From Nocardioides oleivorans (GTDB taxonomy: Bacteria; Actinomycetota; Actinomycetes; Propionibacteriales; Nocardioidaceae), in NCBI RefSeq assembly GCF_004137255.1, contig NZ_SDWT01000001.1:2790001-2854000 (forward strand): a stretch of DNA of 64,000 nt. Direction: 5' to 3'. The notes under the pieces were generated by a model. The model did no database searches. It had not been told where the DNA came from and saw only the letters and a list, made by a program, of their open reading frames with translations. Of this stretch, positions 1-64,000 are shown piece by piece; position 1 is the first letter of the stretch, and each line of letters opens with the position of its first letter. A program made the position numbers and the translations under genes.

Positions 1-201
1 ATCGAGGGCCAGCGCTGCATCGAGGGCTTCCGCTCCCTGGCCGGCGCCACCGACCCCACCACCGCCGCTCCCGGCACCGTCCGCGGCGACCTCGGCCGCG
101 ACTGGGGCCTCGCCGTCCAGCAGAACCTCGTCCACGGCTCCGACTCCGAGGAGTCCGCCGCGCGCGAGATCGGGATTTGGTTCCCCGAGCTGACGCGCTG
201 A
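1..201 (+). CDS. ndk: Nucleoside diphosphate kinase, C-terminal part (5' end outside window)
   Basis: Open from base 1 to TGA at 199-201; about 66 residues remain. The family hallmark NLVHGSDS is present, and its His (codon at 133-135) is the phosphorylated catalytic residue that transfers the gamma-phosphate from ATP to other nucleoside diphosphates. The upstream substrate-specificity segment and the C-terminal [10 protein letters not shown] also match Ndk. Cytoplasmic enzyme of NTP pool balance. Ndk directly upstream of mreB is a common actinobacterial order. Only the start is missing; nothing suggests a broken gene. Confidence 0.95.
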
Positions 202-221
202 GCGCGAGCCCGCTCGCGCTC
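200..221 (+). terminator. Hairpin just after ndk
   Basis: A 9-bp perfect GC-rich inverted repeat (200-208 with 213-221, loop of 4) starts in the ndk stop codon. No T-run follows, as is usual in high-GC actinobacteria. It probably ends or attenuates ndk transcription ahead of the mre operon. Confidence 0.5.
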
Positions 222-337
222 GAGCGGGGTCGATCGGGGCAGCGGTCACCCCAGGTGCACCGCTTGGGGGCCGCCCTCGTCACATCAGCCACATCCGCCT
301 CGCGCGTGTCCTACCGCGAACCGGGCGGGGACGTACC

Positions 338-343
338 TAACCT
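338..343 (+). promoter_or_regulatory. Candidate -10 element for the mreB operon
   Basis: TAACCT in the 212-base gap between ndk and mreB, about 70 bases before the mreB start. It matches the TANNNT actinobacterial -10 pattern, but no clear -35 box is visible. The rest of the gap shows nothing else I can name. Confidence 0.3.
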
Positions 344-413
344 GAGCGTGGGTCGGCAGCACCGCTGACCCACCTTCCCCGGTACGTCCCGACCTGCAAG
401 GGCAGCAGCGGAA

Positions 414-1442
414 ATGGCACACAGCATCATCGGCCGAGACATGGCCGTCGACCTCGGCACCGCCAACACGCTGGTCTATGTCCGCGGCAAGGGCGTGGTG
501 CTCGACGAGCCGTCGGTCGTCGCGATGAACACCACCAACGGCGAGGTGCTCGCCGTGGGACACGAGGCGAAGCGGATGATCGGGCGCACGCCCGACAACA
601 TCGCCGCCATCCGGCCGCTCAAGGACGGCGTCATCGCCGACTTCGAGGCGACCGAGCAGATGCTGCGCTACTTCATCCACCAGGTGCACCGCCGCCGCTA
701 CTTCGCCAAGCCGCGCATGGTGATCTGCGTGCCGAGCGGGATCACCGCGGTCGAGCAGCGTGCGGTGAAGGAGGCCGGCTACCAGGCCGGTGCCCGCCGG
801 GTCTACATCGTCGAGGAGCCGATGGCCGCCGCGATCGGCGCCGGGCTCCCCGTCCACGAGGCCACCGGCAACATGGTGGTCGACGTCGGCGGCGGCACGA
901 CCGAGGTCGCCGTGATCAGCCTCGGCGGCATCGTCACCAGCCTGTCGGTGCGCACCGCGGGCGACCGGATCGACCAGACGATCATCGCGTGGATGAAGAA
1001 GGAGTACTCCCTCATGCTGGGGGAGCGCACCGCCGAGGAGATGAAGATGTCCCTCGGCTCGGCCTTCCCGCTGCCGAGCGAGCCGGACGCCGAGATCCGC
1101 GGCCGCGACATGGTCTCGGGCCTGCCGCGCACCGTCGTCGTCTCGAGCGCCGAGCTCCGCCAGGCGATCGAGGAGCCGATCCACAACATCATCGACGCCG
1201 TCCGCACCACCCTCGACCAGACCCCGCCCGAGCTCGCCGGCGACATCATGGACCGCGGCATCGTCCTCACCGGGGGCGGCGCGATGCTGCGCGGCCTCGA
1301 CGAGCGGCTGCGCCACGAGACCGGGATGCCGGTCCACGTCGCCGACGACCCGCTGTCGTCGGTCGCCTACGGCGCGGGCAAGTGCGTGGAGGAGTTCGAG
1401 GCGCTCCAGCAGGTCCTGGTCTCCGACGTGCGGCGCTTCTGA
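414..1442 (+). CDS. mreB: Rod-shape determining protein MreB (actin homologue)
   Basis: 342 residues, the normal MreB length. It has the actin-fold ATP-binding signatures DLGTANTLVY near the N-terminus (phosphate 1), DVGGGTTEVAV starting at D157 (phosphate 2) and LTGGGAMLRGLD near the C-terminus (adenosine region). MreB polymerises on the inner face of the membrane and positions elongation-phase wall synthesis. ATG at 414 is chosen because MAHSIIGRDMAVDLGT is the standard N-terminus. It is first in a tight operon: its stop overlaps the mreC start by one base, and mreC, mreD, PBP2 and RodA follow. Confidence 0.97.
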   Translation: MAHSIIGRDMAVDLGTANTLVYVRGKGVVLDEPSVVAMNTTNGEVLAVGHEAKRMIGRTPDNIAAIRPLKDGVIADFEATEQMLRYFIHQVHRRRYFAKPRMVICVPSGITAVEQRAVKEAGYQAGARRVYIVEEPMAAAIGAGLPVHEATGNMVVDVGGGTTEVAVISLGGIVTSLSVRTAGDRIDQTIIAWMKKEYSLMLGERTAEEMKMSLGSAFPLPSEPDAEIRGRDMVSGLPRTVVVSSAELRQAIEEPIHNIIDAVRTTLDQTPPELAGDIMDRGIVLTGGGAMLRGLDERLRHETGMPVHVADDPLSSVAYGAGKCVEEFEALQQVLVSDVRRF

Positions 1443-2395
1443 TGGCGCCCAGCCTGATGCGCGGCCTCTCCTCGCAGGCCGGGCGCGAGCGTCGCTGGAC
1501 CGGCCTCGACCGGCTGGAGCAGCGCAACCGCCCCCCGCGCTCGCTGCTCGTGGCGCTGGTCCTGGCCAGCATCACGTTCATCACCCTCGACGTCTCCGGC
1601 GGCGGCAGCTCGCCGCTCGAGCCCGTCCGGCGCGCCGTCGGCGAGGCGTTCGGACCGGCCGAGGCGGCCGCCGACGCCGCCGTGCGCCCCTTCACCGCCG
1701 TGCCGGCCTGGTTCCGCAGCAAGGGCGACCTCCGCGACCAGGTCCGCGACCTCGAGGCCAGCAACGCCGAGCTGAAGAGCCAGGTCGAGCTCGCCGGCTT
1801 CGACCGCAACCGCCTGGAGCAGTACGACGGACTCACGAGCGCGGCCGAGGACCTCGGGTCCGCCCTCGTCCCGGCCCGCGTGGTCGCGGTCGGCTCGCGC
1901 CAGTCGCAGAGCTTCACCGTGACCATCGACGCCGGCTCCGAGTCCGGGGTCGGTCCCGACATGACGGTCGTCAACAACGACGGGCTGGTCGGCCGGGTCC
2001 TGCGGGTCACCCGCAGCACGGCCACCGTGCTGCTCATCATCGACCCCGACTCGACCGTCGGCGGCCGGGTCGGCTCGAGCATGGAGATCGGCTTCGTCAC
2101 CGGCAGCGGGTCGCTCACCTCCGACGCCGCCCTCGACCTCCGCCTCGTCGACGACGCGTCGGTCCCCGCGCGCGACGACACGGTCGTCACGTGGGGGAGC
2201 ACCACCGGTCCCTACGCGCCCGGCGTGCCGATCGGCACGATCACCGAGGTCTACAGCTCGGTGCGCGAGGCCTCCCAGCGCGCGGTCGTGAAGCCGTTCG
2301 TCGACTTCTCCGCGCTCGACGTCGTCGGCGTGATGGTGCCCAGCGGCTCGACCAGCGACCGGGCGATCGTCGAGGCGGACGGGAGCCTGCGATGA
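1442..2395 (+). CDS. mreC: Rod-shape determining protein MreC
   Basis: 317 residues. A short basic cytoplasmic N-terminus is followed by one membrane segment (about residues 34-52), a coiled coil (about 90-125, DLRDQVRDLEASNAELKSQV), and the beta-rich MreC domain up to the end. MreC is the extracytoplasmic scaffold that binds and activates PBP2 in the elongasome. ATG at 1442 overlaps the mreB stop and is the first start that excludes mreB sequence. The gene overlaps mreD by 4 bases (ATGA), implying translational coupling. Confidence 0.95.
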   Translation: MAPSLMRGLSSQAGRERRWTGLDRLEQRNRPPRSLLVALVLASITFITLDVSGGGSSPLEPVRRAVGEAFGPAEAAADAAVRPFTAVPAWFRSKGDLRDQVRDLEASNAELKSQVELAGFDRNRLEQYDGLTSAAEDLGSALVPARVVAVGSRQSQSFTVTIDAGSESGVGPDMTVVNNDGLVGRVLRVTRSTATVLLIIDPDSTVGGRVGSSMEIGFVTGSGSLTSDAALDLRLVDDASVPARDDTVVTWGSTTGPYAPGVPIGTITEVYSSVREASQRAVVKPFVDFSALDVVGVMVPSGSTSDRAIVEADGSLR

Positions 2396-2904
2396 CGTAC
2401 CTCCGCTGGGCCGCCGCTCTCGCCGCGGTCGTCGTCGCGACGGTCCTCCAGGTCACGCTCTTCCCGCACGTCGCCTGGCACGGCATCGTGCCCAACCTCG
2501 CGCTGCTCGTGGTGGTCGCGGCCGCGCTCACCGTGGAGGCGCCCTTCGCGCTCGTCCTCGGGTTCGTCGCCGGCCTGACGCTCGACCTCGCACCGCCCGC
2601 CGACCACCTCGCCGGCCGCTGGGCCCTCGCGCTCACGATCGCCGCCTTCGTGGCAGCCCGCGTGCGGCAGGACCAGAAGCCGACGGCCGTCGCCGTCGTC
2701 GGCACGGTCGCCGCGTCGTCGTTCGTCGCGACCTCGCTCTTCGCGCTGAGCGGGGTGCTCCTCAAGGACCCGACGATGTCGATCTCGGGTCTCCTGGAGG
2801 TCGTCCTGGTCGCCGTCGTGTGGGACGTCCTGCTGACGCCCTTCGTGCTGCCGCCGCTCATGAGGCTCTTCGCCCGTCTGAGCCCCCAGTGGGCGACCCC
2901 GTGA
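2392..2904 (+). CDS. mreD: Rod-shape determining protein MreD
   Basis: 170 residues, almost entirely hydrophobic, with five to six membrane segments and the family pattern of a long basic loop (VRQDQKPTA) in the middle. MreD is the integral membrane partner of MreC in the elongasome. The start ATG overlaps the mreC stop as ATGA. The position between mreC and a class B PBP supports the call, since MreD sequences themselves are weakly conserved. Confidence 0.92.
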   Translation: MTYLRWAAALAAVVVATVLQVTLFPHVAWHGIVPNLALLVVVAAALTVEAPFALVLGFVAGLTLDLAPPADHLAGRWALALTIAAFVAARVRQDQKPTAVAVVGTVAASSFVATSLFALSGVLLKDPTMSISGLLEVVLVAVVWDVLLTPFVLPPLMRLFARLSPQWATP

Positions 2905-5027
2905 GCGCACCCACGACGGCCCGGAGCACGAGGAGCCGGCTGCGCCTCGTCGTCGTCCAGGTGCTCGCGTTCTCGTTGTTCGCGACCCTCTTCGTCCGGC
3001 TCTACTACCTGCAGGTCATCGGCGGCGACGCCTACCAGGCGCAGGCGGCGAACCAGTCCGTCCGCGACATCGTCGTGCAGCCGCAGCGAGGCCTGATCCT
3101 CGACAGCCAGGGCCGCCCGCTCGTCGCCAACCGCACCTCGTGGGTCATCTCGGTCGACCGGACGCTCCTCGGCAAGCTCGACGAGGGCTCCCGCACCGAG
3201 CTGGTCCGCCGGGTCGCGGTCGTCGTCGGCGAGAAGCCCGCCGACGTCGAGGCCAGCCTCGTCACCTGCGGCGACCCCGGCAGCGTGAAGGACGTCTGCT
3301 GGAACGGCTCGCCCTACCAGCCCGTCCCGGTCGCCTCCGACGTCTCCAAGGACGTCGCGCTCCGTGTGCTCGAGCAGCCCGAGGACTACCCCGGCGTCGT
3401 GGCCGCGCAGCAGAGCGTGCGGTCCTACCCGCGCCCGTTCGGGATCAACCTCGCCCACGTCCTCGGCTACCTCAGCCCGGTCACCGAGGACGAGTACGAC
3501 CTCGCCGTCGACAAGGACGACGAGTCGCTCAACGGCGCCTCGGTCGTCGGTCGCGCCGGTGTCGAGAAGCAGTACGACGAGTGGTTGCGCGGGCTGCCCG
3601 GCTACCGCCGCGTGGCCGTCGACTCGATGGGCCGCGTGCTCGGCGACGACTCCACGGTCGAGAGCACCCCCGGCGACACGCTGGTCACCTCGATCGACGC
3701 GAAGGTCCAGGCGGTGGTCGAGAAGCAGCTCGCCGAGCGCATCGCGACGCAGCGGGCGACCGTCGACCCGGTGACCGGCCGGAAGTTCGAGGCCGACTCG
3801 GGCGCCGCGGTGGTCCTCGACGCGAAGACCGGCCGGGTCGTCGCGATGGCCAGCCAGCCGACGTACGACCCCGACGTCTGGACCGGCGGCATCAGCGAGA
3901 AGGAGCTCCAGCGCCTCTACTCCGAGGAGGCCGGCACCCCGCTGCTCTCGCGCGCGACGCAGGGCCAGTTCGCCCCCGGCTCGACGTGGAAGCCGTTCAT
4001 GACCGCGGGCGCGCTGACGAACGGCTACTCCATGGACACGGTGCTGCCGTGCTCGTCGGGCTTCCAGGTCGGCAACCGCGTCTTCAAGAACCACGAGTCG
4101 GCGGCCGAGGGCAACATCGGCTTCGCCCGTGCGCTCGAGGTCTCCTGCAACACGTTCTTCTACCGGATCGGCTACGACTTCTGGCAGAGGTTCGGGAGCG
4201 ACCCGGCCGACATCAACGCCAAGGACCCGCTCGTCGCGATCGCCAAGGAGTTCGGCTTCGGCTCGCGCACCGGCATCGACCTGCCCGGCGAGGCGCCCGG
4301 CCGCATCGCCGACCGCAGGTGGAAGCAGGCCTACTACGAGTCGCAGAAGGGCTACTACTGCGACCTCGCCAGCTTGCCGCAGGACGACCGCACCAGCGAC
4401 TTCGTCTACACGTTCGCCCGCGAGTTCTGCCTCGAGGGCAACCTCTACCGCGCCGGCGACGCGGTGAACTTCTCGATCGGCCAGGGCGACACCATCGTCA
4501 CGCCGCTCCAGCTCGCCCGCGCCTACGCCGCCCTCAGCAACGGCGGCACCCTCTACGCGCCGACCGTCGCCAAGGCGATCGTCAGCCCCGAGGGCAAGGT
4601 GCTGCGTCGGATCGCGCCGCGCAAGGTCGCGAAGGTGGACGTCCCGCAGAAGTACATCGACTTCATCGACTCCGCCCTCCAGGGCGTCACCAGTGTCGGC
4701 ACGATGGCGTGGAAGATGGGCGGCTTCCCGCTCGACCAGGTCACCGTCCGCTCCAAGACCGGCTCGGCCGAGGTCTACGGCAAGCAGTCGACCGGCTGGG
4801 TCGCCTCCTACACCAAGGACTACGTCGTGGTGATGATGATCAGCCAGGCCGGCACCGGCTCGGGCTCCACGGGTGACGGCATCCGGGCGATCTGGGAGGC
4901 GTTGTACGGCGTCGAGGGCGAGGCCGTGCGTCCGGCACGCGCCGCGACGCCCGGCACGCTGCCGCCCACGAAGCTGCCCCAGTTCCTGAAGGACGGCTCG
5001 ATCATGCCGCCGGCCGTGGGGGAGTGA
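2901..5027 (+). CDS. mrdA: Penicillin-binding protein 2 (elongation transpeptidase)
   Basis: 708 residues from the GTG at 2901, which overlaps the mreD stop (GTGA). One N-terminal membrane anchor (about residues 12-32) is followed by the PBP dimerisation domain and a transpeptidase domain with all three active-site motifs: S361-T-W-K364 (acylated serine), S415-C-N417 and K619-T-G621. It cross-links peptidoglycan outside the membrane together with the RodA glycosyltransferase encoded 4 bases downstream. There is a Cys-containing insertion between the second and third motifs (YYCDLASL, EFCLEG), seen in actinobacterial members. No PASTA repeats. Confidence 0.95.
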   Translation: MSAPTTARSTRSRLRLVVVQVLAFSLFATLFVRLYYLQVIGGDAYQAQAANQSVRDIVVQPQRGLILDSQGRPLVANRTSWVISVDRTLLGKLDEGSRTELVRRVAVVVGEKPADVEASLVTCGDPGSVKDVCWNGSPYQPVPVASDVSKDVALRVLEQPEDYPGVVAAQQSVRSYPRPFGINLAHVLGYLSPVTEDEYDLAVDKDDESLNGASVVGRAGVEKQYDEWLRGLPGYRRVAVDSMGRVLGDDSTVESTPGDTLVTSIDAKVQAVVEKQLAERIATQRATVDPVTGRKFEADSGAAVVLDAKTGRVVAMASQPTYDPDVWTGGISEKELQRLYSEEAGTPLLSRATQGQFAPGSTWKPFMTAGALTNGYSMDTVLPCSSGFQVGNRVFKNHESAAEGNIGFARALEVSCNTFFYRIGYDFWQRFGSDPADINAKDPLVAIAKEFGFGSRTGIDLPGEAPGRIADRRWKQAYYESQKGYYCDLASLPQDDRTSDFVYTFAREFCLEGNLYRAGDAVNFSIGQGDTIVTPLQLARAYAALSNGGTLYAPTVAKAIVSPEGKVLRRIAPRKVAKVDVPQKYIDFIDSALQGVTSVGTMAWKMGGFPLDQVTVRSKTGSAEVYGKQSTGWVASYTKDYVVVMMISQAGTGSGSTGDGIRAIWEALYGVEGEAVRPARAATPGTLPPTKLPQFLKDGSIMPPAVGE

Positions 5028-5031
5028 CGCC

Positions 5032-6210
5032 ATGACGATCCTGCAGACCCGCCCGACCCGCACGGGCCAGACCACCAGCAGCCTCCGCGCCCCCGGTCTC
5101 GACTGGCTGCTGATGGCGGCGTCCCTGGCGCTCGTCGCGCTGGGCACGCTGCTCGTCTGGTCGGCGACCTCGACCCGCGCCGACCTCACCGGCGGGGACG
5201 CCGACGCCTACCTCCGCAAGCAGCTCGTCAACGTCGCGATCGGCCTGGTGCTGATGGTCGCGGTCATGGCCACCGACCACCGGTGGGTGCGCATCCTGGC
5301 CCCACTGGCCTACGTCGCCAGCGTCGGCGGCCTCGTGATGGTGCTCGTGGCGGGCAGCACGATCAACGGCTCGCGCTCGTGGCTCCAGGTCGGTGGGATG
5401 TCGATCCAGCCGTCGGAGTTCGCCAAGCTCGCCGTCGTGATCGGCATGGCCCTCGTCGTCGCCGAACGCACCGAACGGCGGTGGGGCCGCACCGTCGGCA
5501 GCCTCGAGGTCGTCGCCATGCTGGCGATCGCCGGGGTGCCGGCGGCGCTGATCCTGCTCCAGCCCGACCTCGGCACGATGCTGGTGCTCTCGGCCACCGT
5601 CTTCGGCGTCCTCGCGATCGCCGGGGCGGGCCGGCTGTGGCTCGGCGGGCTCACCCTCGGAGCCGTCGCCGGTGCTGCCGTCGCGGTGGCCGGAGGCGTG
5701 CTCAAGCCCTACCAGGTCGACCGGTTCCTCGCCTTCACCAACCCCGACCTCGACCCGCGCGGGGCGGGCTACAACGTCGAGCAGGCGCGCATCGCCGTCG
5801 GCAACGGCGGCCTCTTCGGCCAGGGCCTCTTCGAGGGCTCGCAGACCCGCTCCGGGTTCGTCCCCGAGCAGCACACCGACTTCATCTTCACCGTCGCCGG
5901 TGAGGAGCTCGGCCTCGTCGGCGCAGGCGTGCTGATCCTGCTGCTGGCCGTGGTGATCTGGCGCGCGCTGGCGATCTCCGCCCAGGCGGGCGACCTCTTC
6001 GGCCGGGTGGCTGCGGCAGGCATCGCGTGCTGGTTCGGCTTCCAGGCCTTCCAGAACATCGGCATGTGCCTGGGCATCATGCCCGTCACCGGCGTCCCGC
6101 TGCCGTTCGTGTCCTACGGCGGCAGCTCGCTCTTCGCCGGCATGCTCGCCCTCGGGCTGCTGCAGAACATCCACCTGCGCTCGACGACGCCACGGCACCA
6201 GGGCCGCTAG
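5032..6210 (+). CDS. rodA: RodA, SEDS-family peptidoglycan glycosyltransferase
   Basis: 392 residues with about ten membrane segments. SEDS hallmarks are present: INGSRSWLQVGGMSIQPSE, the catalytic-loop Asp in QPDLGTM, GLFGQGLFEGSQT, VPEQHTDFIF and the PLPFVSYGGSS motif near the C-terminus. It polymerises lipid II outside the membrane for PBP2. ATG at 5032 lies 4 bases after the PBP2 stop. Its TAG stop (6208-6210) shares the palindrome CTAG with the stop of the convergent gene. Confidence 0.95.
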   Translation: MTILQTRPTRTGQTTSSLRAPGLDWLLMAASLALVALGTLLVWSATSTRADLTGGDADAYLRKQLVNVAIGLVLMVAVMATDHRWVRILAPLAYVASVGGLVMVLVAGSTINGSRSWLQVGGMSIQPSEFAKLAVVIGMALVVAERTERRWGRTVGSLEVVAMLAIAGVPAALILLQPDLGTMLVLSATVFGVLAIAGAGRLWLGGLTLGAVAGAAVAVAGGVLKPYQVDRFLAFTNPDLDPRGAGYNVEQARIAVGNGGLFGQGLFEGSQTRSGFVPEQHTDFIFTVAGEELGLVGAGVLILLLAVVIWRALAISAQAGDLFGRVAAAGIACWFGFQAFQNIGMCLGIMPVTGVPLPFVSYGGSSLFAGMLALGLLQNIHLRSTTPRHQGR

Positions 6211-7193
6211 CCCTTCCCCGAGTCCTCGCCGGAGTCCTCACCCGAGTCCTCGCCTGAGGTCTTCGTGCACGTGTCCGGGGCCCGGAGGCGTACGTCGGCC
6301 CAGAGCCGGTTGTGGTCGGAGGCACCCGAGGGCGCGACCTGGCTGAGGAGCGGCTTGAGGCCGCGCACGAAGAGGTAGTCGATCTTCCTGCCGCCACGGC
6401 TGGTCTCCTCGCGACCGACGCCGGAGGTCGTCCAGGTGTCGGTGAGCTCGCGCCCGATCGTGGCGACCGCGGCGGAGGCGGGCCAGGCGTTGAGGTCGCC
6501 GCCGAGCACGATCGGGAGGTCGTCGTCGGCGAGGACGCCGGCGACCTGCTGCGCCTGTGCGAGGCGTACGGCGGGGCGGGTGGCGTCGAGGTGCGTGTTG
6601 TAGACCCGCACCGGACGGCCGTCGACGTCGATGGTCACCCACTGGAGGCCGCGGGCCTCGGAGCGCGGGTTGCGCACGAGCGGGATGCGCCCCTGCTGCA
6701 CGACGTCGTACTTGCTGAGGATGAGCGTGCCGTACTGGCCCGAGCCACGCACGAGGTTGGAGCTGAAGGACCCGTCCATCCCGACCGCGTCGGCGAGCAC
6801 CTCGGCCTGGTCGACCGACCCCGTCCGCAGCATCTTCCGGTCGACCTCCTGCAGCAGCACGATGTCGGGGTCGAGCTCGAGGATCTCCTCGGCGATCGCG
6901 TTGAGGGTCCCGGTGGAGCGGTGCGTGTTGAACGACAGCAGCCGCAGCTCCAGGGGCTGGCGGAACTGCTGGCAGACCAGCTCCTCCAGTCCGGCAGGCG
7001 GGGACGGGACGGTCTCGGCGTCGGTGGGCCCCTCGCTGGGCTCCACCACCACCGAGTCGCTCGGGGTGACCTCGGCCTGCCCGGGGGCGTCGGAGGGCTC
7101 CTCGGGACTGTTGTCGCGGAGGAACAGCAACGCCAGCGCCGCCACGATCACCACGACTGCCCCGATGCGCAGCCACTCCTCGCGCCGACCCAT
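6207..7193 (-). CDS. Membrane-anchored endonuclease/exonuclease/phosphatase family protein
   Basis: 328 residues. One N-terminal membrane segment (about residues 9-26) and an acidic Pro/Ser-rich spacer are followed by an EEP-fold domain with LLSFNTHRS, LLQEVD, NTHLDA, GGDLNAW and SDHNRLW, which supply the Mg-binding and catalytic Asn, Glu, Asp and His residues. Such enzymes cut phosphodiester bonds in nucleic acids, lipids or inositol phosphates; the substrate cannot be told from sequence. It probably faces outward. The C-terminus ends in four copies of a GEDS-type unit encoded by 12-base tandem repeats (about 6219-6260). ATG at 7193 precedes MGRREEWLR. Convergent with rodA. Confidence 0.85.
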   Translation of the reverse strand: MGRREEWLRIGAVVVIVAALALLFLRDNSPEEPSDAPGQAEVTPSDSVVVEPSEGPTDAETVPSPPAGLEELVCQQFRQPLELRLLSFNTHRSTGTLNAIAEEILELDPDIVLLQEVDRKMLRTGSVDQAEVLADAVGMDGSFSSNLVRGSGQYGTLILSKYDVVQQGRIPLVRNPRSEARGLQWVTIDVDGRPVRVYNTHLDATRPAVRLAQAQQVAGVLADDDLPIVLGGDLNAWPASAAVATIGRELTDTWTTSGVGREETSRGGRKIDYLFVRGLKPLLSQVAPSGASDHNRLWADVRLRAPDTCTKTSGEDSGEDSGEDSGKG

Positions 7194-7255
7194 CGTCCCC
7201 CCTCGGTCCCGGTCCGCCGCTGGTCCGTGGTTAGGCCCCTCCGGGCGCGGCGACG

Positions 7256-7261
7256 TAACCT
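7256..7261 (+). promoter_or_regulatory. Candidate -10 element for the radical SAM gene
   Basis: TAACCT lies 67 bases before the ATG at 7329, so the mRNA would carry a leader of about 60 bases. The gap between the divergent genes at 7193 and 7329 is short, so this is the likely promoter region. Confidence 0.4.
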
Positions 7262-7328
7262 TGATGATCGCCCATCGGGCCAACCTTCCCCGCATTGCCC
7301 GCCACCACAGATCGAGGTGTTCGCAGCC

Positions 7329-9302
<1,974 letters not shown>

Positions 9303-9398
9303 CCCTCGAGTGACGGGCTGCGGCGCTCGCCCACCTGCCCCGACGCGTACGACGACTCCGGGCGCGTCGCGGCGACCGGGGACGGGCGCGCGCTGAGG

Positions 9399-9404
9399 TA
9401 GCCT
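9399..9404 (+). promoter_or_regulatory. Candidate -10 element upstream of the coiled-coil gene
   Basis: TAGCCT about 45 bases before the ATG at 9450, in the 147-base gap after the radical SAM gene. It probably drives the coiled-coil and GT2 gene pair. Confidence 0.35.
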
Positions 9405-9449
9405 CGACCGCCGACGTAGTGGGTGCAGCAGTGACGGGACAGGAACACG

Positions 9450-9872
9450 ATGGGTGACGATCAGCAGGTCCGCGCCTCGGCGACAGGCTCCGGTGCTGTC
9501 GCGGGCGACGACGACGTGGCAGCCGGGTTGCGCGAGCAGGTGCGCCTGCTCGAGCGGCAGCTGCTCGAGGCGCGCCAGGCCGCGCTGGTCAGCCGTGACC
9601 ACGTCGTCGGCATCGAGGCCGAGATCGGCCGCCAGAACGCCGACATCGTGCGCCTCCACGTCGAGGTGCGCCGGCTGAGCGCCCGGGCGAAGCGGCTGGG
9701 CGAGCGCAAGGACGCCCAGGCCAAGCGCATCACCGAGCTGCAGGACAAGCTCGGGGCCGCCCGCAAGAGCAGTGCCACCCTCACCCGACGCGTCGGCGAG
9801 CTCGAGGCCGTCGCCGCGCGTCCGTCGTTCGCGCGCCGGGTCGCCCGCCGGCTGCGGGGATCGGGCCGATGA
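9450..9872 (+). CDS. Coiled-coil protein coupled to a glycosyltransferase
   Basis: 140 residues with no domain I recognise. After an acidic, flexible 25-residue start, residues 26-120 form an almost continuous heptad pattern (LREQVRLLERQLLEARQ, IEAEIGRQNADIVRL), then a very basic tail (FARRVARRLRGSGR). No signal peptide or membrane segment. Its stop overlaps the GT2 start by 4 bases (ATGA), so the two are probably made together. A scaffold or membrane-association helper for the glycosyltransferase is plausible but is inference from position only. Confidence 0.75.
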   Translation: MGDDQQVRASATGSGAVAGDDDVAAGLREQVRLLERQLLEARQAALVSRDHVVGIEAEIGRQNADIVRLHVEVRRLSARAKRLGERKDAQAKRITELQDKLGAARKSSATLTRRVGELEAVAARPSFARRVARRLRGSGR

Positions 9873-11521
9873 GCGCACCGCTCTTCTCGATCGTCACCCC
9901 TGTCTACGAGCCGCCGCTGGAGGTCTTCCAGGAGACCTTCGCCTCGGTCCTCGCCCAGGACCTCGACGACTGGGAGTGGATCCTCGTCGACGACGCGTCG
10001 CCGTCGCCGCAGGTGCGCGAGTGGATCCGCGAGCAGGCGGCCACCGATCCACGCATCCGGCTCGTCGAGCGAGCCCACAACGGGCACATCGTCCAGGCCA
10101 CCAACGACGGCGTGGCGGCAGCGACCGGCGAGTTCCTGGCGTTCGTCGACCACGACGACCTGCTGACCCCCGACGCCCTCGAGGCGATGGCCCGCCACAT
10201 CGCCGAGCACGACGACGTCGACTACCTCTACTCCGACGAGGACAAGGCCGACGCCGACGGCACGCTCCACTCGCCGTTCCGCAAGCCGACGTGGTCGCCC
10301 GAGCGGTTGCGCGGCCAGATGTACACCTCGCACCTGTCGGTGATGCGCACCTCGCTCGTGCGGGAGGTCGGCGCCCTGCGCGAGGGCTACGACGGGTCCC
10401 AGGACCACGACCTCGCGCTCCGGGTGAGCGAGCGGGCCCGGCGCGTCGTGCACGTCGCGCAGGTGCTCTACCACTGGCGCGCCATCGCGGGCTCGGCAGC
10501 GGCCGACATCGACGCCAAGCCCTACGCCACCATCGCCGGGCAGCGTGCCGTCCAGGACCAGCTCGACCGGCTCGGGATCGCCGGACGGGTCGAGCAGGGC
10601 CGCGAGGCCGGCCGCTACGTCATCCAGCGCGACCTGGACCCGTCCGTGAAGGTCTCGGTCATCATCCCGACGCTCGGCAGCTCGGCCCTCGTCTTCGGCG
10701 AGCACCGCGTCCTGGTCGAGGAGACGGTGCGGTCCGCGCTGGCGAAGACCGACCACGACAACGTCGAGATCGTCGTCGTCCACGACACGCCCACCCCCGA
10801 GGCGGTGCTCGAGCGCCTGCGCGAGATCGCCGGCGACAAGCTCGTCCTGGAGGAGTTCACCCAGCCCTTCAACTTCTCCGCGAAGTGCAACGTCGGCGCG
10901 CTGGTCGCGACGGGGGAGCGCCTGGTCTTCCTCAACGACGACGTCGAGGTGATCAGCGAGCGCTGGCTGGAGAACCTGGTCGGCCCGCTCGACGAGCCCG
11001 ACGTCGGCCTGACAGGGGCCAAGCTCTACTTCAGCGACGGCTCCATCCAGCACGCCTGCCACGGCTACTGGGGCAAGCACTACCACCACCCCTTCCGATT
11101 CCGCACCCGCGAGGACCCCGGCCCCTTCGGCGAGCTGGCGGTCAACCGCGAGGTCACCGGCGTCACCGCCGCCTGCGCAGCGGTCCGGCGCGAGGTGTTC
11201 CTCGCCGTCGGCGGCTTCACCGAGGCGCTGCCGTCCAACTTCAACGACGTGGACTTCTGCTACAAGGTCGCCCACCACGGGTTCCGCACGGTCTGGGTCG
11301 CCAACTGCGAGATGTTCCACTTCGAGTCGCAGACGCGCGACGGCAGCGTGCAGCCGTGGGAGCGCCACTTCGTCGTACGCCGCTGGGGCGTCCCGGACGA
11401 GGACCTCTACACGCCCGCCTCGATCGCCGCGCCGATGATGGACCCGCACCGGCTGCTCGACATGCAGCTGGTCGAGACGCGCAAGCCGGTCGCCCGCAAG
11501 GGCGCCCGCGCGCGGAAGTAG
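9869..11521 (+). CDS. Two-domain family 2 glycosyltransferase
   Basis: 550 residues with two GT-A domains in tandem. Domain 1 (about 1-240) has SIVTPVYEPP, VDDASP, VDHDDLLTPDAL and YSDEDK. Domain 2 (about 255-500) has VSVIIPTLGS, FSAKCNVGA and LNDDVEV as the metal-binding DxD region. Such double GT2 proteins build O-antigen-like or cell-wall polysaccharide from nucleotide sugars on the inner membrane face; the sugar cannot be read from sequence. No membrane segments. Overlaps the coiled-coil gene by 4 bases. It opens the polysaccharide island. Confidence 0.9.
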   Translation: MSAPLFSIVTPVYEPPLEVFQETFASVLAQDLDDWEWILVDDASPSPQVREWIREQAATDPRIRLVERAHNGHIVQATNDGVAAATGEFLAFVDHDDLLTPDALEAMARHIAEHDDVDYLYSDEDKADADGTLHSPFRKPTWSPERLRGQMYTSHLSVMRTSLVREVGALREGYDGSQDHDLALRVSERARRVVHVAQVLYHWRAIAGSAAADIDAKPYATIAGQRAVQDQLDRLGIAGRVEQGREAGRYVIQRDLDPSVKVSVIIPTLGSSALVFGEHRVLVEETVRSALAKTDHDNVEIVVVHDTPTPEAVLERLREIAGDKLVLEEFTQPFNFSAKCNVGALVATGERLVFLNDDVEVISERWLENLVGPLDEPDVGLTGAKLYFSDGSIQHACHGYWGKHYHHPFRFRTREDPGPFGELAVNREVTGVTAACAAVRREVFLAVGGFTEALPSNFNDVDFCYKVAHHGFRTVWVANCEMFHFESQTRDGSVQPWERHFVVRRWGVPDEDLYTPASIAAPMMDPHRLLDMQLVETRKPVARKGARARK

Positions 11522-11563
11522 GTCCGGGGCGCGGGGCGGGTCAGCGCCGCGCGTGCCACGCAC

Positions 11564-11569
11564 TAGTCT
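11564..11569 (+). promoter_or_regulatory. Leaderless -10 element (methyltransferase)
   Basis: TAGTCT ends 7 bases before the ATG at 11577. This puts the expected transcription start on the start codon, and no Shine-Dalgarno sequence lies between. Confidence 0.6.
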
Positions 11570-11576
11570 TCGGGTC

Positions 11577-12269
11577 ATGTCGGATCGAACGGGTGGACCT
11601 GACCACGGCAAGGGCGTGAGCGAGGCCTTCGCCGGCACGGAGTCGCCGTACTGGTCGGAGACGAGGAGCCACGTCGCCGACCTGGTTCCCGACTCGGCGC
11701 AGCGCGTCCTCGACGTCGGCTGCAACGACGGGACGTTCGGTGCCGGGGTCCTGGCGCGCAAGCACGGCCGCGAGGTCTGGGGGGTCGAGCCGCACGACCT
11801 CGACGCGGAGGCGGCCGCCACGCGGCTGACGGGGGTCGCCACGGGCTTCTACCCCGAGGCGCTCGACCAGGTGCCCGGCACCTTCGACTGCATCAGCTTC
11901 AACCACGTCCTCGAGCACATGGCCGACCCCTGGGCCGCGCTCCGCGTCACGCGCGAGCGACTCACCCCCGGCGGCGTCGTGGTCGGCGAGCTGCCCAACA
12001 TCCGCCACCTGCCGTTCCTGTTCAACCTGGCCGCGCGCGGTCGCTTCGACTACGTCGACTCCGGTCTCCTCGACCGCACCCACCTGCGCTTCTTCACGCG
12101 GTCGAGCGCCCAGGACCTCTTCACGTCGACCGGGTTCGAGGTCGACACCTTCTTCCCCGTCGTCGCCATGGGCAACGCCCGGTTCCCGCGCACGTCGAAG
12201 GTGGTCGCGTCGGTGATCGGCGACCTGTCCTACATGGCGTTCGCCTTCCGGGCCCGCGCCGTCGAGTAG
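11577..12269 (+). CDS. Class I SAM-dependent methyltransferase
   Basis: 230 residues. Motif I VLDVGCNDGTFG (about residues 44-55) binds SAM; the acidic residue after strand 2 is in VWGVEPHD; then DCISFNHVLEHMADPW and a post-motif LTPGGVVVGELPN follow. This is the Methyltransf_11/23 type common in polysaccharide and lipid loci, where it methylates sugars or carriers. ATG at 11577 is preferred over an in-frame start 24 bases upstream because it sits 7 bases after a TAGTCT -10 element. It lies between a GT2 and an acyltransferase, so a glycan substrate is likely. Confidence 0.87.
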   Translation: MSDRTGGPDHGKGVSEAFAGTESPYWSETRSHVADLVPDSAQRVLDVGCNDGTFGAGVLARKHGREVWGVEPHDLDAEAAATRLTGVATGFYPEALDQVPGTFDCISFNHVLEHMADPWAALRVTRERLTPGGVVVGELPNIRHLPFLFNLAARGRFDYVDSGLLDRTHLRFFTRSSAQDLFTSTGFEVDTFFPVVAMGNARFPRTSKVVASVIGDLSYMAFAFRARAVE

Positions 12270-12289
12270 TCGCGGGACGCGGCGGTCGG

Positions 12290-13357
12290 TCAGGCCGCCA
12301 CGCGGGTGGGGCGCGGCTTCCTCGCCAGCGCCGGACGCTCCACCAGGCGCCACGACGCGATGGCGAGCACCCAGACGATCGGCGTCGCCACCGCGACGAG
12401 CAGCCACGGGTGGATGTCGTCGCCCAGGACCTGCACGATCGTCTGCTGCACCGGGAACGCCCAGATGTAGAGCCCGTAGGACGCGTCGCCGAAGCGGGTG
12501 AGCACCCGGCCCACCGGGGGAAGGGCGTAGGCGAACCAGAACGACAGGTAGACCGCGCCCACGGTCCAGACGACGACCGACAGCGACTCCGGTCCGAGGC
12601 CGGCCAGCGCGCACACGACGAGGGCTGCGACCGCGACCGGGTGCGACAGCACGACCCGGTCGCGCCAGCCGTAGGTCGCGGCAGCGAGGGCGAAGGCGGC
12701 CAGCACGGACACCGCCCCCAGGCTGGGCGAGGTGACCGTGACCCACCAGGCGGCCCAGGCGAGGCCGGCGACGGCGAGCGCGGTGACCGCCGCACGGCTC
12801 CGCAGCACGCCGGTCACGCCCATCAGGAACAGCAGCAGGTAGGCGAACACCTCGACCGGCAGGCTCCACAGCGGGCCGTTGACCGAGGCGCCGTAGATGG
12901 AGTCGCTGAACACACCCGGGAGGTCGGCGCCGAAGGGGACCAGGAGGACCAGGCGGAAGGGGTAGATCCAGGTCTCGGGCGAGGTGAAGTAGGTGCCCAG
13001 TGACACGCGGGTCACGAGGGGGCCGAGCACGAAGGCCGTCGCGAGGGCCACCACCGCCAGGCCGGGGAGCAGGCGCAGCGCGCGCTTGATCCAGAAGTCC
13101 CGGGGGGAGGGGTCGAGCTCCCAGCTGCGCCGGATCAGGAGCCCGCTCACCGCGAAGAAGATCAGGACGCCGACGTGGCCCAGGCTCGTGTCGAGCTGGT
13201 GGAGCGGCTCGCGCAGGCCGACCAGGGCGTAGGAGTGCGAGACCAGCACCGCCCATGCCGCGAGGAGCCGGAGCACGTCGAAGTTGTTGTCCCGGTCCCC
13301 GAGCCGGTCGCCGAGGATCACCCCCGACGAGCGGAACCTGTCGGAGACCCCTGGCAT
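12290..13357 (-). CDS. Acyltransferase-3 family membrane protein (OafA/YrhL type)
   Basis: 355 residues with about ten membrane segments. The N-terminal signature FDVLRLLAAWAVLVSHSYAL contains the family's essential His, and FFAVSGLLIRRSW matches the conserved F(F)xxSGFL motif. These proteins move acetyl or other acyl groups across the membrane onto sugars of surface polysaccharides. It follows the minus-strand GT2 by 28 bases. A TAGCCT element (+ strand 13365-13370) 7 bases from its ATG could also give it its own leaderless transcript. Confidence 0.9.
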   Translation of the reverse strand: MPGVSDRFRSSGVILGDRLGDRDNNFDVLRLLAAWAVLVSHSYALVGLREPLHQLDTSLGHVGVLIFFAVSGLLIRRSWELDPSPRDFWIKRALRLLPGLAVVALATAFVLGPLVTRVSLGTYFTSPETWIYPFRLVLLVPFGADLPGVFSDSIYGASVNGPLWSLPVEVFAYLLLFLMGVTGVLRSRAAVTALAVAGLAWAAWWVTVTSPSLGAVSVLAAFALAAATYGWRDRVVLSHPVAVAALVVCALAGLGPESLSVVVWTVGAVYLSFWFAYALPPVGRVLTRFGDASYGLYIWAFPVQQTIVQVLGDDIHPWLLVAVATPIVWVLAIASWRLVERPALARKPRPTRVAA

Positions 13358-13364
13358 GCGCAGG

Positions 13365-13370
13365 AGGCTA
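13365..13370 (-). promoter_or_regulatory. Leaderless -10 element (acyltransferase)
   Basis: On the minus strand TAGCCT ends 7 bases before the acyltransferase ATG (13357). It lies in the 28-base gap after the upstream GT2, so it would be an internal operon promoter. Confidence 0.45.
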
Positions 13371-13385
13371 TCAACCGTGCCCGGC

Positions 13386-14273
13386 TCAGCCGCGTCGGCT
13401 ACCGGTCTCGCCGCGCAGGCCCGCCCGCACCCCGCTCGCCGCCTCGCGGAGGCGCCCGCGGCGGCCCGGGGCCAGGACCGTCACGATCGCGAGGTGGCGC
13501 GTCGCACGCACGACGGCCCCGGCTGCCCAGCCGGGGTGACGCCGGCCGTGCCGCCGGACGAGCCGGAGCAGGTTGCGCCACTGGTAGTGGTAGCGGAACT
13601 CGCTGGCCACGACGAAGGGAAGCTGCCGTCCGCCGGGCAGGACGACCGGGTTGCCGAGGCGGTGTGAGAGCGAGACGCCCGGAGCCACGACCGCGGCGAG
13701 CCCGAGGTCGAGGGCGCGCAGCCAGTAGTCGGTGTCGACGCCGTCGATGACGAGGGACTCGTCGAACTCGCCGACCGCCTCCAGGGTCGCCACGGGCAGC
13801 AGCAGGCCGGACTGGATCGGCTCCCCGCCCGGCTCGAAGGCACGGCCACGGTCCGTGCCCTGGCGCCGGACGGTGTCGACGGCGCCCGGCGAGGTCATGC
13901 CGACCATCACTCCCGACGCCATCGCGTCCCGCTCGGCCGCGAGCAGGCCCGTCACGAAGTCCGGGGGCAGCTCGGAGTCCTGGTCCATCGTGAGCACGTG
14001 GGTCAGGTCGACGTCGGCGCCACGCACCTCGCGGATCCCGGTGTTGAGGGCGGCCCCGATCCCCCTGTTGGTGCCGTGGTGGACCACTGTGGCGCCGAGG
14101 GAGGAGCACTCGAGCAGGAGGTCGTCGTGGGCGGCCGTCCCGGCGTCGGGGGATCCGTCGTCGACCACCACCACCCGGTCGAGCTGGCCGAGGACGGAGC
14201 GTACGGCGGCGACCAACGAGGGTCCGGGGCGGAAGGCCGTGATCACCGCGGCCGGACGAGGAGTCGTGGTCAT
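13386..14273 (-). CDS. Family 2 glycosyltransferase, rhamnosyltransferase-like
   Basis: 295 residues. One GT-A domain with AVITAFRPG, VVVVDDGSPD, NRGIGAALNTGI, the DxD motif in MDQDSELP, and a FDESLVIDGVDTDYWLR acceptor region. NRGIGAALNTGI and DQDS are typical of dTDP-rhamnosyltransferases of the WbbL/RfbF kind, although sugar specificity is inference. ATG at 14273 is used because MTTTPRPAAVITAF is the natural start and a TACTCT -10 element ends 9 bases before it; longer in-frame starts would cross the divergent promoter. First gene of a two-gene unit with the acyltransferase. Confidence 0.87.
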   Translation of the reverse strand: MTTTPRPAAVITAFRPGPSLVAAVRSVLGQLDRVVVVDDGSPDAGTAAHDDLLLECSSLGATVVHHGTNRGIGAALNTGIREVRGADVDLTHVLTMDQDSELPPDFVTGLLAAERDAMASGVMVGMTSPGAVDTVRRQGTDRGRAFEPGGEPIQSGLLLPVATLEAVGEFDESLVIDGVDTDYWLRALDLGLAAVVAPGVSLSHRLGNPVVLPGGRQLPFVVASEFRYHYQWRNLLRLVRRHGRRHPGWAAGAVVRATRHLAIVTVLAPGRRGRLREAASGVRAGLRGETGSRRG

Positions 14274-14281
14274 GTCCTGAC

Positions 14282-14288
14282 TAGAGTA
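14282..14288. promoter_or_regulatory. Overlapping divergent leaderless promoters
   Basis: The same bases read TAGAGT on the plus strand (14282-14287, 8 bases before the flippase ATG at 14296) and TACTCT on the minus strand (14283-14288, 9 bases before the GT2 ATG at 14273). The two start codons are only 22 bases apart, so the polymerase footprints must compete. Confidence 0.6.
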
Positions 14289-14295
14289 GGCGCCG

Positions 14296-15597
14296 ATGGA
14301 ACGAGAGGACGTGGTGACCGCTGCTCCTCGCGAGCGAGGACGGGCCGCACTGCTGGTGGCCGCCGCTGCGGGTGCCTCGGCCGGCACCAGCTACGTCGTC
14401 ATGTGGCTGGCCACCCACACCCTCACGAAGGCCGACGCGACCGTCTTCCTGACGGTCCTCTCCGTGCTCTTCTTCGCCTACGGGCTGCTCTCCGGCCTGG
14501 CCACCGAGGTCACTCGCTCCGCGGCTGCCGCCCAGCGCGACGCCAGTGCCGTCGGACCCAGCCTGTGGCGGGTCGGGGCCGTCAGCGCGGTCGCCTGCTC
14601 GGCGGCGCTGGTGCTCTTCGTGCTCGTCTGGCACGGGCGCCTCCTCGGCCCCGACGCCACCGTGGCCGACGCCTGGCCGGTGGCGCTGCTGCTGGGCCTC
14701 GGCGTGCTCGGCTACACCTTCCACTCCACCGCCGTCGGCGCCCTCACCGGTCGACGCCAGTGGTCGGGCACCGCCACCGTGATCGGGGCTGAGGCGTCCC
14801 TGCGCCTCGGGCTGACCGCGATCGCCGCACTCGTCGGCGCCGGGATGCTCGGCATGGTCGCCGGCTCGACGGCATCGGCCCTCGCGGTGGTCCTCGTGCT
14901 CACCCTCGCGCCGTCGGTGCGACGCGCCATGGGCACGGCCACCGACTGCCCGGGCCGCGTGCTCGCCTGGCGCATCTCGCAGTCCATGCTCGCCCAGGCC
15001 TCGGCGGCAGCGGTGGTGGTGGGCTTCCCCGTGATGCTGGCCTCGACGACCTCGCCCGCGGGCTACCGCGACGCGGCGCCGTTGATCCTGGCGATCTCCC
15101 TGACCCGCGCGCCCCTGCTGATCCCCCTCAACGCCGTGCAGGGCATCACGGTGTCCTACCTCGTCCACGCGGGCCGCCGCTTCGGCCGGGCGCTCGTCCT
15201 GGTGCTCGGCCTGATCACCGCCGTGGGGACCGTCGGAAGTCTCCTCGCCTGGGCGATCGGGCCGTGGCTGATGTCGACGATCTTCGGCGCCGACTACCGC
15301 GTCGACGGCTGGGTCCTCGGCCTGCTGACCTTCTCCGCGACACTGCTGGCCGTGCTCACGGTCACCGGCGCCACGTGCCAGGCCACCAACCGGCACGCGG
15401 TCTTCCTCGGCGGCTGGCTGGTCGCCACCGCCTCCACGCTCGTGCTGCTCCTGCTGCCCGGCACGCTCGAGCAGCGCAGCGTCACCGCCCTGCTGGGCGG
15501 CCCCGCCGTGGGCCTGCTGCTGCACGTCGCCTCACTGGTGCGCGACCGCGCGGACACCCGCGAGCGCCAGGACGGAGACGCCCATGTCCCCGCGTGA
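14296..15597 (+). CDS. Polysaccharide flippase-like membrane protein (MOP superfamily)
   Basis: 433 residues with about 12 to 14 membrane segments and no other domain. The layout (SYVVMWLATHTLTKADATVFLTVLSVLFF at the start, repeated six-helix halves) matches oligosaccharide flippases of the Wzx/MurJ superfamily. These move undecaprenyl-linked oligosaccharide across the membrane. ATG at 14296 fits a leaderless mRNA. It overlaps the next GT2 gene by 14 bases. Sequence conservation in the family is low, so the exact subtype is open. Confidence 0.8.
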   Translation: MEREDVVTAAPRERGRAALLVAAAAGASAGTSYVVMWLATHTLTKADATVFLTVLSVLFFAYGLLSGLATEVTRSAAAAQRDASAVGPSLWRVGAVSAVACSAALVLFVLVWHGRLLGPDATVADAWPVALLLGLGVLGYTFHSTAVGALTGRRQWSGTATVIGAEASLRLGLTAIAALVGAGMLGMVAGSTASALAVVLVLTLAPSVRRAMGTATDCPGRVLAWRISQSMLAQASAAAVVVGFPVMLASTTSPAGYRDAAPLILAISLTRAPLLIPLNAVQGITVSYLVHAGRRFGRALVLVLGLITAVGTVGSLLAWAIGPWLMSTIFGADYRVDGWVLGLLTFSATLLAVLTVTGATCQATNRHAVFLGGWLVATASTLVLLLLPGTLEQRSVTALLGGPAVGLLLHVASLVRDRADTRERQDGDAHVPA

Positions 15598-16363
15598 GCG
15601 CGACACCCCGGCGCGTCCGCCCGTCTCGGTCGCGATGGCCACCTACAACGGATCCGCCTACGTCGCCGAGCAGGTGGGCAGCGTCCTCGCCCAGCTCGAC
15701 GTCGACGACGAGCTCGTCGTGGTCGACGACGCGTCGCGCGACGACACCGTGTCCGTGCTCCGGTCCATCGCCGACGACCGCCTCCGGCTCGTCGAGTCGC
15801 CCGTCAACCGTGGCTACGTCGCCACGTTCGAGGCCGCGCTGCGCGCCTGCCGCCACGACCTGCTGCTGCTGGCCGACCAGGACGACGTGTGGCCCGAGGG
15901 TCGGGTGGACGCCATGACCGCGGCCCTGGCGCGGACCGAGGTGGTGGCGGGCAACCTGCTGCTGCTCGACTCGGGGCGACCGCTCAGCTCGCCCTTCGGC
16001 GCCGAGGGCTGGGCGCTGCGGGCCGAGGACTCCACCCACCACGCGCGCAACGTCGGGGGAGTGCTGGCCGGGATGCGTCCCTACTACGGCTGTGCCATGG
16101 GCCTGCGTCGCAGCAGCCTGGACACCGCCCTGCCCTTCCCGCCGTTCCTGGTCGAGTCCCACGACCTGTGGCTGGCGCTCGTGGGCAACCTGCGCGGCAG
16201 CATGACGCACCTCGAGGACGTCGTCGTCCTCCGCCGCGAGCACGACTCCAACGAGACCCCCAACCGTCCGCGCGGCGTCGTACCCGCGCTGCGCTCGAGG
16301 CTGATGCTGGTGCGCAGCATCCTGGTGATCGTCGCCCGGCGGGGTCGTCAGCGCGTGAGGTGA
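15584..16363 (+). CDS. Family 2 glycosyltransferase
   Basis: 259 residues. One GT-A domain with VSVAMATYNGSAYVAEQ, LVVVDDASRDDT, SPVNRGYVATFEAAL and the DxD motif in LADQDDVW, followed by an acceptor-side segment and a hydrophobic, basic C-terminus (LRSRLMLVRSILVIVARRGR) that may sit on the membrane. Overlaps the flippase gene by 14 bases, so it probably builds the glycan that the flippase exports. Its 3' end overlaps the convergent GT2 by 16 bases. Confidence 0.88.
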   Translation: MSPRERDTPARPPVSVAMATYNGSAYVAEQVGSVLAQLDVDDELVVVDDASRDDTVSVLRSIADDRLRLVESPVNRGYVATFEAALRACRHDLLLLADQDDVWPEGRVDAMTAALARTEVVAGNLLLLDSGRPLSSPFGAEGWALRAEDSTHHARNVGGVLAGMRPYYGCAMGLRRSSLDTALPFPPFLVESHDLWLALVGNLRGSMTHLEDVVVLRREHDSNETPNRPRGVVPALRSRLMLVRSILVIVARRGRQRVR

Positions 16364-17238
16364 GTCCAGATGTGCCGCATCGCCGTCGACCGGTCCGGGC
16401 TGCGCATCGCGTCGGGCACCAGGGTGAGCCCGTGGAGCCGCGAGATCCAGCGGTGACGGGCCGCGCGCGCCGCGCGGGGCCAGCCGTCCGCCGTGAGCTC
16501 CTGCCCGATCTCGCGGAAGTAGCGGCGGTCGTCGGCGAAGCGCGTGCCGTCGAGGGCGGCCGCCGAGGAGAGGCTCTCGGAGTGCCGCCGGTAGGAGAAG
16601 GCCACGTGCGAGTCGAGCACCAGCGCTCCGCCCGCGCGTACGACGTCCATGATGAACGCCAGGTCGAGGATGATCGGCAGGTCCTCGCGGAAGGGTCGCT
16701 GCGGCAACCAGGTGCGACGGAAGACGAGTGAGGGCCAGTAGAGCCAGTTGCCGCGCAGCAGGCTCACGGCAAGGTCCTCGCCCGAGATCTCGACCGTCGA
16801 GCCGGAGCGCGGTCGCAGGAGGGCCTTGATCCGGTCGCCCACCGGCATCGACTCCGCACCGGACTCGTCGATGACCCGGACCCCCATCTGGAGGAAGGCG
16901 GCGTCCGGGTGCGCCGCCATCACGGTGCGCGCACGCTCCACGAACGACGGATGCAGGAGGTCGTCGCACCCGAGGAACATCACCAGGTCCTCCGAGGCCA
17001 GGCGCCGGCAGCGCTCGAAGTTGCCGGTGATCCCGAGGTTGGTCTCGTTGCGGACGTAGGTGATGCGCTCGTCGGCCTCCTCGGCGAAGTGGAGCGCGAC
17101 CGACGGGTCGGGGTAGCAGTCGTCGACGACCGTCAACGTCCACGCGCCGTCGGTCTGGGCCCGCACGCTGTCGACGGTGGCGTAGAGGAGCCCGGGGTCG
17201 CCCCAGAACGGGACGAACACCTGGAGGGTTCCGCTCAC
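16348..17238 (-). CDS. Family 2 glycosyltransferase
   Basis: 296 residues from the GTG at 17238, which overlaps the upstream stop as GTGA. GT-A fold motifs are LQVFVPFWGDP, LTVVDDCYPDP, NETNLGITGNFERC and the metal-binding GCDDLLHPS. The middle holds a signature of GT2 proteins in exopolysaccharide clusters (NWLYWPSLVFRRTWL). Last gene of a four-gene minus-strand unit running from 20420. Longer in-frame starts would run through the DUF2304 gene and are rejected. Confidence 0.85.
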   Translation of the reverse strand: MSGTLQVFVPFWGDPGLLYATVDSVRAQTDGAWTLTVVDDCYPDPSVALHFAEEADERITYVRNETNLGITGNFERCRRLASEDLVMFLGCDDLLHPSFVERARTVMAAHPDAAFLQMGVRVIDESGAESMPVGDRIKALLRPRSGSTVEISGEDLAVSLLRGNWLYWPSLVFRRTWLPQRPFREDLPIILDLAFIMDVVRAGGALVLDSHVAFSYRRHSESLSSAAALDGTRFADDRRYFREIGQELTADGWPRAARAARHRWISRLHGLTLVPDAMRSPDRSTAMRHIWTHLTR

Positions 17239-17609
17239 GCGTCGTCCCGGCCCGACTCGGCGTCGAGGGCGCTCAGCCGCTCGAGCTCCACCTGGAGCAG
17301 GGCGACGTCCTCGGCCAGGGTGCGGGTGCGCTCCTCGAGGCGGCCCAGCTCGGAGCTGTGCTGGAGCGTCAGGACCATGATCACGAGCGATGCCACGAAG
17401 AACAGCAGGTTGGCCGGCACCTGGAGCCCGATCGCCGTGGTGGCCCAGGCGAGCAGCCCGGGGAAGGCCGCGACGGTGAGCGCGCCGAGGGCGACGAGCC
17501 CCCAGATCAGGGCGTACTTCTCCCGGAGCCGGTGGCGCCGCAGCATCTCGAAGAGGGAGAGCAGGATGACCAGCGACCCGACGACACCGAGGATGCTCAC
17601 GCCGCTCAT
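17235..17609 (-). CDS. DUF2304 small membrane protein
   Basis: 124 residues. Three membrane helices (about 4-20, 33-52, 62-80) are followed by a C-terminal coiled coil (ELGRLEERTRTLAEDVALLQVELERL). This matches the DUF2304 family, small proteins encoded beside polyprenyl-phosphate glycosyltransferases. In mycobacteria the polyprenyl-phosphate sugar synthase PpgS needs a small membrane partner, so a similar helper role here is reasonable inference. Start and stop both overlap the neighbouring GT2 genes by 4 bases. Confidence 0.85.
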   Translation of the reverse strand: MSGVSILGVVGSLVILLSLFEMLRRHRLREKYALIWGLVALGALTVAAFPGLLAWATTAIGLQVPANLLFFVASLVIMVLTLQHSSELGRLEERTRTLAEDVALLQVELERLSALDAESGRDDA

Positions 17610-18445
17610 CGCTCCACCTCCTTGGTGTGGGACTCCGGGGCGGGACTGGGGGTGGGGCTGGGGTGGGGGTCGGGGAACGCCGGCGAGGGTGCGGCACCCG
17701 CCTCGTCGAGCTGCGCGGGCCAGTCGCGGACGAGTGCGAGGCCCAGGGCGAAGACGGCACGCAGGAGGTAGATGGCGGCCTTGACGGGGGAGTGCGAGGC
17801 CCGACCGGCCATGCGCGGACGCATCACCACGGCCTCCTGGGTGATCACGCAACCCGCCCGCGCGCCGATGACCAGCGACTCGACGGTGTCGCCGAGGTAC
17901 TCGGCCGGGTAGTGCCGGGCGAAGAGGGAGATCGCGCGGCGGTTGCTGACCCGGAACCCGGAGGTCACGTCGGTGAGCCGGGTGTGGGCGAGGCGGGACA
18001 GCACCCGGGCGAGCAGGACCATCGCCCAGCGTCGCGGCCCGCGCACCTTGTAGGGGTCGTCCTCGGTGGCGAACCGGGCGCCGATGACGACGTCGGCGTC
18101 GTCGAGCCGCTCGATGAGGCGACCCAGGTAGCGGGGGTCGTGCTGGCCGTCGGCATCGATCTGCACCGCCACGTCGTAGCCGCGCCGGAGCGCGAACCGG
18201 TAGCCCGCGCGCATCGCACCGCCGACGCCCAGGTTGAAGGGGAGCCGGGCGACGAGCGCTCCGGCCTCCTCGGCGACTGCTGCGGTCCGGTCGCCGGAGC
18301 CGTCGTCGATCACGAGGATGTCGGCGTCGGGGTTCGTCTCCGCGATCTCGCGGACCGTGGCCCCCACCGATGCCTCCTCGTTCCACGCGGGAACGATGAC
18401 CAGGACCCGGAGTCCTGAGCGCGGGGCTGCGGGCATGGCAGGCAT
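17606..18445 (-). CDS. Polyprenyl-phosphate sugar synthase-like GT2 (DPM1 type)
   Basis: 279 residues. The GT-A domain has VIVPAWNEEASV, ILVIDDGSGDRT, NLGVGGAMRAGY, the metal motif DADGQHDP and TSGFRVSNRRAI, the pattern of dolichyl- or undecaprenyl-phosphate mannose/GlcNAc synthases. The product would be a lipid-linked monosaccharide used by GT-C enzymes outside the cell. The C-terminus is an unusual Pro/Ser-rich tail (about 250-275). It couples to the DUF2304 gene (ATGA overlap) and follows the large membrane protein with a 1-base gap. ATG codons at residues 1 and 4 are both possible starts. Confidence 0.88.
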   Translation of the reverse strand: MPAMPAAPRSGLRVLVIVPAWNEEASVGATVREIAETNPDADILVIDDGSGDRTAAVAEEAGALVARLPFNLGVGGAMRAGYRFALRRGYDVAVQIDADGQHDPRYLGRLIERLDDADVVIGARFATEDDPYKVRGPRRWAMVLLARVLSRLAHTRLTDVTSGFRVSNRRAISLFARHYPAEYLGDTVESLVIGARAGCVITQEAVVMRPRMAGRASHSPVKAAIYLLRAVFALGLALVRDWPAQLDEAGAAPSPAFPDPHPSPTPSPAPESHTKEVER

Positions 18446-18446
18446 G

Positions 18447-20420
18447 CTAGCTCCCGTCCGTGACGTCGTAGACGATGCGCGGGGCGCCGCCCCAGTCGAA
18501 GCGGCGGACCTCCTGGAGGCACTTCATGTCCAGGTCGCGCGTGGCCACGATGGTCTCGAGCGCGGGCATCCGCTCGGCCAGCGTGCACGGCGACGCCCGC
18601 ACCAGGATGACGTCGGGGCTGGGGTTCTCCATCGCGATCCCGGGCTTGTCCTGCCACTGGAACCAGACGAAGGCGCCGCCCCGGTTCCAGACGGACTCGT
18701 CGACGTCCGGGTCCAGCGCGGTCCAGGCGTCGCGCTCCGGGCCTGCCAGCTGGCGGCCGGAGAGGCTGGGGATGCCCGACGAGGCGAGCAGGCTGTCCAC
18801 CGCGAAGGCGTCGCTGGCCCACAGGCCACCGTCCTCGCGGACCTCCGGCGCCTCGTCGAGGAGCTCGTCGGCCGCGGTGCTGCCGCGCAGGTCGGCCAGG
18901 CCGAACAGGAGCGGGTTCACGTTCCACACCAGGAGGGCCGCCCCGGCCACGGCCACGACGTAGCCGTAGGGCCGGCGCGGGCGGAAGGTGATGAGGAAGA
19001 CCGCGACCGCCACCACCAGCGAGGCGACGTAGATGCTCATGAGGGAGATCGTCGGGATGCTCGTCAGGCGCAGGAGGGAGCCGGCGTACGCCGTCGTCGC
19101 GCCGGTGGCCAGCGCCGAGGCGACGGCGACGCGGCGCGCGCCGAGGTCGGGCAGCAGGGGCAGCACCAGGCAGAGCAGCAGCACGCCGAGCATGCCCACC
19201 ACGTCCGCCGCGCGGGCCTGCGGGACCTGGTTGAGGAGCGGGATCGAGGAGGCGAGCGTCCCGAGGGCCAGGGTCGACCAGGCGAACCAGAGCGCGGTCG
19301 TCGCGCCGAGCACGAGGATCGCCACCCGGTGACGTCGTGGCGCCGGGCGCCAGGCGGCGGCCGCGAGGACGGCCACCCACACGAGCGTGAGGCCGAAGGA
19401 CGAGGAGACCTCGCTGGCGTTGGATGCCGCGATGACCGGGTGGTCGTGCAGCACCCCCAGGACGGGCGCGGCGAAGATGTCCGGTAGGGCGCTCGGGTTG
19501 CCGTCGGAGCGGCGCAGGCCGGGGTAGACGGTGTCGGCCAGGACCGTCAGCGTGGCGCGGTTCTCCAGCACGACGGCGATGATCGCCGCCAGCGTGGCCG
19601 CACCGGTCGCCGCGACGACTGCGGCGGTCCGCCCGCGCCCGACGCGCGGGACGAGGAGGAAGGCGACCGTCGTGGCCAGCACCGAGACGTCGAAGACCAC
19701 GCTCCAGGGCGGGTAGGCGTAGAGGGTGCGGGCCAGGAAGAGGGCCGAGACGGCACCCCAGGCGACCGCCGGGACCGTGCGCCGCGCCAGGGAGGCCTCC
19801 TGGGCCTTCATCAGTGCGGTGCAGCCGACGAAGAGCGGGCCGAGCGACGCGATCGGTCCGAACGACCACCACACCGCCAGCGGGGAGAGCACCAGCAGGG
19901 CCACCGCCAGCCAGCCGACGCGCGAGCTCCCGGTGATGCGCCGGAACCATGCGGGCACCCCCAGCGCGAGCAGGAGCATCGGCAGCCAGAGGGTGGCCGA
20001 GTAGAGCACCTGGTCGGGCAGCCACGGCCCGAGCTGCAGGGCCCAGCGGTCGAAGAGGACGACGGTGCTCACCGGGCCGCCGGGGAGCTGGTTGAGGAAC
20101 TGCTCGTCGGCCGTGAGCGGGTTGAGGTCGTCGGTCGATCCCGTCGTCATCACCCGCAGCAGGCCGGGCGTCGAGGTCGCCCACTCGTCCGACCGCTCGC
20201 TGAGGGGCGTGCCGAGCATCAGCCCGGAGTGCTCGCCCGGGGTCTCCCTCAGCTGGTCGATCCCGATGCTGGAGTAGCTCGCACCGGACAGGGCCAGTGC
20301 GAGGTAGACCAGGACGGGGACGAGGACGGGCCAGCGCGCGTCGCGCAGTCTCTCGCGCACAGCACGCAAGTCGAAACCTTCCAGCTCCAGCGGTGGGACC
20401 GACCGCACTATACGGGTCAT
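18447..20420 (-). CDS. Large polytopic membrane protein, GT-C-like, function unknown
   Basis: 657 residues. A membrane helix near residue 32 is followed by an extracytoplasmic loop of about 100 residues, about ten further helices (140-490), and a soluble C-terminal domain of some 150 residues. No motif identifies it firmly. The shape resembles GT-C glycosyltransferases or YfhO-like proteins that use polyprenyl-phosphate sugars. It is the first gene of the unit encoding a polyprenyl-phosphate sugar synthase, which would make the donor, and that supports a GT-C role. Divergent from the DUF2344 gene, with 13 bases between the start codons. Confidence 0.75.
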   Translation of the reverse strand: MTRIVRSVPPLELEGFDLRAVRERLRDARWPVLVPVLVYLALALSGASYSSIGIDQLRETPGEHSGLMLGTPLSERSDEWATSTPGLLRVMTTGSTDDLNPLTADEQFLNQLPGGPVSTVVLFDRWALQLGPWLPDQVLYSATLWLPMLLLALGVPAWFRRITGSSRVGWLAVALLVLSPLAVWWSFGPIASLGPLFVGCTALMKAQEASLARRTVPAVAWGAVSALFLARTLYAYPPWSVVFDVSVLATTVAFLLVPRVGRGRTAAVVAATGAATLAAIIAVVLENRATLTVLADTVYPGLRRSDGNPSALPDIFAAPVLGVLHDHPVIAASNASEVSSSFGLTLVWVAVLAAAAWRPAPRRHRVAILVLGATTALWFAWSTLALGTLASSIPLLNQVPQARAADVVGMLGVLLLCLVLPLLPDLGARRVAVASALATGATTAYAGSLLRLTSIPTISLMSIYVASLVVAVAVFLITFRPRRPYGYVVAVAGAALLVWNVNPLLFGLADLRGSTAADELLDEAPEVREDGGLWASDAFAVDSLLASSGIPSLSGRQLAGPERDAWTALDPDVDESVWNRGGAFVWFQWQDKPGIAMENPSPDVILVRASPCTLAERMPALETIVATRDLDMKCLQEVRRFDWGGAPRIVYDVTDGS

Positions 20421-20421
20421 C

Positions 20422-20427
20422 TACCGT
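20422..20427 (+). promoter_or_regulatory. Leaderless -10 element (DUF2344 gene)
   Basis: TACCGT ends 6 bases before the GTG at 20434, with no Shine-Dalgarno sequence between. It also touches the divergent ATG at 20420. Confidence 0.5.
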
Positions 20428-20433
20428 TGCGCC

Positions 20434-21159
20434 GTGCCCCGCGAACAGCCCGAGCAGCAAGCCCCTCCGGTCCAGCGCCTCCGCATCCGCTACGCCAAGC
20501 GCGGACGGCTCCGCTTCACCAGCCACCGCGACTTCAGCCGGGCCTTCGAGCGTGCCGTCTTCCGCGCGCGGGTGCCGATGGCGTACTCCTCGGGCTTCAA
20601 CCCGCACCCCCGCATCTCCTACGCCGGGGCTGCGCCGACCGGTGCCGCGAGCGAGGCGGAGTACCTCGAGCTCGCGCTGGCCGAGGTCGTGGTGCCGGCC
20701 GACGTGCACGCGATGCTCGACGAGGCGCTCCCGCCCGGGCTGGACGTCCTCGAGGTCGTCGAGTCGCCCGGCGGATCGCTCGCCGACCTGCTCGAGGTCA
20801 GCCGCTGGCAGATCGACCTGGCGGCCGACCACGAGGCCACCACGTCCGCCGTCGCGTCGTTCCTGGCCGCAGACGAGGCCCTCGTGGAGCGGATGACCAA
20901 GAAGGGGATGCGCGAGTTCGATGCCCGGGGTGCGGTCATCGCCCTCGAGGTGCTGCCCGCCGCACCGGCTCCGGGGCGTACGTCGATCGACGTCGTGCTG
21001 CGGCACGGCACCCCGGCCGTACGACCCGACGACGTGCTGCGCGGCCTGGAGGCGGTGGCCGGACTGACGGCCGGCGAGGCCCCGCTGATGACCCGCCTGG
21101 CCCAGGGCCCGCTGCTCGACTCGGGCGAGCCCGGCGACCCGCTGGGCGCGCGCACATAG
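20434..21159 (+). CDS. DUF2344 (TIGR03936) protein, radical SAM partner
   Basis: 241 residues. The family opening is clear: RLRIRYAKRGRLRFTSHRDFSRAFERAVFRARVPMAYSSGFNPHP is split by the typical Ser-His-x-Asp and SxGFNPHP motifs. In other bacteria this domain is fused to, or sits next to, the TIGR03960 radical SAM protein. The biochemical role is unknown; the gene almost always precedes rne and rplU, suggesting RNA or ribosome work. GTG at 20434 is chosen from the -10 element 6 bases upstream and the usual N-terminus. Here its partner is 11 kb upstream, beyond the glycan island. Confidence 0.92.
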   Translation: MPREQPEQQAPPVQRLRIRYAKRGRLRFTSHRDFSRAFERAVFRARVPMAYSSGFNPHPRISYAGAAPTGAASEAEYLELALAEVVVPADVHAMLDEALPPGLDVLEVVESPGGSLADLLEVSRWQIDLAADHEATTSAVASFLAADEALVERMTKKGMREFDARGAVIALEVLPAAPAPGRTSIDVVLRHGTPAVRPDDVLRGLEAVAGLTAGEAPLMTRLAQGPLLDSGEPGDPLGART

Positions 21160-21484
21160 GGAAGGTTGACGTGGCGTGTGCGATACTCGCCACGTTCGAC
21201 GCCCGTGGTGAGAGTCGGGATCTGTCGAGCCGACGACGTTCTCGCCGTCCACCACGTGTGGTCGGCACCCCGGGAGGGTGGACGTCACCGGACCGCGACG
21301 CGGCCACAGGAACCTGTGACAGGGGCTCCTCACGGCCCGGCGACCGCGGCAGGTGACGGATCGGCTTCCCGGAGACGCTCCTGCGGAGGGAGTCGCCGCC
21401 ACTGAAGCTTTGCGTCCCCGGGATCGTTCCGCGAGAGCGGTGGACGCCGTACCGGCGCCGTGATCGGCGCCCGAGGAGCACCAC
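21160..21484 (+). other. 325-base gap upstream of rne
   Basis: No gene seen. An 8-bp perfect inverted repeat (21169-21176 with 21188-21195, loop of 11) starts just after the DUF2344 stop and could be a terminator or operator. A weak extended -10 (TGC then GATACT, 21182-21187) lies in its loop. The remaining 290 bases would be a long rne leader. E. coli rne is autoregulated through its leader, but I see no homologous structure here. Confidence 0.35.
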
Positions 21485-24400
21485 ATGCTCGATGACGACC
21501 AGCCCGACCGCACCGAAGCCGGGACCGAGGCTCCCGCCGCCACGGAGCCGTCCGCTCCCGTGGTGACGCGCCGGACCCGCAGGGCCCCGGCCCGCAAGTC
21601 CGCCGTGGCGCCCACCGAGGCATCCACCGAGGCACCCGCCGAGGCGCCCTCTGACGCAGGCGCCGCCGCCGAGCAGGTCGCGGCGCCCGCGAAGAAGGCC
21701 GCCGCGAAGAAGGCGCCGGCCCGCAAGGCCGCCCCGCGCAGGTCGGCCGCCAAGAAGGCCGCCTCGGCCGCCGACGCCGAGGCGACCCCGCCCCAGGCCG
21801 CGGACGAGACCACCGCCGACACCTCCACCGACACCTCCGTCGACACCGGCGTCGAGACCGCCGGCGACGGCACCGAGGTCGCGGCTCCGGCCAGGAAGGC
21901 TGCGGCCCGGAAGACCGCCAAGGCACCGGCGAGGAAGACGGCCGCGAAGAAGACGGCCGGCAGGAAGACCGCTGCCACCGAGCCGGTCGTCGCCGAGGTC
22001 GCCGACGCCGACGCTGCCGCGGAGGACCCCGCCGACGACGCCACCGGGCACGCCGTGCTGTTCCAGGCGCCGGTCGTCACCACGACCACGCGCCGCACCC
22101 GCAAGCGGCCCACGCCCGTCGAGACCGCTGCCGAGACCGCTGCCGAGACCGCTGCCGAGACGGCTCCCGAGGCTGCTCCCGAGGCTGCCACCGAGACCGA
22201 CGCCGCCGCCGAGCCGACCGGCGACGAGGCCGCGGTGAGCGCACCGGCGAAGAAGGCTGCGAGCAAGAAGGCCGAGAGCAAGAAGACCGCCGGCAAGAAG
22301 GCCGCCGCGAAGAAGTCCGGGCGACGCTCGGGAGCGAAGGCCGACGACCCGGTCGTCGAGGTGGCTCCGGAGGACGAGGAGGAGGTCACCGACGAGGAGG
22401 CCGCCGCGTCCGCGGACGTCGAGGCCGAGGGCGTCGAGACCTCCGACACCGAGCAGGCCGACGACTCCAGCGAGGGGTCCAGCGACGACTCCAGCGACGA
22501 CTCCAGCGACTCCGACGACGACTCCGCCGACGGGGACGGCCCGGCCCGACGCCGTCGCCGCCGCGGCGGCCGTCGCCGCCGCAAGTCCTCCGACTCCTCC
22601 CAGGACGGGCAGGACGGCCAGGACGGTGCGCAGGACGGCGAGGCCGCCTCCGGCACCGACTCCGCGGAGACCGCGGCCGACGACGCCTCCGAGGCGAACG
22701 GCGACTCCGGCCCGGCCGACAACGGCGACGCCAACGGTGACGGGAACGGCGAGGGCACCTCGCGCCGCCGTCGCCGTCGCCGCCGCGCCGGGGACGACCC
22801 GGCCTCGGAGGACGACGAGCCCAACACCGTCACCCGAGTCCGCAGCCGCCGCTCCGCCGAGGACCAGATCACCGCCGTGGCCGGCTCCACCCGCCTCGAG
22901 GCCAAGAAGCAGCGCCGCCGCGAGGGCCGCGAGGCCGGTCGCCGCCGTGCGCCGATCGTCAGCGAGGCCGAGTTCCTCGCCCGCCGCGAGTCCGTGGACC
23001 GCGTGATGGTGATCCGCCAGCGCCAGGACCTCACCCAGATCGGGGTGCTGGAGGACCGGGTCCTCGTCGAGCACTACGTCGCCCGCGAGTCCCAGACCTC
23101 GCTCATCGGCAACGTCTACCTCGGTCGCGTGCAGAACGTCCTGCCGTCGATGGAGGCGGCGTTCATCGACATCGGCAAGGGTCGCAACGCGGTCCTCTAC
23201 GCCGGTGAGGTCAACTGGTCCGCCCTGGGCCACAAGGACGGCCAGCCCCGCAAGATCGAGTCGGTGCTCACCAGCGGCCAGATGATCCTGGTCCAGGTCA
23301 CCAAGGACCCCATCGGCCACAAGGGCGCCCGCCTGACCAGCCAGGTGAGCCTCGCCGGCCGCTTCCTCGTCTACGTCCCGGACGGCACCACGTCGGGGAT
23401 CTCGCGCAAGCTGCCCGACACCGAGCGCAACCGCCTCAAGACCCTCCTGAAGGAGATCGTCCCCGACACCGCCGGCGTCATCGTGCGCACGGCGGCGGAG
23501 GGCGCCAGCGAGGAGGAGCTCACCCACGACGTCGAGCGCCTCAAGTCGCGCTGGGAGGACATCGAGAAGAAGTCCGCCAACAAGGGCTCCGGCCCGCAGC
23601 TGCTCTACGGGGAGCCCGACCTCACGCTCAAGGTGGTGCGCGACCTCTTCACCGAGGACTTCTCCAAGCTCGTCATCGAGGGTGACGACGCCTGGGAGAC
23701 CGTCCGCGGCTACGTCGAGTCCGTGGCGCCCGACCTCGTCGAGCGCGTCGAGAAGTACGAGCGCAACGGCGCGGGCGACGTGTTCTCCACCTACCGGATC
23801 GACGAGCAGATCCACAAGGGTCTCGACCGCAAGGTCTGGCTCCCGTCGGGTGGCTCCCTGATCATCGACCGCACCGAGGCGATGACGGTCGTCGACGTCA
23901 ACACCGGCAAGTTCACCGGGTCCGGGGGCAACCTCGAGGAGACGGTGACCAAGAACAACCTCGAGGCGGCCGAGGAGATCGTGCGCCAGCTCCGGCTGCG
24001 CGACATCGGCGGCATCATCGTCGTCGACTTCATCGACATGGTGCTGGAGTCCAACCGCGACCTCGTCGTACGTCGCCTCGTCGAGTGCCTCGGCCGCGAC
24101 CGCACCCGCCACCAGGTCGCCGAGGTCACCTCGCTCGGCCTGGTCCAGATGACCCGCAAGCGGATCGGCACCGGCCTGCTCGAGGCGTTCAGCGAGAACT
24201 GCGAGCACTGCCACGGTCGCGGGGTCGTGATCAAGGACCAGCCCGTCGACCCGAACGGCCGGGGCGCCTCCTCGGAGGAGCCCGGTGAGGGCCGCCGCAG
24301 CGGCCGCCGTCGTGGCCGTCGGGGCGCCTCCGGCGAGGGCAACGACTCCAACGGCGAGTCGGGCAGCGGCTCCGCCGGGAGCGACAAGTCGGCCGAGCAC

Positions 24401-24988
24401 CACGCTCCGTCGCCGAAGGACGTCGCCGCGATGGCGCGCCACGACAAGTCCGCCGACGAGGCCCAGGAGACGATCTCCGAGACCACCTCCGAGACGGCCT
24501 CCGAGACGGCCTCCGAGCCGGACGAAGCCGTGCTCGAGGCGCCCACCGACGAGCCTGCCGACGAGCCCACCGCGGCTCCCGTCCAGGCACCCGAGGCACC
24601 CGAGGCACCCGAGGCACCTCAGGCGGCGGTCGCCGACGAGGCGTCCGCAGCCGAGGAGTCCCCGGCCGGGGCTGTCGAGGAGGCTGCCGAGGCAGCTCCT
24701 GCGGAGGCACCCGCCGAGCCCGAGAAGCCGCGGGTCGTCACGCGTACGCGCCGCCGCTCCGCCAGCAGGCCCGCCGGTCCGCCGGCGACGCTGCCCGCAG
24801 CCGCGCCGATCGGCGACGCCGGCACGCCCCCCGAGTCGGGCGTGGTGGAGCCGGTGGACGTCGGGGTCGACCCGGGCGTCGACGCCTCGCTCGCCACGGA
24901 GTCCGGCGACCTGGCCGACGGTCCCGCCGACGACGCTCCCGCCATCGAGCACGTCCCGATCAAGAAGAAGGGCTCACGCAAGCGCTGA
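21485..24988 (+). CDS. rne: Ribonuclease E/G with large disordered flanks
   Basis: 1167 residues. The catalytic core (about 505-915) contains the S1 RNA-binding segment (IGNVYLGRVQNVLPSMEAAF), the 5'-sensor/RNase H-like part, the Mg-binding D804 (VDVNTGKF) and D848 (VDFIDM), and the Zn-link C906-x2-C909 (CEHCHGRG). It starts mRNA decay and processes rRNA and tRNA. Both ends are low-complexity: residues 1-500 alternate Lys/Ala-rich (AKKAPARKAA) and acidic Ser/Asp runs, and residues 920-1160 are Glu/Ala/Pro-rich. Both are partly encoded by 9- and 12-base tandem repeats. Central catalytic domains with disordered arms are normal in actinobacteria and serve as protein-docking regions. Confidence 0.95.
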   Translation: MLDDDQPDRTEAGTEAPAATEPSAPVVTRRTRRAPARKSAVAPTEASTEAPAEAPSDAGAAAEQVAAPAKKAAAKKAPARKAAPRRSAAKKAASAADAEATPPQAADETTADTSTDTSVDTGVETAGDGTEVAAPARKAAARKTAKAPARKTAAKKTAGRKTAATEPVVAEVADADAAAEDPADDATGHAVLFQAPVVTTTTRRTRKRPTPVETAAETAAETAAETAPEAAPEAATETDAAAEPTGDEAAVSAPAKKAASKKAESKKTAGKKAAAKKSGRRSGAKADDPVVEVAPEDEEEVTDEEAAASADVEAEGVETSDTEQADDSSEGSSDDSSDDSSDSDDDSADGDGPARRRRRRGGRRRRKSSDSSQDGQDGQDGAQDGEAASGTDSAETAADDASEANGDSGPADNGDANGDGNGEGTSRRRRRRRRAGDDPASEDDEPNTVTRVRSRRSAEDQITAVAGSTRLEAKKQRRREGREAGRRRAPIVSEAEFLARRESVDRVMVIRQRQDLTQIGVLEDRVLVEHYVARESQTSLIGNVYLGRVQNVLPSMEAAFIDIGKGRNAVLYAGEVNWSALGHKDGQPRKIESVLTSGQMILVQVTKDPIGHKGARLTSQVSLAGRFLVYVPDGTTSGISRKLPDTERNRLKTLLKEIVPDTAGVIVRTAAEGASEEELTHDVERLKSRWEDIEKKSANKGSGPQLLYGEPDLTLKVVRDLFTEDFSKLVIEGDDAWETVRGYVESVAPDLVERVEKYERNGAGDVFSTYRIDEQIHKGLDRKVWLPSGGSLIIDRTEAMTVVDVNTGKFTGSGGNLEETVTKNNLEAAEEIVRQLRLRDIGGIIVVDFIDMVLESNRDLVVRRLVECLGRDRTRHQVAEVTSLGLVQMTRKRIGTGLLEAFSENCEHCHGRGVVIKDQPVDPNGRGASSEEPGEGRRSGRRRGRRGASGEGNDSNGESGSGSAGSDKSAEHHAPSPKDVAAMARHDKSADEAQETISETTSETASETASEPDEAVLEAPTDEPADEPTAAPVQAPEAPEAPEAPQAAVADEASAAEESPAGAVEEAAEAAPAEAPAEPEKPRVVTRTRRRSASRPAGPPATLPAAAPIGDAGTPPESGVVEPVDVGVDPGVDASLATESGDLADGPADDAPAIEHVPIKKKGSRKR
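22121..22180 (+). repeat. 12-base tandem repeat inside rne
   Basis: Three identical 12-base units (GAGACCGCTGCC, 22121-22156) and two diverged ones encode Glu-Thr-Ala-Ala-type steps in the disordered N-terminal arm. Similar 12-base units occur near 22490-22510 and 24480-24520, and a 9-base unit near 24590-24620. Copy number is likely to vary between strains. Confidence 0.75.
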
Positions 24989-25035
24989 GCCGTCCGCACC
25001 GTCGAGGGTGCGGGGGAGGGCGACCGGACCTCGTT

Positions 25036-25065
25036 TTGCCCGGTCGGCACCCGATCCCGTACTCT
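25036..25065 (+). promoter_or_regulatory. Promoter of rplU-rpmA
   Basis: -35 TTGCCC (25036-25041) and -10 TACTCT (25060-25065) with an 18-base spacer, about 140 bases before rplU. The long leader that follows may carry ribosomal autoregulation, but no structure was recognised. Confidence 0.6.
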
Positions 25066-25208
25066 TGACCGTCGGTGTTCGTAGCACCACCCTGCGCGCC
25101 CGCCCGGCGGCCGCACCTCGCCAGAAGTCCAGGCGGTGTCGTGCGCAGGAACCCCGTTCTTCCAGCCGTGTTCCAACCCGTAGTTCGTATCGAGGAGAGT
25201 GACTCGCC

Positions 25209-25508
25209 GTGTACGCAGTCGTGCGCAGTGGCAGCAAGCAGCAGAAGGTTGCCGTGGGCGACGTCATCGAGATCGACGCGCTCGGCGCAGCCGGTGACAC
25301 CCTCACCCTTCCCGTGGTGATGGTCGTCGACGGTGACAAGGTCACCGCGACCGGCCTCGACAAGGCCAGCGTGACCGTCGAGGTCACCGGTCGCACCAAG
25401 GGTCCGAAGATCATCATCCAGAAGTACAAGAACAAGACCGGCTACAAGAAGCGCCAGGGTCACCGCCAGAAGTACACCCAGGTCAAGGTCACCGACATCT
25501 CCCTCTGA
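25209..25508 (+). CDS. rplU: 50S ribosomal protein L21
   Basis: 99 residues, normal for bL21. It opens with the conserved YAVVRSGSKQQKVAVGD and ends with the basic signature YKNKTGYKKRQGHRQKYT, which binds 23S rRNA. The GTG at 25209 is preceded by GAGGAGAG and is the only start giving the standard N-terminus. Paired with rpmA 49 bases downstream, the invariant order. Confidence 0.98.
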   Translation: MYAVVRSGSKQQKVAVGDVIEIDALGAAGDTLTLPVVMVVDGDKVTATGLDKASVTVEVTGRTKGPKIIIQKYKNKTGYKKRQGHRQKYTQVKVTDISL

Positions 25509-25557
25509 GCCCCGCTCGAGGTCGACCACCAACTCTTCGTTCGCAAAGGAATGAACA

Positions 25558-25812
25558 ATGGCTCACAAGAAGGGTGCTGCGAGCACCAAGAACGGCCGTG
25601 ACTCCAACTCCCAGCGCCTCGGCGTGAAGCGCTTCGGCGGCCAGGTCGTCGGCGCGGGCGAGATCATCGTGCGCCAGCGTGGCACCCACTTCCACCCGGG
25701 CACCGGCGTGGGCCGCGGTGGCGACGACACCCTCTTCGCCCTGCAGGCCGGCGCCGTCGAGTTCGGCACCCGCCGCGGTCGCCGCGTGATCAACATCGTC
25801 CCGGGCGAGTGA
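25558..25812 (+). CDS. rpmA: 50S ribosomal protein L27
   Basis: 84 residues. The N-terminal [28 protein letters not shown] is the flexible arm that reaches the peptidyl-transferase centre, and the KKG start is intact, so no leader peptide needs removal as in Firmicutes. Preceded by the Shine-Dalgarno AAAGGAA. Followed by a strong hairpin at 25851. Confidence 0.98.
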
Positions 25813-25850
25813 CGACGCGACACTGATCCACCTCTGCACTCCGCAGACTG

Positions 25851-25884
25851 CGAAAGGGCGTCCCTGATCGGGGACGCCCTTTCG
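25851..25884 (+). terminator. Terminator hairpin after rpmA
   Basis: A perfect 14-bp stem (25851-25864 with 25871-25884) closes a 6-base loop. Only a short T-rich stretch follows. It sits 38 bases after the rpmA stop and 28 before obgE, so it should separate the ribosomal pair from obgE-proB, at least in part. Confidence 0.8.
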
Positions 25885-25912
25885 TCGTTCCACCACCACT
25901 GACAGGAATCCC

Positions 25913-27484
25913 ATGGCCATCCCCACCTTCGTCGACCAGGTCACGCTGCACCTCGCAGCAGGACGGGGTGGCAACGGCGTGGCCTCGGTCAAGCGCGAGA
26001 AGTTCAAGCCCCTCGGCGGCCCCGACGGTGGCAACGGTGGCCAGGGTGGTTCGATCATCCTGCAGGTCGACACCAGCGTCACGACGCTCGTGGACTACCA
26101 CCACAGCCCGAAGCGCAAGGCCGACAACGGCGGCCAGGGCGCCGGTGACCACAAGAACGGCGGCAACGGCAAGGACCTGACGCTGCCGGTGCCCGACGGC
26201 ACGATGGTCAAGGACGCGGACGGCACCGTGCTGGCCGACCTCGTGGGTCACGGCACGACCCTCGTCGTCGCCGCGGGCGGCCGCGGCGGCCTCGGCAACG
26301 CCGCGCTCGCCTCCTCCAAGCGCAAGGCCCCCGGGTTCGCCCTGCTGGGCGAGCCCGGCGACGAGCTCGTCGTACGCCTCGAGCTGAAGGTCGTCGCCGA
26401 CATCGGCCTGGTCGGCTTCCCGAGCGCCGGCAAGTCCTCGGTGATCGCCGCCATCTCGCGCGCGCGCCCCAAGATCGCCGACTACCCCTTCACCACCCTG
26501 ATCCCCAACCTGGGCGTCGTCACGGCCGGCGAGACCACCTTCGTGGTCGCCGACGTCCCCGGCCTGATCGAGGGTGCGGCGGAGGGCCGCGGCCTGGGCC
26601 ACGACTTCCTGCGCCACATCGAGCGCTGCGCGGCCCTGGTCCACGTCGTCGACACCGCCTCGATCGAGCCCGGGCGCAACCCGCTCGACGACCTCGACGT
26701 CATCGAGGGCGAGCTCGCGCGCTACGGCGGGCTGGAGGACCGGCCCCGCCTGGTGGCCCTCAACAAGGTCGACGTGCCGGACGGCCAGGACATCGCCGAC
26801 ATGGTGGTCGAGGAGCTGCGGGGCCGCGGCCTGCGGGTCTTCGAGGTCAGTGCCGCGTCGGGCGCCGGGTTGCGCGAGCTGACCTTCGCGATGGCCGAGA
26901 TCGTCGTGGCCGCCCGTGCGGTCGCGCCCCAGGTCGAGCCCGAGCGGATCGTGCTGCGACCGAGGGCCGTGGACAGCGGCGACGACTTCGAGGTCGTGGC
27001 CACCGACGACGGGTGGCGGGTGCGCGGCACCAAGCCCGAGCGCTGGGTGCGCCAGACCGACTTCAGCAACGAGGAGGCCGTCGGGTTCCTCGCCGACCGC
27101 CTCAACCGCCTCGGTGTCGAGCTCAAGCTCGCGAAGATGGGCGCGCAGGAGGGCGACACCGTCCTCATCGGAGCAGAGGACAACTCGGTCGTCTTCGACT
27201 TCAAGCCCAGCATCGAGGCGGGCGCCGAGATGCTCGGGCGCCGGGGCGAGGACGAGCGGTTCCGCGAGGACCGACCGGCCCGCGACCGCCGCCGCGACAT
27301 CGCCGACGCGATGGAGACCAAGGGCGAGGAGGAGGCCCGCGCCGACGTGGCCCGCCGCCTCGACGCGGAGCGCAGGGCCAAGGGCCCCAACCGCAGCACC
27401 GGCAGCTCCGGTGTCGGCCCGATGTCCTACGAGATCGGCGGCAAGGACGACCCCGACTGGGGTGGCGAGCAGGACGACGAGTGA
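25913..27484 (+). CDS. obgE: GTPase ObgE
   Basis: 523 residues. The glycine-rich Obg domain (about 1-160, [15 protein letters not shown]) is followed by a GTPase domain with G1 [10 protein letters not shown]3 DVPGLIEG and G4 NKVD, an OCT domain (about 345-425), and an acidic, charged tail of about 80 residues ([18 protein letters not shown]). Obg binds 50S subunits and links ribosome assembly to the stringent response and growth control. Long C-terminal tails are usual in actinobacteria. Overlaps the proB start by 4 bases. Confidence 0.96.
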
Positions 27485-28614
27485 GCGACGGCGTCGGGTC
27501 GGACCGTGCTGGGCTGGTGCGTGCCGCCCGGCGCGTCGTCGTCAAGGTCGGCTCGTCGTCGCTGACCACCGCCGCAGGTGGTATCGACCCCGCGCGCGTC
27601 CGCCGGCTGGTGGAGGTGCTGGCCGCCTCCCGTGACGCCGGCGCCGAGGTCGTGCTGGTGTCGTCGGGTGCGATCGCCGCGGGTCTCGCCCCGCTCGGGA
27701 TGAAGAAGCGCCCGCGCGCGCTCGCCTCGCAGCAGGCCGCCGCGTCGGTCGGCCAAGGCCTCCTGGCGCACCGCTACCAGGAGGAGTTCGCCCGGCACGG
27801 GATCGTCACCGGCCAGGTGCTCCTCACCGTCGACGACGTCACCCGTCGTGCGCACTACCGCAACGCCCACCAGACCTTCGCCAGGCTGCTCGAGCTCGGC
27901 GTCGTACCCATCGTCAACGAGAACGACACCGTCGCCACCTCCGAGATCCGCTTCGGCGACAACGACCGGCTCGCCGCGCTGGTCGCGCACCTCGTCCACG
28001 CCGACCTGCTCGTGCTGCTGTCCGACGTGGACGGCCTGTACGACGGCCCGCCGAGCCGGGAGGGCTCCCGGCTGATCCCGGTGGTGCACTCCGAGGCCGA
28101 CCTCGCTGCGGTCACGATCGGCTCGACCGGCGCCTCGGGTGTCGGCACCGGCGGGATGACGACCAAGGTCGACGCCGCTCGGATCGCCACCGGCGCAGGG
28201 ATCGACGTGCTCCTCACCTCGGCCGACCAGGCCGCGGCCGTCCTCGCGGGCGCCGAGGTCGGCACCCACTTCGAGGCCACCGGCAAGCGTCGCCCGACCC
28301 GCCTGCTCTGGCTCGCGCACGCCACCTCGGGGCAGGGCACGCTCACCCTCGACGCGGGCGCCGTCCGTGCCGTCGTCGAGCGGGGTGCCTCGCTGCTGGC
28401 TGCCGGCATCACGGCCGTGGGCGGGACCTTCGTCGCCGGCGACGCGGTCGACGTCCTCGACCCCGACGGTGCGCTCGTCGCGCGCGGGCTGGTGAACTTC
28501 GACGCCGACGAGCTCCCCGCCCTCCTGGGTCGCTCGACCGGTGAGCTCAAGGAGTCCCTCGGCGCGGCCTACGAGCGCGAGGTCATCCACCGCGACGCCA
28601 TGACGCTGCTCTAG
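27481..28614 (+). CDS. proB: Glutamate 5-kinase
   Basis: 377 residues from GTG at 27481 (GTGA overlap with obgE). The amino-acid kinase domain has [39 protein letters not shown] and [12 protein letters not shown]; a PUA domain fills the C-terminal 100 residues ([18 protein letters not shown]). It phosphorylates glutamate in the first step of proline synthesis and is normally inhibited by proline. proA is not adjacent here. Confidence 0.95.
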
Positions 28615-28631
28615 GCCCGCCGCTCGATGGA

Positions 28632-28653
28632 CTTCCACCCGAGCGCGTGGAAG
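28632..28653. terminator. Bidirectional terminator hairpin
   Basis: A perfect 7-bp inverted repeat (CTTCCAC / GTGGAAG, loop of 8) lies between the convergent proB and MazG-like genes, ending next to the latter's stop codon. Confidence 0.5.
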
Positions 28654-28654
28654 C

Positions 28655-28972
28655 TCAGTCGCCGGAGAGCACCCGGTCGAGCTCGTCCATCGTGCCGGTG
28701 AAGGCGCCCGCCAGGTCGACGTCGTACGCGTCGGCGAGGGTCATCACGCTCCAGAGGCAGTCGGCGAGCTCGTGCGCGAGTGCCTCGTCGAGGTCCTCGC
28801 GGGGCCGCACGCCTGCCTTGCCCTGGACCAGCTTGGCCAGGTCGCCGACGTCGCCGAGGAAGCCGAGCATGATCTCCTCGGACGTCCACGACCGCCCGTA
28901 GGAGGCCGCCTCGACCTCGGCGTACCTCTCCCGCACCGACCGGGCCCGCTCCTGCATCTGCTGGAAGTCCAT
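28655..28972 (-). CDS. MazG-like all-alpha NTP pyrophosphohydrolase
   Basis: 105 residues, all helical. The metal-binding pattern is visible: SEEIMLGFLGDVGDLAKL gives the first Glu/Asp set and ALAHELADCLWSVMTLAD the ExxD set of the MazG/dUTPase-like superfamily. Members hydrolyse (d)NTPs to the monophosphate and PPi, for house-cleaning or signalling. The substrate is unknown. ATG at 28972 begins MDFQQMQERA; longer frames lack any family sequence. Confidence 0.8.
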   Translation of the reverse strand: MDFQQMQERARSVRERYAEVEAASYGRSWTSEEIMLGFLGDVGDLAKLVQGKAGVRPREDLDEALAHELADCLWSVMTLADAYDVDLAGAFTGTMDELDRVLSGD

Positions 28973-29008
28973 GGCGTCATCCTGCCCGCCCGCCGTCCCG
29001 ACCGGGGC

Positions 29009-29014
29009 TAGCCT
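29009..29014 (+). promoter_or_regulatory. Leaderless -10 element (nucleotidyltransferase)
   Basis: TAGCCT ends 6 bases before the ATG at 29021, with no ribosome binding site between. Confidence 0.55.
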
Positions 29015-29020
29015 GCGGGG

Positions 29021-29665
29021 ATGCACTGGGAGCCCTCGGAGGCGGACGTGGCCGAGGAGGTCGCCTTCCGACGGCTGTACGGCGAGTGGCGGGCGCTGGA
29101 CCCGGCCGGTCTCGCGGCGTTCATGGCGGCGTACGAGCGCGAGTGGTGGGTCGTCGGCGGGTGGGCGATCGACGCCTTCACGGGGCTTCAGCGCGGGCAC
29201 GACGACATCGACCTGGTGATCTGGCGCCGCGACCTGGCGGCGTTCCAGGAGATGGTGGGGGACCGGCACCACGTGTGGAGCGTCGGCTCCGGGATGCTGC
29301 GCCCGCTCGACGCCGACTGGCCCGAGCTGCACCCGGAGGCCGGTCAGGTCTGGCTGCGCGACCACGCCCTGGCGCCGTGGTTCCTCGACTGCATCCTCGC
29401 CGAGGACCGCGACGGGCTCTGGGTCTCGCGGCGCGACGACGACCACGTCGTGCCGCTGGCCGACGTGACGTGGGTGGCCGACGACGGGATCCGCTACATG
29501 CGTCCGGAGGTCGTGCTGCACCACAAGGCCCGCCTCGACCGGTCCAAGGACCTCGCCGACCTCACGGTGGCCTGGCCGCTGCTCGGCGCGGCCGAGCAGG
29601 ACTGGCTGCGCGACGCCGTACGACGCCTGTACCCGGACCACCGCTGGCTGGCCCTGATGACCTGA
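29021..29665 (+). CDS. Aminoglycoside-adenylyltransferase-like nucleotidyltransferase
   Basis: 214 residues. The nucleotidyltransferase core reads WWVVGGWAIDAFTG, then RGHDDIDLVIWR, matching the GG(W) and DxD metal motif of the ANT(2'')/LinA-like superfamily. A third acidic position is probably in FLDCILAED. Members add AMP to aminoglycosides or lincosamides, but many chromosomal homologues have no known drug substrate. No mobile-element context or codon-use shift, so it looks resident rather than acquired. Confidence 0.75.
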   Translation: MHWEPSEADVAEEVAFRRLYGEWRALDPAGLAAFMAAYEREWWVVGGWAIDAFTGLQRGHDDIDLVIWRRDLAAFQEMVGDRHHVWSVGSGMLRPLDADWPELHPEAGQVWLRDHALAPWFLDCILAEDRDGLWVSRRDDDHVVPLADVTWVADDGIRYMRPEVVLHHKARLDRSKDLADLTVAWPLLGAAEQDWLRDAVRRLYPDHRWLALMT

Positions 29666-29735
29666 GCTGCCGGTGGCGCGGACGGCCGGCGGTGTGAAGG
29701 TGGCCACGCGCGGCCGGATCGCAGGAGGGGCCGCG

Positions 29736-29741
29736 TAGGCT
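29736..29741 (+). promoter_or_regulatory. Leaderless -10 element (cysteine desulfurase operon)
   Basis: TAGGCT ends 9 bases before the ATG at 29751. Confidence 0.5.
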
Positions 29742-29750
29742 TGGCAGGTC

Positions 29751-30932
29751 ATGACCACGCCGCTCGTCTACCTCGACCACGCCGCGACCACGCCGATGCT
29801 CACCGTGGCCGTCGAGGCGATGACCCGCCAGCTCAGCGGCGTCGGCAACGCGAGCTCCCTGCACGCCTCCGGACGCGGCGCGCGCCGGATCGTCGAGGAG
29901 TCGCGCGAGAGCATCGCCGGCATGGTCGGCGCCCGCCCCGGGGACGTGGTGTTCACCTCCGGCGGCACCGAGTCCGACAACCTCGCCCTCAAGGGGATCT
30001 TCTGGGCCCGGCGAGCGGAGGACCCGCGTCGTACGCGCATCCTCTCCACCGCGATCGAGCACCACGCCGTCCTCGACCCGCTGCACTGGCTTGCCGAGTC
30101 CGACGGCGCCGAGGTCGAGCTGCTGCCCGTGTCGGCCGAGGGCGTGCTCGACCTCGAGGCCCTCAGGGACGCGGTGGCGCGTGACCCCGGCTCGGTGGCG
30201 CTCATCTCGGTGATGTGGGCCAACAACGAGGTCGGCTCGATCCAGCCGATCGACGAGGTGGTCGCGCTCGCCACCGAGCACCGGATCCCCGTGCACACCG
30301 ATGCCGTGCAGGCGCTCGGGCAGGTGCCGGTGGACTTCGCCGCCTGCGGTGTCGACGCGCTGACCTTCACCGGCCACAAGGTCGGTGGGCCCTACGGCGT
30401 CGGCGCTCTCGTCGTGCGTCGTGACCTGGCCGTGAGCGCGCTTGTGCACGGTGGCGGCCAGGAGCGCGACATCCGCAGCGGCACCCTCGACGTGCCGGCG
30501 ATCGCCGGGCTGGCGGCAGCGGTCGAGGCCTCGGTGAAGGCCCAGCACGACCACGCCATCCGGGTGGCCGAGCTGCGCGACGACCTGGTGCGCCGGGTCT
30601 GCGAGGTCGTCCCCGACGCCCACCTCCACGGCACCCCGACGGGTCCGACGCGGCTGCCCGGCAACGCCCACATCGGCTTCCCGGGCTGCGAGGGCGACTC
30701 GCTGCTGATGCTGCTCGACGCGCGCGGCATCGAGTGCTCCACGGGGTCCGCCTGCTCGGCCGGCGTGCCCCAGCCCTCCCACGTCCTGCTGGCGATGGGC
30801 TGCGACGACGACCAGGCCCGCCACTCGCTGCGGTTCTCCCTCGGCCACACCACGACCCCGGGCGACATCGACCGTCTGGTCGAGGCGATCGGACCGGTCG
30901 TCGAGCGCGCCCGGGCCGCCCGGGCCCGCTGA
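29751..30932 (+). CDS. Cysteine desulfurase (NifS/IscS family)
   Basis: 393 residues, class V aminotransferase fold. It has the PLP-binding Lys K210 in [11 protein letters not shown], the PLP-phosphate segment [11 protein letters not shown], a His in AIEHHAV, and the catalytic loop Cys C335 in STGSACSAG. It takes sulfur from cysteine as a persulfide. The one-base overlap with mnmA argues that its main client is tRNA 2-thiouridine, though Fe-S supply is possible too. No SufU/IscU scaffold is nearby. Confidence 0.95.
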
Positions 30933-32035
30933 TGAGGGTCGTCGCGGCGATGTCCGGCGGGGTGGACTCCGCGGTCGCCGCTGCCCGCGCGAAGGAGGCC
31001 GGCCACGACGTGACCGGCGTGCACCTGGCGCTGAGCCGCAACCCGGCGTCGTACCGCTCCGGGGCGCGGGGGTGCTGCACCATCGAGGACAGCAACGACG
31101 CCCGGCGCGCCGCCGACGTGATCGGCATCCCGTTCTACGTCTGGGACCTCTCCGACCGCTTCCACGAGGACGTGGTCGAGGACTTCATGGACGAGTACGC
31201 CGCCGGCCGCACGCCCAACCCGTGCCTGCGGTGCAACGAGAAGATCAAGTTCGCCGCGGTGCTCGACCGCGCGCTCGCGCTGGGCTTCGACGCGGTCGCG
31301 ACCGGCCACTACGCCCAGCTGCGCACCGGCGACGACGGGCTGATCGAGATGCACCGGGCGGCCGACCACGGCAAGGACCAGTCCTACGTCCTTGGTGTCC
31401 TCGACCAGGACCAGCTGCGGCACTCGATGTTCCCCCTCGGCGACACCGACAAGCCGGCCGTCCGCCGCGAGGCGGAGGCCCGTGGCCTGCTGGTGGCCGA
31501 CAAGCCCGACTCCCACGACATCTGCTTCGTCGCCGACGGTGACAACGCGGGCTGGCTGCGCGAGAAGCTCGGCGACCGCGCGCCCAACCACGGCGGCGAC
31601 ATCGTCGACGCGACCACCGGGCGGACCGTCGGCAGCCACACGGGCACCTACGGCTTCACGATCGGCCAGCGTCGGGGGCTGCGGCTCGGCGTGCCGGCGG
31701 CCGACGGCAAGCCGCGCTTCGTGCTCGACATCGAGCCGGTCAGCGGCACGGTGACCGTCGGCCCGCGCGAGCGCCTGGCGGTCGACCACGTCGCCGGGAT
31801 CCGGCCGCGCTGGTGCGGGAGCGTGCCCCAGCGGGTCGACGGGACCGTCCAGCTGCGCGCCCACGGCGCCGAGCACCGCGCGGTCGTCGTCGTCGACGGC
31901 GACCGGGTCGCGATCGACCTGCTGGACCCCGCCGAGGGCATCGCCCCCGGCCAGGCGGCCGTGATCTACGACGGCACCCGCGTCGTCGGCTCGGCCACCA
32001 TCGCCGCCACGCGTCCCGTCGGAGCCGGCGCGTGA
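30932..32035 (+). CDS. mnmA: tRNA-specific 2-thiouridylase MnmA
   Basis: 367 residues. PP-loop [10 protein letters not shown] at the N-terminus for adenylating U34; catalytic Cys pair C98 ([12 protein letters not shown]) and C198 (HDICFVADG); central and C-terminal beta domains. It thiolates the wobble uridine of tRNA-Lys, -Glu and -Gln with sulfur relayed from the cysteine desulfurase encoded upstream. ATG at 30932 overlaps the desulfurase stop by one base. The stop overlaps the next gene (GTGA). Confidence 0.96.
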
Positions 32036-33021
32036 CGCGGGCGACCGGGATCGGGTCGATGCCCGGCACCACCGACGAGGGGTACGCCGAAGCCGTCCGC
32101 ACCGTGCTCGGCGAGCTGCCCGACCTCCCGCACGTCCCCGAGCTCCCCGGACGAGGTGTCACGGCCGCGATGACCGGGCGCGCGCTCGCCGTGGTCGACG
32201 GCCTGGCCGCCGACCTGCAGCCCGCCGGCTGGCGGCTGACGGACACCAGCGGCGTCGACCAGCGTCGCGCACGCTCGCTGCTCGCGCAGGACCTCGACGC
32301 CGTCGAGGAGCTGGCCCAGGGCTACGTCGGCACCTTCAAGACCCAGGTCGCCGGCCCGTGGACCCTGGCTGCCACGGTCGAGAAGCCGCGCGGCGACAAG
32401 GTGCTCAGCGACCACGGTGCCCGGCGCGAGCTCGCCCAGGCACTGGCCGAGGGGGTCCGGGTCCACCTCGCCGACCTCCGCCGCCGGATCACGGGCGTCG
32501 ACCGGTGGATCGTCCAGGTCGACGAGCCCGCCCTCGCCGCGGTCTCGCTGGCGCAGGTGCCGACCGCCAGCGGGTTCGGCCGCCACCGCCGCGTCGACGC
32601 GCCGGAGCTCTCCGCGCACCTCGAGTGGGTCGTGGCCGCGGTCACCGAGGCCGGGGGAGAGGCCTGGGTCCACTCGTGCGCGCCGCAGACGCCGTGGTCG
32701 CTCGTCGCGGGCGCGGGCGTCGCCGGCCTGTCGGCCGACCTCGACGTCCTCGGCCCCGCCGACCTCGACGCCTTCGCCGAGGTCCTCGAGTCCGGCCGCA
32801 GCGCCGCGCTGGGCGTCGTACCGTCCACGGACCCGGACCCCGACCCGTCGGACGCGCGCCTGACCGAGCGGGTGCAGCGCTGGCTCGACATGCTCGGACT
32901 CGACCCGGAGGCGGTGGGGGACCGCCTGGTGGTGACGCCTACGTGCGGCCTGGCGGGTGCCACTCCGGGATGGGCGGCACGAGCGGTCCGTCTGTCGGCG
33001 ACGGTGGCGCGCAACCTCTGA
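32032..33021 (+). CDS. Short MetE-like (core) methionine synthase
   Basis: 329 residues, corresponding to the C-terminal catalytic barrel of cobalamin-independent methionine synthase without the N-terminal half. The zinc ligands expected from MetE are visible: H214-x-C216 (WVHSCAP) and C305 (TPTCGLAG). GIGSMPGT near the start and VQVDEPAL are also family features. Core-MetE proteins of archaea and some bacteria take the methyl group from a methylcorrinoid or unknown donor rather than folate. GTG at 32032 overlaps the mnmA stop. The last 83 bases overlap the convergent membrane protein. Confidence 0.87.
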
Positions 33022-34339
33022 GCCGCACCCCCGGCAGGTCGGCCCGGTCGAGCCGGGCGGTCGCCGGCGCGGTGTGAAGCAGCCTGACGACCGCGAGCGC
33101 GACGGCCATCGTCACGGCGACGAGCGGCAGCAGCTCGGTCGGGCGGGTGAGGAGCGCGTCGACGAAGGCGTTGCGCCACCACACGTCGCGCACCGGCGTG
33201 TACATGTCGTCCGAGATCGCACCCGGCGCGATCAGGACGACCTGGAGCACCGCGACCGGGACGAACCAGCGCCGCGCGCGCTCGGACAGCCACGGGGTCG
33301 CCAGCGCCAGCGCCGGGGCCAGGCTGACGACGAGCTCGAGGCTGGTGCGGTAGCCGTAGAAGTGGTCGCCGCCGCTGAACCGGTTGAGCACCGCCTGGCT
33401 CAGGGTGTACGCCGCCCCGCCCGCGGCCAGCCACCGGCTCCAGTCCGGCAGCGCGGACCGGTGCCGCCACGCGGTCGGGCCCAGCACGACGAGCAGCGGC
33501 GCCCACCACAGCAGCCCGCGGTCGGCGGAGACGACGAAGCCGAGCCAGTTGACCGGGTCGAGGACGTACCCGGCCGCGTTGCCGGCGAAGTCGCCTGCGC
33601 GGTAGCCCGACGTCGGGTCCCACGAGCCGTACATCCAGCGGGTCCACACCGAGACCATCCCCAGCGCGGCGAGCGCGACCGCGCCGACCCGCAGCGCGAT
33701 CGCGGGCCGACGGCGCGACCACGCGAGGCCGAGGCCGACCACGGCGCACACCAGGGCGGCGTGCAGCCGGCCCCACAGCAGGACGCCGCCGAACACGCCG
33801 ACGAGCCACCAGCGGCCCCGGTCGGCGGCCCACGCGGTGCCGAGGATGCCGAGCGTGGTGAGCGTGTGGGGCCAGATGGCGTCGGCCGAGACCGACCAGA
33901 CCGGGGTGGCGAACCCGAGGAGGCCCGCCGCCACCAGGCCGGCTCGGGTGCCGATCCGGTCGCGCAGCACGAGGAAGAACAGCACCACGGCCAGCGCGCT
34001 CAGGAGGGCGGCGGTCAGTCCACCGGGCAGCGGGTCGACAGTGGCGGGGCGCGCGACGGCGTACGCCGGCACGACGGCCGCGATCACGCCGGGCGCGCGA
34101 CCCACCGCCTCGCGCCCGTCGGCGGTCTCGACGATCCACGTCTCGCGGATGATGTTGTCGTCGAGGTAGGGGAAGCCGGCGATGTCCGGGACGGGGTCGC
34201 CGGTCAGGGCGATGTGGCGTGCGGCGAAGTCGGCGGTGAAGGCGTCGGGGCTCGGGTCGGGGTTCGTGGTGAGCGCGTAGACACCCGCGAGGAGCACGAA
34301 CAGGAGGAGAGGGACCAGCCGCCGGGGCATGCGCGCCAT
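32939..34339 (-). CDS. Polytopic membrane protein, glycosyltransferase (GT-C)-like
   Basis: 466 residues with about ten to eleven membrane segments. After the first helix an extracytoplasmic loop carries acidic residues (NPDPSPDAFTADFAARHIAL), the position of the catalytic Asp/Glu in GT-C enzymes that use polyprenyl-phosphate sugars. A basic linker and short Pro-rich tail end the protein. The role is inferred; no family name is firm. The 3' end overlaps the methionine synthase gene by 83 bases tail to tail. ATG codons at residues 1 and 4 are both possible. Confidence 0.75.
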   Translation of the reverse strand: MARMPRRLVPLLLFVLLAGVYALTTNPDPSPDAFTADFAARHIALTGDPVPDIAGFPYLDDNIIRETWIVETADGREAVGRAPGVIAAVVPAYAVARPATVDPLPGGLTAALLSALAVVLFFLVLRDRIGTRAGLVAAGLLGFATPVWSVSADAIWPHTLTTLGILGTAWAADRGRWWLVGVFGGVLLWGRLHAALVCAVVGLGLAWSRRRPAIALRVGAVALAALGMVSVWTRWMYGSWDPTSGYRAGDFAGNAAGYVLDPVNWLGFVVSADRGLLWWAPLLVVLGPTAWRHRSALPDWSRWLAAGGAAYTLSQAVLNRFSGGDHFYGYRTSLELVVSLAPALALATPWLSERARRWFVPVAVLQVVLIAPGAISDDMYTPVRDVWWRNAFVDALLTRPTELLPLVAVTMAVALAVVRLLHTAPATARLDRADLPGVRLRGCAPPSPTDGPLVPPIPEWHPPGRT

Positions 34340-34441
34340 TGTCCGTGCCGGGCGTGCGGCGGGCGAGGGCTGTGGCCGAGCGCTCGCCCATCGTTCGCCG
34401 ACCCGTCACCTGACCGAGGTCCGCGGGTCCCGGGTGCTGCC

Positions 34442-34447
34442 TAGCGT
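34442..34447 (+). promoter_or_regulatory. Leaderless -10 element (second glycan island)
   Basis: TAGCGT ends 7 bases before the ATG at 34455, the first gene of a six-gene plus-strand run to 41465. Confidence 0.55.
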
Positions 34448-34454
34448 CGCCGGC

Positions 34455-35456
34455 ATGTTGCTCGTGGTGCAGGTCCCGTGCCTGAACGAGGAGGAGACCC
34501 TTCCCCTCGTCCTGTCCTCGATCCCCCGGTCGATCCCGGGCATCGACGAGATCGTGGTGCTGGTCGTCGACGACGGGAGCACCGACCGGACCGTCGAGGT
34601 CGCCCGGTCCTTCGGCGTCACCGAGGTCGTGCGCCACCCTCGCAACCAGGGCCTGGCCCGGTCGTTCACCGACGGCGTCAACCACGCGCTCGCGCTGGGC
34701 GCCGACATCGTGGTCAACACCGACGGCGACAACCAGTACCCCCAGGAGCGCATCGCCGACCTGGTCCAGCCGATCCTGCGCGGCGAGGCCGACATCGTCA
34801 TCGCGGACCGCCAGGTCGGCCTGATCGACCACTTCTCGCCCGCCAAGAAGGCGCTCCAGCGCCTCGGCTCGCGGGTGGTCAACGTCGCCGCCCGCACCGA
34901 GCTGCCCGACGCGGCCAGCGGCTTCCGGGCCTACTCGCGTGAGTCGCTGATGCGGCTCAACACGGTCACCCGGTTCAGCTACTGCATGGAGACGATCATC
35001 CAGGCCGGCAACAAGAACCTCGCGATCGCGAGCCTGCCGGTCGTCACCAACGCCAAGACCCGCGAGTCGCGGCTGTTCTCCTCGACCCGGCAGCACGTGT
35101 TCCGCTCCGGCGCCGCGATCGTGCGGGCCTACGTGATGTACCGCCCCTACGTGATCTTCGGCGTGATGGCGATGCTGTTCGGGGTGCTCGGGCTGCTGCC
35201 CTACCTCCGGTACGCCGTCCTCGCCGCGGCCGGGCAGGGCGGCGGGCACGTGCAGTCCCTCCTCGTGGGCGCCGCGCTGGTCGTGGTCTCGTCGCTGTGC
35301 GTGATGCTCGGGATCGTCTCGGACCTGATCCGGACCAACCGCGCGCTCATCGAGGCCAACCTGGAGCACACCAAGCGCGCCCGCTACGACATCCTCCGGG
35401 TGCCCACCACCCCGGTCATCGAGGCTCCCACTGCCCGGAAGGTCGGCATCCGATGA
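34455..35456 (+). CDS. Membrane-bound family 2 glycosyltransferase (polyprenyl-phosphate type)
   Basis: 333 residues. GT-A domain with VQVPCLNEEETLPLVL, VLVVDDGSTDRT, RNQGLARSFTDGV, the metal motif NTDGDNQYP and ASGFRAYSRESL, then two C-terminal membrane helices (about 235-260 and 275-300) and a basic tail. This is the dolichyl/undecaprenyl-phosphate sugar synthase layout, so it likely makes the lipid-linked sugar donor for the GT-C proteins encoded downstream. ATG at 34455 fits the leaderless -10. Overlaps the next gene by 4 bases. Confidence 0.88.
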   Translation: MLLVVQVPCLNEEETLPLVLSSIPRSIPGIDEIVVLVVDDGSTDRTVEVARSFGVTEVVRHPRNQGLARSFTDGVNHALALGADIVVNTDGDNQYPQERIADLVQPILRGEADIVIADRQVGLIDHFSPAKKALQRLGSRVVNVAARTELPDAASGFRAYSRESLMRLNTVTRFSYCMETIIQAGNKNLAIASLPVVTNAKTRESRLFSSTRQHVFRSGAAIVRAYVMYRPYVIFGVMAMLFGVLGLLPYLRYAVLAAAGQGGGHVQSLLVGAALVVVSSLCVMLGIVSDLIRTNRALIEANLEHTKRARYDILRVPTTPVIEAPTARKVGIR

Positions 35457-36190
35457 AGTCGCTCTACGTCCGTCTCGTCCGCCTCCTCGCCGCGCCCCTG
35501 CGCGCGCTGGGCGCCCTCGCCTGGCTGCGCCGGCGCGCCCCGCGCTCGCGGGCGGCCACCTGGGTGCTCTCCCTCTTCGCGATCCACGACGTCGACGGGC
35601 TCCAGGACCTCGACGTGCCGTGGTGGACGTTCGACTCCGCCGACCAAGCTGCCGGCTGGCTGCGCGAGCACCCGGGCGCCCGCGTGTTCGAGTGGGGATC
35701 GGGCGCCTCGACGATGTGGCTCGCCTCCCGCGCCGGATCGGTGCACTCGGTCGAGCACCACGCCGGCTGGGCGGCGATGATCGCACCCCGCCTGCCGGCC
35801 AACGTCGAGCTCCGCGTCGTCGAGCCGATCGCCACAGCGACGCCCGTCGTGGGCTCGGCCAAGCCCGGCCACGGGGGACTGGACTTCGCCGACTACGTCG
35901 CCGCCATCGACGACGTGCCGGGCGACTTCGACCTCGTCGTCATCGACGGCCGCGCCCGCGAGGCGTGCCTGGCCAGGGCGGTCGAGCGGCTCGCGCCCGG
36001 CGGCGTCATCGTCTTCGACAACGTCGACCGGCAGCGCTACGTCGACGCCATCGACAGCACGGTCGCGGCGGTCGGTGACCGGCTGTCGGTCACCATGACC
36101 CGCGGCCTCACCCCCGCGTTGCCCTATCCGACGCGCACCGCCCTGCTCCACTCGTCGCCGGTGCCCACCCCAGACGCCGGGGTGACGTGA
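35453..36190 (+). CDS. SAM-methyltransferase-like protein
   Basis: 245 residues. A basic, weakly hydrophobic N-terminus is followed by a Rossmann methyltransferase fold with motif I ARVFEWGSGASTMWLA, a second motif HSVEHHAGW, then FDLVVIDGRAREACL and LAPGGVIVFDNVDRQRY. This is the group of O-methyltransferase-like proteins in polysaccharide clusters. The N-terminus may rest on the membrane. Start and stop overlap both neighbours by 4 bases. Confidence 0.8.
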   Translation: MKSLYVRLVRLLAAPLRALGALAWLRRRAPRSRAATWVLSLFAIHDVDGLQDLDVPWWTFDSADQAAGWLREHPGARVFEWGSGASTMWLASRAGSVHSVEHHAGWAAMIAPRLPANVELRVVEPIATATPVVGSAKPGHGGLDFADYVAAIDDVPGDFDLVVIDGRAREACLARAVERLAPGGVIVFDNVDRQRYVDAIDSTVAAVGDRLSVTMTRGLTPALPYPTRTALLHSSPVPTPDAGVT

Positions 36191-37134
36191 CCCGCCGACG
36201 GGCGCTCCACGCCGCCCGCGTGCTCTTCGTCCTCCTCACCCTCGCCCTCGCCTGGTGGGGGTTCCGGGGCCGGTGGGCCGAGGTCGGTGACGCCGCGAGC
36301 GCCACCGGCCCGCTCCGCGTCGGCGGTGCGGTGCTCTGCGCGACGGTCGGGCTCGGGCTGACCGGGGTGCTCTGGCGGTCGCTGCTGCGATGGGTCGGCT
36401 CGCAGGTCGGCGCGCGCGACGCGGCCGCGGTCTTCTTCGTCGGCCAGCTCGGGAAGTACGTCCCGGGATCCGTGTGGAGCATCGCCGTCCAGGCGCAGCT
36501 CGGTCGGCGCCACGGCGTGCCGGCCCGCTCGAGCGTCGCGGCCTCGTCGCTCTTCCTCCTCGTGCACACCGCGACCGGTCTCGTGGTCGGTGGGCTCCTG
36601 GCCGCGCTCGGCGCGGTCGACCTCCCCTCCGGCCTCGCCGCCCTCGGGCCCTGGGTCGCGGTGGCCGTCGGTGCCGGGTCGCTCGCGCCGCCGCTGCTGC
36701 GACGGATCGCCGCCCGCCTCGCCGGTCCCGGCGTCCACGCCTCGCTCGGTCCCGCCGAGGTCGCCGGGTCGGTCGCGGTGATGGCGCTGGTGTGGCTCGC
36801 CTACGGCGGCTCGCTGCTCCTGCTCGTGCCCGGCGACAGGGCTGCGCCGAGCCTGTTCGCCGCGGCCGCCGCCTTCGCGCTCGCGCACGCGGTGGGCGTG
36901 CTGGTCGTCTTCGCCCCCGCCGGCGTCGGTGCCCGCGAGGCCGTGCTCGTCGCGCTCCTCGCGCCGTTCCTCGGTGTGCCCGGTGCCGTCGCCGTCGCCC
37001 TGCTCTCGCGCCTCGCGCACGCGGTGGCCGACTTCCTCACGGCCCTCCTCGCGTCCGTGGTGGCGAGCCTGGCCGCGCCGCCCCGGCAGCACTCCCGGCA
37101 GGCAGGGGAGCCGGCAGGTGTCCGCGGACGGTGA
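36187..37134 (+). CDS. UPF0104 / lysylphosphatidylglycerol-synthase TM-like protein
   Basis: 315 residues with about eight membrane helices and no soluble domain. Motifs VFFVGQLGKYVPGSVW near the first third and FAPAGVGAREAVLVALLAP near the end are diagnostic for UPF0104, the flippase part of MprF and relatives such as archaeal AglD. Members near GT2 and GT-C genes are thought to move lipid-linked sugars. GTG at 36187 overlaps the previous stop (GTGA). Confidence 0.85.
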   Translation: MTRRRALHAARVLFVLLTLALAWWGFRGRWAEVGDAASATGPLRVGGAVLCATVGLGLTGVLWRSLLRWVGSQVGARDAAAVFFVGQLGKYVPGSVWSIAVQAQLGRRHGVPARSSVAASSLFLLVHTATGLVVGGLLAALGAVDLPSGLAALGPWVAVAVGAGSLAPPLLRRIAARLAGPGVHASLGPAEVAGSVAVMALVWLAYGGSLLLLVPGDRAAPSLFAAAAAFALAHAVGVLVVFAPAGVGAREAVLVALLAPFLGVPGAVAVALLSRLAHAVADFLTALLASVVASLAAPPRQHSRQAGEPAGVRGR

Positions 37135-38302
37135 GGCGGTGGCCACGACGCTCGCGTCCGGCCAGCCGTCCCTCCCGTCCGGCCGCGCGGCCCTGCGCGC
37201 AGCCGTCCCGGTGGTCGCGACCGTCGTCGCCCTGCACGTCGGGTTCGTCCTGGTGCGTGCGGTCGCCGTCGGCGGGCTCGACGGCTTCGTCGTCTACGAC
37301 GGCCGCGCCTACTTCCGGATCGCGCTCGACCCGTTGACGCTGGCCGTCACCGACCACGGCATCACCTTCACCCGGCCGGCCTACTGGCAGACCCGCATCG
37401 GCTACCCGCTCACCGCCTGGCTCGGCTCCCTCGGCGGCCGGATCGGGCTGGTCGCCGGCGCCCTCGTCCTGGTGAACCTCCTCGCGATCGCCGGCATCGC
37501 GCTCGCCGGCGCCTGCACGGCACGGCGGCTCGGCCACAGCGCCTGGTGGGGAGGCGTGCCGGCACTGTGGGCCGGCTTCCTCGTCGGCCTCGGGCAGGAC
37601 CTCACCGAGCCGCTCGCCGGCGTCCTGCTCCTCGGCGCGCTCGTGCTGCTGCGCACCCACCGGCACCTGCTCGCCTCTCTCGCCCTCACCGCCGCCGGGA
37701 TCACCCGGGAGACGACGCTCCTCGTCGCCGCGACGGTGCTCGGCTGCTCGGTCCTGGCCCCGGTCCTTGCTTCCGTGCTGCCGGCGCGCGGTCGTCGTAC
37801 GGCACCCGGGTGGTGGGTGGGCGCGCTGCCGCTGGTGACGTACGCCGCGTGGCGCACGTGGGTGCACGCGCGCTGGTCGGACGTGGTGCCCGACCCGACC
37901 TCCGGCAACCCGGTCGGGGTGCCCGTCGTCGAGCTCGTGCACTACGTCGGCACCGCGGCCCTCCACCCGCTGCGGGAGGCGCCCAACGTCGTGCTGCTGG
38001 TGCCGACGCTGCTCGCGCTCGCCCTGGCCGCCACGGCGCTCCGCGGTGGAGGCCCCGCCCACGAACGCCTCGCCCTCGCCGGCTACCTCCTCGTCCTCGT
38101 CAGCCTGCCCGTGTGGGACCGCGGCCAGGCCTACCTGCGCTGGGGATGCGAGCCGCTGGTGATCGGCTGGCTGCTGCTCGTGGGACAGGCCCGGACCACG
38201 ACGCTGCGCCGGCTCGGCGCCGCGGTGGCGGTGGTCTGGGTGGTCGCCGCGACGCAGAGCGTGGCCTACCCGCTGCCCGGGGCGTGGTGGACGTGGTCCT
38301 GA
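37118..38302 (+). CDS. Polytopic membrane protein, GT-C-like
   Basis: 394 residues from GTG at 37118, which follows a GGGGAG ribosome binding site; GTG at 37139 is an alternative. About nine membrane segments. The first extracytoplasmic loop (VYDGRAYFRIALDP) has the Asp that GT-C enzymes use, and later loops hold the GITRETTLL stretch typical of actinobacterial members. Probably transfers a sugar from polyprenyl phosphate; acceptor unknown. Overlaps both neighbours in a tight run. Confidence 0.75.
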   Translation: MSADGEAVATTLASGQPSLPSGRAALRAAVPVVATVVALHVGFVLVRAVAVGGLDGFVVYDGRAYFRIALDPLTLAVTDHGITFTRPAYWQTRIGYPLTAWLGSLGGRIGLVAGALVLVNLLAIAGIALAGACTARRLGHSAWWGGVPALWAGFLVGLGQDLTEPLAGVLLLGALVLLRTHRHLLASLALTAAGITRETTLLVAATVLGCSVLAPVLASVLPARGRRTAPGWWVGALPLVTYAAWRTWVHARWSDVVPDPTSGNPVGVPVVELVHYVGTAALHPLREAPNVVLLVPTLLALALAATALRGGGPAHERLALAGYLLVLVSLPVWDRGQAYLRWGCEPLVIGWLLLVGQARTTTLRRLGAAVAVVWVVAATQSVAYPLPGAWWTWS

Positions 38303-39966
38303 CGACACCCACCCCGCAGCAGGACCGCGCCGACGACGGCACGCCCGTCCGCGACCGTACGACGACGTGGCTGGTCGTCGTGGTCGTGCTGGCGCTCGCG
38401 GTGCGCCTGGTCGCCGTGCGCCACGGGCTGCCGCACGCCTACAACGCCGACGAGGAGCTGCACTTCGTCCCGCAGGCGACCCGCGCGGCCGACGGCGACT
38501 GGTACTCCGGATACTTCGAGAACCCCAGCGGGCTGACGTACCTCCTCGCCCTGGTGTTCCGCGTCGCGCTGCCCGGCACCGACGCGTCGATGCTGCTCGT
38601 CGAGGACCCGGCCGTCGTCTACACGGTGGCCCGGCTCACGGTCGTCCTGCTCGGCACCGCGACCGTCCTCGCCGTCGCGCTCGCCGGCCGGGTCGCCTTC
38701 GGCCGCACGGCCGGCGTGTGGGCGGCTGCCTTCGTCGGGCTGTCGTACCTTCCCGTCTTCTACTCCCACCACGCCCTCAACGACGCCCCGACCCTGCTGC
38801 CGACGGCGCTCGCGCTGGCGGCCTGCCTGCGCCTGCACGATCGTGGCGGCACGCGGCTCGCGGCGCTCGCCGGGCTGGCGGTCGGTGTGGCAGCCGGCGT
38901 GAAGTACCTCGCGGCGCCGATGGCGGTCGTGGTCGGGCTCGCACTCCTGCTCCGCGTGGTCGGTGGGCGGCAGCGCCTCGCCCCCGCCCTGCGCGACCTC
39001 GCTGCCGCCGCGGTGGCGTGCCTCGCCGGCCTGGTGGCGCTCAACCCCTTCATGCTGGTCGAGGTCGGCAAGTTCTGGGGCGACTTCAGCGGACAGTCGG
39101 CGCAGGCCGCGACGGTCAAGCTCGGGCAGGCGGGCGCGGCCTGGGCGGGCTACCCGGTCACGCTCCTCTGGGGCTTCGGGGTCGTGCCCGTCGTGCTGGC
39201 CGCTGCGGGACTCGTGGTCGCGCTGCGCGGCGACAGGGGCCCCGACAGGGGACGGGCGCTGCTGCTCGTCACCTTCCCCGTCCTGCTCTACGTGCTGATG
39301 TCGTCGCAGGACCGGTGGTTCGCCCGCTGGCTGCTCCCGGCCTACCCGGCGCTCGCGGTCCTGGCCGGCCTCGGGGCGACGCGCCTGACCCGGGTCCTCC
39401 GCGGCGCCCTGCCCGGCGTCGTACGACCCCTCGCCGCTGCACTCGTCGCGGTCGTCGCGCTCGGCCAACCCGTCGTCGACGTGCTCCGCAGCGACCTCCT
39501 GCTCACCCGCACCGACACCCGCACCGAGGCGCTGGCGTGGCTGGTGTCGCACCCCGAGGTGGGCAGGGTCGTGGTCGAGCCGGCCGTGCCGGGCAGCTAT
39601 CGCCGCGAGCTGCGCGACGCGGGCCTCGAGCTGCGTCCGGTCAGCCGGCCGTTCCAGTCCTACGAGCTCGGCCTGTCGGCGCCGTTGCTCGACGACTACC
39701 GCGCCGAGGGCTGGTGCTGGCTGATGGTCAACGCCCACCAGCGCGACCGCGGGCTGGCGGCCGGGCTGCCCGGCGCCATCTCCTACTACCGCCGGCTCGC
39801 CGAGGAGAGCGAGGTGGCGATGTCGGCCTCGCCGTTCGCCGCCGGCACCGAGCCCACGGCCTTCTCCTACGACTTCAGCTTCAACTACTACCCACCCGCA
39901 CACCACCGACCCGGACCGGTCGTCGAGGTCCGACGCCTCGACGACTGCACAGAGGGGACCCCATGA
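38293..39966 (+). CDS. Glycosyltransferase family 39-like membrane protein
   Basis: 557 residues from GTG at 38293; GTG at 38284 and 38287 are equally possible and no clear ribosome binding site decides. After the first helix the loop carries AYNADEELHFVPQ, the acidic pair expected in GT39/PMT-type GT-C enzymes, followed by about eleven helices with FYSHHALNDAPTLLP in the second large loop, and a soluble C-terminal domain (about 430-557). Uses polyprenyl-phosphate sugar in all known relatives. Stop overlaps the next start (ATGA). Confidence 0.83.
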   Translation: MVLTTPTPQQDRADDGTPVRDRTTTWLVVVVVLALAVRLVAVRHGLPHAYNADEELHFVPQATRAADGDWYSGYFENPSGLTYLLALVFRVALPGTDASMLLVEDPAVVYTVARLTVVLLGTATVLAVALAGRVAFGRTAGVWAAAFVGLSYLPVFYSHHALNDAPTLLPTALALAACLRLHDRGGTRLAALAGLAVGVAAGVKYLAAPMAVVVGLALLLRVVGGRQRLAPALRDLAAAAVACLAGLVALNPFMLVEVGKFWGDFSGQSAQAATVKLGQAGAAWAGYPVTLLWGFGVVPVVLAAAGLVVALRGDRGPDRGRALLLVTFPVLLYVLMSSQDRWFARWLLPAYPALAVLAGLGATRLTRVLRGALPGVVRPLAAALVAVVALGQPVVDVLRSDLLLTRTDTRTEALAWLVSHPEVGRVVVEPAVPGSYRRELRDAGLELRPVSRPFQSYELGLSAPLLDDYRAEGWCWLMVNAHQRDRGLAAGLPGAISYYRRLAEESEVAMSASPFAAGTEPTAFSYDFSFNYYPPAHHRPGPVVEVRRLDDCTEGTP

Positions 39967-41465
39967 CCCGCCCGCCCACCGGCAGGATCCGACCCGCCGT
40001 ACGCCGCTTCGCCGAGCGCCCCGACGCGGTGGCGCTGCTCGCCGCGGTGCTGCTGTTCCTCGTCGGCGCGCAGATCGCCCTGGTCTTCAAGGTGCCGAGC
40101 TGGGGCAACGACGAGCCGGCGCACACCGGGTACGTCGCCTCGCTGGCGGCCGGCCACCTGCCGACGATCGACACCGACATCGTCGACGACCCCGCACGCT
40201 TCCCCGGCACCGCCGAGGAGCTCCGCGGCTGGGACGCCGCCCACGGCGACATCTGGACCGCCAACCACCCGCCGCTGTTCCACCTCGCGATGGTGCCGGT
40301 CTGGTGGGCGCTCCACGACGTCGACCAGAGCGGGATGATCATCACGATGCGGCTGGCCAACACGCTCGGGTTCGCCGTGTGGCTCTACCTCGTCGGCGCG
40401 CTCGCGCGCGAGCTGGTGCCGCGCCGTCCTGCGGTCGCGGCGCTCGCCGTCGTGGTGGCCGCGGCTCCCACGCTGGTGCTCCGCTCGGCGTTCTTCCAGA
40501 ACGACGGGTGGGCCTCGGCCTCGGCGGTGCTCCTGCTGCTGATGACCGTCCGGCTGCTCCGGCAGGGAGTGACCCCTCAACGGGTGGCGCTGGCGGCCGC
40601 CGCCGGAACGGTGGCGGCCGGGACCCGCGCGCAGGGCGTCCTGCTCGTGGCGCTGTGCTCGGTCGTCCTGGTCGTGGCACTCGCCCGCCGCCCGGGCAGC
40701 CGACCCGGCGGGTGGCGACGGGCGGTGCTCGTCGCCGGGGTCGTCGGGGCGGTCCCGGCAGCCGCCTGGGGCTGGTTCTACGTCCGCAACTACGGGCTCT
40801 ACGGCGACTTCACCGGCCAGGACGCGCTGCTGCGGAAGTTCGACCGGGTGCCCGTGACCGAGTGGCACCGGATCGACAACATCCCGGGCCTCACCGAACC
40901 GACCCTGGCCACCCCGATCCTCATCGCGGTCTTCCTCGTGCTCGTCCCGATCGCGCTCGTCCGGTCCGTGCGCCGGCACGGCGTCCGCCCCGACGCGGTG
41001 TGGATCCTGCTCGCGATCCACGCGGCGATCACCCTGCAGAGCCTGGTCGGCTTCATGCAGGCCGGCGGGGGCTTCCACGACCGTTACCTGATGCAGGTCA
41101 TGCCGCTGCTGGCGACGGCCGTCGCGGTCGGCATGCTCGAGGTCGGCCGCTGGGTCCGCGCCCGCACGCCCGGCACGGTCGCTGCCGAGCGGCGCGACTG
41201 GTGGACGGCCGTCGCGTGGTCGGCGGTGCTGCTGGTGTGGCTCGCCGGTGCGGTCGCCTGGCTGGAGGACTACTACGTGTTCAGCCGGCAGGAGACCTCG
41301 CCCGTCGACGGCCCCGTGCCGGACGCCATGGTCGTGGTCGCGGTGGGGCTCGGCGTGGCGATCGTCGCGGTCATGGTGCGGCGGGCGCGCGCGCTGGTCC
41401 GGCGCGACGACGGCGACCCCGGACGCGAGGTGCTCGAGCCCGTGGAGGAGTACGCCGCCGCCTGA
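39963..41465 (+). CDS. Polytopic membrane glycosyltransferase, GT-C/GT39-like
   Basis: 500 residues with about eleven membrane segments. The first loop has PSWGNDEPAHTGYVASLAAGHLP with the Asp-Glu pair of GT-C proteins, and the second has FFQNDGWASASAVLLLL. It is probably the third GT-C enzyme of the island. The C-terminus is charged and cytoplasmic. ATG at 39963 overlaps the previous stop by 4 bases. Last gene of the run from 34455. Confidence 0.83.
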   Translation: MTRPPTGRIRPAVRRFAERPDAVALLAAVLLFLVGAQIALVFKVPSWGNDEPAHTGYVASLAAGHLPTIDTDIVDDPARFPGTAEELRGWDAAHGDIWTANHPPLFHLAMVPVWWALHDVDQSGMIITMRLANTLGFAVWLYLVGALARELVPRRPAVAALAVVVAAAPTLVLRSAFFQNDGWASASAVLLLLMTVRLLRQGVTPQRVALAAAAGTVAAGTRAQGVLLVALCSVVLVVALARRPGSRPGGWRRAVLVAGVVGAVPAAAWGWFYVRNYGLYGDFTGQDALLRKFDRVPVTEWHRIDNIPGLTEPTLATPILIAVFLVLVPIALVRSVRRHGVRPDAVWILLAIHAAITLQSLVGFMQAGGGFHDRYLMQVMPLLATAVAVGMLEVGRWVRARTPGTVAAERRDWWTAVAWSAVLLVWLAGAVAWLEDYYVFSRQETSPVDGPVPDAMVVVAVGLGVAIVAVMVRRARALVRRDDGDPGREVLEPVEEYAAA

Positions 41466-41487
41466 GCGACGCGGCCGGCGTCGTGCC

Positions 41488-42123
41488 TCAGCGCTCGGGG
41501 GAGGCGGTCTCGGCGTCGAGGACCGAGAGGACGTCGGCGATCGCGACGTCGTGCCACCGCGCGGAGCCGCTCAGCATGTAGTGGCCGAGCGCGCCCATGT
41601 CGCGCAGCTCGGCGCTGTCGGCGACGGCCTTCGCGCGCTCGACGTACCGCGTCGTCTCCTTGAAGGACGTGATCCGGTCGCGTCGGCCGTGGGACGCCCG
41701 CAGGGTGCGTCCGGCCAGGGTGTCGACCGGGTCCTCGGCCGACCACCACGGCGCCAGGCCGACGACGCCGACCACCGACGGGTCGTCGGCGACGTGCACG
41801 GCGACCCGGGCCCCCATCGAGTGGCCGAGCAGCACGACCGGGACGTCGCCGTGCGTGGCGCGCACCTGGTCGAGCGCCCAGCGGGCGTCGTCGGGGCGGT
41901 CGGTGCCGCCGTTCCAGCCGCGCTCGCGGTAGCGCAGCATCCAGACCCCGACCCCGGCGTCGTCGGCCTGCGGGGCGATCGTGCGCTGGAGCCAGTGCGC
42001 CCGGCGCCACGAGGCGCTGCGGCCGTCGACGCCCTGGCGGGAGCGGGGCTTCCCGCCGTGCAGCACGAGGACGAGCGCGCGCGGGTCGGAGACGTCGTAC
42101 GTCGTGAGGTGCGGGTCGGTCAC
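41488..42123 (-). CDS. Alpha/beta hydrolase
   Basis: 211 residues. Core pattern of the fold: LVLVLHGGKPRSR (oxyanion region), nucleophile elbow GHSMGAR, the acid in SHGRRDRITSF and the His in GALGHYML. Substrate unknown; small dienelactone-hydrolase- or lipase-like proteins look like this. GTG at 42123 is preceded by GAAGGAGA, a good ribosome binding site. It follows the drug exporter, with a hairpin between, so it may be a separate unit. Confidence 0.83.
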   Translation of the reverse strand: MTDPHLTTYDVSDPRALVLVLHGGKPRSRQGVDGRSASWRRAHWLQRTIAPQADDAGVGVWMLRYRERGWNGGTDRPDDARWALDQVRATHGDVPVVLLGHSMGARVAVHVADDPSVVGVVGLAPWWSAEDPVDTLAGRTLRASHGRRDRITSFKETTRYVERAKAVADSAELRDMGALGHYMLSGSARWHDVAIADVLSVLDAETASPER

Positions 42124-42170
42124 GTGTCTCCTTCGGAGCCGGGAGCCGCTCGGATGGGGCGGACGTGCGG

Positions 42171-42201
42171 GAGGGAGGACCTCCCTCGGAGATCCTCCCT
42201 C
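42171..42201 (-). terminator. Terminator hairpin after the DHA2 exporter
   Basis: Perfect 9-bp inverted repeat GAGGGAGGA / TCCTCCCTC with a 13-base loop, 21 bases past the exporter stop codon on the minus strand. Confidence 0.55.
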
Positions 42202-42222
42202 TGCGGTGGTGGAGCAGGTGGA

Positions 42223-43827
42223 TCAGTGCACGCCGACGCCCTCGGGGGCGTCGTCCGAGGCGAGCTCGTCGTGCTTGACGTTGAGGAAGATCCACACGAC
42301 GGCCGACGCGGCCAGCATCATGATCGAGCCGACCAGGAAGGCGTGCGTGGCGCCCTCGGCGAAGCCCGACAGGTAGGACAGCTGGCCGACCTGCTCGGGC
42401 GTGAGCTGGCCCTGCGCCGCTGCGCCGATCTGGGGAGCGATCTCCTCGGTGCGGTTGGTGGTGTAGTGCAGCGCCACCGTGCTGAGGGTCGCCAGGCCGA
42501 GCGCGCCACCGACCTGCTGCATGGTGTTGAGCACGCCCGAGCCGATGCCCGAGTCCTCCGAGCGGAGGCGGTGGACGGCGACCAGGGTGAGCGGCACGAA
42601 GTTCAGGCCCATGCCGAAGGCCATCAGCACGATGAACGGCAGGACGTGGGTCCAGTAGTTCACGTCGGCGCCGAGGTAGCCGTTGGACGTCGCGCTGATG
42701 ATGTCCGCGGCGCTGTCGGGCACGCTGAGCCGGCTGAAGCCGAACAGCGCGATGGCGGACAGGATCGTGCCGATGCCGGAGAGCCAGCGCGGGTCCACGG
42801 TGCTGATCAGCTTGGACGCCGTGGTGGCGGAGATGATCATCGCGATGGAGAACGGCAGGAACGCGAAGCCGGTGTGGAGCGGGGAGTAGCCGACGACGAG
42901 CTGGATGAAGAGCGAGAGGAAGAAGAACATCGCGAACATCGCGGCCGGGACGATCATCATCACCGCGAACGCGGCAGCGCGGTTGCGGCTGGCGAAGATG
43001 CGGAACGGCAGCAGCGGGTGCTGGACGCGGGTCTCGATGACGGCGAAGACGGCGAGCAGGACGACACCGAGCACCAGGCTGGTGATCGTGCTGGGGGCGT
43101 CCCACCCGTAGGCCTCCTCACCGGCGCGGCTCAGGCCGAACACGATGGCCAGCAGGCCGAAGGTGCCGGTGATGGCGCCGGGGACGTCGAGCCAGCCGGT
43201 GTGGCGCTCGGACTCGTCGAAGAAGCGCGGGGCGAAGAAGGCCGCGACCAGGCCGATCGGCACCACGATCAGGAAGGTGTAGCGCCAGCCCTCGATGCCC
43301 AGGGGCGAGTCGAGGCCGGTGAGCCAGCCACCCAGGACCAGGCCGACGGCGGCACCCACGCCCGCCATGGCGGCGTACACGGCGAAGGCGCGGTTGCGCT
43401 CCTTGCCCGCGGGGAACGTCGTCGCGATCAGCGCGAGCGCGGCCGGGGAGGCCATCGCGGCACCGAGGCCCTGGAAGGCCCGGGCGCCGAGCAGCATCGC
43501 CTCGTTTTGCGCGGCGCCACCGATGAGGGAGGCCACCGCGAAGAGCAGGACGCCGGCGATGAAGATCCGCCTGCGGCCGTAGAGGTCGGCCAGCCGGCCG
43601 CCGAGCAGCAGGAAGCCGCCGAAGGTCAGGGCGTAGCCGGTGACGATCCACTGCAGGTTGGCCTGGTTGATGTCGAGGTCCGCGCCGATGAAGGGCAGGG
43701 CGATGTTGGCGATGGTGCTGTCGAGCACCACCATCAGCTGGGCGAGCGAGATGAGCACGAGAGCCCAGCGCAGGCGCTTGTGCTGCTCGGGGGTCACCTC
43801 TTCGACGGCCGGGGCGAGGTCGGTCAT
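42223..43827 (-). CDS. DHA2-family MFS drug exporter (EmrB/QacA type)
   Basis: 534 residues with 14 predicted membrane helices. Motif D1 LDSTIANIALP in helix 1, motif A GGRLADLYGRRR between helices 2 and 3, and motif C-like GVGAAVGLVLGGWLTG in helix 5 identify a proton-driven DHA2 exporter. Substrates are typically hydrophobic drugs or dyes. Preceded by GAAGGAA before ATG. It lies 42 bases after the TetR gene in the same direction, so the regulator probably controls both. Confidence 0.93.
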   Translation of the reverse strand: MTDLAPAVEEVTPEQHKRLRWALVLISLAQLMVVLDSTIANIALPFIGADLDINQANLQWIVTGYALTFGGFLLLGGRLADLYGRRRIFIAGVLLFAVASLIGGAAQNEAMLLGARAFQGLGAAMASPAALALIATTFPAGKERNRAFAVYAAMAGVGAAVGLVLGGWLTGLDSPLGIEGWRYTFLIVVPIGLVAAFFAPRFFDESERHTGWLDVPGAITGTFGLLAIVFGLSRAGEEAYGWDAPSTITSLVLGVVLLAVFAVIETRVQHPLLPFRIFASRNRAAAFAVMMIVPAAMFAMFFFLSLFIQLVVGYSPLHTGFAFLPFSIAMIISATTASKLISTVDPRWLSGIGTILSAIALFGFSRLSVPDSAADIISATSNGYLGADVNYWTHVLPFIVLMAFGMGLNFVPLTLVAVHRLRSEDSGIGSGVLNTMQQVGGALGLATLSTVALHYTTNRTEEIAPQIGAAAQGQLTPEQVGQLSYLSGFAEGATHAFLVGSIMMLAASAVVWIFLNVKHDELASDDAPEGVGVH

Positions 43828-43869
43828 GGGATTCCTTCGGGAGGGTTCGGGTCCAGTGGAGCAGGAGGG

Positions 43870-44481
43870 TCAGACAGTGGTCGGGTGGGACGGCCCGTGG
43901 AGGGCGGCAGGCAGGACGACCTCGTCGAGGATGCGTCCGATCAGCTCGGGGGTGATGGCGTCGCCGAGCAGGAAGCTGCGGTGCATGACGATCGCGGTCA
44001 GCGACGGCGCGAGGATCGACAGGTCGGTGTCGGGGTGGATCTCGCCGCGCTCGCGGGCACGGTCGTAGATCGCCTGGGAGGCCTGGATCTTGGGGGCGAT
44101 GAAGTCGCGTCGGTAGACCTCGGCGAACTCGGGGTCCCGGCTCATCGCGGTGACCACGGCGGACAGCACCGAGCGCGCGAGCGGGTCGTTGAGACCTCCG
44201 CTGCCGCCGCAGTAGGCCTCGAGCAGGTCGCCGCGCAGGGTGCCGGTGTCGGGCGTGACGGCCTCTCCCTTGTGCGACATGATCGCCGCCACCACGAGCT
44301 CGGGCTTGCCCTTCCAGCGACGGTAGAGGGTCGCCTTGGAGGCCTTGGCGCGCGCCGCCACGGCGTCCATGGTGAGCAGGTCGTAGCCCACCTCGTCGAG
44401 GACCTGCAGGGTCGCCTCGAGGATCTCCATCTCGCGCTCGCCCTCCACGCGGGGGCGGGTGCCGGTCTCGGTCGGGGTCAT
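43870..44481 (-). CDS. TetR-family transcriptional regulator
   Basis: 203 residues. The N-terminal helix-turn-helix reads ILEATLQVLDEVGYDLLTMDAVAARAKASKATLYRRWKGK, split by the usual TetR pattern; the C-terminal ligand domain is of the TetR_C type common next to exporters. Likely a drug-sensing repressor of itself and the DHA2 exporter. ATG at 44481 abuts AGAAGGA with almost no spacing, and GTG 12 bases upstream is an alternative start. A matching palindrome lies 45 bases upstream. Confidence 0.9.
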   Translation of the reverse strand: MTPTETGTRPRVEGEREMEILEATLQVLDEVGYDLLTMDAVAARAKASKATLYRRWKGKPELVVAAIMSHKGEAVTPDTGTLRGDLLEAYCGGSGGLNDPLARSVLSAVVTAMSRDPEFAEVYRRDFIAPKIQASQAIYDRARERGEIHPDTDLSILAPSLTAIVMHRSFLLGDAITPELIGRILDEVVLPAALHGPSHPTTV

Positions 44482-44525
44482 TCCTTCTCTCACGGGTGTC
44501 GGGGGAGTGTGACGACGGTCACGAT

Positions 44526-46825
<2,300 letters not shown>

Positions 46826-46910
46826 GCACCCGGCGCGACGTGCGGGGCGGTTGACGCCGGGACCGGGCAGGGAGAGAGTCGGGCGCGACCGACAACTTCT
46901 CGCGGCGCCG

Positions 46911-46925
46911 GGTGGTCCCACCACC
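46911..46925 (+). terminator. Small hairpin upstream of the RTX-like gene
   Basis: GGTGGT / ACCACC with a 3-base loop, in the 143-base gap after ligA. Weak; could be a terminator for ligA or part of the next leader. Confidence 0.25.
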
Positions 46926-46968
46926 GAGGGGTGCCGTCTCGGGCACTCACGCAGCGAAAGGTCTCCCC

Positions 46969-48237
46969 ATGACTCGTACGACGACGGGCGCAGCTCGCCA
47001 CCTGCTCAGCACGGCCGCGGTGCTCGTCGCCGCGCTCACCCCGGTCGTCGTCATCGGCGCCCCCGCGCAGGCCGCCCGGGCGAGCTGCGGTGGGCTGAAG
47101 GCGACCATCGTCGGCAACGACAAGGCCAACAAGATCACCGGCACCCCCAAGCGCGACGTGGTCGTCGCGAAGGGAGGCAACGACGTCATCCGCGGCCTCG
47201 GCGGCAACGACGTGATCTGCGGTGGCGACGGGGCCGACGCGATCTACGGCGGCGACGGAAACGACCGCCTCTCCGGCGAGACCGACCTCCTGCGGATCGA
47301 CCAGTTCGGCCGGGTCGTCAAGAAGGGCGACACGATCGTCGGTGGCGCCGGGGACGACAGCATCGACCTCGGCTACGACCCGCGGGCCGCGACCGAGGGC
47401 ACCCAGGTGCTCCTCGACGGCGTCTCCTACGCCGACGCCCCCGCCCCGGTGGTCGTCGACCTCCGCGCTGCCGCGACGGTGCCGATCGCCGCTGACGGCA
47501 ACGACACCCTCACGGGTCTCGGCGGCGGCATCCGGATCTACGGCTCCGCGCTCGGCGACACGATCAAGGGCACCAACAAGGCCGACGCGATCTACGCCCG
47601 CGGCGGTGACGACACGATCTTCGGCCGGGGTGGCGACGACGTGGTCGTGGCCGACACCGCGGGCACGGTCGGCAACGACCGGCTCTACGGCGAGGCGGGC
47701 GACGACACCCTCAGCGGCGCCGTCGGTGCCGACCTCTTCGTCGGTGGCAGCGGCGGCGACGTCGTCGCCACGTCGTCGGAGCTGCACCAGGTGATCCGCG
47801 GCGGCAGCGGCATCGACACGGTGTCCTTCCCGATCCCGGTCGAGTCGGGCTTCTCGGTCAAGGGACACGGTGGCCAGGACCGGCTGCGGCTGCTGCCGAA
47901 CTCCAACCCGGCGTTCAAGCCCACGCTCCGCATCGACCAGCTCGGCAAGAGCACCATCCGCGACCTGCAGCCCTTCACGCTCGAGGGGAAGGTCACCGGC
48001 TTCAGCGACGTCCAGCTCCCGGCCCGGGCCCTGTCGATCTTCAAGGGCAGCAACGAGTCCGAGATCATCACCGCCAGTCCCGACTACCGCGTGATGATCT
48101 ACGGACGCGGCGGCGCCGACGTGATGACCGGGTCCGACGAGCCCGACCGCCTCGACGGCGGCAAGGGCTTCGACATCGCGCGGGGCCGTGGCGGCAACGA
48201 CACGTGCAAGAGCGCCGAGAAGCGGTCCAGCTGCTGA
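46969..48237 (+). CDS. Secreted RTX-like calcium-binding protein
   Basis: 422 residues. A Sec signal peptide (about 1-36, ending APAQAA) is followed by glycine/aspartate nonapeptide repeats of the hemolysin type ([70 protein letters not shown]) that form Ca-binding beta-rolls outside the cell. A central stretch (about 285-375) lacks repeats. No catalytic domain is present, so it may be a surface or structural protein. ATG at 46969 follows AAAGG at 8 bases. It sits alone between ligA and gatC. Confidence 0.85.
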
Positions 48238-48270
48238 CGCACCCGGTCGGTGGGGCATGCGGGCCGACAC

Positions 48271-48276
48271 TAGGAT
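48271..48276 (+). promoter_or_regulatory. Leaderless -10 element (gatCAB)
   Basis: TAGGAT ends 7 bases before the gatC ATG at 48284; no ribosome binding site between. Confidence 0.6.
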
Positions 48277-48283
48277 TGCCCGC

Positions 48284-48583
48284 ATGCCTGAGATCTCCCG
48301 GGAGGAAGTGGCCCACCTCGCCACCCTGGCCCGCATCGACCTCTCCGACGCCGAGCTCGACCACCTGGCGCCGCAGCTGAGCGTCATCCTCGAGTCCGTC
48401 GCCTCCATCAACGGCGTCGCGGGGGACGACGTGCCTCCCACGTCGCACGCGATCCCGCTGACCAACGTGTTCCGCGAGGACGTCGTGGTGCCCGGCCTGA
48501 CCGCCGAGGAGGCGCTCTCGGGCGCCCCCGCCGTGGAGGAGCAGCGCTTCTCCGTCCCGCGCATCCTGGGTGAGGAAGCCTGA
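48284..48583 (+). CDS. gatC: Asp-tRNA(Asn)/Glu-tRNA(Gln) amidotransferase subunit C
   Basis: 99 residues, the normal length. It begins [25 protein letters not shown] and carries the conserved NVFREDVV segment that wraps between GatA and GatB. It stabilises the heterotrimer that converts mischarged Glu-tRNA(Gln) and Asp-tRNA(Asn). ATG at 48284 fits the -10 element; its TGA overlaps the gatA ATG by one base. Confidence 0.95.
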
Positions 48584-50100
48584 TGAGCGACGTCACCCGC
48601 AGAACCGCTGCCGCGCTGGCCGCCGACCTCGCCGCCGGCACCGTCACCTCGGTCGAGCTGACCGAGGCCCACCTCGACCGCATCGCTGCGGTCGACACCG
48701 ATGTCCACGCGTTCCTCCACGTCGACCGCGAGGGCGCCCTCGCGGACGCCGCCGAGTCGGACGCCCGGCGTGCCCGCGGCGAGGCACGCGGCGTCCTCGA
48801 CGGCGTACCGATCGCGGTGAAGGACGTGCTCGCCACCCGCGGCCTGCCGACCACCTGCGGCTCGAAGATCCTCGAGGGCTGGGTCCCGCCCTACGACGCC
48901 ACCGTCGTGACGCGGCTGCGCGAGGCCGGCCTGCCGATCCTCGGCAAGACCAACATGGACGAGTTCGCGATGGGCTCCTCCACCGAGCACTCCGCCTACG
49001 GCCCGACCCACAACCCGTGGGACCTCGACCGGATCCCCGGCGGCTCCGGCGGCGGCTCGGCCGCGGCGGTCGCGGCCTTCGAGGCCCCGCTCGCCATCGG
49101 CACCGACACCGGCGGCTCGATCCGCCAGCCCGGCGCCGTCACCGGCACGGTCGGCGTGAAGCCGACCTACGGCGGCGTGTCGCGCTACGGCCTCGTCGCC
49201 CTGGCCAACAGCCTCGACCAGGCCGGCCCGGTCACCCGCACCGTCCTCGACGCCGCGATGCTCCACGACGTCATCGGCGGGCACGACCCGCGCGACTCGA
49301 CGTCGATCCAGCAGGAGTGGCCCTCGTTCACCGAGGCCGCGACCGTCGGCGCCACCGGGGACATGACCGGCGTGAAGGTCGGCGTGATCACCGAGCTGGC
49401 CGGCGACGGCTGGCAGCCCGGTGTGATGGCACGCTTCCAGGACTCGATCGACCTGCTCGTGCAGGCCGGTGCCGAGGTCGTCGAGGTCTCGTGCCCGTCC
49501 TTCGTGCACGCGCTCGCCGCCTACTACCTGATCCTCCCGGCCGAGGCCTCCAGCAACCTCGCGAAGTTCGACGCCATGCGCTACGGCCTGCGGGTCACGC
49601 CCGAGGGCAGCCCGAGCGCCGAGGACGTCATGCGCGCCACCCGCGACGCCGGCTTCGGTGACGAGGTCAAGCGCCGCATCATCCTCGGCACCTACGCCCT
49701 CTCCAGCGGCTACTACGAGGCCTACTACGGCCAGGCGCAGAAGATCCGCACGCTGATCAGCCGCGACTTCGACGCCGCCTTCGGCCGGGTCGACGTGCTC
49801 GTCTCGCCCACGGCGCCGACGACGGCGTTCAAGCTGGGGGAGAAGCTCGACGACCCGATCGCGATGTACCTCAACGACCTCGCCACCATCCCCGCCAACC
49901 TCGCGGGCGTCCCGGGCATCTCGGTGCCCAACGGGCTCGCCGACGAGGACGGGCTGCCCAGTGGCCTGCAGGTGCTCGCGCCGGCGCTCGCCGACGACCG
50001 CGTCTACCGCGTCGGTGCCGCGCTCGAGGCGCTGCACGAGAAGGAGTGGGGCGGCCCGCTGCTCCAGAAGGCACCTGCCCTGGAAGGAGCGACCCGATGA
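48583..50100 (+). CDS. gatA: Asp-tRNA(Asn)/Glu-tRNA(Gln) amidotransferase subunit A
   Basis: 505 residues. The amidase-signature triad is intact: K80 (PIAVKDVL), cis-Ser S155 in [13 protein letters not shown] and nucleophile S179 in [12 protein letters not shown]. It hydrolyses glutamine and channels ammonia to GatB. Second gene of gatCAB; overlaps gatB by 4 bases. Confidence 0.97.
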
Positions 50101-51614
50101 GCACCACCACCGACGCGCTGATGGCGTACGACGACGTGCTGGCGGCCTTCGACCCCGCCCTCGGCCTCGAGGTCCACGTCGAGCTGAACACCGCCTCGAA
50201 GATGTTCTGCGGCTGTCCCGCGACCTTCGGCGGCGAGCCCAACGCCGGCACCTGCCCCACCTGCCTCGGCCTGCCCGGCGCGATGCCGGTCGTCAACGGC
50301 AAGGCGGTCGAGTCGGCCATCCGCATCGGCCTCGCGCTCAACTGCGACATCGCCGAGTGGTGCCGCTTCGCCCGGAAGAACTACTTCTACCCGGACATGC
50401 CGAAGAACTTCCAGACGTCGCAGTACGACGAGCCGATCGCCTTCGACGGCTACATGGACGTCACCGTGCCGGTCGAGGGTGGCGGCGACGAGGTCTTCCG
50501 CGTCGAGATCGAGCGCGCGCACATGGAGGAGGACACCGGCAAGTCGCTGCACGTCGGCGGTGCCACCGGGCGCATCCACGGAGCCGACTACTCGCTGGTC
50601 GACTACAACCGTGCCGGCATCCCGCTCATCGAGATCGTCACCCGCCCGATCCTCGGCGCGGGGGAGCGGGCACCCGAGGTCGCCAAGGCGTACGTCTCCC
50701 AGCTGCGCGAGCTGATCGTCGCGCTGGGCGTCTCCGAGGCGCGGATGGACCAGGGCAACCTGCGCGCCGACGTGAACCTCTCGCTCGCGCCGAAGGGCAG
50801 CGGCGTGCTCGGCACCCGCACCGAGACCAAGAACGTCAACTCGTTCCGCTCGGTCGAGCGGGCCGTGCGCTACGAGATGCAGCGGCACGCGGTGATCCTG
50901 AGCGACGGCGGCTCGATCCTCCAGGAGACCCGCCACTGGCACGAGGACACCGGGATCACCACGAGCGGTCGTGAGAAGTCCGACGCCGAGGACTACCGTT
51001 ACTTCCCCGAGCCCGACCTGGTGCCCGTCGCGCCGAGCCGCGAGTGGGTCGAGGAGCTGCGCGGCACGCTGCCGGAGAACCCGACCGTGCGCCGTGCGCG
51101 GCTCCAGGCCGAGTGGGGCTTCAGCGACATGGAGATGCGCGACACCATCGGCGCCGGCGCACTCGGCCTGGTCATCGAGACCATCGCCGAGGGCGCCGCC
51201 CCGCAGGCCGCCCGCAAGTGGTGGCTCGGCGAGCTCGCCCGGCGCAGCAACGAGGACGGCGTCGACCTCGTCGACCTGCCGATCACCCCCGCCGACGTGG
51301 CGCGGATCCAGGCGCTCGTCGACGACAAGACGGTCAACGACAAGCTCGCCCGCCAGGTCTTCGAGGGCGTCCTCGCCGGCGAGGGCACCCCGGACGAGGT
51401 CGTCGCGAGCCGCGGCCTCGCCGTCGTCTCCGACGACGGCGCCCTCGGTGCCGCCGTCGACAACGCCATCGCGGCCAACCCCGACGTCGCCGACAAGATC
51501 CGCGAGGGCAAGGTCGCGGCCGCCGGTGCGCTCATCGGTGCGGTGATGAAGGAGATGCGCGGACAGGCCGACGCCGGTCGGGTGCGGGAGCTGATCCTCG
51601 AGAAGCTGGCCTGA
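50097..51614 (+). CDS. gatB: Asp-tRNA(Asn)/Glu-tRNA(Gln) amidotransferase subunit B
   Basis: 505 residues. GatB catalytic domain opens with [16 protein letters not shown] and the Zn Cys set ([24 protein letters not shown]), contains the kinase-like [14 protein letters not shown], and ends in the helical YqeY-like tail ([22 protein letters not shown]) that touches tRNA. It activates the misacylated carboxylate and amidates it. ATG at 50097 follows GGAAGGAG and overlaps the gatA stop (ATGA). A 5-copy 11-base repeat starts at its stop codon. Confidence 0.97.
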
Positions 51615-51667
51615 TCCCGGCCCGATCCCGGCCTGATACCGGCCCGATCCCGGCCTGATCCCAGGCA
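51613..51667 (+). repeat. Five-copy 11-base tandem repeat after gatB
   Basis: Units 51613-51623, 51624-51634, 51635-51645, 51646-51656 and 51657-51667 follow the pattern GATCCCGGCC(C/T); the third and fifth are diverged. The first unit begins within the gatB stop codon. The last C/T base alternates, giving a 22-base higher order. Confidence 0.85.
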
Positions 51668-51821
51668 TGACTTTGGGCTGATGCGGGGGCGACTTTGGTG
51701 GTCCAGACAACTTGTTAGTGTCGTGGCGAGTCCCACTGGTCACATCACCCACTCAAAGTCCGCACCTCATGGGGAGGGCGCGACCCTCGTGGTCGCGTGC
51801 CCTGCGGGCCGAAAGGAAGTC
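51668..51821 (+). promoter_or_regulatory. Promoter and structured leader of the first toroid gene
   Basis: A possible -10 (TAGTGT) lies near 51716-51721. The leader that follows has a perfect 7-bp hairpin (51779-51785 with 51791-51797, loop of 5) just before the ribosome binding site GAAAGGAAG, plus an ACTTTG/CAAAGT inverted pair further up. It lacks the B12 box and the conserved core seen at 53383, so it is not a recognisable cobalamin riboswitch. Confidence 0.35.
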
Positions 51822-53234
51822 ATGCACCATCGCATTCGCCCACTCCGCCTCACCGCGGTCACCCTGACCGCAGGAGCGCTGTCTGCCGGGCTGCTGGTCG
51901 CCCCGTCGGCCTCCGCCGACCCGTCGCCGGCGCTCACGTCCGCCAAGGCCGCCGTGGCCGGCACCGACAGCACGCCGTCCACGATCGCCGCCGAGTGGAT
52001 CGCCGGAGAGCTCAGCAACGGCCTGATGGTCTCCTCGTCCGGTCCGGACTTCGGCCTCACGATCGACACCGGGATGGCGCTGTCGACGGTCGCCAGCCAG
52101 GGCGGCACCGTCACCGCCATCAACAACTCCCTCGAGCCGCGGATCGCCGAGTACGTCGGTGACGGGACCAAGGAGTCCTACGCCGGTGCGCTGGCCAAGT
52201 CGGCCACGTTCGCCCGGACCGCCAAGAAGAACCCGACCAGCTACGGCGGGATCAACCTGATCACCCGGCTCGAGGAGCGCACCGCCAACGTCCCGGCCGA
52301 CCCCGCCGCCGAGCCGCAGGCCGCTGCCATCGCCGGCCGGATCTTCGACAAGTCGGAGTTCGGCAACTACGCCAACGTCGTGGGCCAGTCCTACGCCGTG
52401 CGCGCGCTGACGCTGGCCGGCTCCGCCGAGGCCGGCGCCGCCCGCGACTTCCTGCTCAAGCAGCAGTGCGCCTCGGGCGCCTTCCGCCTCAACTTCGACA
52501 AGGCGGACGTGCCCAGCCAGTCGTGCACCGAGGGCGTGGCGGGCAGCACCGCCGACCCCGACGCCACGGCGCTGGCCGTGATCAACCTCGTCGAGTCGGG
52601 CGACAAGTCCGCGGCCGTCGTGGGTGCGCTGGCCAAGGCCGGCACCTGGCTCGCGGCGCGCCAGCGCAACAGCGGTGCCATCCGCAGCGCCGGAGACGGC
52701 GCCCAGATCAACACCAACTCGACGGCCATCGGTGGCTACGCCCTGGGCCTGCTGAAGAACCGCGACGCGGCCCTCAAGGCCGCGCTGTGGGTGCGCAAGA
52801 ACCAGCCCGTCGACAAGTACAAGTGCCGTACGGCGCTGACCAAGGACACCGGCGCCGTCGCCTTCCGCAGGGACCGCGTGACGGGGGCCACCACCACCGG
52901 CATCCCCGCCGCCGCGCGCGACGAGTGGCGCCGTGCCACCTCGCAGGCCATCCTCGGTCTCCAGTTCGCCCCGGCGAGCAAGGACAAGCTGCGCATCGTC
53001 TCGGTGCGCAAGCAGGCCCGCGCCGGTGAGCGCGTCCAGTTCCAGGTGTACGGCCTCGCCCCGAGCGAGAGCGCGTGCATGCAGGTCAAGGGCGACTTCC
53101 TGCGCGTCAAGGGCAAGAAGACCGGCGACAAGATCGTGCGCAAGCTGCAGCTGCCGACCGGGAACCAGCGTCGCGTGGGCCTCATCAAGACCTCGGACGA
53201 CGAGGCACGTACGTCGCTGCGCGTGCGCAACTGA
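51822..53234 (+). CDS. Secreted alpha/alpha-toroid protein, paralogue of the riboswitch-controlled one
   Basis: 470 residues. A Sec signal peptide (about 1-32, ending SASA) is followed by a prenyltransferase/squalene-oxidase-like alpha/alpha-toroid region (about 45-385) with helical repeat marks such as SYAGALAKSATFA, NYANVVGQSYAVRAL and DATALAVINLVES. A conserved Cys pair, C216 (FLLKQQC) and C235, is likely disulfide-bonded. A beta/Ig-like domain closes the protein (about 390-470, VQFQVYGLAPSESACMQV). No catalytic motif seen. It shares architecture and many positions with the protein at 53552, so a common ligand is likely. A terminator and the riboswitch separate the two genes. Confidence 0.82.
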   Translation: MHHRIRPLRLTAVTLTAGALSAGLLVAPSASADPSPALTSAKAAVAGTDSTPSTIAAEWIAGELSNGLMVSSSGPDFGLTIDTGMALSTVASQGGTVTAINNSLEPRIAEYVGDGTKESYAGALAKSATFARTAKKNPTSYGGINLITRLEERTANVPADPAAEPQAAAIAGRIFDKSEFGNYANVVGQSYAVRALTLAGSAEAGAARDFLLKQQCASGAFRLNFDKADVPSQSCTEGVAGSTADPDATALAVINLVESGDKSAAVVGALAKAGTWLAARQRNSGAIRSAGDGAQINTNSTAIGGYALGLLKNRDAALKAALWVRKNQPVDKYKCRTALTKDTGAVAFRRDRVTGATTTGIPAAARDEWRRATSQAILGLQFAPASKDKLRIVSVRKQARAGERVQFQVYGLAPSESACMQVKGDFLRVKGKKTGDKIVRKLQLPTGNQRRVGLIKTSDDEARTSLRVRN

Positions 53235-53271
53235 CCCACGGGTCACACCCGCAACAGCTCCACCGAACGAC

Positions 53272-53306
53272 CTTCGGCCCGGCGTCCTCGTGGCGTCGGG
53301 CCGAAG
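53272..53306 (+). terminator. Terminator between the two toroid genes
   Basis: Perfect 10-bp stem CTTCGGCCCG / CGGGCCGAAG around a 15-base loop, 37 bases after the first toroid gene's stop codon. It makes the riboswitch-led operon a separate transcription unit. Confidence 0.7.
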
Positions 53307-53334
53307 TGCGTCCGGGCGATCCTCGGCGTTACGC

Positions 53335-53470
53335 TTCGCCGGTCGCGCCCACCCGGGCCGGCACCGCACACACGCCCGAGCAGGGGAAAGCCGGTCCGAC
53401 TCCGGCGCTGACCCGCAACCGTGGGCACGGGAGGGATCCCGTGCAAGCCGGAACACCCGACTCGACGCGT
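53335..53470 (+). ncRNA. Cobalamin (B12) riboswitch
   Basis: The conserved core is visible: GGGGAAAGCCGGT (from 53383) with pairing CCGG at 53403, then the GCTGACCCGCAACCGTG block (53407-53423), a hairpin GCACGGGA/TCCCGTGC (53425-53444), and the B12 box AGCCGGAACACC (about 53446-53457). These are diagnostic for adenosylcobalamin-type riboswitches of actinobacteria. The outer ends (P1) are uncertain. It controls the toroid - DUF4430 - ECF operon, which argues strongly for a corrinoid role. Confidence 0.9.
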
Positions 53471-53520
53471 ACTGAACACCATCGCTGTCGAGGATCGCAG
53501 CGAGGCGGACGGCTTGCCGG

Positions 53521-53547
53521 CTTCCTTGCTGCCCCAGCGAGGGAAGG
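53521..53547 (+). promoter_or_regulatory. Shine-Dalgarno-masking hairpin of the riboswitch
   Basis: CTTCC-TTGCTG (53521-53531) pairs with CAGCGA-(G)-GGAAG (53535-53546) with one bulge, one wobble and a 3-base loop. The 3' arm contains the ribosome binding site AGGGAAGG, 4 bases before the ATG at 53552. This is the expected OFF structure of a translational riboswitch. Confidence 0.7.
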
Positions 53548-53551
53548 CACC

Positions 53552-55441
53552 ATGAAGCTCACCCCCTCCAGCAGGTCATTCTCGGGTCTCGCGCTGGCCG
53601 TCACCGCCACGGTGCTCGTCCAGCCCCTCCTCTCGGCTCCGGCCGGCGCCGCCCAGGTGCCGTCCGCCGGTGACCGCGCCACCACGGCCGGTGCCGCGTG
53701 GCTGAAGTCCCAGCTCACCAACGGCATCCTCCACAACGCCGAGTACGACTACGACGACCTCGGCCTCACGGCCGACATCGCCTTCGCCCTCGACGCCGTC
53801 GGCGGGCAGGCCGCCGCCGTGACGCAGGTCGTCGACGCGATCGAGCCGAAGGCAGAGGCCTGGGTGGGCGGCTTCACGCCCGGCCGGGTGTATGCCGGCA
53901 GCCTGGCCAAGCTCGTCAGCGTCGTCCAGGTCGCCGACCAGGACCCGAGGTCGTACAACGGCACCGACCAGGTCGCCCGTCTCGAGGGCCTCGTCGCCTC
54001 GGCGGCACCGCTGACCGGTCGCCTCCAGGACGCCGGCGTGGTGGCCGGCGACCCCTTCGACGCCGACTACGTCGCGGTCGTCGGGCAGTCGTTCGCCGCG
54101 CGCGCCCTCACCGACGCCGGATCCGCCCGCGCCGCGGCGGCCACGTCGTTCCTCCTCGACCAGCAGTGCGACGCCGGCTTCTTCCGGGAGAAGCTGACGG
54201 CCGACAAGACCGCCGCCGAGCAGGGCTGCGTGTCCGGCACCGACGTCGGCAACGTCGACGCGACCGCCTTCGCCGTGATCAACATCCTCGAGACGCCCGA
54301 TGCGCCTGCAGCGGCAAGGGGTGCGGCCTACGTCGCCGCGAGCTGGCTGACGTCGCAGCAGGCGGCCGACGGCTCGTTCAGCGCCGGTTCGCTCGGCACC
54401 AACGCCAACACGACCGGCCTGGCCGGCTGGGCGCTCGCCGAGGCCGGGCAGGACGGTGCCGCGTCGAAGGCCGCCGCCTGGCTGCGTGGTTCCCAGGTCG
54501 CCGCGCTGGCGCCCTGCACCTCGACCCTGTCGGCCGACAACGGCGCCGTCACCTACACCCCGGCGGACCTCACCGCCGCGCGCGCGGCGGGCTCCTTCTC
54601 GATCCCCGCGCGCGAGGTCACGCGCCGCGCGAGCGCCCAGGCCCTCCCGGTCCTGGCCCACGTCCCCGCGGGCGCCGGCGCACTCGGGGTCACGGCACCG
54701 GCATCGGCCGTGCAGGGCACGTCGGTCACCGTCACGGTGAACGGCCTCGGCGCAGGCGAGCCGGCGTGCGTGACCCTGGGGTCGGAGTCCAGGGCGGTCA
54801 CCGGCACGGGCGCCGGCGTCGACGCCTCCTTCACGCTCCCCGCGACACCGGGTGACCGCACCATCAGCGTCACCACGCTCGGTGCCGCGCCCACCACCCG
54901 CACCCTGTCGGTGCAGGGCCCGCCCTCCGCCGCGCGCGGCTCGGTCAGGGGCGTCCGCCTCGAGGGCCCGTCGGGCTTCCGCGAGGCGGGCAGCACCGCC
55001 GCCCTCACGGTCGTCGGCGCCGCCCCGGGCGCGCAGTACGTCCTCCGCGGCCCGGGCATCGACGCCACCGTCGTCACCGGCTCCGACGGGGTGCTGACGC
55101 GACTGGTGGCCCTGCCGAACCAGACCGCGACCGCGCAGTACGTCCTCTTCGGCGTCGACGGCCAGATCGCCGACGACACCCGGGTGCTCGGCGAGAAGAC
55201 CTTCAAGGTCGCCGTGCTCAAGGCCGACGGGCCGCGCACGCGTGTGCTGGTGCGCGGCATGGAGCCGGGCGAGAAGGTGAAGATCGTGGTCGCGGGCGAC
55301 ACCCTCGCCAAGGGCCGCGCCAACGACAAGGGCCGCTTCGTCGCCCGCGTCGCGCTGCCCACCGACAAGGCGAAGGTCCGTCTGCGAGCCGTCGGCCAGT
55401 TCCCGGCCCTGCGCTCGGGAAGCACGACCGTCACGCGATGA
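53552..55441 (+). CDS. Secreted alpha/alpha-toroid protein, candidate corrinoid binder
   Basis: 629 residues. Signal peptide (about 1-33, ending PAGAA); toroid region (about 42-365) of prenyltransferase/squalene-oxidase-like helical repeats (TAGAAWLKSQLTNG, VYAGSLAKLVSV, VGQSFAARALTDAG, DATAFAVINIL, NTTGLAGWALAEAG); conserved Cys pair C206 (FLLDQQC) and C226; then two or three Ig-like beta domains (about 380-629). The toroid lacks the DxDD or similar catalytic acids of cyclases, so binding is likelier than catalysis. Animal intrinsic factor and transcobalamin have the same toroid fold for B12. The leader riboswitch and the downstream ECF genes support corrinoid capture, which remains inference. 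Overlaps the DUF4430 gene (ATGA). Confidence 0.83.
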   Translation: MKLTPSSRSFSGLALAVTATVLVQPLLSAPAGAAQVPSAGDRATTAGAAWLKSQLTNGILHNAEYDYDDLGLTADIAFALDAVGGQAAAVTQVVDAIEPKAEAWVGGFTPGRVYAGSLAKLVSVVQVADQDPRSYNGTDQVARLEGLVASAAPLTGRLQDAGVVAGDPFDADYVAVVGQSFAARALTDAGSARAAAATSFLLDQQCDAGFFREKLTADKTAAEQGCVSGTDVGNVDATAFAVINILETPDAPAAARGAAYVAASWLTSQQAADGSFSAGSLGTNANTTGLAGWALAEAGQDGAASKAAAWLRGSQVAALAPCTSTLSADNGAVTYTPADLTAARAAGSFSIPAREVTRRASAQALPVLAHVPAGAGALGVTAPASAVQGTSVTVTVNGLGAGEPACVTLGSESRAVTGTGAGVDASFTLPATPGDRTISVTTLGAAPTTRTLSVQGPPSAARGSVRGVRLEGPSGFREAGSTAALTVVGAAPGAQYVLRGPGIDATVVTGSDGVLTRLVALPNQTATAQYVLFGVDGQIADDTRVLGEKTFKVAVLKADGPRTRVLVRGMEPGEKVKIVVAGDTLAKGRANDKGRFVARVALPTDKAKVRLRAVGQFPALRSGSTTVTR

Positions 55442-56505
55442 CCACCGTCGCCCTGCGCCGGGTGCTCGGCGCGCTCGCCCTCCTGGTGGCCGGTCCGGGG
55501 TTCGCCCTCGGCCCGGCCCCGTCGGCGAGCGCGGCCACCTGCACGTCCTCGGGTGGGGTCAGCGTCGTCGTCGACTTCCGCGAGCTCGGCGGGGGCGTGA
55601 TCACCGGGTGCGCCGCCGACGGGGGAGGGAAGAGCGCCGCAGCGATCTTCCAGTCCGTGGGCATCACCCTCACCTACGCCCAGCAGTCGCCCGGCTTCGT
55701 GTGCCGGGTCAACGGCGCTCCGGCTGCGGACCCGTGCCGGAACACCTCGCCCGCCAACGCCACCTGGGGGCTCTGGTGGTCCGACGGCACGAAGGCCGCC
55801 TGGACGTACTCGCCGTACGGCGTCGGCGCCCTGACCGTGCCCGACGGCGGGTCGGTCGGCTGGTCCTGGCAGCAGGACCGCCCGTCGGGTGGCGCCGTAC
55901 CCCCCGGCGCGGCCCCTCCCGTCAACCCGGCCAGCCCCACGGCCTCGCCGAGCGCGTCGCCGACCGCGACCCCGACCGGCGGCTCGGGTGCCTCGGGTGG
56001 CTCGGGTGGTTCGGGGTCGCCGACCGCCAGCCCGACCTCCCCGGGTGGCGGGAACGGCGGCTCGGGCGGCAAGGGCGGCAAGGGCGGATCCGGGTCGACG
56101 CCGTCGCCGTCGGCGACGCCGTCCGCCTCGCCCACGGGATCGCCCTCCGGGTCCCCGTCGGGAACGCCCTCGGCCTCGGGGTCGCCGTCCGAGAGCCCGT
56201 CCGGGAGCCCCTCGGAGTCGCCGCTTGCCAGTGAGTCTCCAGGAGACTCACGGACCAGCGCGGGTGCCGACGATCCCTCCGATGACCCGTCCCTGGGCAG
56301 TGAGTCTCCTGGAGACTCACGGACCAGCGCGGGCTCCGCGCCGTCCGACCTCGCCCCTGAGTCTCCTGGAGACTCAACGGCGAGCGGCGCCTCGACCGAC
56401 GAGCCCGGACGGGTCCCGGCAGCCGTCACCTGGGGAGTCGTCGCCCTGCTCGCGCTCGCGATCGTGGCCAGCGCGCTGGTCGCACGACGACGACGCGGAG
56501 CCTGA
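55438..56505 (+). CDS. Stalked, membrane-anchored DUF4430 (transcobalamin-like beta domain) protein
   Basis: 355 residues. Signal peptide (1-32); DUF4430 domain (about 35-145) with SVVVDF, GFVCRVNG, WGLWWSDG, WTYSPYGVG and GGSVGWSW, and four Cys (35, 58, 89, 100); a Pro/Ser/Thr/Gly stalk (146-325); one C-terminal membrane helix (328-349) and a short RRRRGA tail, with no LPxTG sortase signal. DUF4430 resembles the C-terminal beta domain of intrinsic factor/transcobalamin. It is presumably held outside the membrane beside the ECF importer. The stalk contains three in-frame copies of a palindromic repeat, encoding ESPGDS at 266-271, 289-294 and 308-313. Confidence 0.85.
   Translation: MTTVALRRVLGALALLVAGPGFALGPAPSASAATCTSSGGVSVVVDFRELGGGVITGCAADGGGKSAAAIFQSVGITLTYAQQSPGFVCRVNGAPAADPCRNTSPANATWGLWWSDGTKAAWTYSPYGVGALTVPDGGSVGWSWQQDRPSGGAVPPGAAPPVNPASPTASPSASPTATPTGGSGASGGSGGSGSPTASPTSPGGGNGGSGGKGGKGGSGSTPSPSATPSASPTGSPSGSPSGTPSASGSPSESPSGSPSESPLASESPGDSRTSAGADDPSDDPSLGSESPGDSRTSAGSAPSDLAPESPGDSTASGASTDEPGRVPAAVTWGVVALLALAIVASALVARRRRGA
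56231..56251. repeat. Palindromic repeat, copy 1 (in DUF4430 stalk)
   Basis: Ten-base arms GTGAGTCTCC and GGAGACTCAC around a central A. The 3' flank GGACCAGCGCGGG is shared with copy 2. Confidence 0.9.
56300..56320. repeat. Palindromic repeat, copy 2 (in DUF4430 stalk)
   Basis: Same arms with central T (the reverse orientation of copy 1). The 5' flank CTGGGCA matches, in reverse complement, the flank of copy 4 at 61761. The encoded peptide is again ESPGDS. Confidence 0.9.
56358..56376. repeat. Palindromic repeat, copy 3 (in DUF4430 stalk)
   Basis: TGAGTCTCCTGGAGACTCA; the outermost pair of the 21-base form is lost (C and A instead of G and C). Encodes ESPGDS in the same frame. Confidence 0.88.
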
Positions 56506-56510
56506 CCCGC

Positions 56511-57638
56511 GTGCCCGGAACAGCCCCGCTCGCCCGGCAGCTGCCACGTGACCTCCACCCGGTCGCGTGGTGGGTGTGGGCGATCGGCCTGGCCACCGCG
56601 GCGTCACTCACCACCAACCCGCTCCTGCTGCTCCTGGTGATGGGCTCGGCGACGGTCGTGGTGATGGCGCGCCGCTCCGGGCACCCGTTCGGCCGCTCGT
56701 TCCGGCTGTACGCCGCCCTCGCCGCCGTCACGGTCGTCCTACGGGTCGTCTTCCGGATCCTCTTCGGCGGCCAGGAGGTCGGGCATGTCCTGCTCGAACT
56801 GCCCGAGGTCCCGCTGCCCGACTGGGCCGCGGGCGTCCGCCTCCTCGGTCCGATCACCAGCGAGGCGCTCCTCGCCGGGTTGTACGACGGCCTCCGGCTC
56901 GCCGCGGTCATCCTCTGCGTCGGCGCGGCCAACTCGCTCGCGAACCCCAAGCGGCTCCTCGCCTCGCTGCCGCCCGCGCTCTACGAGGTCGGCACCGCCC
57001 TCGTCGTCGCGGTCACGATCTTCCCGCAGCTCGCTGACAGCGCCCGTCGCGTCCGTGCCGCGCAGGCGCTCCGCGGAGGCACGACGAAGGGTGTGGGGCG
57101 GCTGCGACGGTTCCTCGTCCCGGTACTCGAGGACGCGCTCGAGCGCTCGCTCGCGCTGGCTGCCGGCATGGACACCCGCGGCTACGGCCGCTCCGGTGGC
57201 GCGACGGTGCGCGAGCGCTGGGTGACCGGCGGGCTGCTCCTCCTCGCCCTCACCGGCATCTGCGTGGGGACGTACGCCTGGCTCGACCCCACCGCGCCAC
57301 AGGTGCTCGCACTGCCCGTGCTCGGCACGGGCGTCGTCGTCGCCGTGGTCGGGCTCGTCAGCGCAGGCCGACGCGTGCAGCGCACCCGCTACCGGCCTGA
57401 TCTGTGGCGCGCGGGGGAGGCGGTCGCGGTCGGCACGGGGCTCGTGGTCGCCGTCCTCGGGTGGTACGTCGGCCACACGCAGGTGGTCGTGGCCTACCCC
57501 GGCGTCGACGTCGCGCCGTACCTCTCGCCCCTCGCGCTCCTGGTCGGCGTGCTCGGCACGGTCCCGGCCGTGGCCACACCGGTCCCCGCGAGCGCCCTCC
57601 CGCAGCGCGACAGCAGCCCGCGCGAGGTGGTCGCATGA
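56511..57638 (+). CDS. ECF transporter transmembrane coupling protein EcfT
   Basis: 375 residues. Membrane helices in the first 100 residues and near the end surround a cytoplasmic helical part with two Ala-x-Arg-Gly-like coupling motifs (AAQALRGG and AAGMDTRGYG) that bind the ATPase grooves. It links the S component to ATP hydrolysis. GTG at 56511 is 5 bases after the DUF4430 stop. The C-terminal half has four extra hydrophobic segments, longer than the minimal EcfT. Overlaps the ATPase gene by 4 bases. Confidence 0.9.
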   Translation: MPGTAPLARQLPRDLHPVAWWVWAIGLATAASLTTNPLLLLLVMGSATVVVMARRSGHPFGRSFRLYAALAAVTVVLRVVFRILFGGQEVGHVLLELPEVPLPDWAAGVRLLGPITSEALLAGLYDGLRLAAVILCVGAANSLANPKRLLASLPPALYEVGTALVVAVTIFPQLADSARRVRAAQALRGGTTKGVGRLRRFLVPVLEDALERSLALAAGMDTRGYGRSGGATVRERWVTGGLLLLALTGICVGTYAWLDPTAPQVLALPVLGTGVVVAVVGLVSAGRRVQRTRYRPDLWRAGEAVAVGTGLVVAVLGWYVGHTQVVVAYPGVDVAPYLSPLALLVGVLGTVPAVATPVPASALPQRDSSPREVVA

Positions 57639-59251
57639 TCGAGCGTGGTGTCGTCGAGCTCCGGGACATCGGCTTCCGGTACGACGAGCACGAGGTCCTC
57701 CGTCACGTCGACCTCACCCTCGAGGAGGGCGAGCTGGTCCTCGTGTCCGGTCGCACCGGGGTCGGCAAGTCCACCCTGCTCGGCGTCGTCACCGGTCTCG
57801 TGCCCCGGTTCACCGGCGGCGTGCTCACCGGTGACGTCCTGCTCGACGGCGCCAGCATCGTCGACCAGCCGCCGCGGGAGCGCGCGCACGTGGTCGGTTA
57901 CGTCAGCCAGGACCCGCTCGCCGGCTTCGTCACCGACACGGTCGAGGAGGAGCTCGCCTACGGCATGGAGCAGGTCGGGACGGCGCCGGAGACGATGCGC
58001 CGGCGGGTCGAGGAGACCCTCGACCTGCTGGGCATCGCCGACCTCCGCGCGCGCGACCTGCGCACCCTCTCCGGGGGCCAGCAGCAGCGCGTGGCGATCG
58101 GCTCGGTCCTGACGATGCACCCGCGGGTCCTCGTCCTCGACGAGCCGACCTCGGCGCTCGACCCCACCGCTGCGGAGGACGTCCTGGCGACCATCACCCG
58201 GCTCGTGCACGACCTCGGGCTCACGGTCCTCCTCGCCGAGCACCGCCTCGAACGCGTCGTGCCGTTCGCGGACCGGGTCTGCCTGGTCACCGCCGACGGC
58301 ATCCGGGTCGACACCCCGCAGGCGGTGCTGGCCGACTCGCCCGTGGCGCCGCCGCTCGTCGAGCTCGGCCGTCTCGCCGGATGGAGCCCGCTCCCGCTGA
58401 CGGTGCGCGACGCGCGGCGACAGGCCCGGTCGCTGCCCGCCCTCGCCCCGCCGGTGCCGCCGGCACCGGTCGAGGTGGACCCGGTGCTCACCGCCCGCGG
58501 GGTGACCGTCGTCCACGGCGCCCACGTCGCCGTGCGCGACCTCGACCTGACGCTGGGTGCCGGCCGGGTGACGGTCCTGATGGGGCGCAACGGCTCGGGC
58601 AAGTCGAGCCTCATCTGGGCGCTCCAGGGCACCGGCAAGCGACGCTCGGGCTCGGTCCACGTGGCCGGCGACGACCCGGCCGACCTGGCGCCCGCCCAAC
58701 GGCGTACGCACGTCGGGCTGGTGCCGCAGAACGCCGCCGACCTGCTCTACCTCGAGTCCGTCGCCCAGGAGTGCGCCGCCGCCGACGCGGGCGCCGAGGC
58801 ACCGGCCGGCACCTGCCGAGGGCTGCTCGACCGGCTGGCCCCGGGCATCGACGGGACCATCCACCCGCGCGACCTGTCCGAGGGACAGCGACTCGCCCTG
58901 GCGCTGTCGATCGTCCTCACCGCCCGGCCGCCGGTCGTGCTCCTCGACGAGCCCACCCGAGGGCTCGACTACGCCGGCAAGGCCGAGCTCGCGCGGATCG
59001 TCGCCGATCTCGCGGCCGACGGGCGCGCCGTGCTGCTCGCCACCCACGACGTCGAGTTCGCCGCGCACGTCGCCGACGAGGTCGTCGTGATGGCCGAGGG
59101 AGAGATCGTCTCCGCCGGAGCGCCGCAGCGGGTGCTCGCCGAGTCGCCGTCGTTCGCGCCCCAGGTCACCAAGGTGCTCGGCGCGCCCTGGCTCGTCGTC
59201 GAGGAAGTCGCCACCGCACTCGCCGACACCCGCGACGAGGACGCACGATGA
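57635..59251 (+). CDS. ECF transporter fused double ATPase (EcfA-EcfA')
   Basis: 538 residues with two ABC ATPase domains in one chain. Domain 1: Walker A GRTGVGKST, signature LSGGQQQR, Walker B VLVLDEPTSALD, switch His in LLAEHRLE. Domain 2 (from about 285): Walker A GRNGSGKSS, signature LSEGQRLAL, Walker B VVLLDEPTRGLD, ATHDVEF. Both sites look active. In most ECF systems these are two subunits; fusion is common in actinobacteria. ATG at 57635 overlaps the EcfT stop; the stop overlaps the S-component start. Confidence 0.93.
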   Translation: MIERGVVELRDIGFRYDEHEVLRHVDLTLEEGELVLVSGRTGVGKSTLLGVVTGLVPRFTGGVLTGDVLLDGASIVDQPPRERAHVVGYVSQDPLAGFVTDTVEEELAYGMEQVGTAPETMRRRVEETLDLLGIADLRARDLRTLSGGQQQRVAIGSVLTMHPRVLVLDEPTSALDPTAAEDVLATITRLVHDLGLTVLLAEHRLERVVPFADRVCLVTADGIRVDTPQAVLADSPVAPPLVELGRLAGWSPLPLTVRDARRQARSLPALAPPVPPAPVEVDPVLTARGVTVVHGAHVAVRDLDLTLGAGRVTVLMGRNGSGKSSLIWALQGTGKRRSGSVHVAGDDPADLAPAQRRTHVGLVPQNAADLLYLESVAQECAAADAGAEAPAGTCRGLLDRLAPGIDGTIHPRDLSEGQRLALALSIVLTARPPVVLLDEPTRGLDYAGKAELARIVADLAADGRAVLLATHDVEFAAHVADEVVVMAEGEIVSAGAPQRVLAESPSFAPQVTKVLGAPWLVVEEVATALADTRDEDAR

Positions 59252-60072
59252 GCACCGTCGAGCCCACCCGGTCGCACCCCGTCCTCGGGGTCGCGCTCCC
59301 GATCGGACCGCGTACGGCAGCGGTGCTCGTGCTGGCTTCGCTGGCCGGGCTGATGATGCTGTGCTGGCCGCTGCTGCTCGACGCCCAGCCGGGCGACCGG
59401 GTGGAGCCGCCGTTCATCTTCCTCGCCCTGCTGCCGGTGGTGATGGTGGTCGTCCTCGCCGAGATGGGGGAGGGCGGCATGGACTCACGCGTCCTCGCCG
59501 TGCTGGGCGTCCTGTCGGCGATCAACGCCGTGCTGCGTGGCCTCGGCGCGGGCACGGCCGGCATCGAGCTGGTCTTCTTCCTGCTCGTGCTCGGCGGCCG
59601 CGTCTTCGGCGCGGGCTTCGGCTTCGTCCTGGGTTGCACGTCGCTCTTCGCCTCCGCCCTGCTCACGGCAGGGGTCGGCCCGTGGCTGCCCTTCCAGATG
59701 ATCTGCGCCGCGTGGGTCGGCATGTTCGCCGGCTTCCTGCCGCGGCGGGTGAGCGGTCGGGGCGAGATCGCCATGCTCGTCGCGTACGCCGTCGTGGCGT
59801 CGTACGCCTACGGGCTCCTGATGAACCTCAGCTCCTGGCCCTTCACGCTCGGCATCGCCGTCCCCGGCCACGAGGGCTCGCTGGCCTACGTCGCCGGCGC
59901 GCCCGTGCTGGAGAACGCCCACCGGTTCGCCGTCTACACGCTGCTCACCTCGACCGGCGGCTGGGACACCGGGCGCGCGATCACGACGGGAATCGCCATC
60001 GTCGTCCTCGGCCCCGCGATCCTCACCACGCTGCGCCGCGCGGCACGGCGCGCCGTAGTCCGCCCCGGCTGA
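59248..60072 (+). CDS. ECF transporter substrate-binding S component
   Basis: 274 residues, about six to seven membrane helices. Segments with the small-residue patterns of S components (LRGLGAGTAGIELVFFLLVLGGRVFGAGFGFVLGCTSLF is broken by short loops) and PFQMICAAWVGMFAGFLPRR, which likely contacts EcfT. Vitamin specificity cannot be read directly; the B12 riboswitch in front of the operon makes a corrinoid (CbrT-like role) or its precursor the best guess. It is longer than single-domain S components (about 180-200 residues). ATGA overlap with the ATPase gene. Confidence 0.85.
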   Translation: MSTVEPTRSHPVLGVALPIGPRTAAVLVLASLAGLMMLCWPLLLDAQPGDRVEPPFIFLALLPVVMVVVLAEMGEGGMDSRVLAVLGVLSAINAVLRGLGAGTAGIELVFFLLVLGGRVFGAGFGFVLGCTSLFASALLTAGVGPWLPFQMICAAWVGMFAGFLPRRVSGRGEIAMLVAYAVVASYAYGLLMNLSSWPFTLGIAVPGHEGSLAYVAGAPVLENAHRFAVYTLLTSTGGWDTGRAITTGIAIVVLGPAILTTLRRAARRAVVRPG

Positions 60073-60171
60073 CGCGACCGGCTCCGGCACCCGAAGCCGC
60101 CACCGAACCGACCACGACACGTCACCGGAGGGTCGCCCGTCGGCCAAGCCCGGCCGACAGCCTCCCAGGAC

Positions 60172-61764
60172 GTGGAGACCTCTCGGCGGGTACTGCTCAA
60201 GGGTGGCCTCGTGGCCGCCGGCGTCACCTTCCTCCCCGGCATGACCGGGCCGCCGCTCGACCTGCGGCCCACTGCTGCGGCGGTCACGCCATTCGACAAC
60301 CCGTTCAGCCTCGGCGTCGCCAGCGGCGACCCGTCACCCGACGGGTTCGTGCTCTGGACGCGGCTCGCGCAGCTCCCCCTCGACGACGACGGCCTCGGCG
60401 GGATGGGCCAGACGGTCCGAGAGGTCGAGTGGCAGGTCGCCACGGACCCGGTCTTCCGGCGCGTCGTCCGCCGCGGCAGGACGCGCACCGGGCCGGCGCA
60501 GGGCCACGCGATCCACCTCGAGCCGTCAGGTCTCCAACCCGACCGCGACCACTGGTACCGGTTCCGGCTCGGCCGCCACCTCTCACCCGTCGGCCACACC
60601 CGGACCGCCCCGCGTCCGGACTCGGCACCCGCCGCGCTCGCGGTGGCGTACGCCTCGTGCGCCCAGTGGGAGCACGGGTGGTTCACCGCCTACCGCCGGA
60701 TGGCCGAGGACGAGCCCGACCTCGTGCTGCACCTCGGCGACTACCTGTACGAGTACGACCCCGGCTTCGAGCCGCCCGCGAGCGGCACCGTCCGCCACCA
60801 CCAGGGTCCCGAGACGGTGACGCTGGCGGACTACCGGCGCCGGCACGCGCAGTACAAGACCGACGAGGACCTCCAGCTGCTGCACGCGACCGCACCGTGG
60901 GTCGCCGTCTTCGACGACCACGAGGTCAGCGACAACTGGGCGGACGAGAGCCCCGGTACGACGACCCGCCGCGACGGGTTCGGCGAGCGCCGCGCCGCCG
61001 CGCTGCGGGCCTACTGGGAGAACATGCCGCTGCGCCGCTCGGCCTTCCCGCAGGGCCCGGACATGCGGGCGAACCGGCGCTTCCAGTGGGGCGGGCTCGC
61101 GACGTTCCACATGCTCGACACCCGGCAGTACCGCGACCGGCAGGCCTGCGGCGACGGCATGGGCACGTGCGACGAGACGTGGGAGCCGGACCGCTCGATC
61201 CTCGGCACGTCGCAGGAGGCGTGGGTCGACGAGGGGCTGCGTACGTCCACCGCGACGTGGGACGTGCTCGGCCAGCAGGTGCCGTTCGGTCGCCTCGAGC
61301 TGAGCCCGGTCGAGATCGGGCGGCTGTCGATGGACACCTGGGACGGCTACCCGTCGTGCCGCGACCGGGTGCTCGACTCGATGGCGCAGGCGGCCAACCC
61401 GGTCGTGCTGACCGGCGACGTGCACGACTCGTTCGCGACCGAGGTGTGGCGCGACCACGAGGACCCCGCGTCGGTGGCCGTGCCCGAGATCATCTGCACC
61501 TCGGTCTCGAGCAACGGCGACGGCGAGGACACCCCGGACGGCAGCTTCCGCTACGCGCGGACCAACCCGCAGGTGAAGTTCTGGAACGAGCTGCGCGGCT
61601 ACGTGAACCTCACGTTCACCCCCGACCGGCTCGGCGTCGACTACCGGAACCTGCCCTACGTCCACGAGCCCGGCGCACCGGTCTTCACGCGGGCGTCGTT
61701 CGCGGTCGAGGCAGGGTCGCCGCTGCTCCACGAGACGGGTGCGCACCCGCTCGCTGGGTCGTGA
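60172..61764 (+). CDS. phoD: PhoD-family alkaline phosphatase, Tat-exported
   Basis: 530 residues from GTG at 60172. Twin-arginine signal TSRRVLLKGGLVAAG; N-terminal beta domain with SLGVASGDPSPDGFVLWTRL; metallophosphatase core with ASCAQWEHG, LHLGDYLYEY, FDDHEVSDNW, GQQVPFG and LTGDVHDSFATEVW, matching the Fe/Ca-binding PhoD centre. It releases phosphate from phosphomonoesters and diesters outside the cell. The TGA stop lies inside a copy of the palindromic repeat (61761-61781), so the original C-terminus may have been altered by it. Confidence 0.92.
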   Translation: METSRRVLLKGGLVAAGVTFLPGMTGPPLDLRPTAAAVTPFDNPFSLGVASGDPSPDGFVLWTRLAQLPLDDDGLGGMGQTVREVEWQVATDPVFRRVVRRGRTRTGPAQGHAIHLEPSGLQPDRDHWYRFRLGRHLSPVGHTRTAPRPDSAPAALAVAYASCAQWEHGWFTAYRRMAEDEPDLVLHLGDYLYEYDPGFEPPASGTVRHHQGPETVTLADYRRRHAQYKTDEDLQLLHATAPWVAVFDDHEVSDNWADESPGTTTRRDGFGERRAAALRAYWENMPLRRSAFPQGPDMRANRRFQWGGLATFHMLDTRQYRDRQACGDGMGTCDETWEPDRSILGTSQEAWVDEGLRTSTATWDVLGQQVPFGRLELSPVEIGRLSMDTWDGYPSCRDRVLDSMAQAANPVVLTGDVHDSFATEVWRDHEDPASVAVPEIICTSVSSNGDGEDTPDGSFRYARTNPQVKFWNELRGYVNLTFTPDRLGVDYRNLPYVHEPGAPVFTRASFAVEAGSPLLHETGAHPLAGS

Positions 61765-61781
61765 GTCTCCAGGAGACTCAC
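61761..61781. repeat. Palindromic repeat, copy 4 (3' end of phoD)
   Basis: Arms GTGAGTCTCC and GGAGACTCAC around a central A, in the 26-base gap between the convergent phoD and sugar-dehydrogenase genes. It supplies the phoD stop codon, and its 10-bp stem could serve as a bidirectional terminator. Confidence 0.9.
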
Positions 61782-61790
61782 TGCCCAGTG

Positions 61791-62966
61791 TCAGGGCTGG
61801 ATGCGGATGATCCGGTCATCGGCCGGCGTCGGGTTGCCGCGCCCGTCCTGGTTGGACGTGGTCACCCAGAGCGTGTCGTCGGGAGCCGTGACGACCGTGC
61901 GCAGTCGCCCGTAGTCCTCGGCGAAGAAGGCCTTCGGCTTCGTGGCCCTGCCGGCAGGGGTCACGGTGATGCGCCAGAGCCGCTCGCCACGCAGCCCGGC
62001 CATCCAGAGGTGCCCGTCGGCGTACGCCAGTCCGCTCGGCGAGGCCTGGTCGACCGGCCAGACGAGCTGCGGGTCGATGAACTCGGGCGCACCGCCGCTG
62101 CCCTCGACCTCGGGCCAGCCGTAGTTGCCGCCCTTCTCGACCAGGTTGAGCTCGTCGTACTCCGAGTCGCCGAACTCGGATGCCCACAGCCGGCCCTCGT
62201 CGTCCCAGGCCAGTCCCTGCACGTTGCGGTGCCCGAGCGACCACACGGGCGAGCCCGGGTCGGGGTTGCCGGGTGCGGGTTCGCCGTCGGCGGTGATGCG
62301 GAGGATCTTGCCGGCGAGGCTGCCCGGGTCCTGGGCGAGCCCGGGGTCACCGGTCTCGCCCGTGGTGACGTACAGGTAGCCGTCGGGACCGAAGGCGATC
62401 CGGCCGCCGTCGTGGATGAAGCCCGCGGGGATGCCGTCGAGGACGACGGTGGGCTCACCGATCTCCCCGTCGGCGACGACCGCCTTGACGACGCGGTTGT
62501 CCGAGCCGGTGGTGAGGTAGAGGAACAGGGTCTGGTCGCTGTCGTAGTCGGGCGAGACCGCGACTCCGAGCAGCCCTGCCTCACCCTGGGGGACTGCGCC
62601 GCCGATCGCGCCGAGGCGGCTCCGGGCACCGTCCGGGGTGATCTCGAGGACCAGGCCGGTCATCCGCTCGGTCACGACCGCGTTGCCGTCGGGCAGGAAG
62701 TCCACGCCCCACGGGACCTCCATCTGGTCCACCAGGGTGCCGAGCGCCTCCGGAGCCCCGTCTTGTCCGCCGCTGTTGCCGCCGCCGCTGTCGCCGCCAC
62801 CGTCGGAGCTGGGCTCGTCGGTCGGCGTCGGTTGCGACGGTACGTCGGTGGGCTGGGTGATCCGCGGGATCGACTCGGGGGTGGCGTCCTCGGAGCAGCC
62901 GGTCGCGGCCAGGGTGAGGGCCAGTGCGGTGAGGGCCAGTCGTGCCGAACCGGGTCGCGTGCTCAT
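61791..62966 (-). CDS. PQQ-dependent sugar dehydrogenase-like lipoprotein
   Basis: 391 residues. Lipoprotein signal with lipobox ATGC (lipidated Cys about residue 24), an acidic Gly/Ser-rich spacer, then a six-bladed GSDH-type beta-propeller (about 70-391) with VPWGVDFLPDGNAVVTER, GLLGVAVSPDY, IHDGGRIAFGPDGYLYVTTGE, SLGHRNVQGLAWD and YGRLRTVV. The HDGGRI, RNxQG and GDSEYDELN positions fit soluble glucose/aldose dehydrogenases. Likely oxidises sugars at the cell surface with PQQ. ATG at 62966 overlaps the stop of the EamA gene upstream. Confidence 0.9.
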   Translation of the reverse strand: MSTRPGSARLALTALALTLAATGCSEDATPESIPRITQPTDVPSQPTPTDEPSSDGGGDSGGGNSGGQDGAPEALGTLVDQMEVPWGVDFLPDGNAVVTERMTGLVLEITPDGARSRLGAIGGAVPQGEAGLLGVAVSPDYDSDQTLFLYLTTGSDNRVVKAVVADGEIGEPTVVLDGIPAGFIHDGGRIAFGPDGYLYVTTGETGDPGLAQDPGSLAGKILRITADGEPAPGNPDPGSPVWSLGHRNVQGLAWDDEGRLWASEFGDSEYDELNLVEKGGNYGWPEVEGSGGAPEFIDPQLVWPVDQASPSGLAYADGHLWMAGLRGERLWRITVTPAGRATKPKAFFAEDYGRLRTVVTAPDDTLWVTTSNQDGRGNPTPADDRIIRIQP

Positions 62967-63874
62967 GTCGCCAGTGTGCCGGGTCCGGCCGCATGTTCCT
63001 CGGCGTCGTGGCCGGGCGGCTCGCCGAGCGCCGACCCGGAACGGGTCGCGCCGATGCTCGCCGCGACCACGCAGGCGATGGCCAGCCATTGGACCGGCGC
63101 GAGGTGCTCGTGGAGCACGACGATGGCGGCCAGCGCCGCGGCCGCCGGCTCGAGGCTCATCAGGATCCCGAACACCGCGGGCCGCAGGCTGCGCAGCGCG
63201 ACGAGCTCGCAGCTGTAGGGGATCACCGAGCTCAACACCCCGACGAGCGCGCCGAGCAGCAGGATCCGGCCGTCCCAGAGGCCGCTGCCGGCGGTGAGCA
63301 GTGCCGGGAGCGTCATGCCGAGCGCTGCCACGGTGCTCGCGACCGCGAGGCCGTCGAACCCGGCCCAGCGGCGGCCCGTGCTCGCGCTGAGCAGGATGTA
63401 CGCCGCCCACGCGACGCCGGCGAGCAGGGCGTACGCGACACCGAGCGGGTCGAGGACGCTCCTCTGGAAGCCGAGCAGGACGACGCCGAGGCCGGCGAGG
63501 AGCACCCAGACGAGGTCGCGGGCGCGGCGGGACCCGACGAGCGCGAGCGTCAGCGGGCCGATGAACTCGATGGTCACCGCGATGCCGAGGGGTATGCGGG
63601 AGAACGACTGGTAGATGCCCCAGTTCATAGTCGCCAGGCTCACGCCGAAGCCGATGACGACGAGCCAGTCCCGCCCGGTCCGGCCGGTGAGCCTGGGTCG
63701 TACGAAAGCGGCGAGCACGAGCGAGCTGGTGACCAGCCGGAGCCACACCATCGCCGTCGGCGAGATCTCGCCGAAGAGGCCCTTGGCGATGGCTGCGCCG
63801 AGCTGCACGGACAGGATCCCGACCAGGACCAGCCCGACGGGGCCGAGCAGGGCACGGCTGGGGCTTCGGGTCAC
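62963..63874 (-). CDS. EamA/DMT-family transporter, RhtA-like
   Basis: 303 residues with ten membrane helices in two EamA halves. The motifs ISPTAMVWLRLVTSSLVL, ATMNWGIYQSFSRIPLGIAVTIEFIGPL and PYSCELVALRSLRPAVFGILMSLEPAAAAL (the last in pieces) resemble the RhtA threonine/homoserine exporter subgroup. Substrate uncertain. GTG at 63874 sits 6 bases after a TAGTCT -10 element on the minus strand. First of a two-gene unit with the lipoprotein (ATGA overlap). Confidence 0.88.
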   Translation of the reverse strand: MTRSPSRALLGPVGLVLVGILSVQLGAAIAKGLFGEISPTAMVWLRLVTSSLVLAAFVRPRLTGRTGRDWLVVIGFGVSLATMNWGIYQSFSRIPLGIAVTIEFIGPLTLALVGSRRARDLVWVLLAGLGVVLLGFQRSVLDPLGVAYALLAGVAWAAYILLSASTGRRWAGFDGLAVASTVAALGMTLPALLTAGSGLWDGRILLLGALVGVLSSVIPYSCELVALRSLRPAVFGILMSLEPAAAALAAIVVLHEHLAPVQWLAIACVVAASIGATRSGSALGEPPGHDAEEHAAGPGTLAT

Positions 63875-63880
63875 CGCCGA

Positions 63881-63886
63881 AGACTA
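63881..63886 (-). promoter_or_regulatory. Leaderless -10 element (EamA gene)
   Basis: Minus-strand TAGTCT ends 6 bases before the GTG at 63874. Confidence 0.55.
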
Positions 63887-63967
63887 GTCAGGGCTCCGGG
63901 ACCTGTCGCACCGTCGGGTGCGAGGAGTAGCGTCGACGTCCACCGCAGCGAGACCAGGAGGCTTCCG

Positions 63968-64000
63968 ATGACGCGAACCCTGCTGATGGTGGGCACCAAG
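63968..64000 (+). CDS. Start of an unidentified gene, cut by the window edge
   Basis: Eleven codons (MTRTLLMVGTK) after a strong Shine-Dalgarno AGGAGG 8 bases upstream; a TAGCGT -10 lies near 63928. The opening resembles BNR/WD40-type beta-propeller proteins that begin LLVGTKKGLF, but this is too short to name. Confidence 0.45.
   Translation, partial: MTRTLLMVGTK

Follow-up and report, generated by a model that had tools for sequence, protein, structure and literature searches.

Animal transcobalamin, intrinsic factor and haptocorrin are soluble proteins, and the S component in the membrane is usually presented as the only part of an ECF importer that binds the vitamin. A bacterial system that joins elements of both was proposed by Burroughs et al. 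2007 (PMC1796856), who described secreted transcobalamin-like SLBB proteins, toroids and CbiO/CbiQ operons and suggested a role in B12 scavenging. They noted a Gram-positive anchor motif in several of these SLBB proteins, placed the clade mainly in low-GC Gram-positives and planctomycetes, and observed that such bacteria usually lack key enzymes of B12 synthesis. A different solution is represented by ECF-CbrT of Lactobacillus delbrueckii (PMC5997447), an ECF module with an S component for cobalamin in which the S component itself binds the substrate. Because Burroughs et al. 2007 (PMC1796856) predicted it, the general system is not new. Here we describe a version from Nocardioides, a soil bacterium, which appears to encode a two-piece counterpart of the animal B12 carriers beside a B12-type importer.

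A conserved operon of toroid, probable lid and importer genes

The window, by which we mean the whole 64,000-nucleotide stretch of Nocardioides DNA analysed, contains the following features of the operon:

51822-53234, forward strand: alpha-1, the first alpha/alpha-toroid protein, secreted, with no C-terminal transmembrane (TM) segment (weak SCO2321_fam match)
53384-53458, forward strand: cobalamin riboswitch-like element (RF00174), ~94 bases upstream of the alpha-2 start (Rfam model)
53552-55441, forward strand: alpha-2, the second toroid protein, with a signal peptide, an alpha/alpha toroid and Ig-like-looking C-terminal repeats (AF2 model, Foldseek)
55438-55536, forward strand: signal peptide of the beta protein, residues 1-33 (by inspection: RR n-region, hydrophobic core, A-S-A-A)
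55534-55893, forward strand: predicted transcobalamin-type beta (lid) domain (alignments, predicted structure)
55894-56421, forward strand: flexible stalk of ~177 residues, rich in S/P/A/G/T (sequence)
56422-56505, forward strand: C-terminal membrane helix and RRRR stop-transfer tail, without a sortase motif (sequence, hydropathy, NCBIfam)
56511-57638, forward strand: EcfT (CbiQ family), transmembrane energy-coupling protein (PF02361, 9.2e-9)
57635-59251, forward strand: EcfA, a single chain with two ABC ATPase domains (PF00005 in two stretches, ECF_ATPase models)
59248-60072, forward strand: ECF S component, substrate-binding membrane protein (PF12822, 3.6e-9)

We consider it probable that the protein encoded at 55438-56505 serves as the lid (beta half) of a two-chain, transcobalamin-like corrinoid catcher, leashed to the membrane and handing B12 to the ECF importer. 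This reading follows from the combination of the predicted beta fold, the two toroid genes upstream, the EcfT-EcfAA-S genes downstream and the cobalamin riboswitch-like element. The genes are tightly packed: the alpha-2 stop overlaps the beta start (ATGA), and the EcfT, EcfAA and S genes begin close to or overlapping the preceding stops, with the S start overlapping the EcfA stop. With EcfT, the double ATPase and the S component encoded in one operon, the importer has the composition of a dedicated (group I) ECF transporter.

The order alpha-beta-EcfT-EcfAA-S is found in nearly all of 80 loci and extends to distant actinomycete families. The genomic link of the beta protein to an ECF importer is a general one, as the EcfT-EcfAA-S genes follow the beta gene immediately in almost all loci examined. 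When the domain alone was used as query, the beta domain was present in 88/98 Nocardioides genomes; given this frequency and the distant families, the pattern is widespread enough to have a possible bearing on how B12 is shared in soil.

Predicted folds of the lid and toroid proteins

The open reading frame at 55438-56505 on the forward strand encodes 355 amino acids, comprising a signal peptide whose end reads ASAA-TC by inspection and a globular domain of ~115 residues (residues ~33-150), followed by the stalk and helix. The first-pass annotation had called this a transcobalamin-like DUF4430 domain, of which the Pfam name fell and the fold stood. PF14478 (DUF4430) matched neither the beta protein nor any other part of the source genome, none of 41 beta-family members matched it at E ≤ 0.1, and a sequence-based PDB profile search with the beta domain returned no match. 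Aligning the beta family with PF14478 members of other actinobacterial classes in hhalign gave a weak match, in a sensible register but at a probability of only 12% (E 0.0024). DUF4430 by HMM was rejected as stated, its score not exceeding the curated cut-off of PF14478.

Structure prediction points more specifically to the B12 carriers. For an AlphaFold2 model of the beta domain built from 68 sequences (pLDDT 83.7, pTM 0.78), the 15 best PDB entries were the beta domains of transcobalamin, haptocorrin and intrinsic factor together with Ruminococcus 3u7z. Over 94-97 residues these reached Z 10.3-11.3, and the fold ranked after them had Z 6.4. The same kinds of protein filled the first 15 places in Foldseek (probability 0.98-1.00). 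Transcobalamin-like SLBB domains are recognized by a beta-hairpin insert that follows the helix and contacts B12, and in our model the helix is followed by short strands at 46-48 and 56-59. Since sequence profiles fail to detect the DUF4430 relationship, assignment of the domain rests on this predicted fold, which is that of the transcobalamin/intrinsic-factor beta domain (transcobalamin-like beta-grasp, SLBB). Cysteines 26, 57 and 68 of the domain (counted from 55534) vary little or not at all across the alignments, which suggests that they form disulfides. PF14478 proteins of other actinobacterial classes carry a hydrophobic export or membrane segment at the N-terminus, some with a lipobox-like motif, so that membrane tying of the transcobalamin-type beta domain may be a recurring theme.

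The upstream partners, alpha-1 and alpha-2, are tandem paralogues with 36% identity. Residues 34-372 of alpha-2 form an alpha/alpha toroid in the AF2 model (pLDDT 96.1, pTM 0.94), and terpene cyclases lead the matches of this model (Z up to ~24), being closer to it than transcobalamin; transcobalamin is among the Foldseek matches at E ~2e-4. Toroids are widespread as scaffolds and terpene cyclases come first here, so that this fold by itself is unspecific. Natural fusions of the two halves also occur, in the order beta, toroid, TM at one locus (L091) and toroid, beta, which is the animal order, at another (L047). From these models we take the cavity half to be contributed, most plausibly, by the separate toroid protein or proteins, and the 55438 chain to be the lid only.

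A nearly universal membrane anchor without a sortase motif

A single C-terminal helix, a long stalk and no sortase motif had been claimed for the beta protein, and all three are present. Behind the ~177-residue stalk lies a hydrophobic segment whose best 19-residue mean hydropathy is 2.47, succeeded by ARRRRGA; the protein has no LPxTG/LAxTG, and NCBIfam gave no family match at E ≤ 1, including no sorting-signal model. The source genome contains 4 sortase-family matches, which makes the absence of a motif meaningful, as sortase anchoring was possible.

Loss of the helix in close relatives had been named as evidence against a tether, and we surveyed the tails of 131 complete, non-redundant Nocardioides-type copies (loci L014-L174). 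A C-terminal TM segment is present in 125/131, with a tail of net charge +2 to +6 behind nearly all of them. Among the six TM-negative copies, two (L074, L173) narrowly miss the hydropathy cut-off, L165 is a probable frameshift, and only one, the alpha-beta fusion of L047, truly lacks a C-terminal TM segment. Two candidates for natural anchor-less variants (L017, L063) were rejected, as a frameshift within the repetitive linker of each has left the TM segment in a different frame. Lid proteins of other genera and families have the TM segment in 12/12 cases, with linkers of 38-132 residues. LPxTG/LAxTG occurs in none of the 125 Nocardioides-type tails and in none of these 12 proteins. As judged from sequence, the conserved property of the lid protein is thus a membrane leash without a sortase motif, and it is nearly universal. 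Toroid proteins are more varied: 103/105 of the Nocardioides type have no anchor, and among 15 others 5 carry LPxTG/LAxTG and 4 have a TM segment but no such motif.

We think it unlikely that the C-terminal helix is a sorting or retention signal cut by an unusual sortase-like or other protease, which would yield a wall-linked or released, soluble B12 scavenger. The tail does share the tripartite shape of sorting signals (a short motif, a TM segment and an Arg cluster), and [LVFI]PxW[VLIA] occurs within the last 60 residues of 83/125 Nocardioides-type copies; the sortase matches in the genome and the LPxTG/LAxTG motifs on toroid partners in several relatives speak for the same possibility. However, the beta tails match no known NCBIfam sorting-signal model and lack LPxTG/LAxTG, Pro-Trp ahead of a helix is also commonplace at membrane interfaces, and LPxW is missing both from other families and from the window's clade, which reads RVPAAVTW at this place. 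Given its absence from the window's own clade, we keep LPxW as a new sorting signal among the rival explanations only, and continue with a lid protein that would stay in the membrane.

The importer, its riboswitch-like element and the probable ligand

In a search of 421 bases, the RF00174 match in the window has E 3.6e-5 and scores 27.3 bits, short of Rfam's gathering score of 31.5. Similar elements precede the alpha gene at three further loci (L095, L123 and L142; 25.5-28.7 bits, likewise below gathering), and a match above the gathering score is found at an Aeromicrobium locus (L157). No riboswitch was found upstream of the first toroid gene, alpha-1. The source genome has a CbiC match, by which the organism may make B12 itself; judged by CbiC, a B12-auxotrophic genome is not supported. 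The system may therefore salvage B12 or its precursors in an organism also able to make the ring.

These features bear on whether the importer takes cobalt or some other ligand rather than B12, which we regard as improbable. An importer of CbiQ/CbiO type with a B12 riboswitch would also fit cobalt, as cobalt importers can be under B12 riboswitches; EcfT matches PF02361, 'Cobalt transport protein', the ATPase matches cbiO, and with CbiC in the genome cobalt may be needed. On the other hand, the S component belongs to PF12822 and not to CbiM, and both outside halves resemble parts of transcobalamin, which are made for a large corrinoid. A corrinoid, B12 or a precursor, is the ligand that we favour.

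Stalk length and palindromic repeats

The stalk had been proposed to let the lid domain reach through the thick wall, and its length was compared across relatives. Nocardioides-type linkers have a minimum of 36 and a median of 131 residues, with 17/125 copies below 60; among lid proteins encoded separately the length goes up to 222 residues, the one larger value being that of the L091 fusion, and Streptomyces-type lids have linkers of 38-45 residues. Short stalks thus occur with the same operon. A disordered chain extends ~0.36 nm per residue and the Gram-positive wall is 20-40 nm thick, so that a 40-residue linker covers at most ~14 nm, below the thickness of the wall. As linkers range from 36 to 222 residues, wall-crossing reach is not conserved and the membrane leash is. 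That a long stalk serves to place the lid domain at the wall's outer surface is very unlikely: the window's stalk could span up to ~64 nm if fully stretched, but a relaxed disordered chain is much shorter than its contour length and falls far short of this, the same-operon relatives include the short linkers just given, and in the window's clade some of the stalk comes from repeat expansion. A leash of variable length is the reading that we retain.

Three near-identical palindromes form part of the stalk:

56221-56265, forward strand: palindromic repeat copy 1, core 56233-56249, in frame as ESPGDS (repeat search)
56290-56334, forward strand: palindromic repeat copy 2, core 56302-56318 (repeat search)
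56347-56391, forward strand: palindromic repeat copy 3, core 56359-56375 (repeat search)

The 17-base palindrome has 4 copies in the window, 3 of them in the stalk, against a chance expectation of 0.03, and 13 copies in the genome, where a control pattern has 0; it is found in 16/98 Nocardioides genomes. Copies outside the stalk have a longer palindrome in common, and many lie just downstream of genes. Two stalk copies share 22-23/32 positions with the flanks of the non-stalk palindrome and the third shares 16, compared with a random mean of 10.5. Within the stalks of relatives, all 34/34 exact copies and all 69/69 copies with ≤3 mismatches lie in a single reading frame. The exact stalk palindromes encode ESPGDS with codons that are rare in neighbouring genes (TCT = 1.1% of Ser). 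A dispersed palindrome is thus also read in frame inside a gene, which is what marks palindromic elements in coding genes. Such elements are known to enter coding genes in Rickettsia, and the Nocardioides stalk palindromes are similar in being read in frame within a gene.

Swapped lid halves in Streptomyces-type loci

Seven Streptomyces-type lid proteins have the C-terminal part of the profile (~75-112) ahead of its N-terminal part (~22-70), with swapped-order totals of 7.7-31.7 bits versus a maximum of 6.3 in 228 shuffles. This is the pattern that a circular permutation would give. In the operon of these genomes, the toroid position is occupied by a gene of the SCO2321 family (NCBIfam NF053823), far below whose cut-off the window toroids score. 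Unlike the window, Streptomyces-type loci combine a membrane-anchored toroid with an apparently circularly permuted lid. A literature search of incomplete coverage found no functional study of SCO2321-2323.

Proposed mechanism

Our analysis supports the predicted fold of both halves, the operon, the riboswitch-like element, the conserved anchor and the lack of a sortase motif. In the mechanism that we propose, the beta protein would be exported and its C-terminal helix would then hold the chain in the cytoplasmic membrane, confining movement of the lid domain to the radius of the flexible stalk. The adjoining alpha/alpha-toroid protein or proteins would be the cavity half, and toroid and lid would close over one molecule of B12 or a B12 precursor in the manner of the alpha and beta domains of transcobalamin. 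With the lid leashed to the membrane that holds EcfT-EcfAA-S, the closed complex would stay near the S component, which would take over the corrinoid for import with ATP, and the cobalamin riboswitch would lower production when B12 is plentiful. Contact between alpha and beta, binding of B12, hand-over to the S component and permanence of the anchor are the elements that we infer. ECF S components bind substrate directly, which counts against an outside catcher, and most ECF systems are not known to need an outside binding protein.

On a wider scale, we tentatively suggest that actinomycetes may operate a two-station B12 relay at the ECF importer, a scheme that we hold somewhat short of probable. 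The toroid would be free, wall-linked by sortase or membrane-bound according to lineage, and the lid always leashed, with selection acting on the leash and not on reach. Closure of the lid and hand-over would make the pair a dedicated outside binding protein, and REP-like palindromes read in frame would have supplied some of the leash in one Nocardioides clade.

Comparison with known systems

Several features of the Nocardioides and related loci may be new: the separation of lid and toroid where DUF4430 models do not reach, a leash that is nearly universal and lacks a sortase motif, toroids anchored differently between lineages, the apparently permuted Streptomyces-type lid and the in-frame stalk palindromes. 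The split, the leash, the variable toroid anchoring and the permuted lid are absent from the DUF4430 and SCO2321-2323 literature that we found, coverage of which is incomplete.

A secreted SLBB domain, a toroid partner and a CbiO/CbiQ-type importer are common to Nocardioides and the systems of Burroughs et al. 2007 (PMC1796856). By contrast, the Nocardioides lid comes from an actinomycete, escapes Pfam DUF4430, is encoded separately from its toroid, and has a TM segment without a sortase motif; the CbiC match in Nocardioides also departs from the usual lack of B12-synthesis enzymes. ECF-CbrT (PMC5997447) resembles Nocardioides in its ECF module and S component, and no outside catcher was found in the searched passages of that paper. 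A conserved operon with a split catcher offers a clear test of whether ECF systems can use outside binding proteins.

Animal transcobalamin, intrinsic factor and haptocorrin (PDB 2bb5, 2pmv, 4kki) share the predicted beta fold and have a toroid as their other half. They are linked to cobalamin, as is the Nocardioides system through its riboswitch-like element. Whereas the animal B12 carriers are one chain, the Nocardioides counterpart would be two, the beta half being held at the membrane through its stalk and helix, and it provides a bacterial two-chain comparison for how the animal carriers close over their ligand.

A palindrome within the stalk gene

The coding region for the stalk, the flexible linker that joins the lid (beta) domain to its C-terminal membrane helix, contains three in-frame copies of the 17-base palindrome GAGTCTCCNGGAGACTC, translated as ESPGDS. 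The genome holds 13 copies, many lying directly 3′ of genes, and a longer imperfect palindrome encloses the 17-base sequence. In one further genome (G007) the sole copy is inside the stalk gene. A tandem array of four copies with a period of 34 bases occupies positions 310831-310949 of contig 1 in another (G012).

Copies of GAGTCTCCNGGAGACTC in the window (loci L001-L013)
56233-56249, 17-base palindrome
56302-56318, 17-base palindrome
56359-56375, 17-base palindrome
61763-61779, 17-base palindrome

The repetitive stalk coding region is frameshifted in two fetched loci (L017 and L063), displacing the membrane helix to another frame, and L165 probably carries the same kind of frameshift. These three cases may represent either sequencing error or real phase variation.

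Lid and toroid architecture

The lid and its alpha/alpha-toroid partner also occur as natural one-chain proteins, of which the toroid-beta chain of L047 is missing the C-terminal membrane helix.

One-chain proteins
L091, beta match at approximately 11003-11416, minus strand, beta + toroid + membrane helix, 1103 aa
L047, 6994-8535, toroid + beta, 513-residue open frame

In L220, L221, L222, L227, and L231 the toroid partner bears a sortase motif (LPxTG or LAxTG), whereas the lid proteins identified among these loci have neither motif.

At an Aeromicrobium locus (L157), a second cobalamin riboswitch scoring above the gathering score lies apart from the alpha-beta-Ecf operon.

Second riboswitch
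L157, 16190-16303, minus strand, cobalamin riboswitch

In Streptomyces-type loci (L217, L218, L219, L221, L222, L224, and L226) the lid domain appears to be a circular permutation, with its YW half ahead of the VVVDF...C half.
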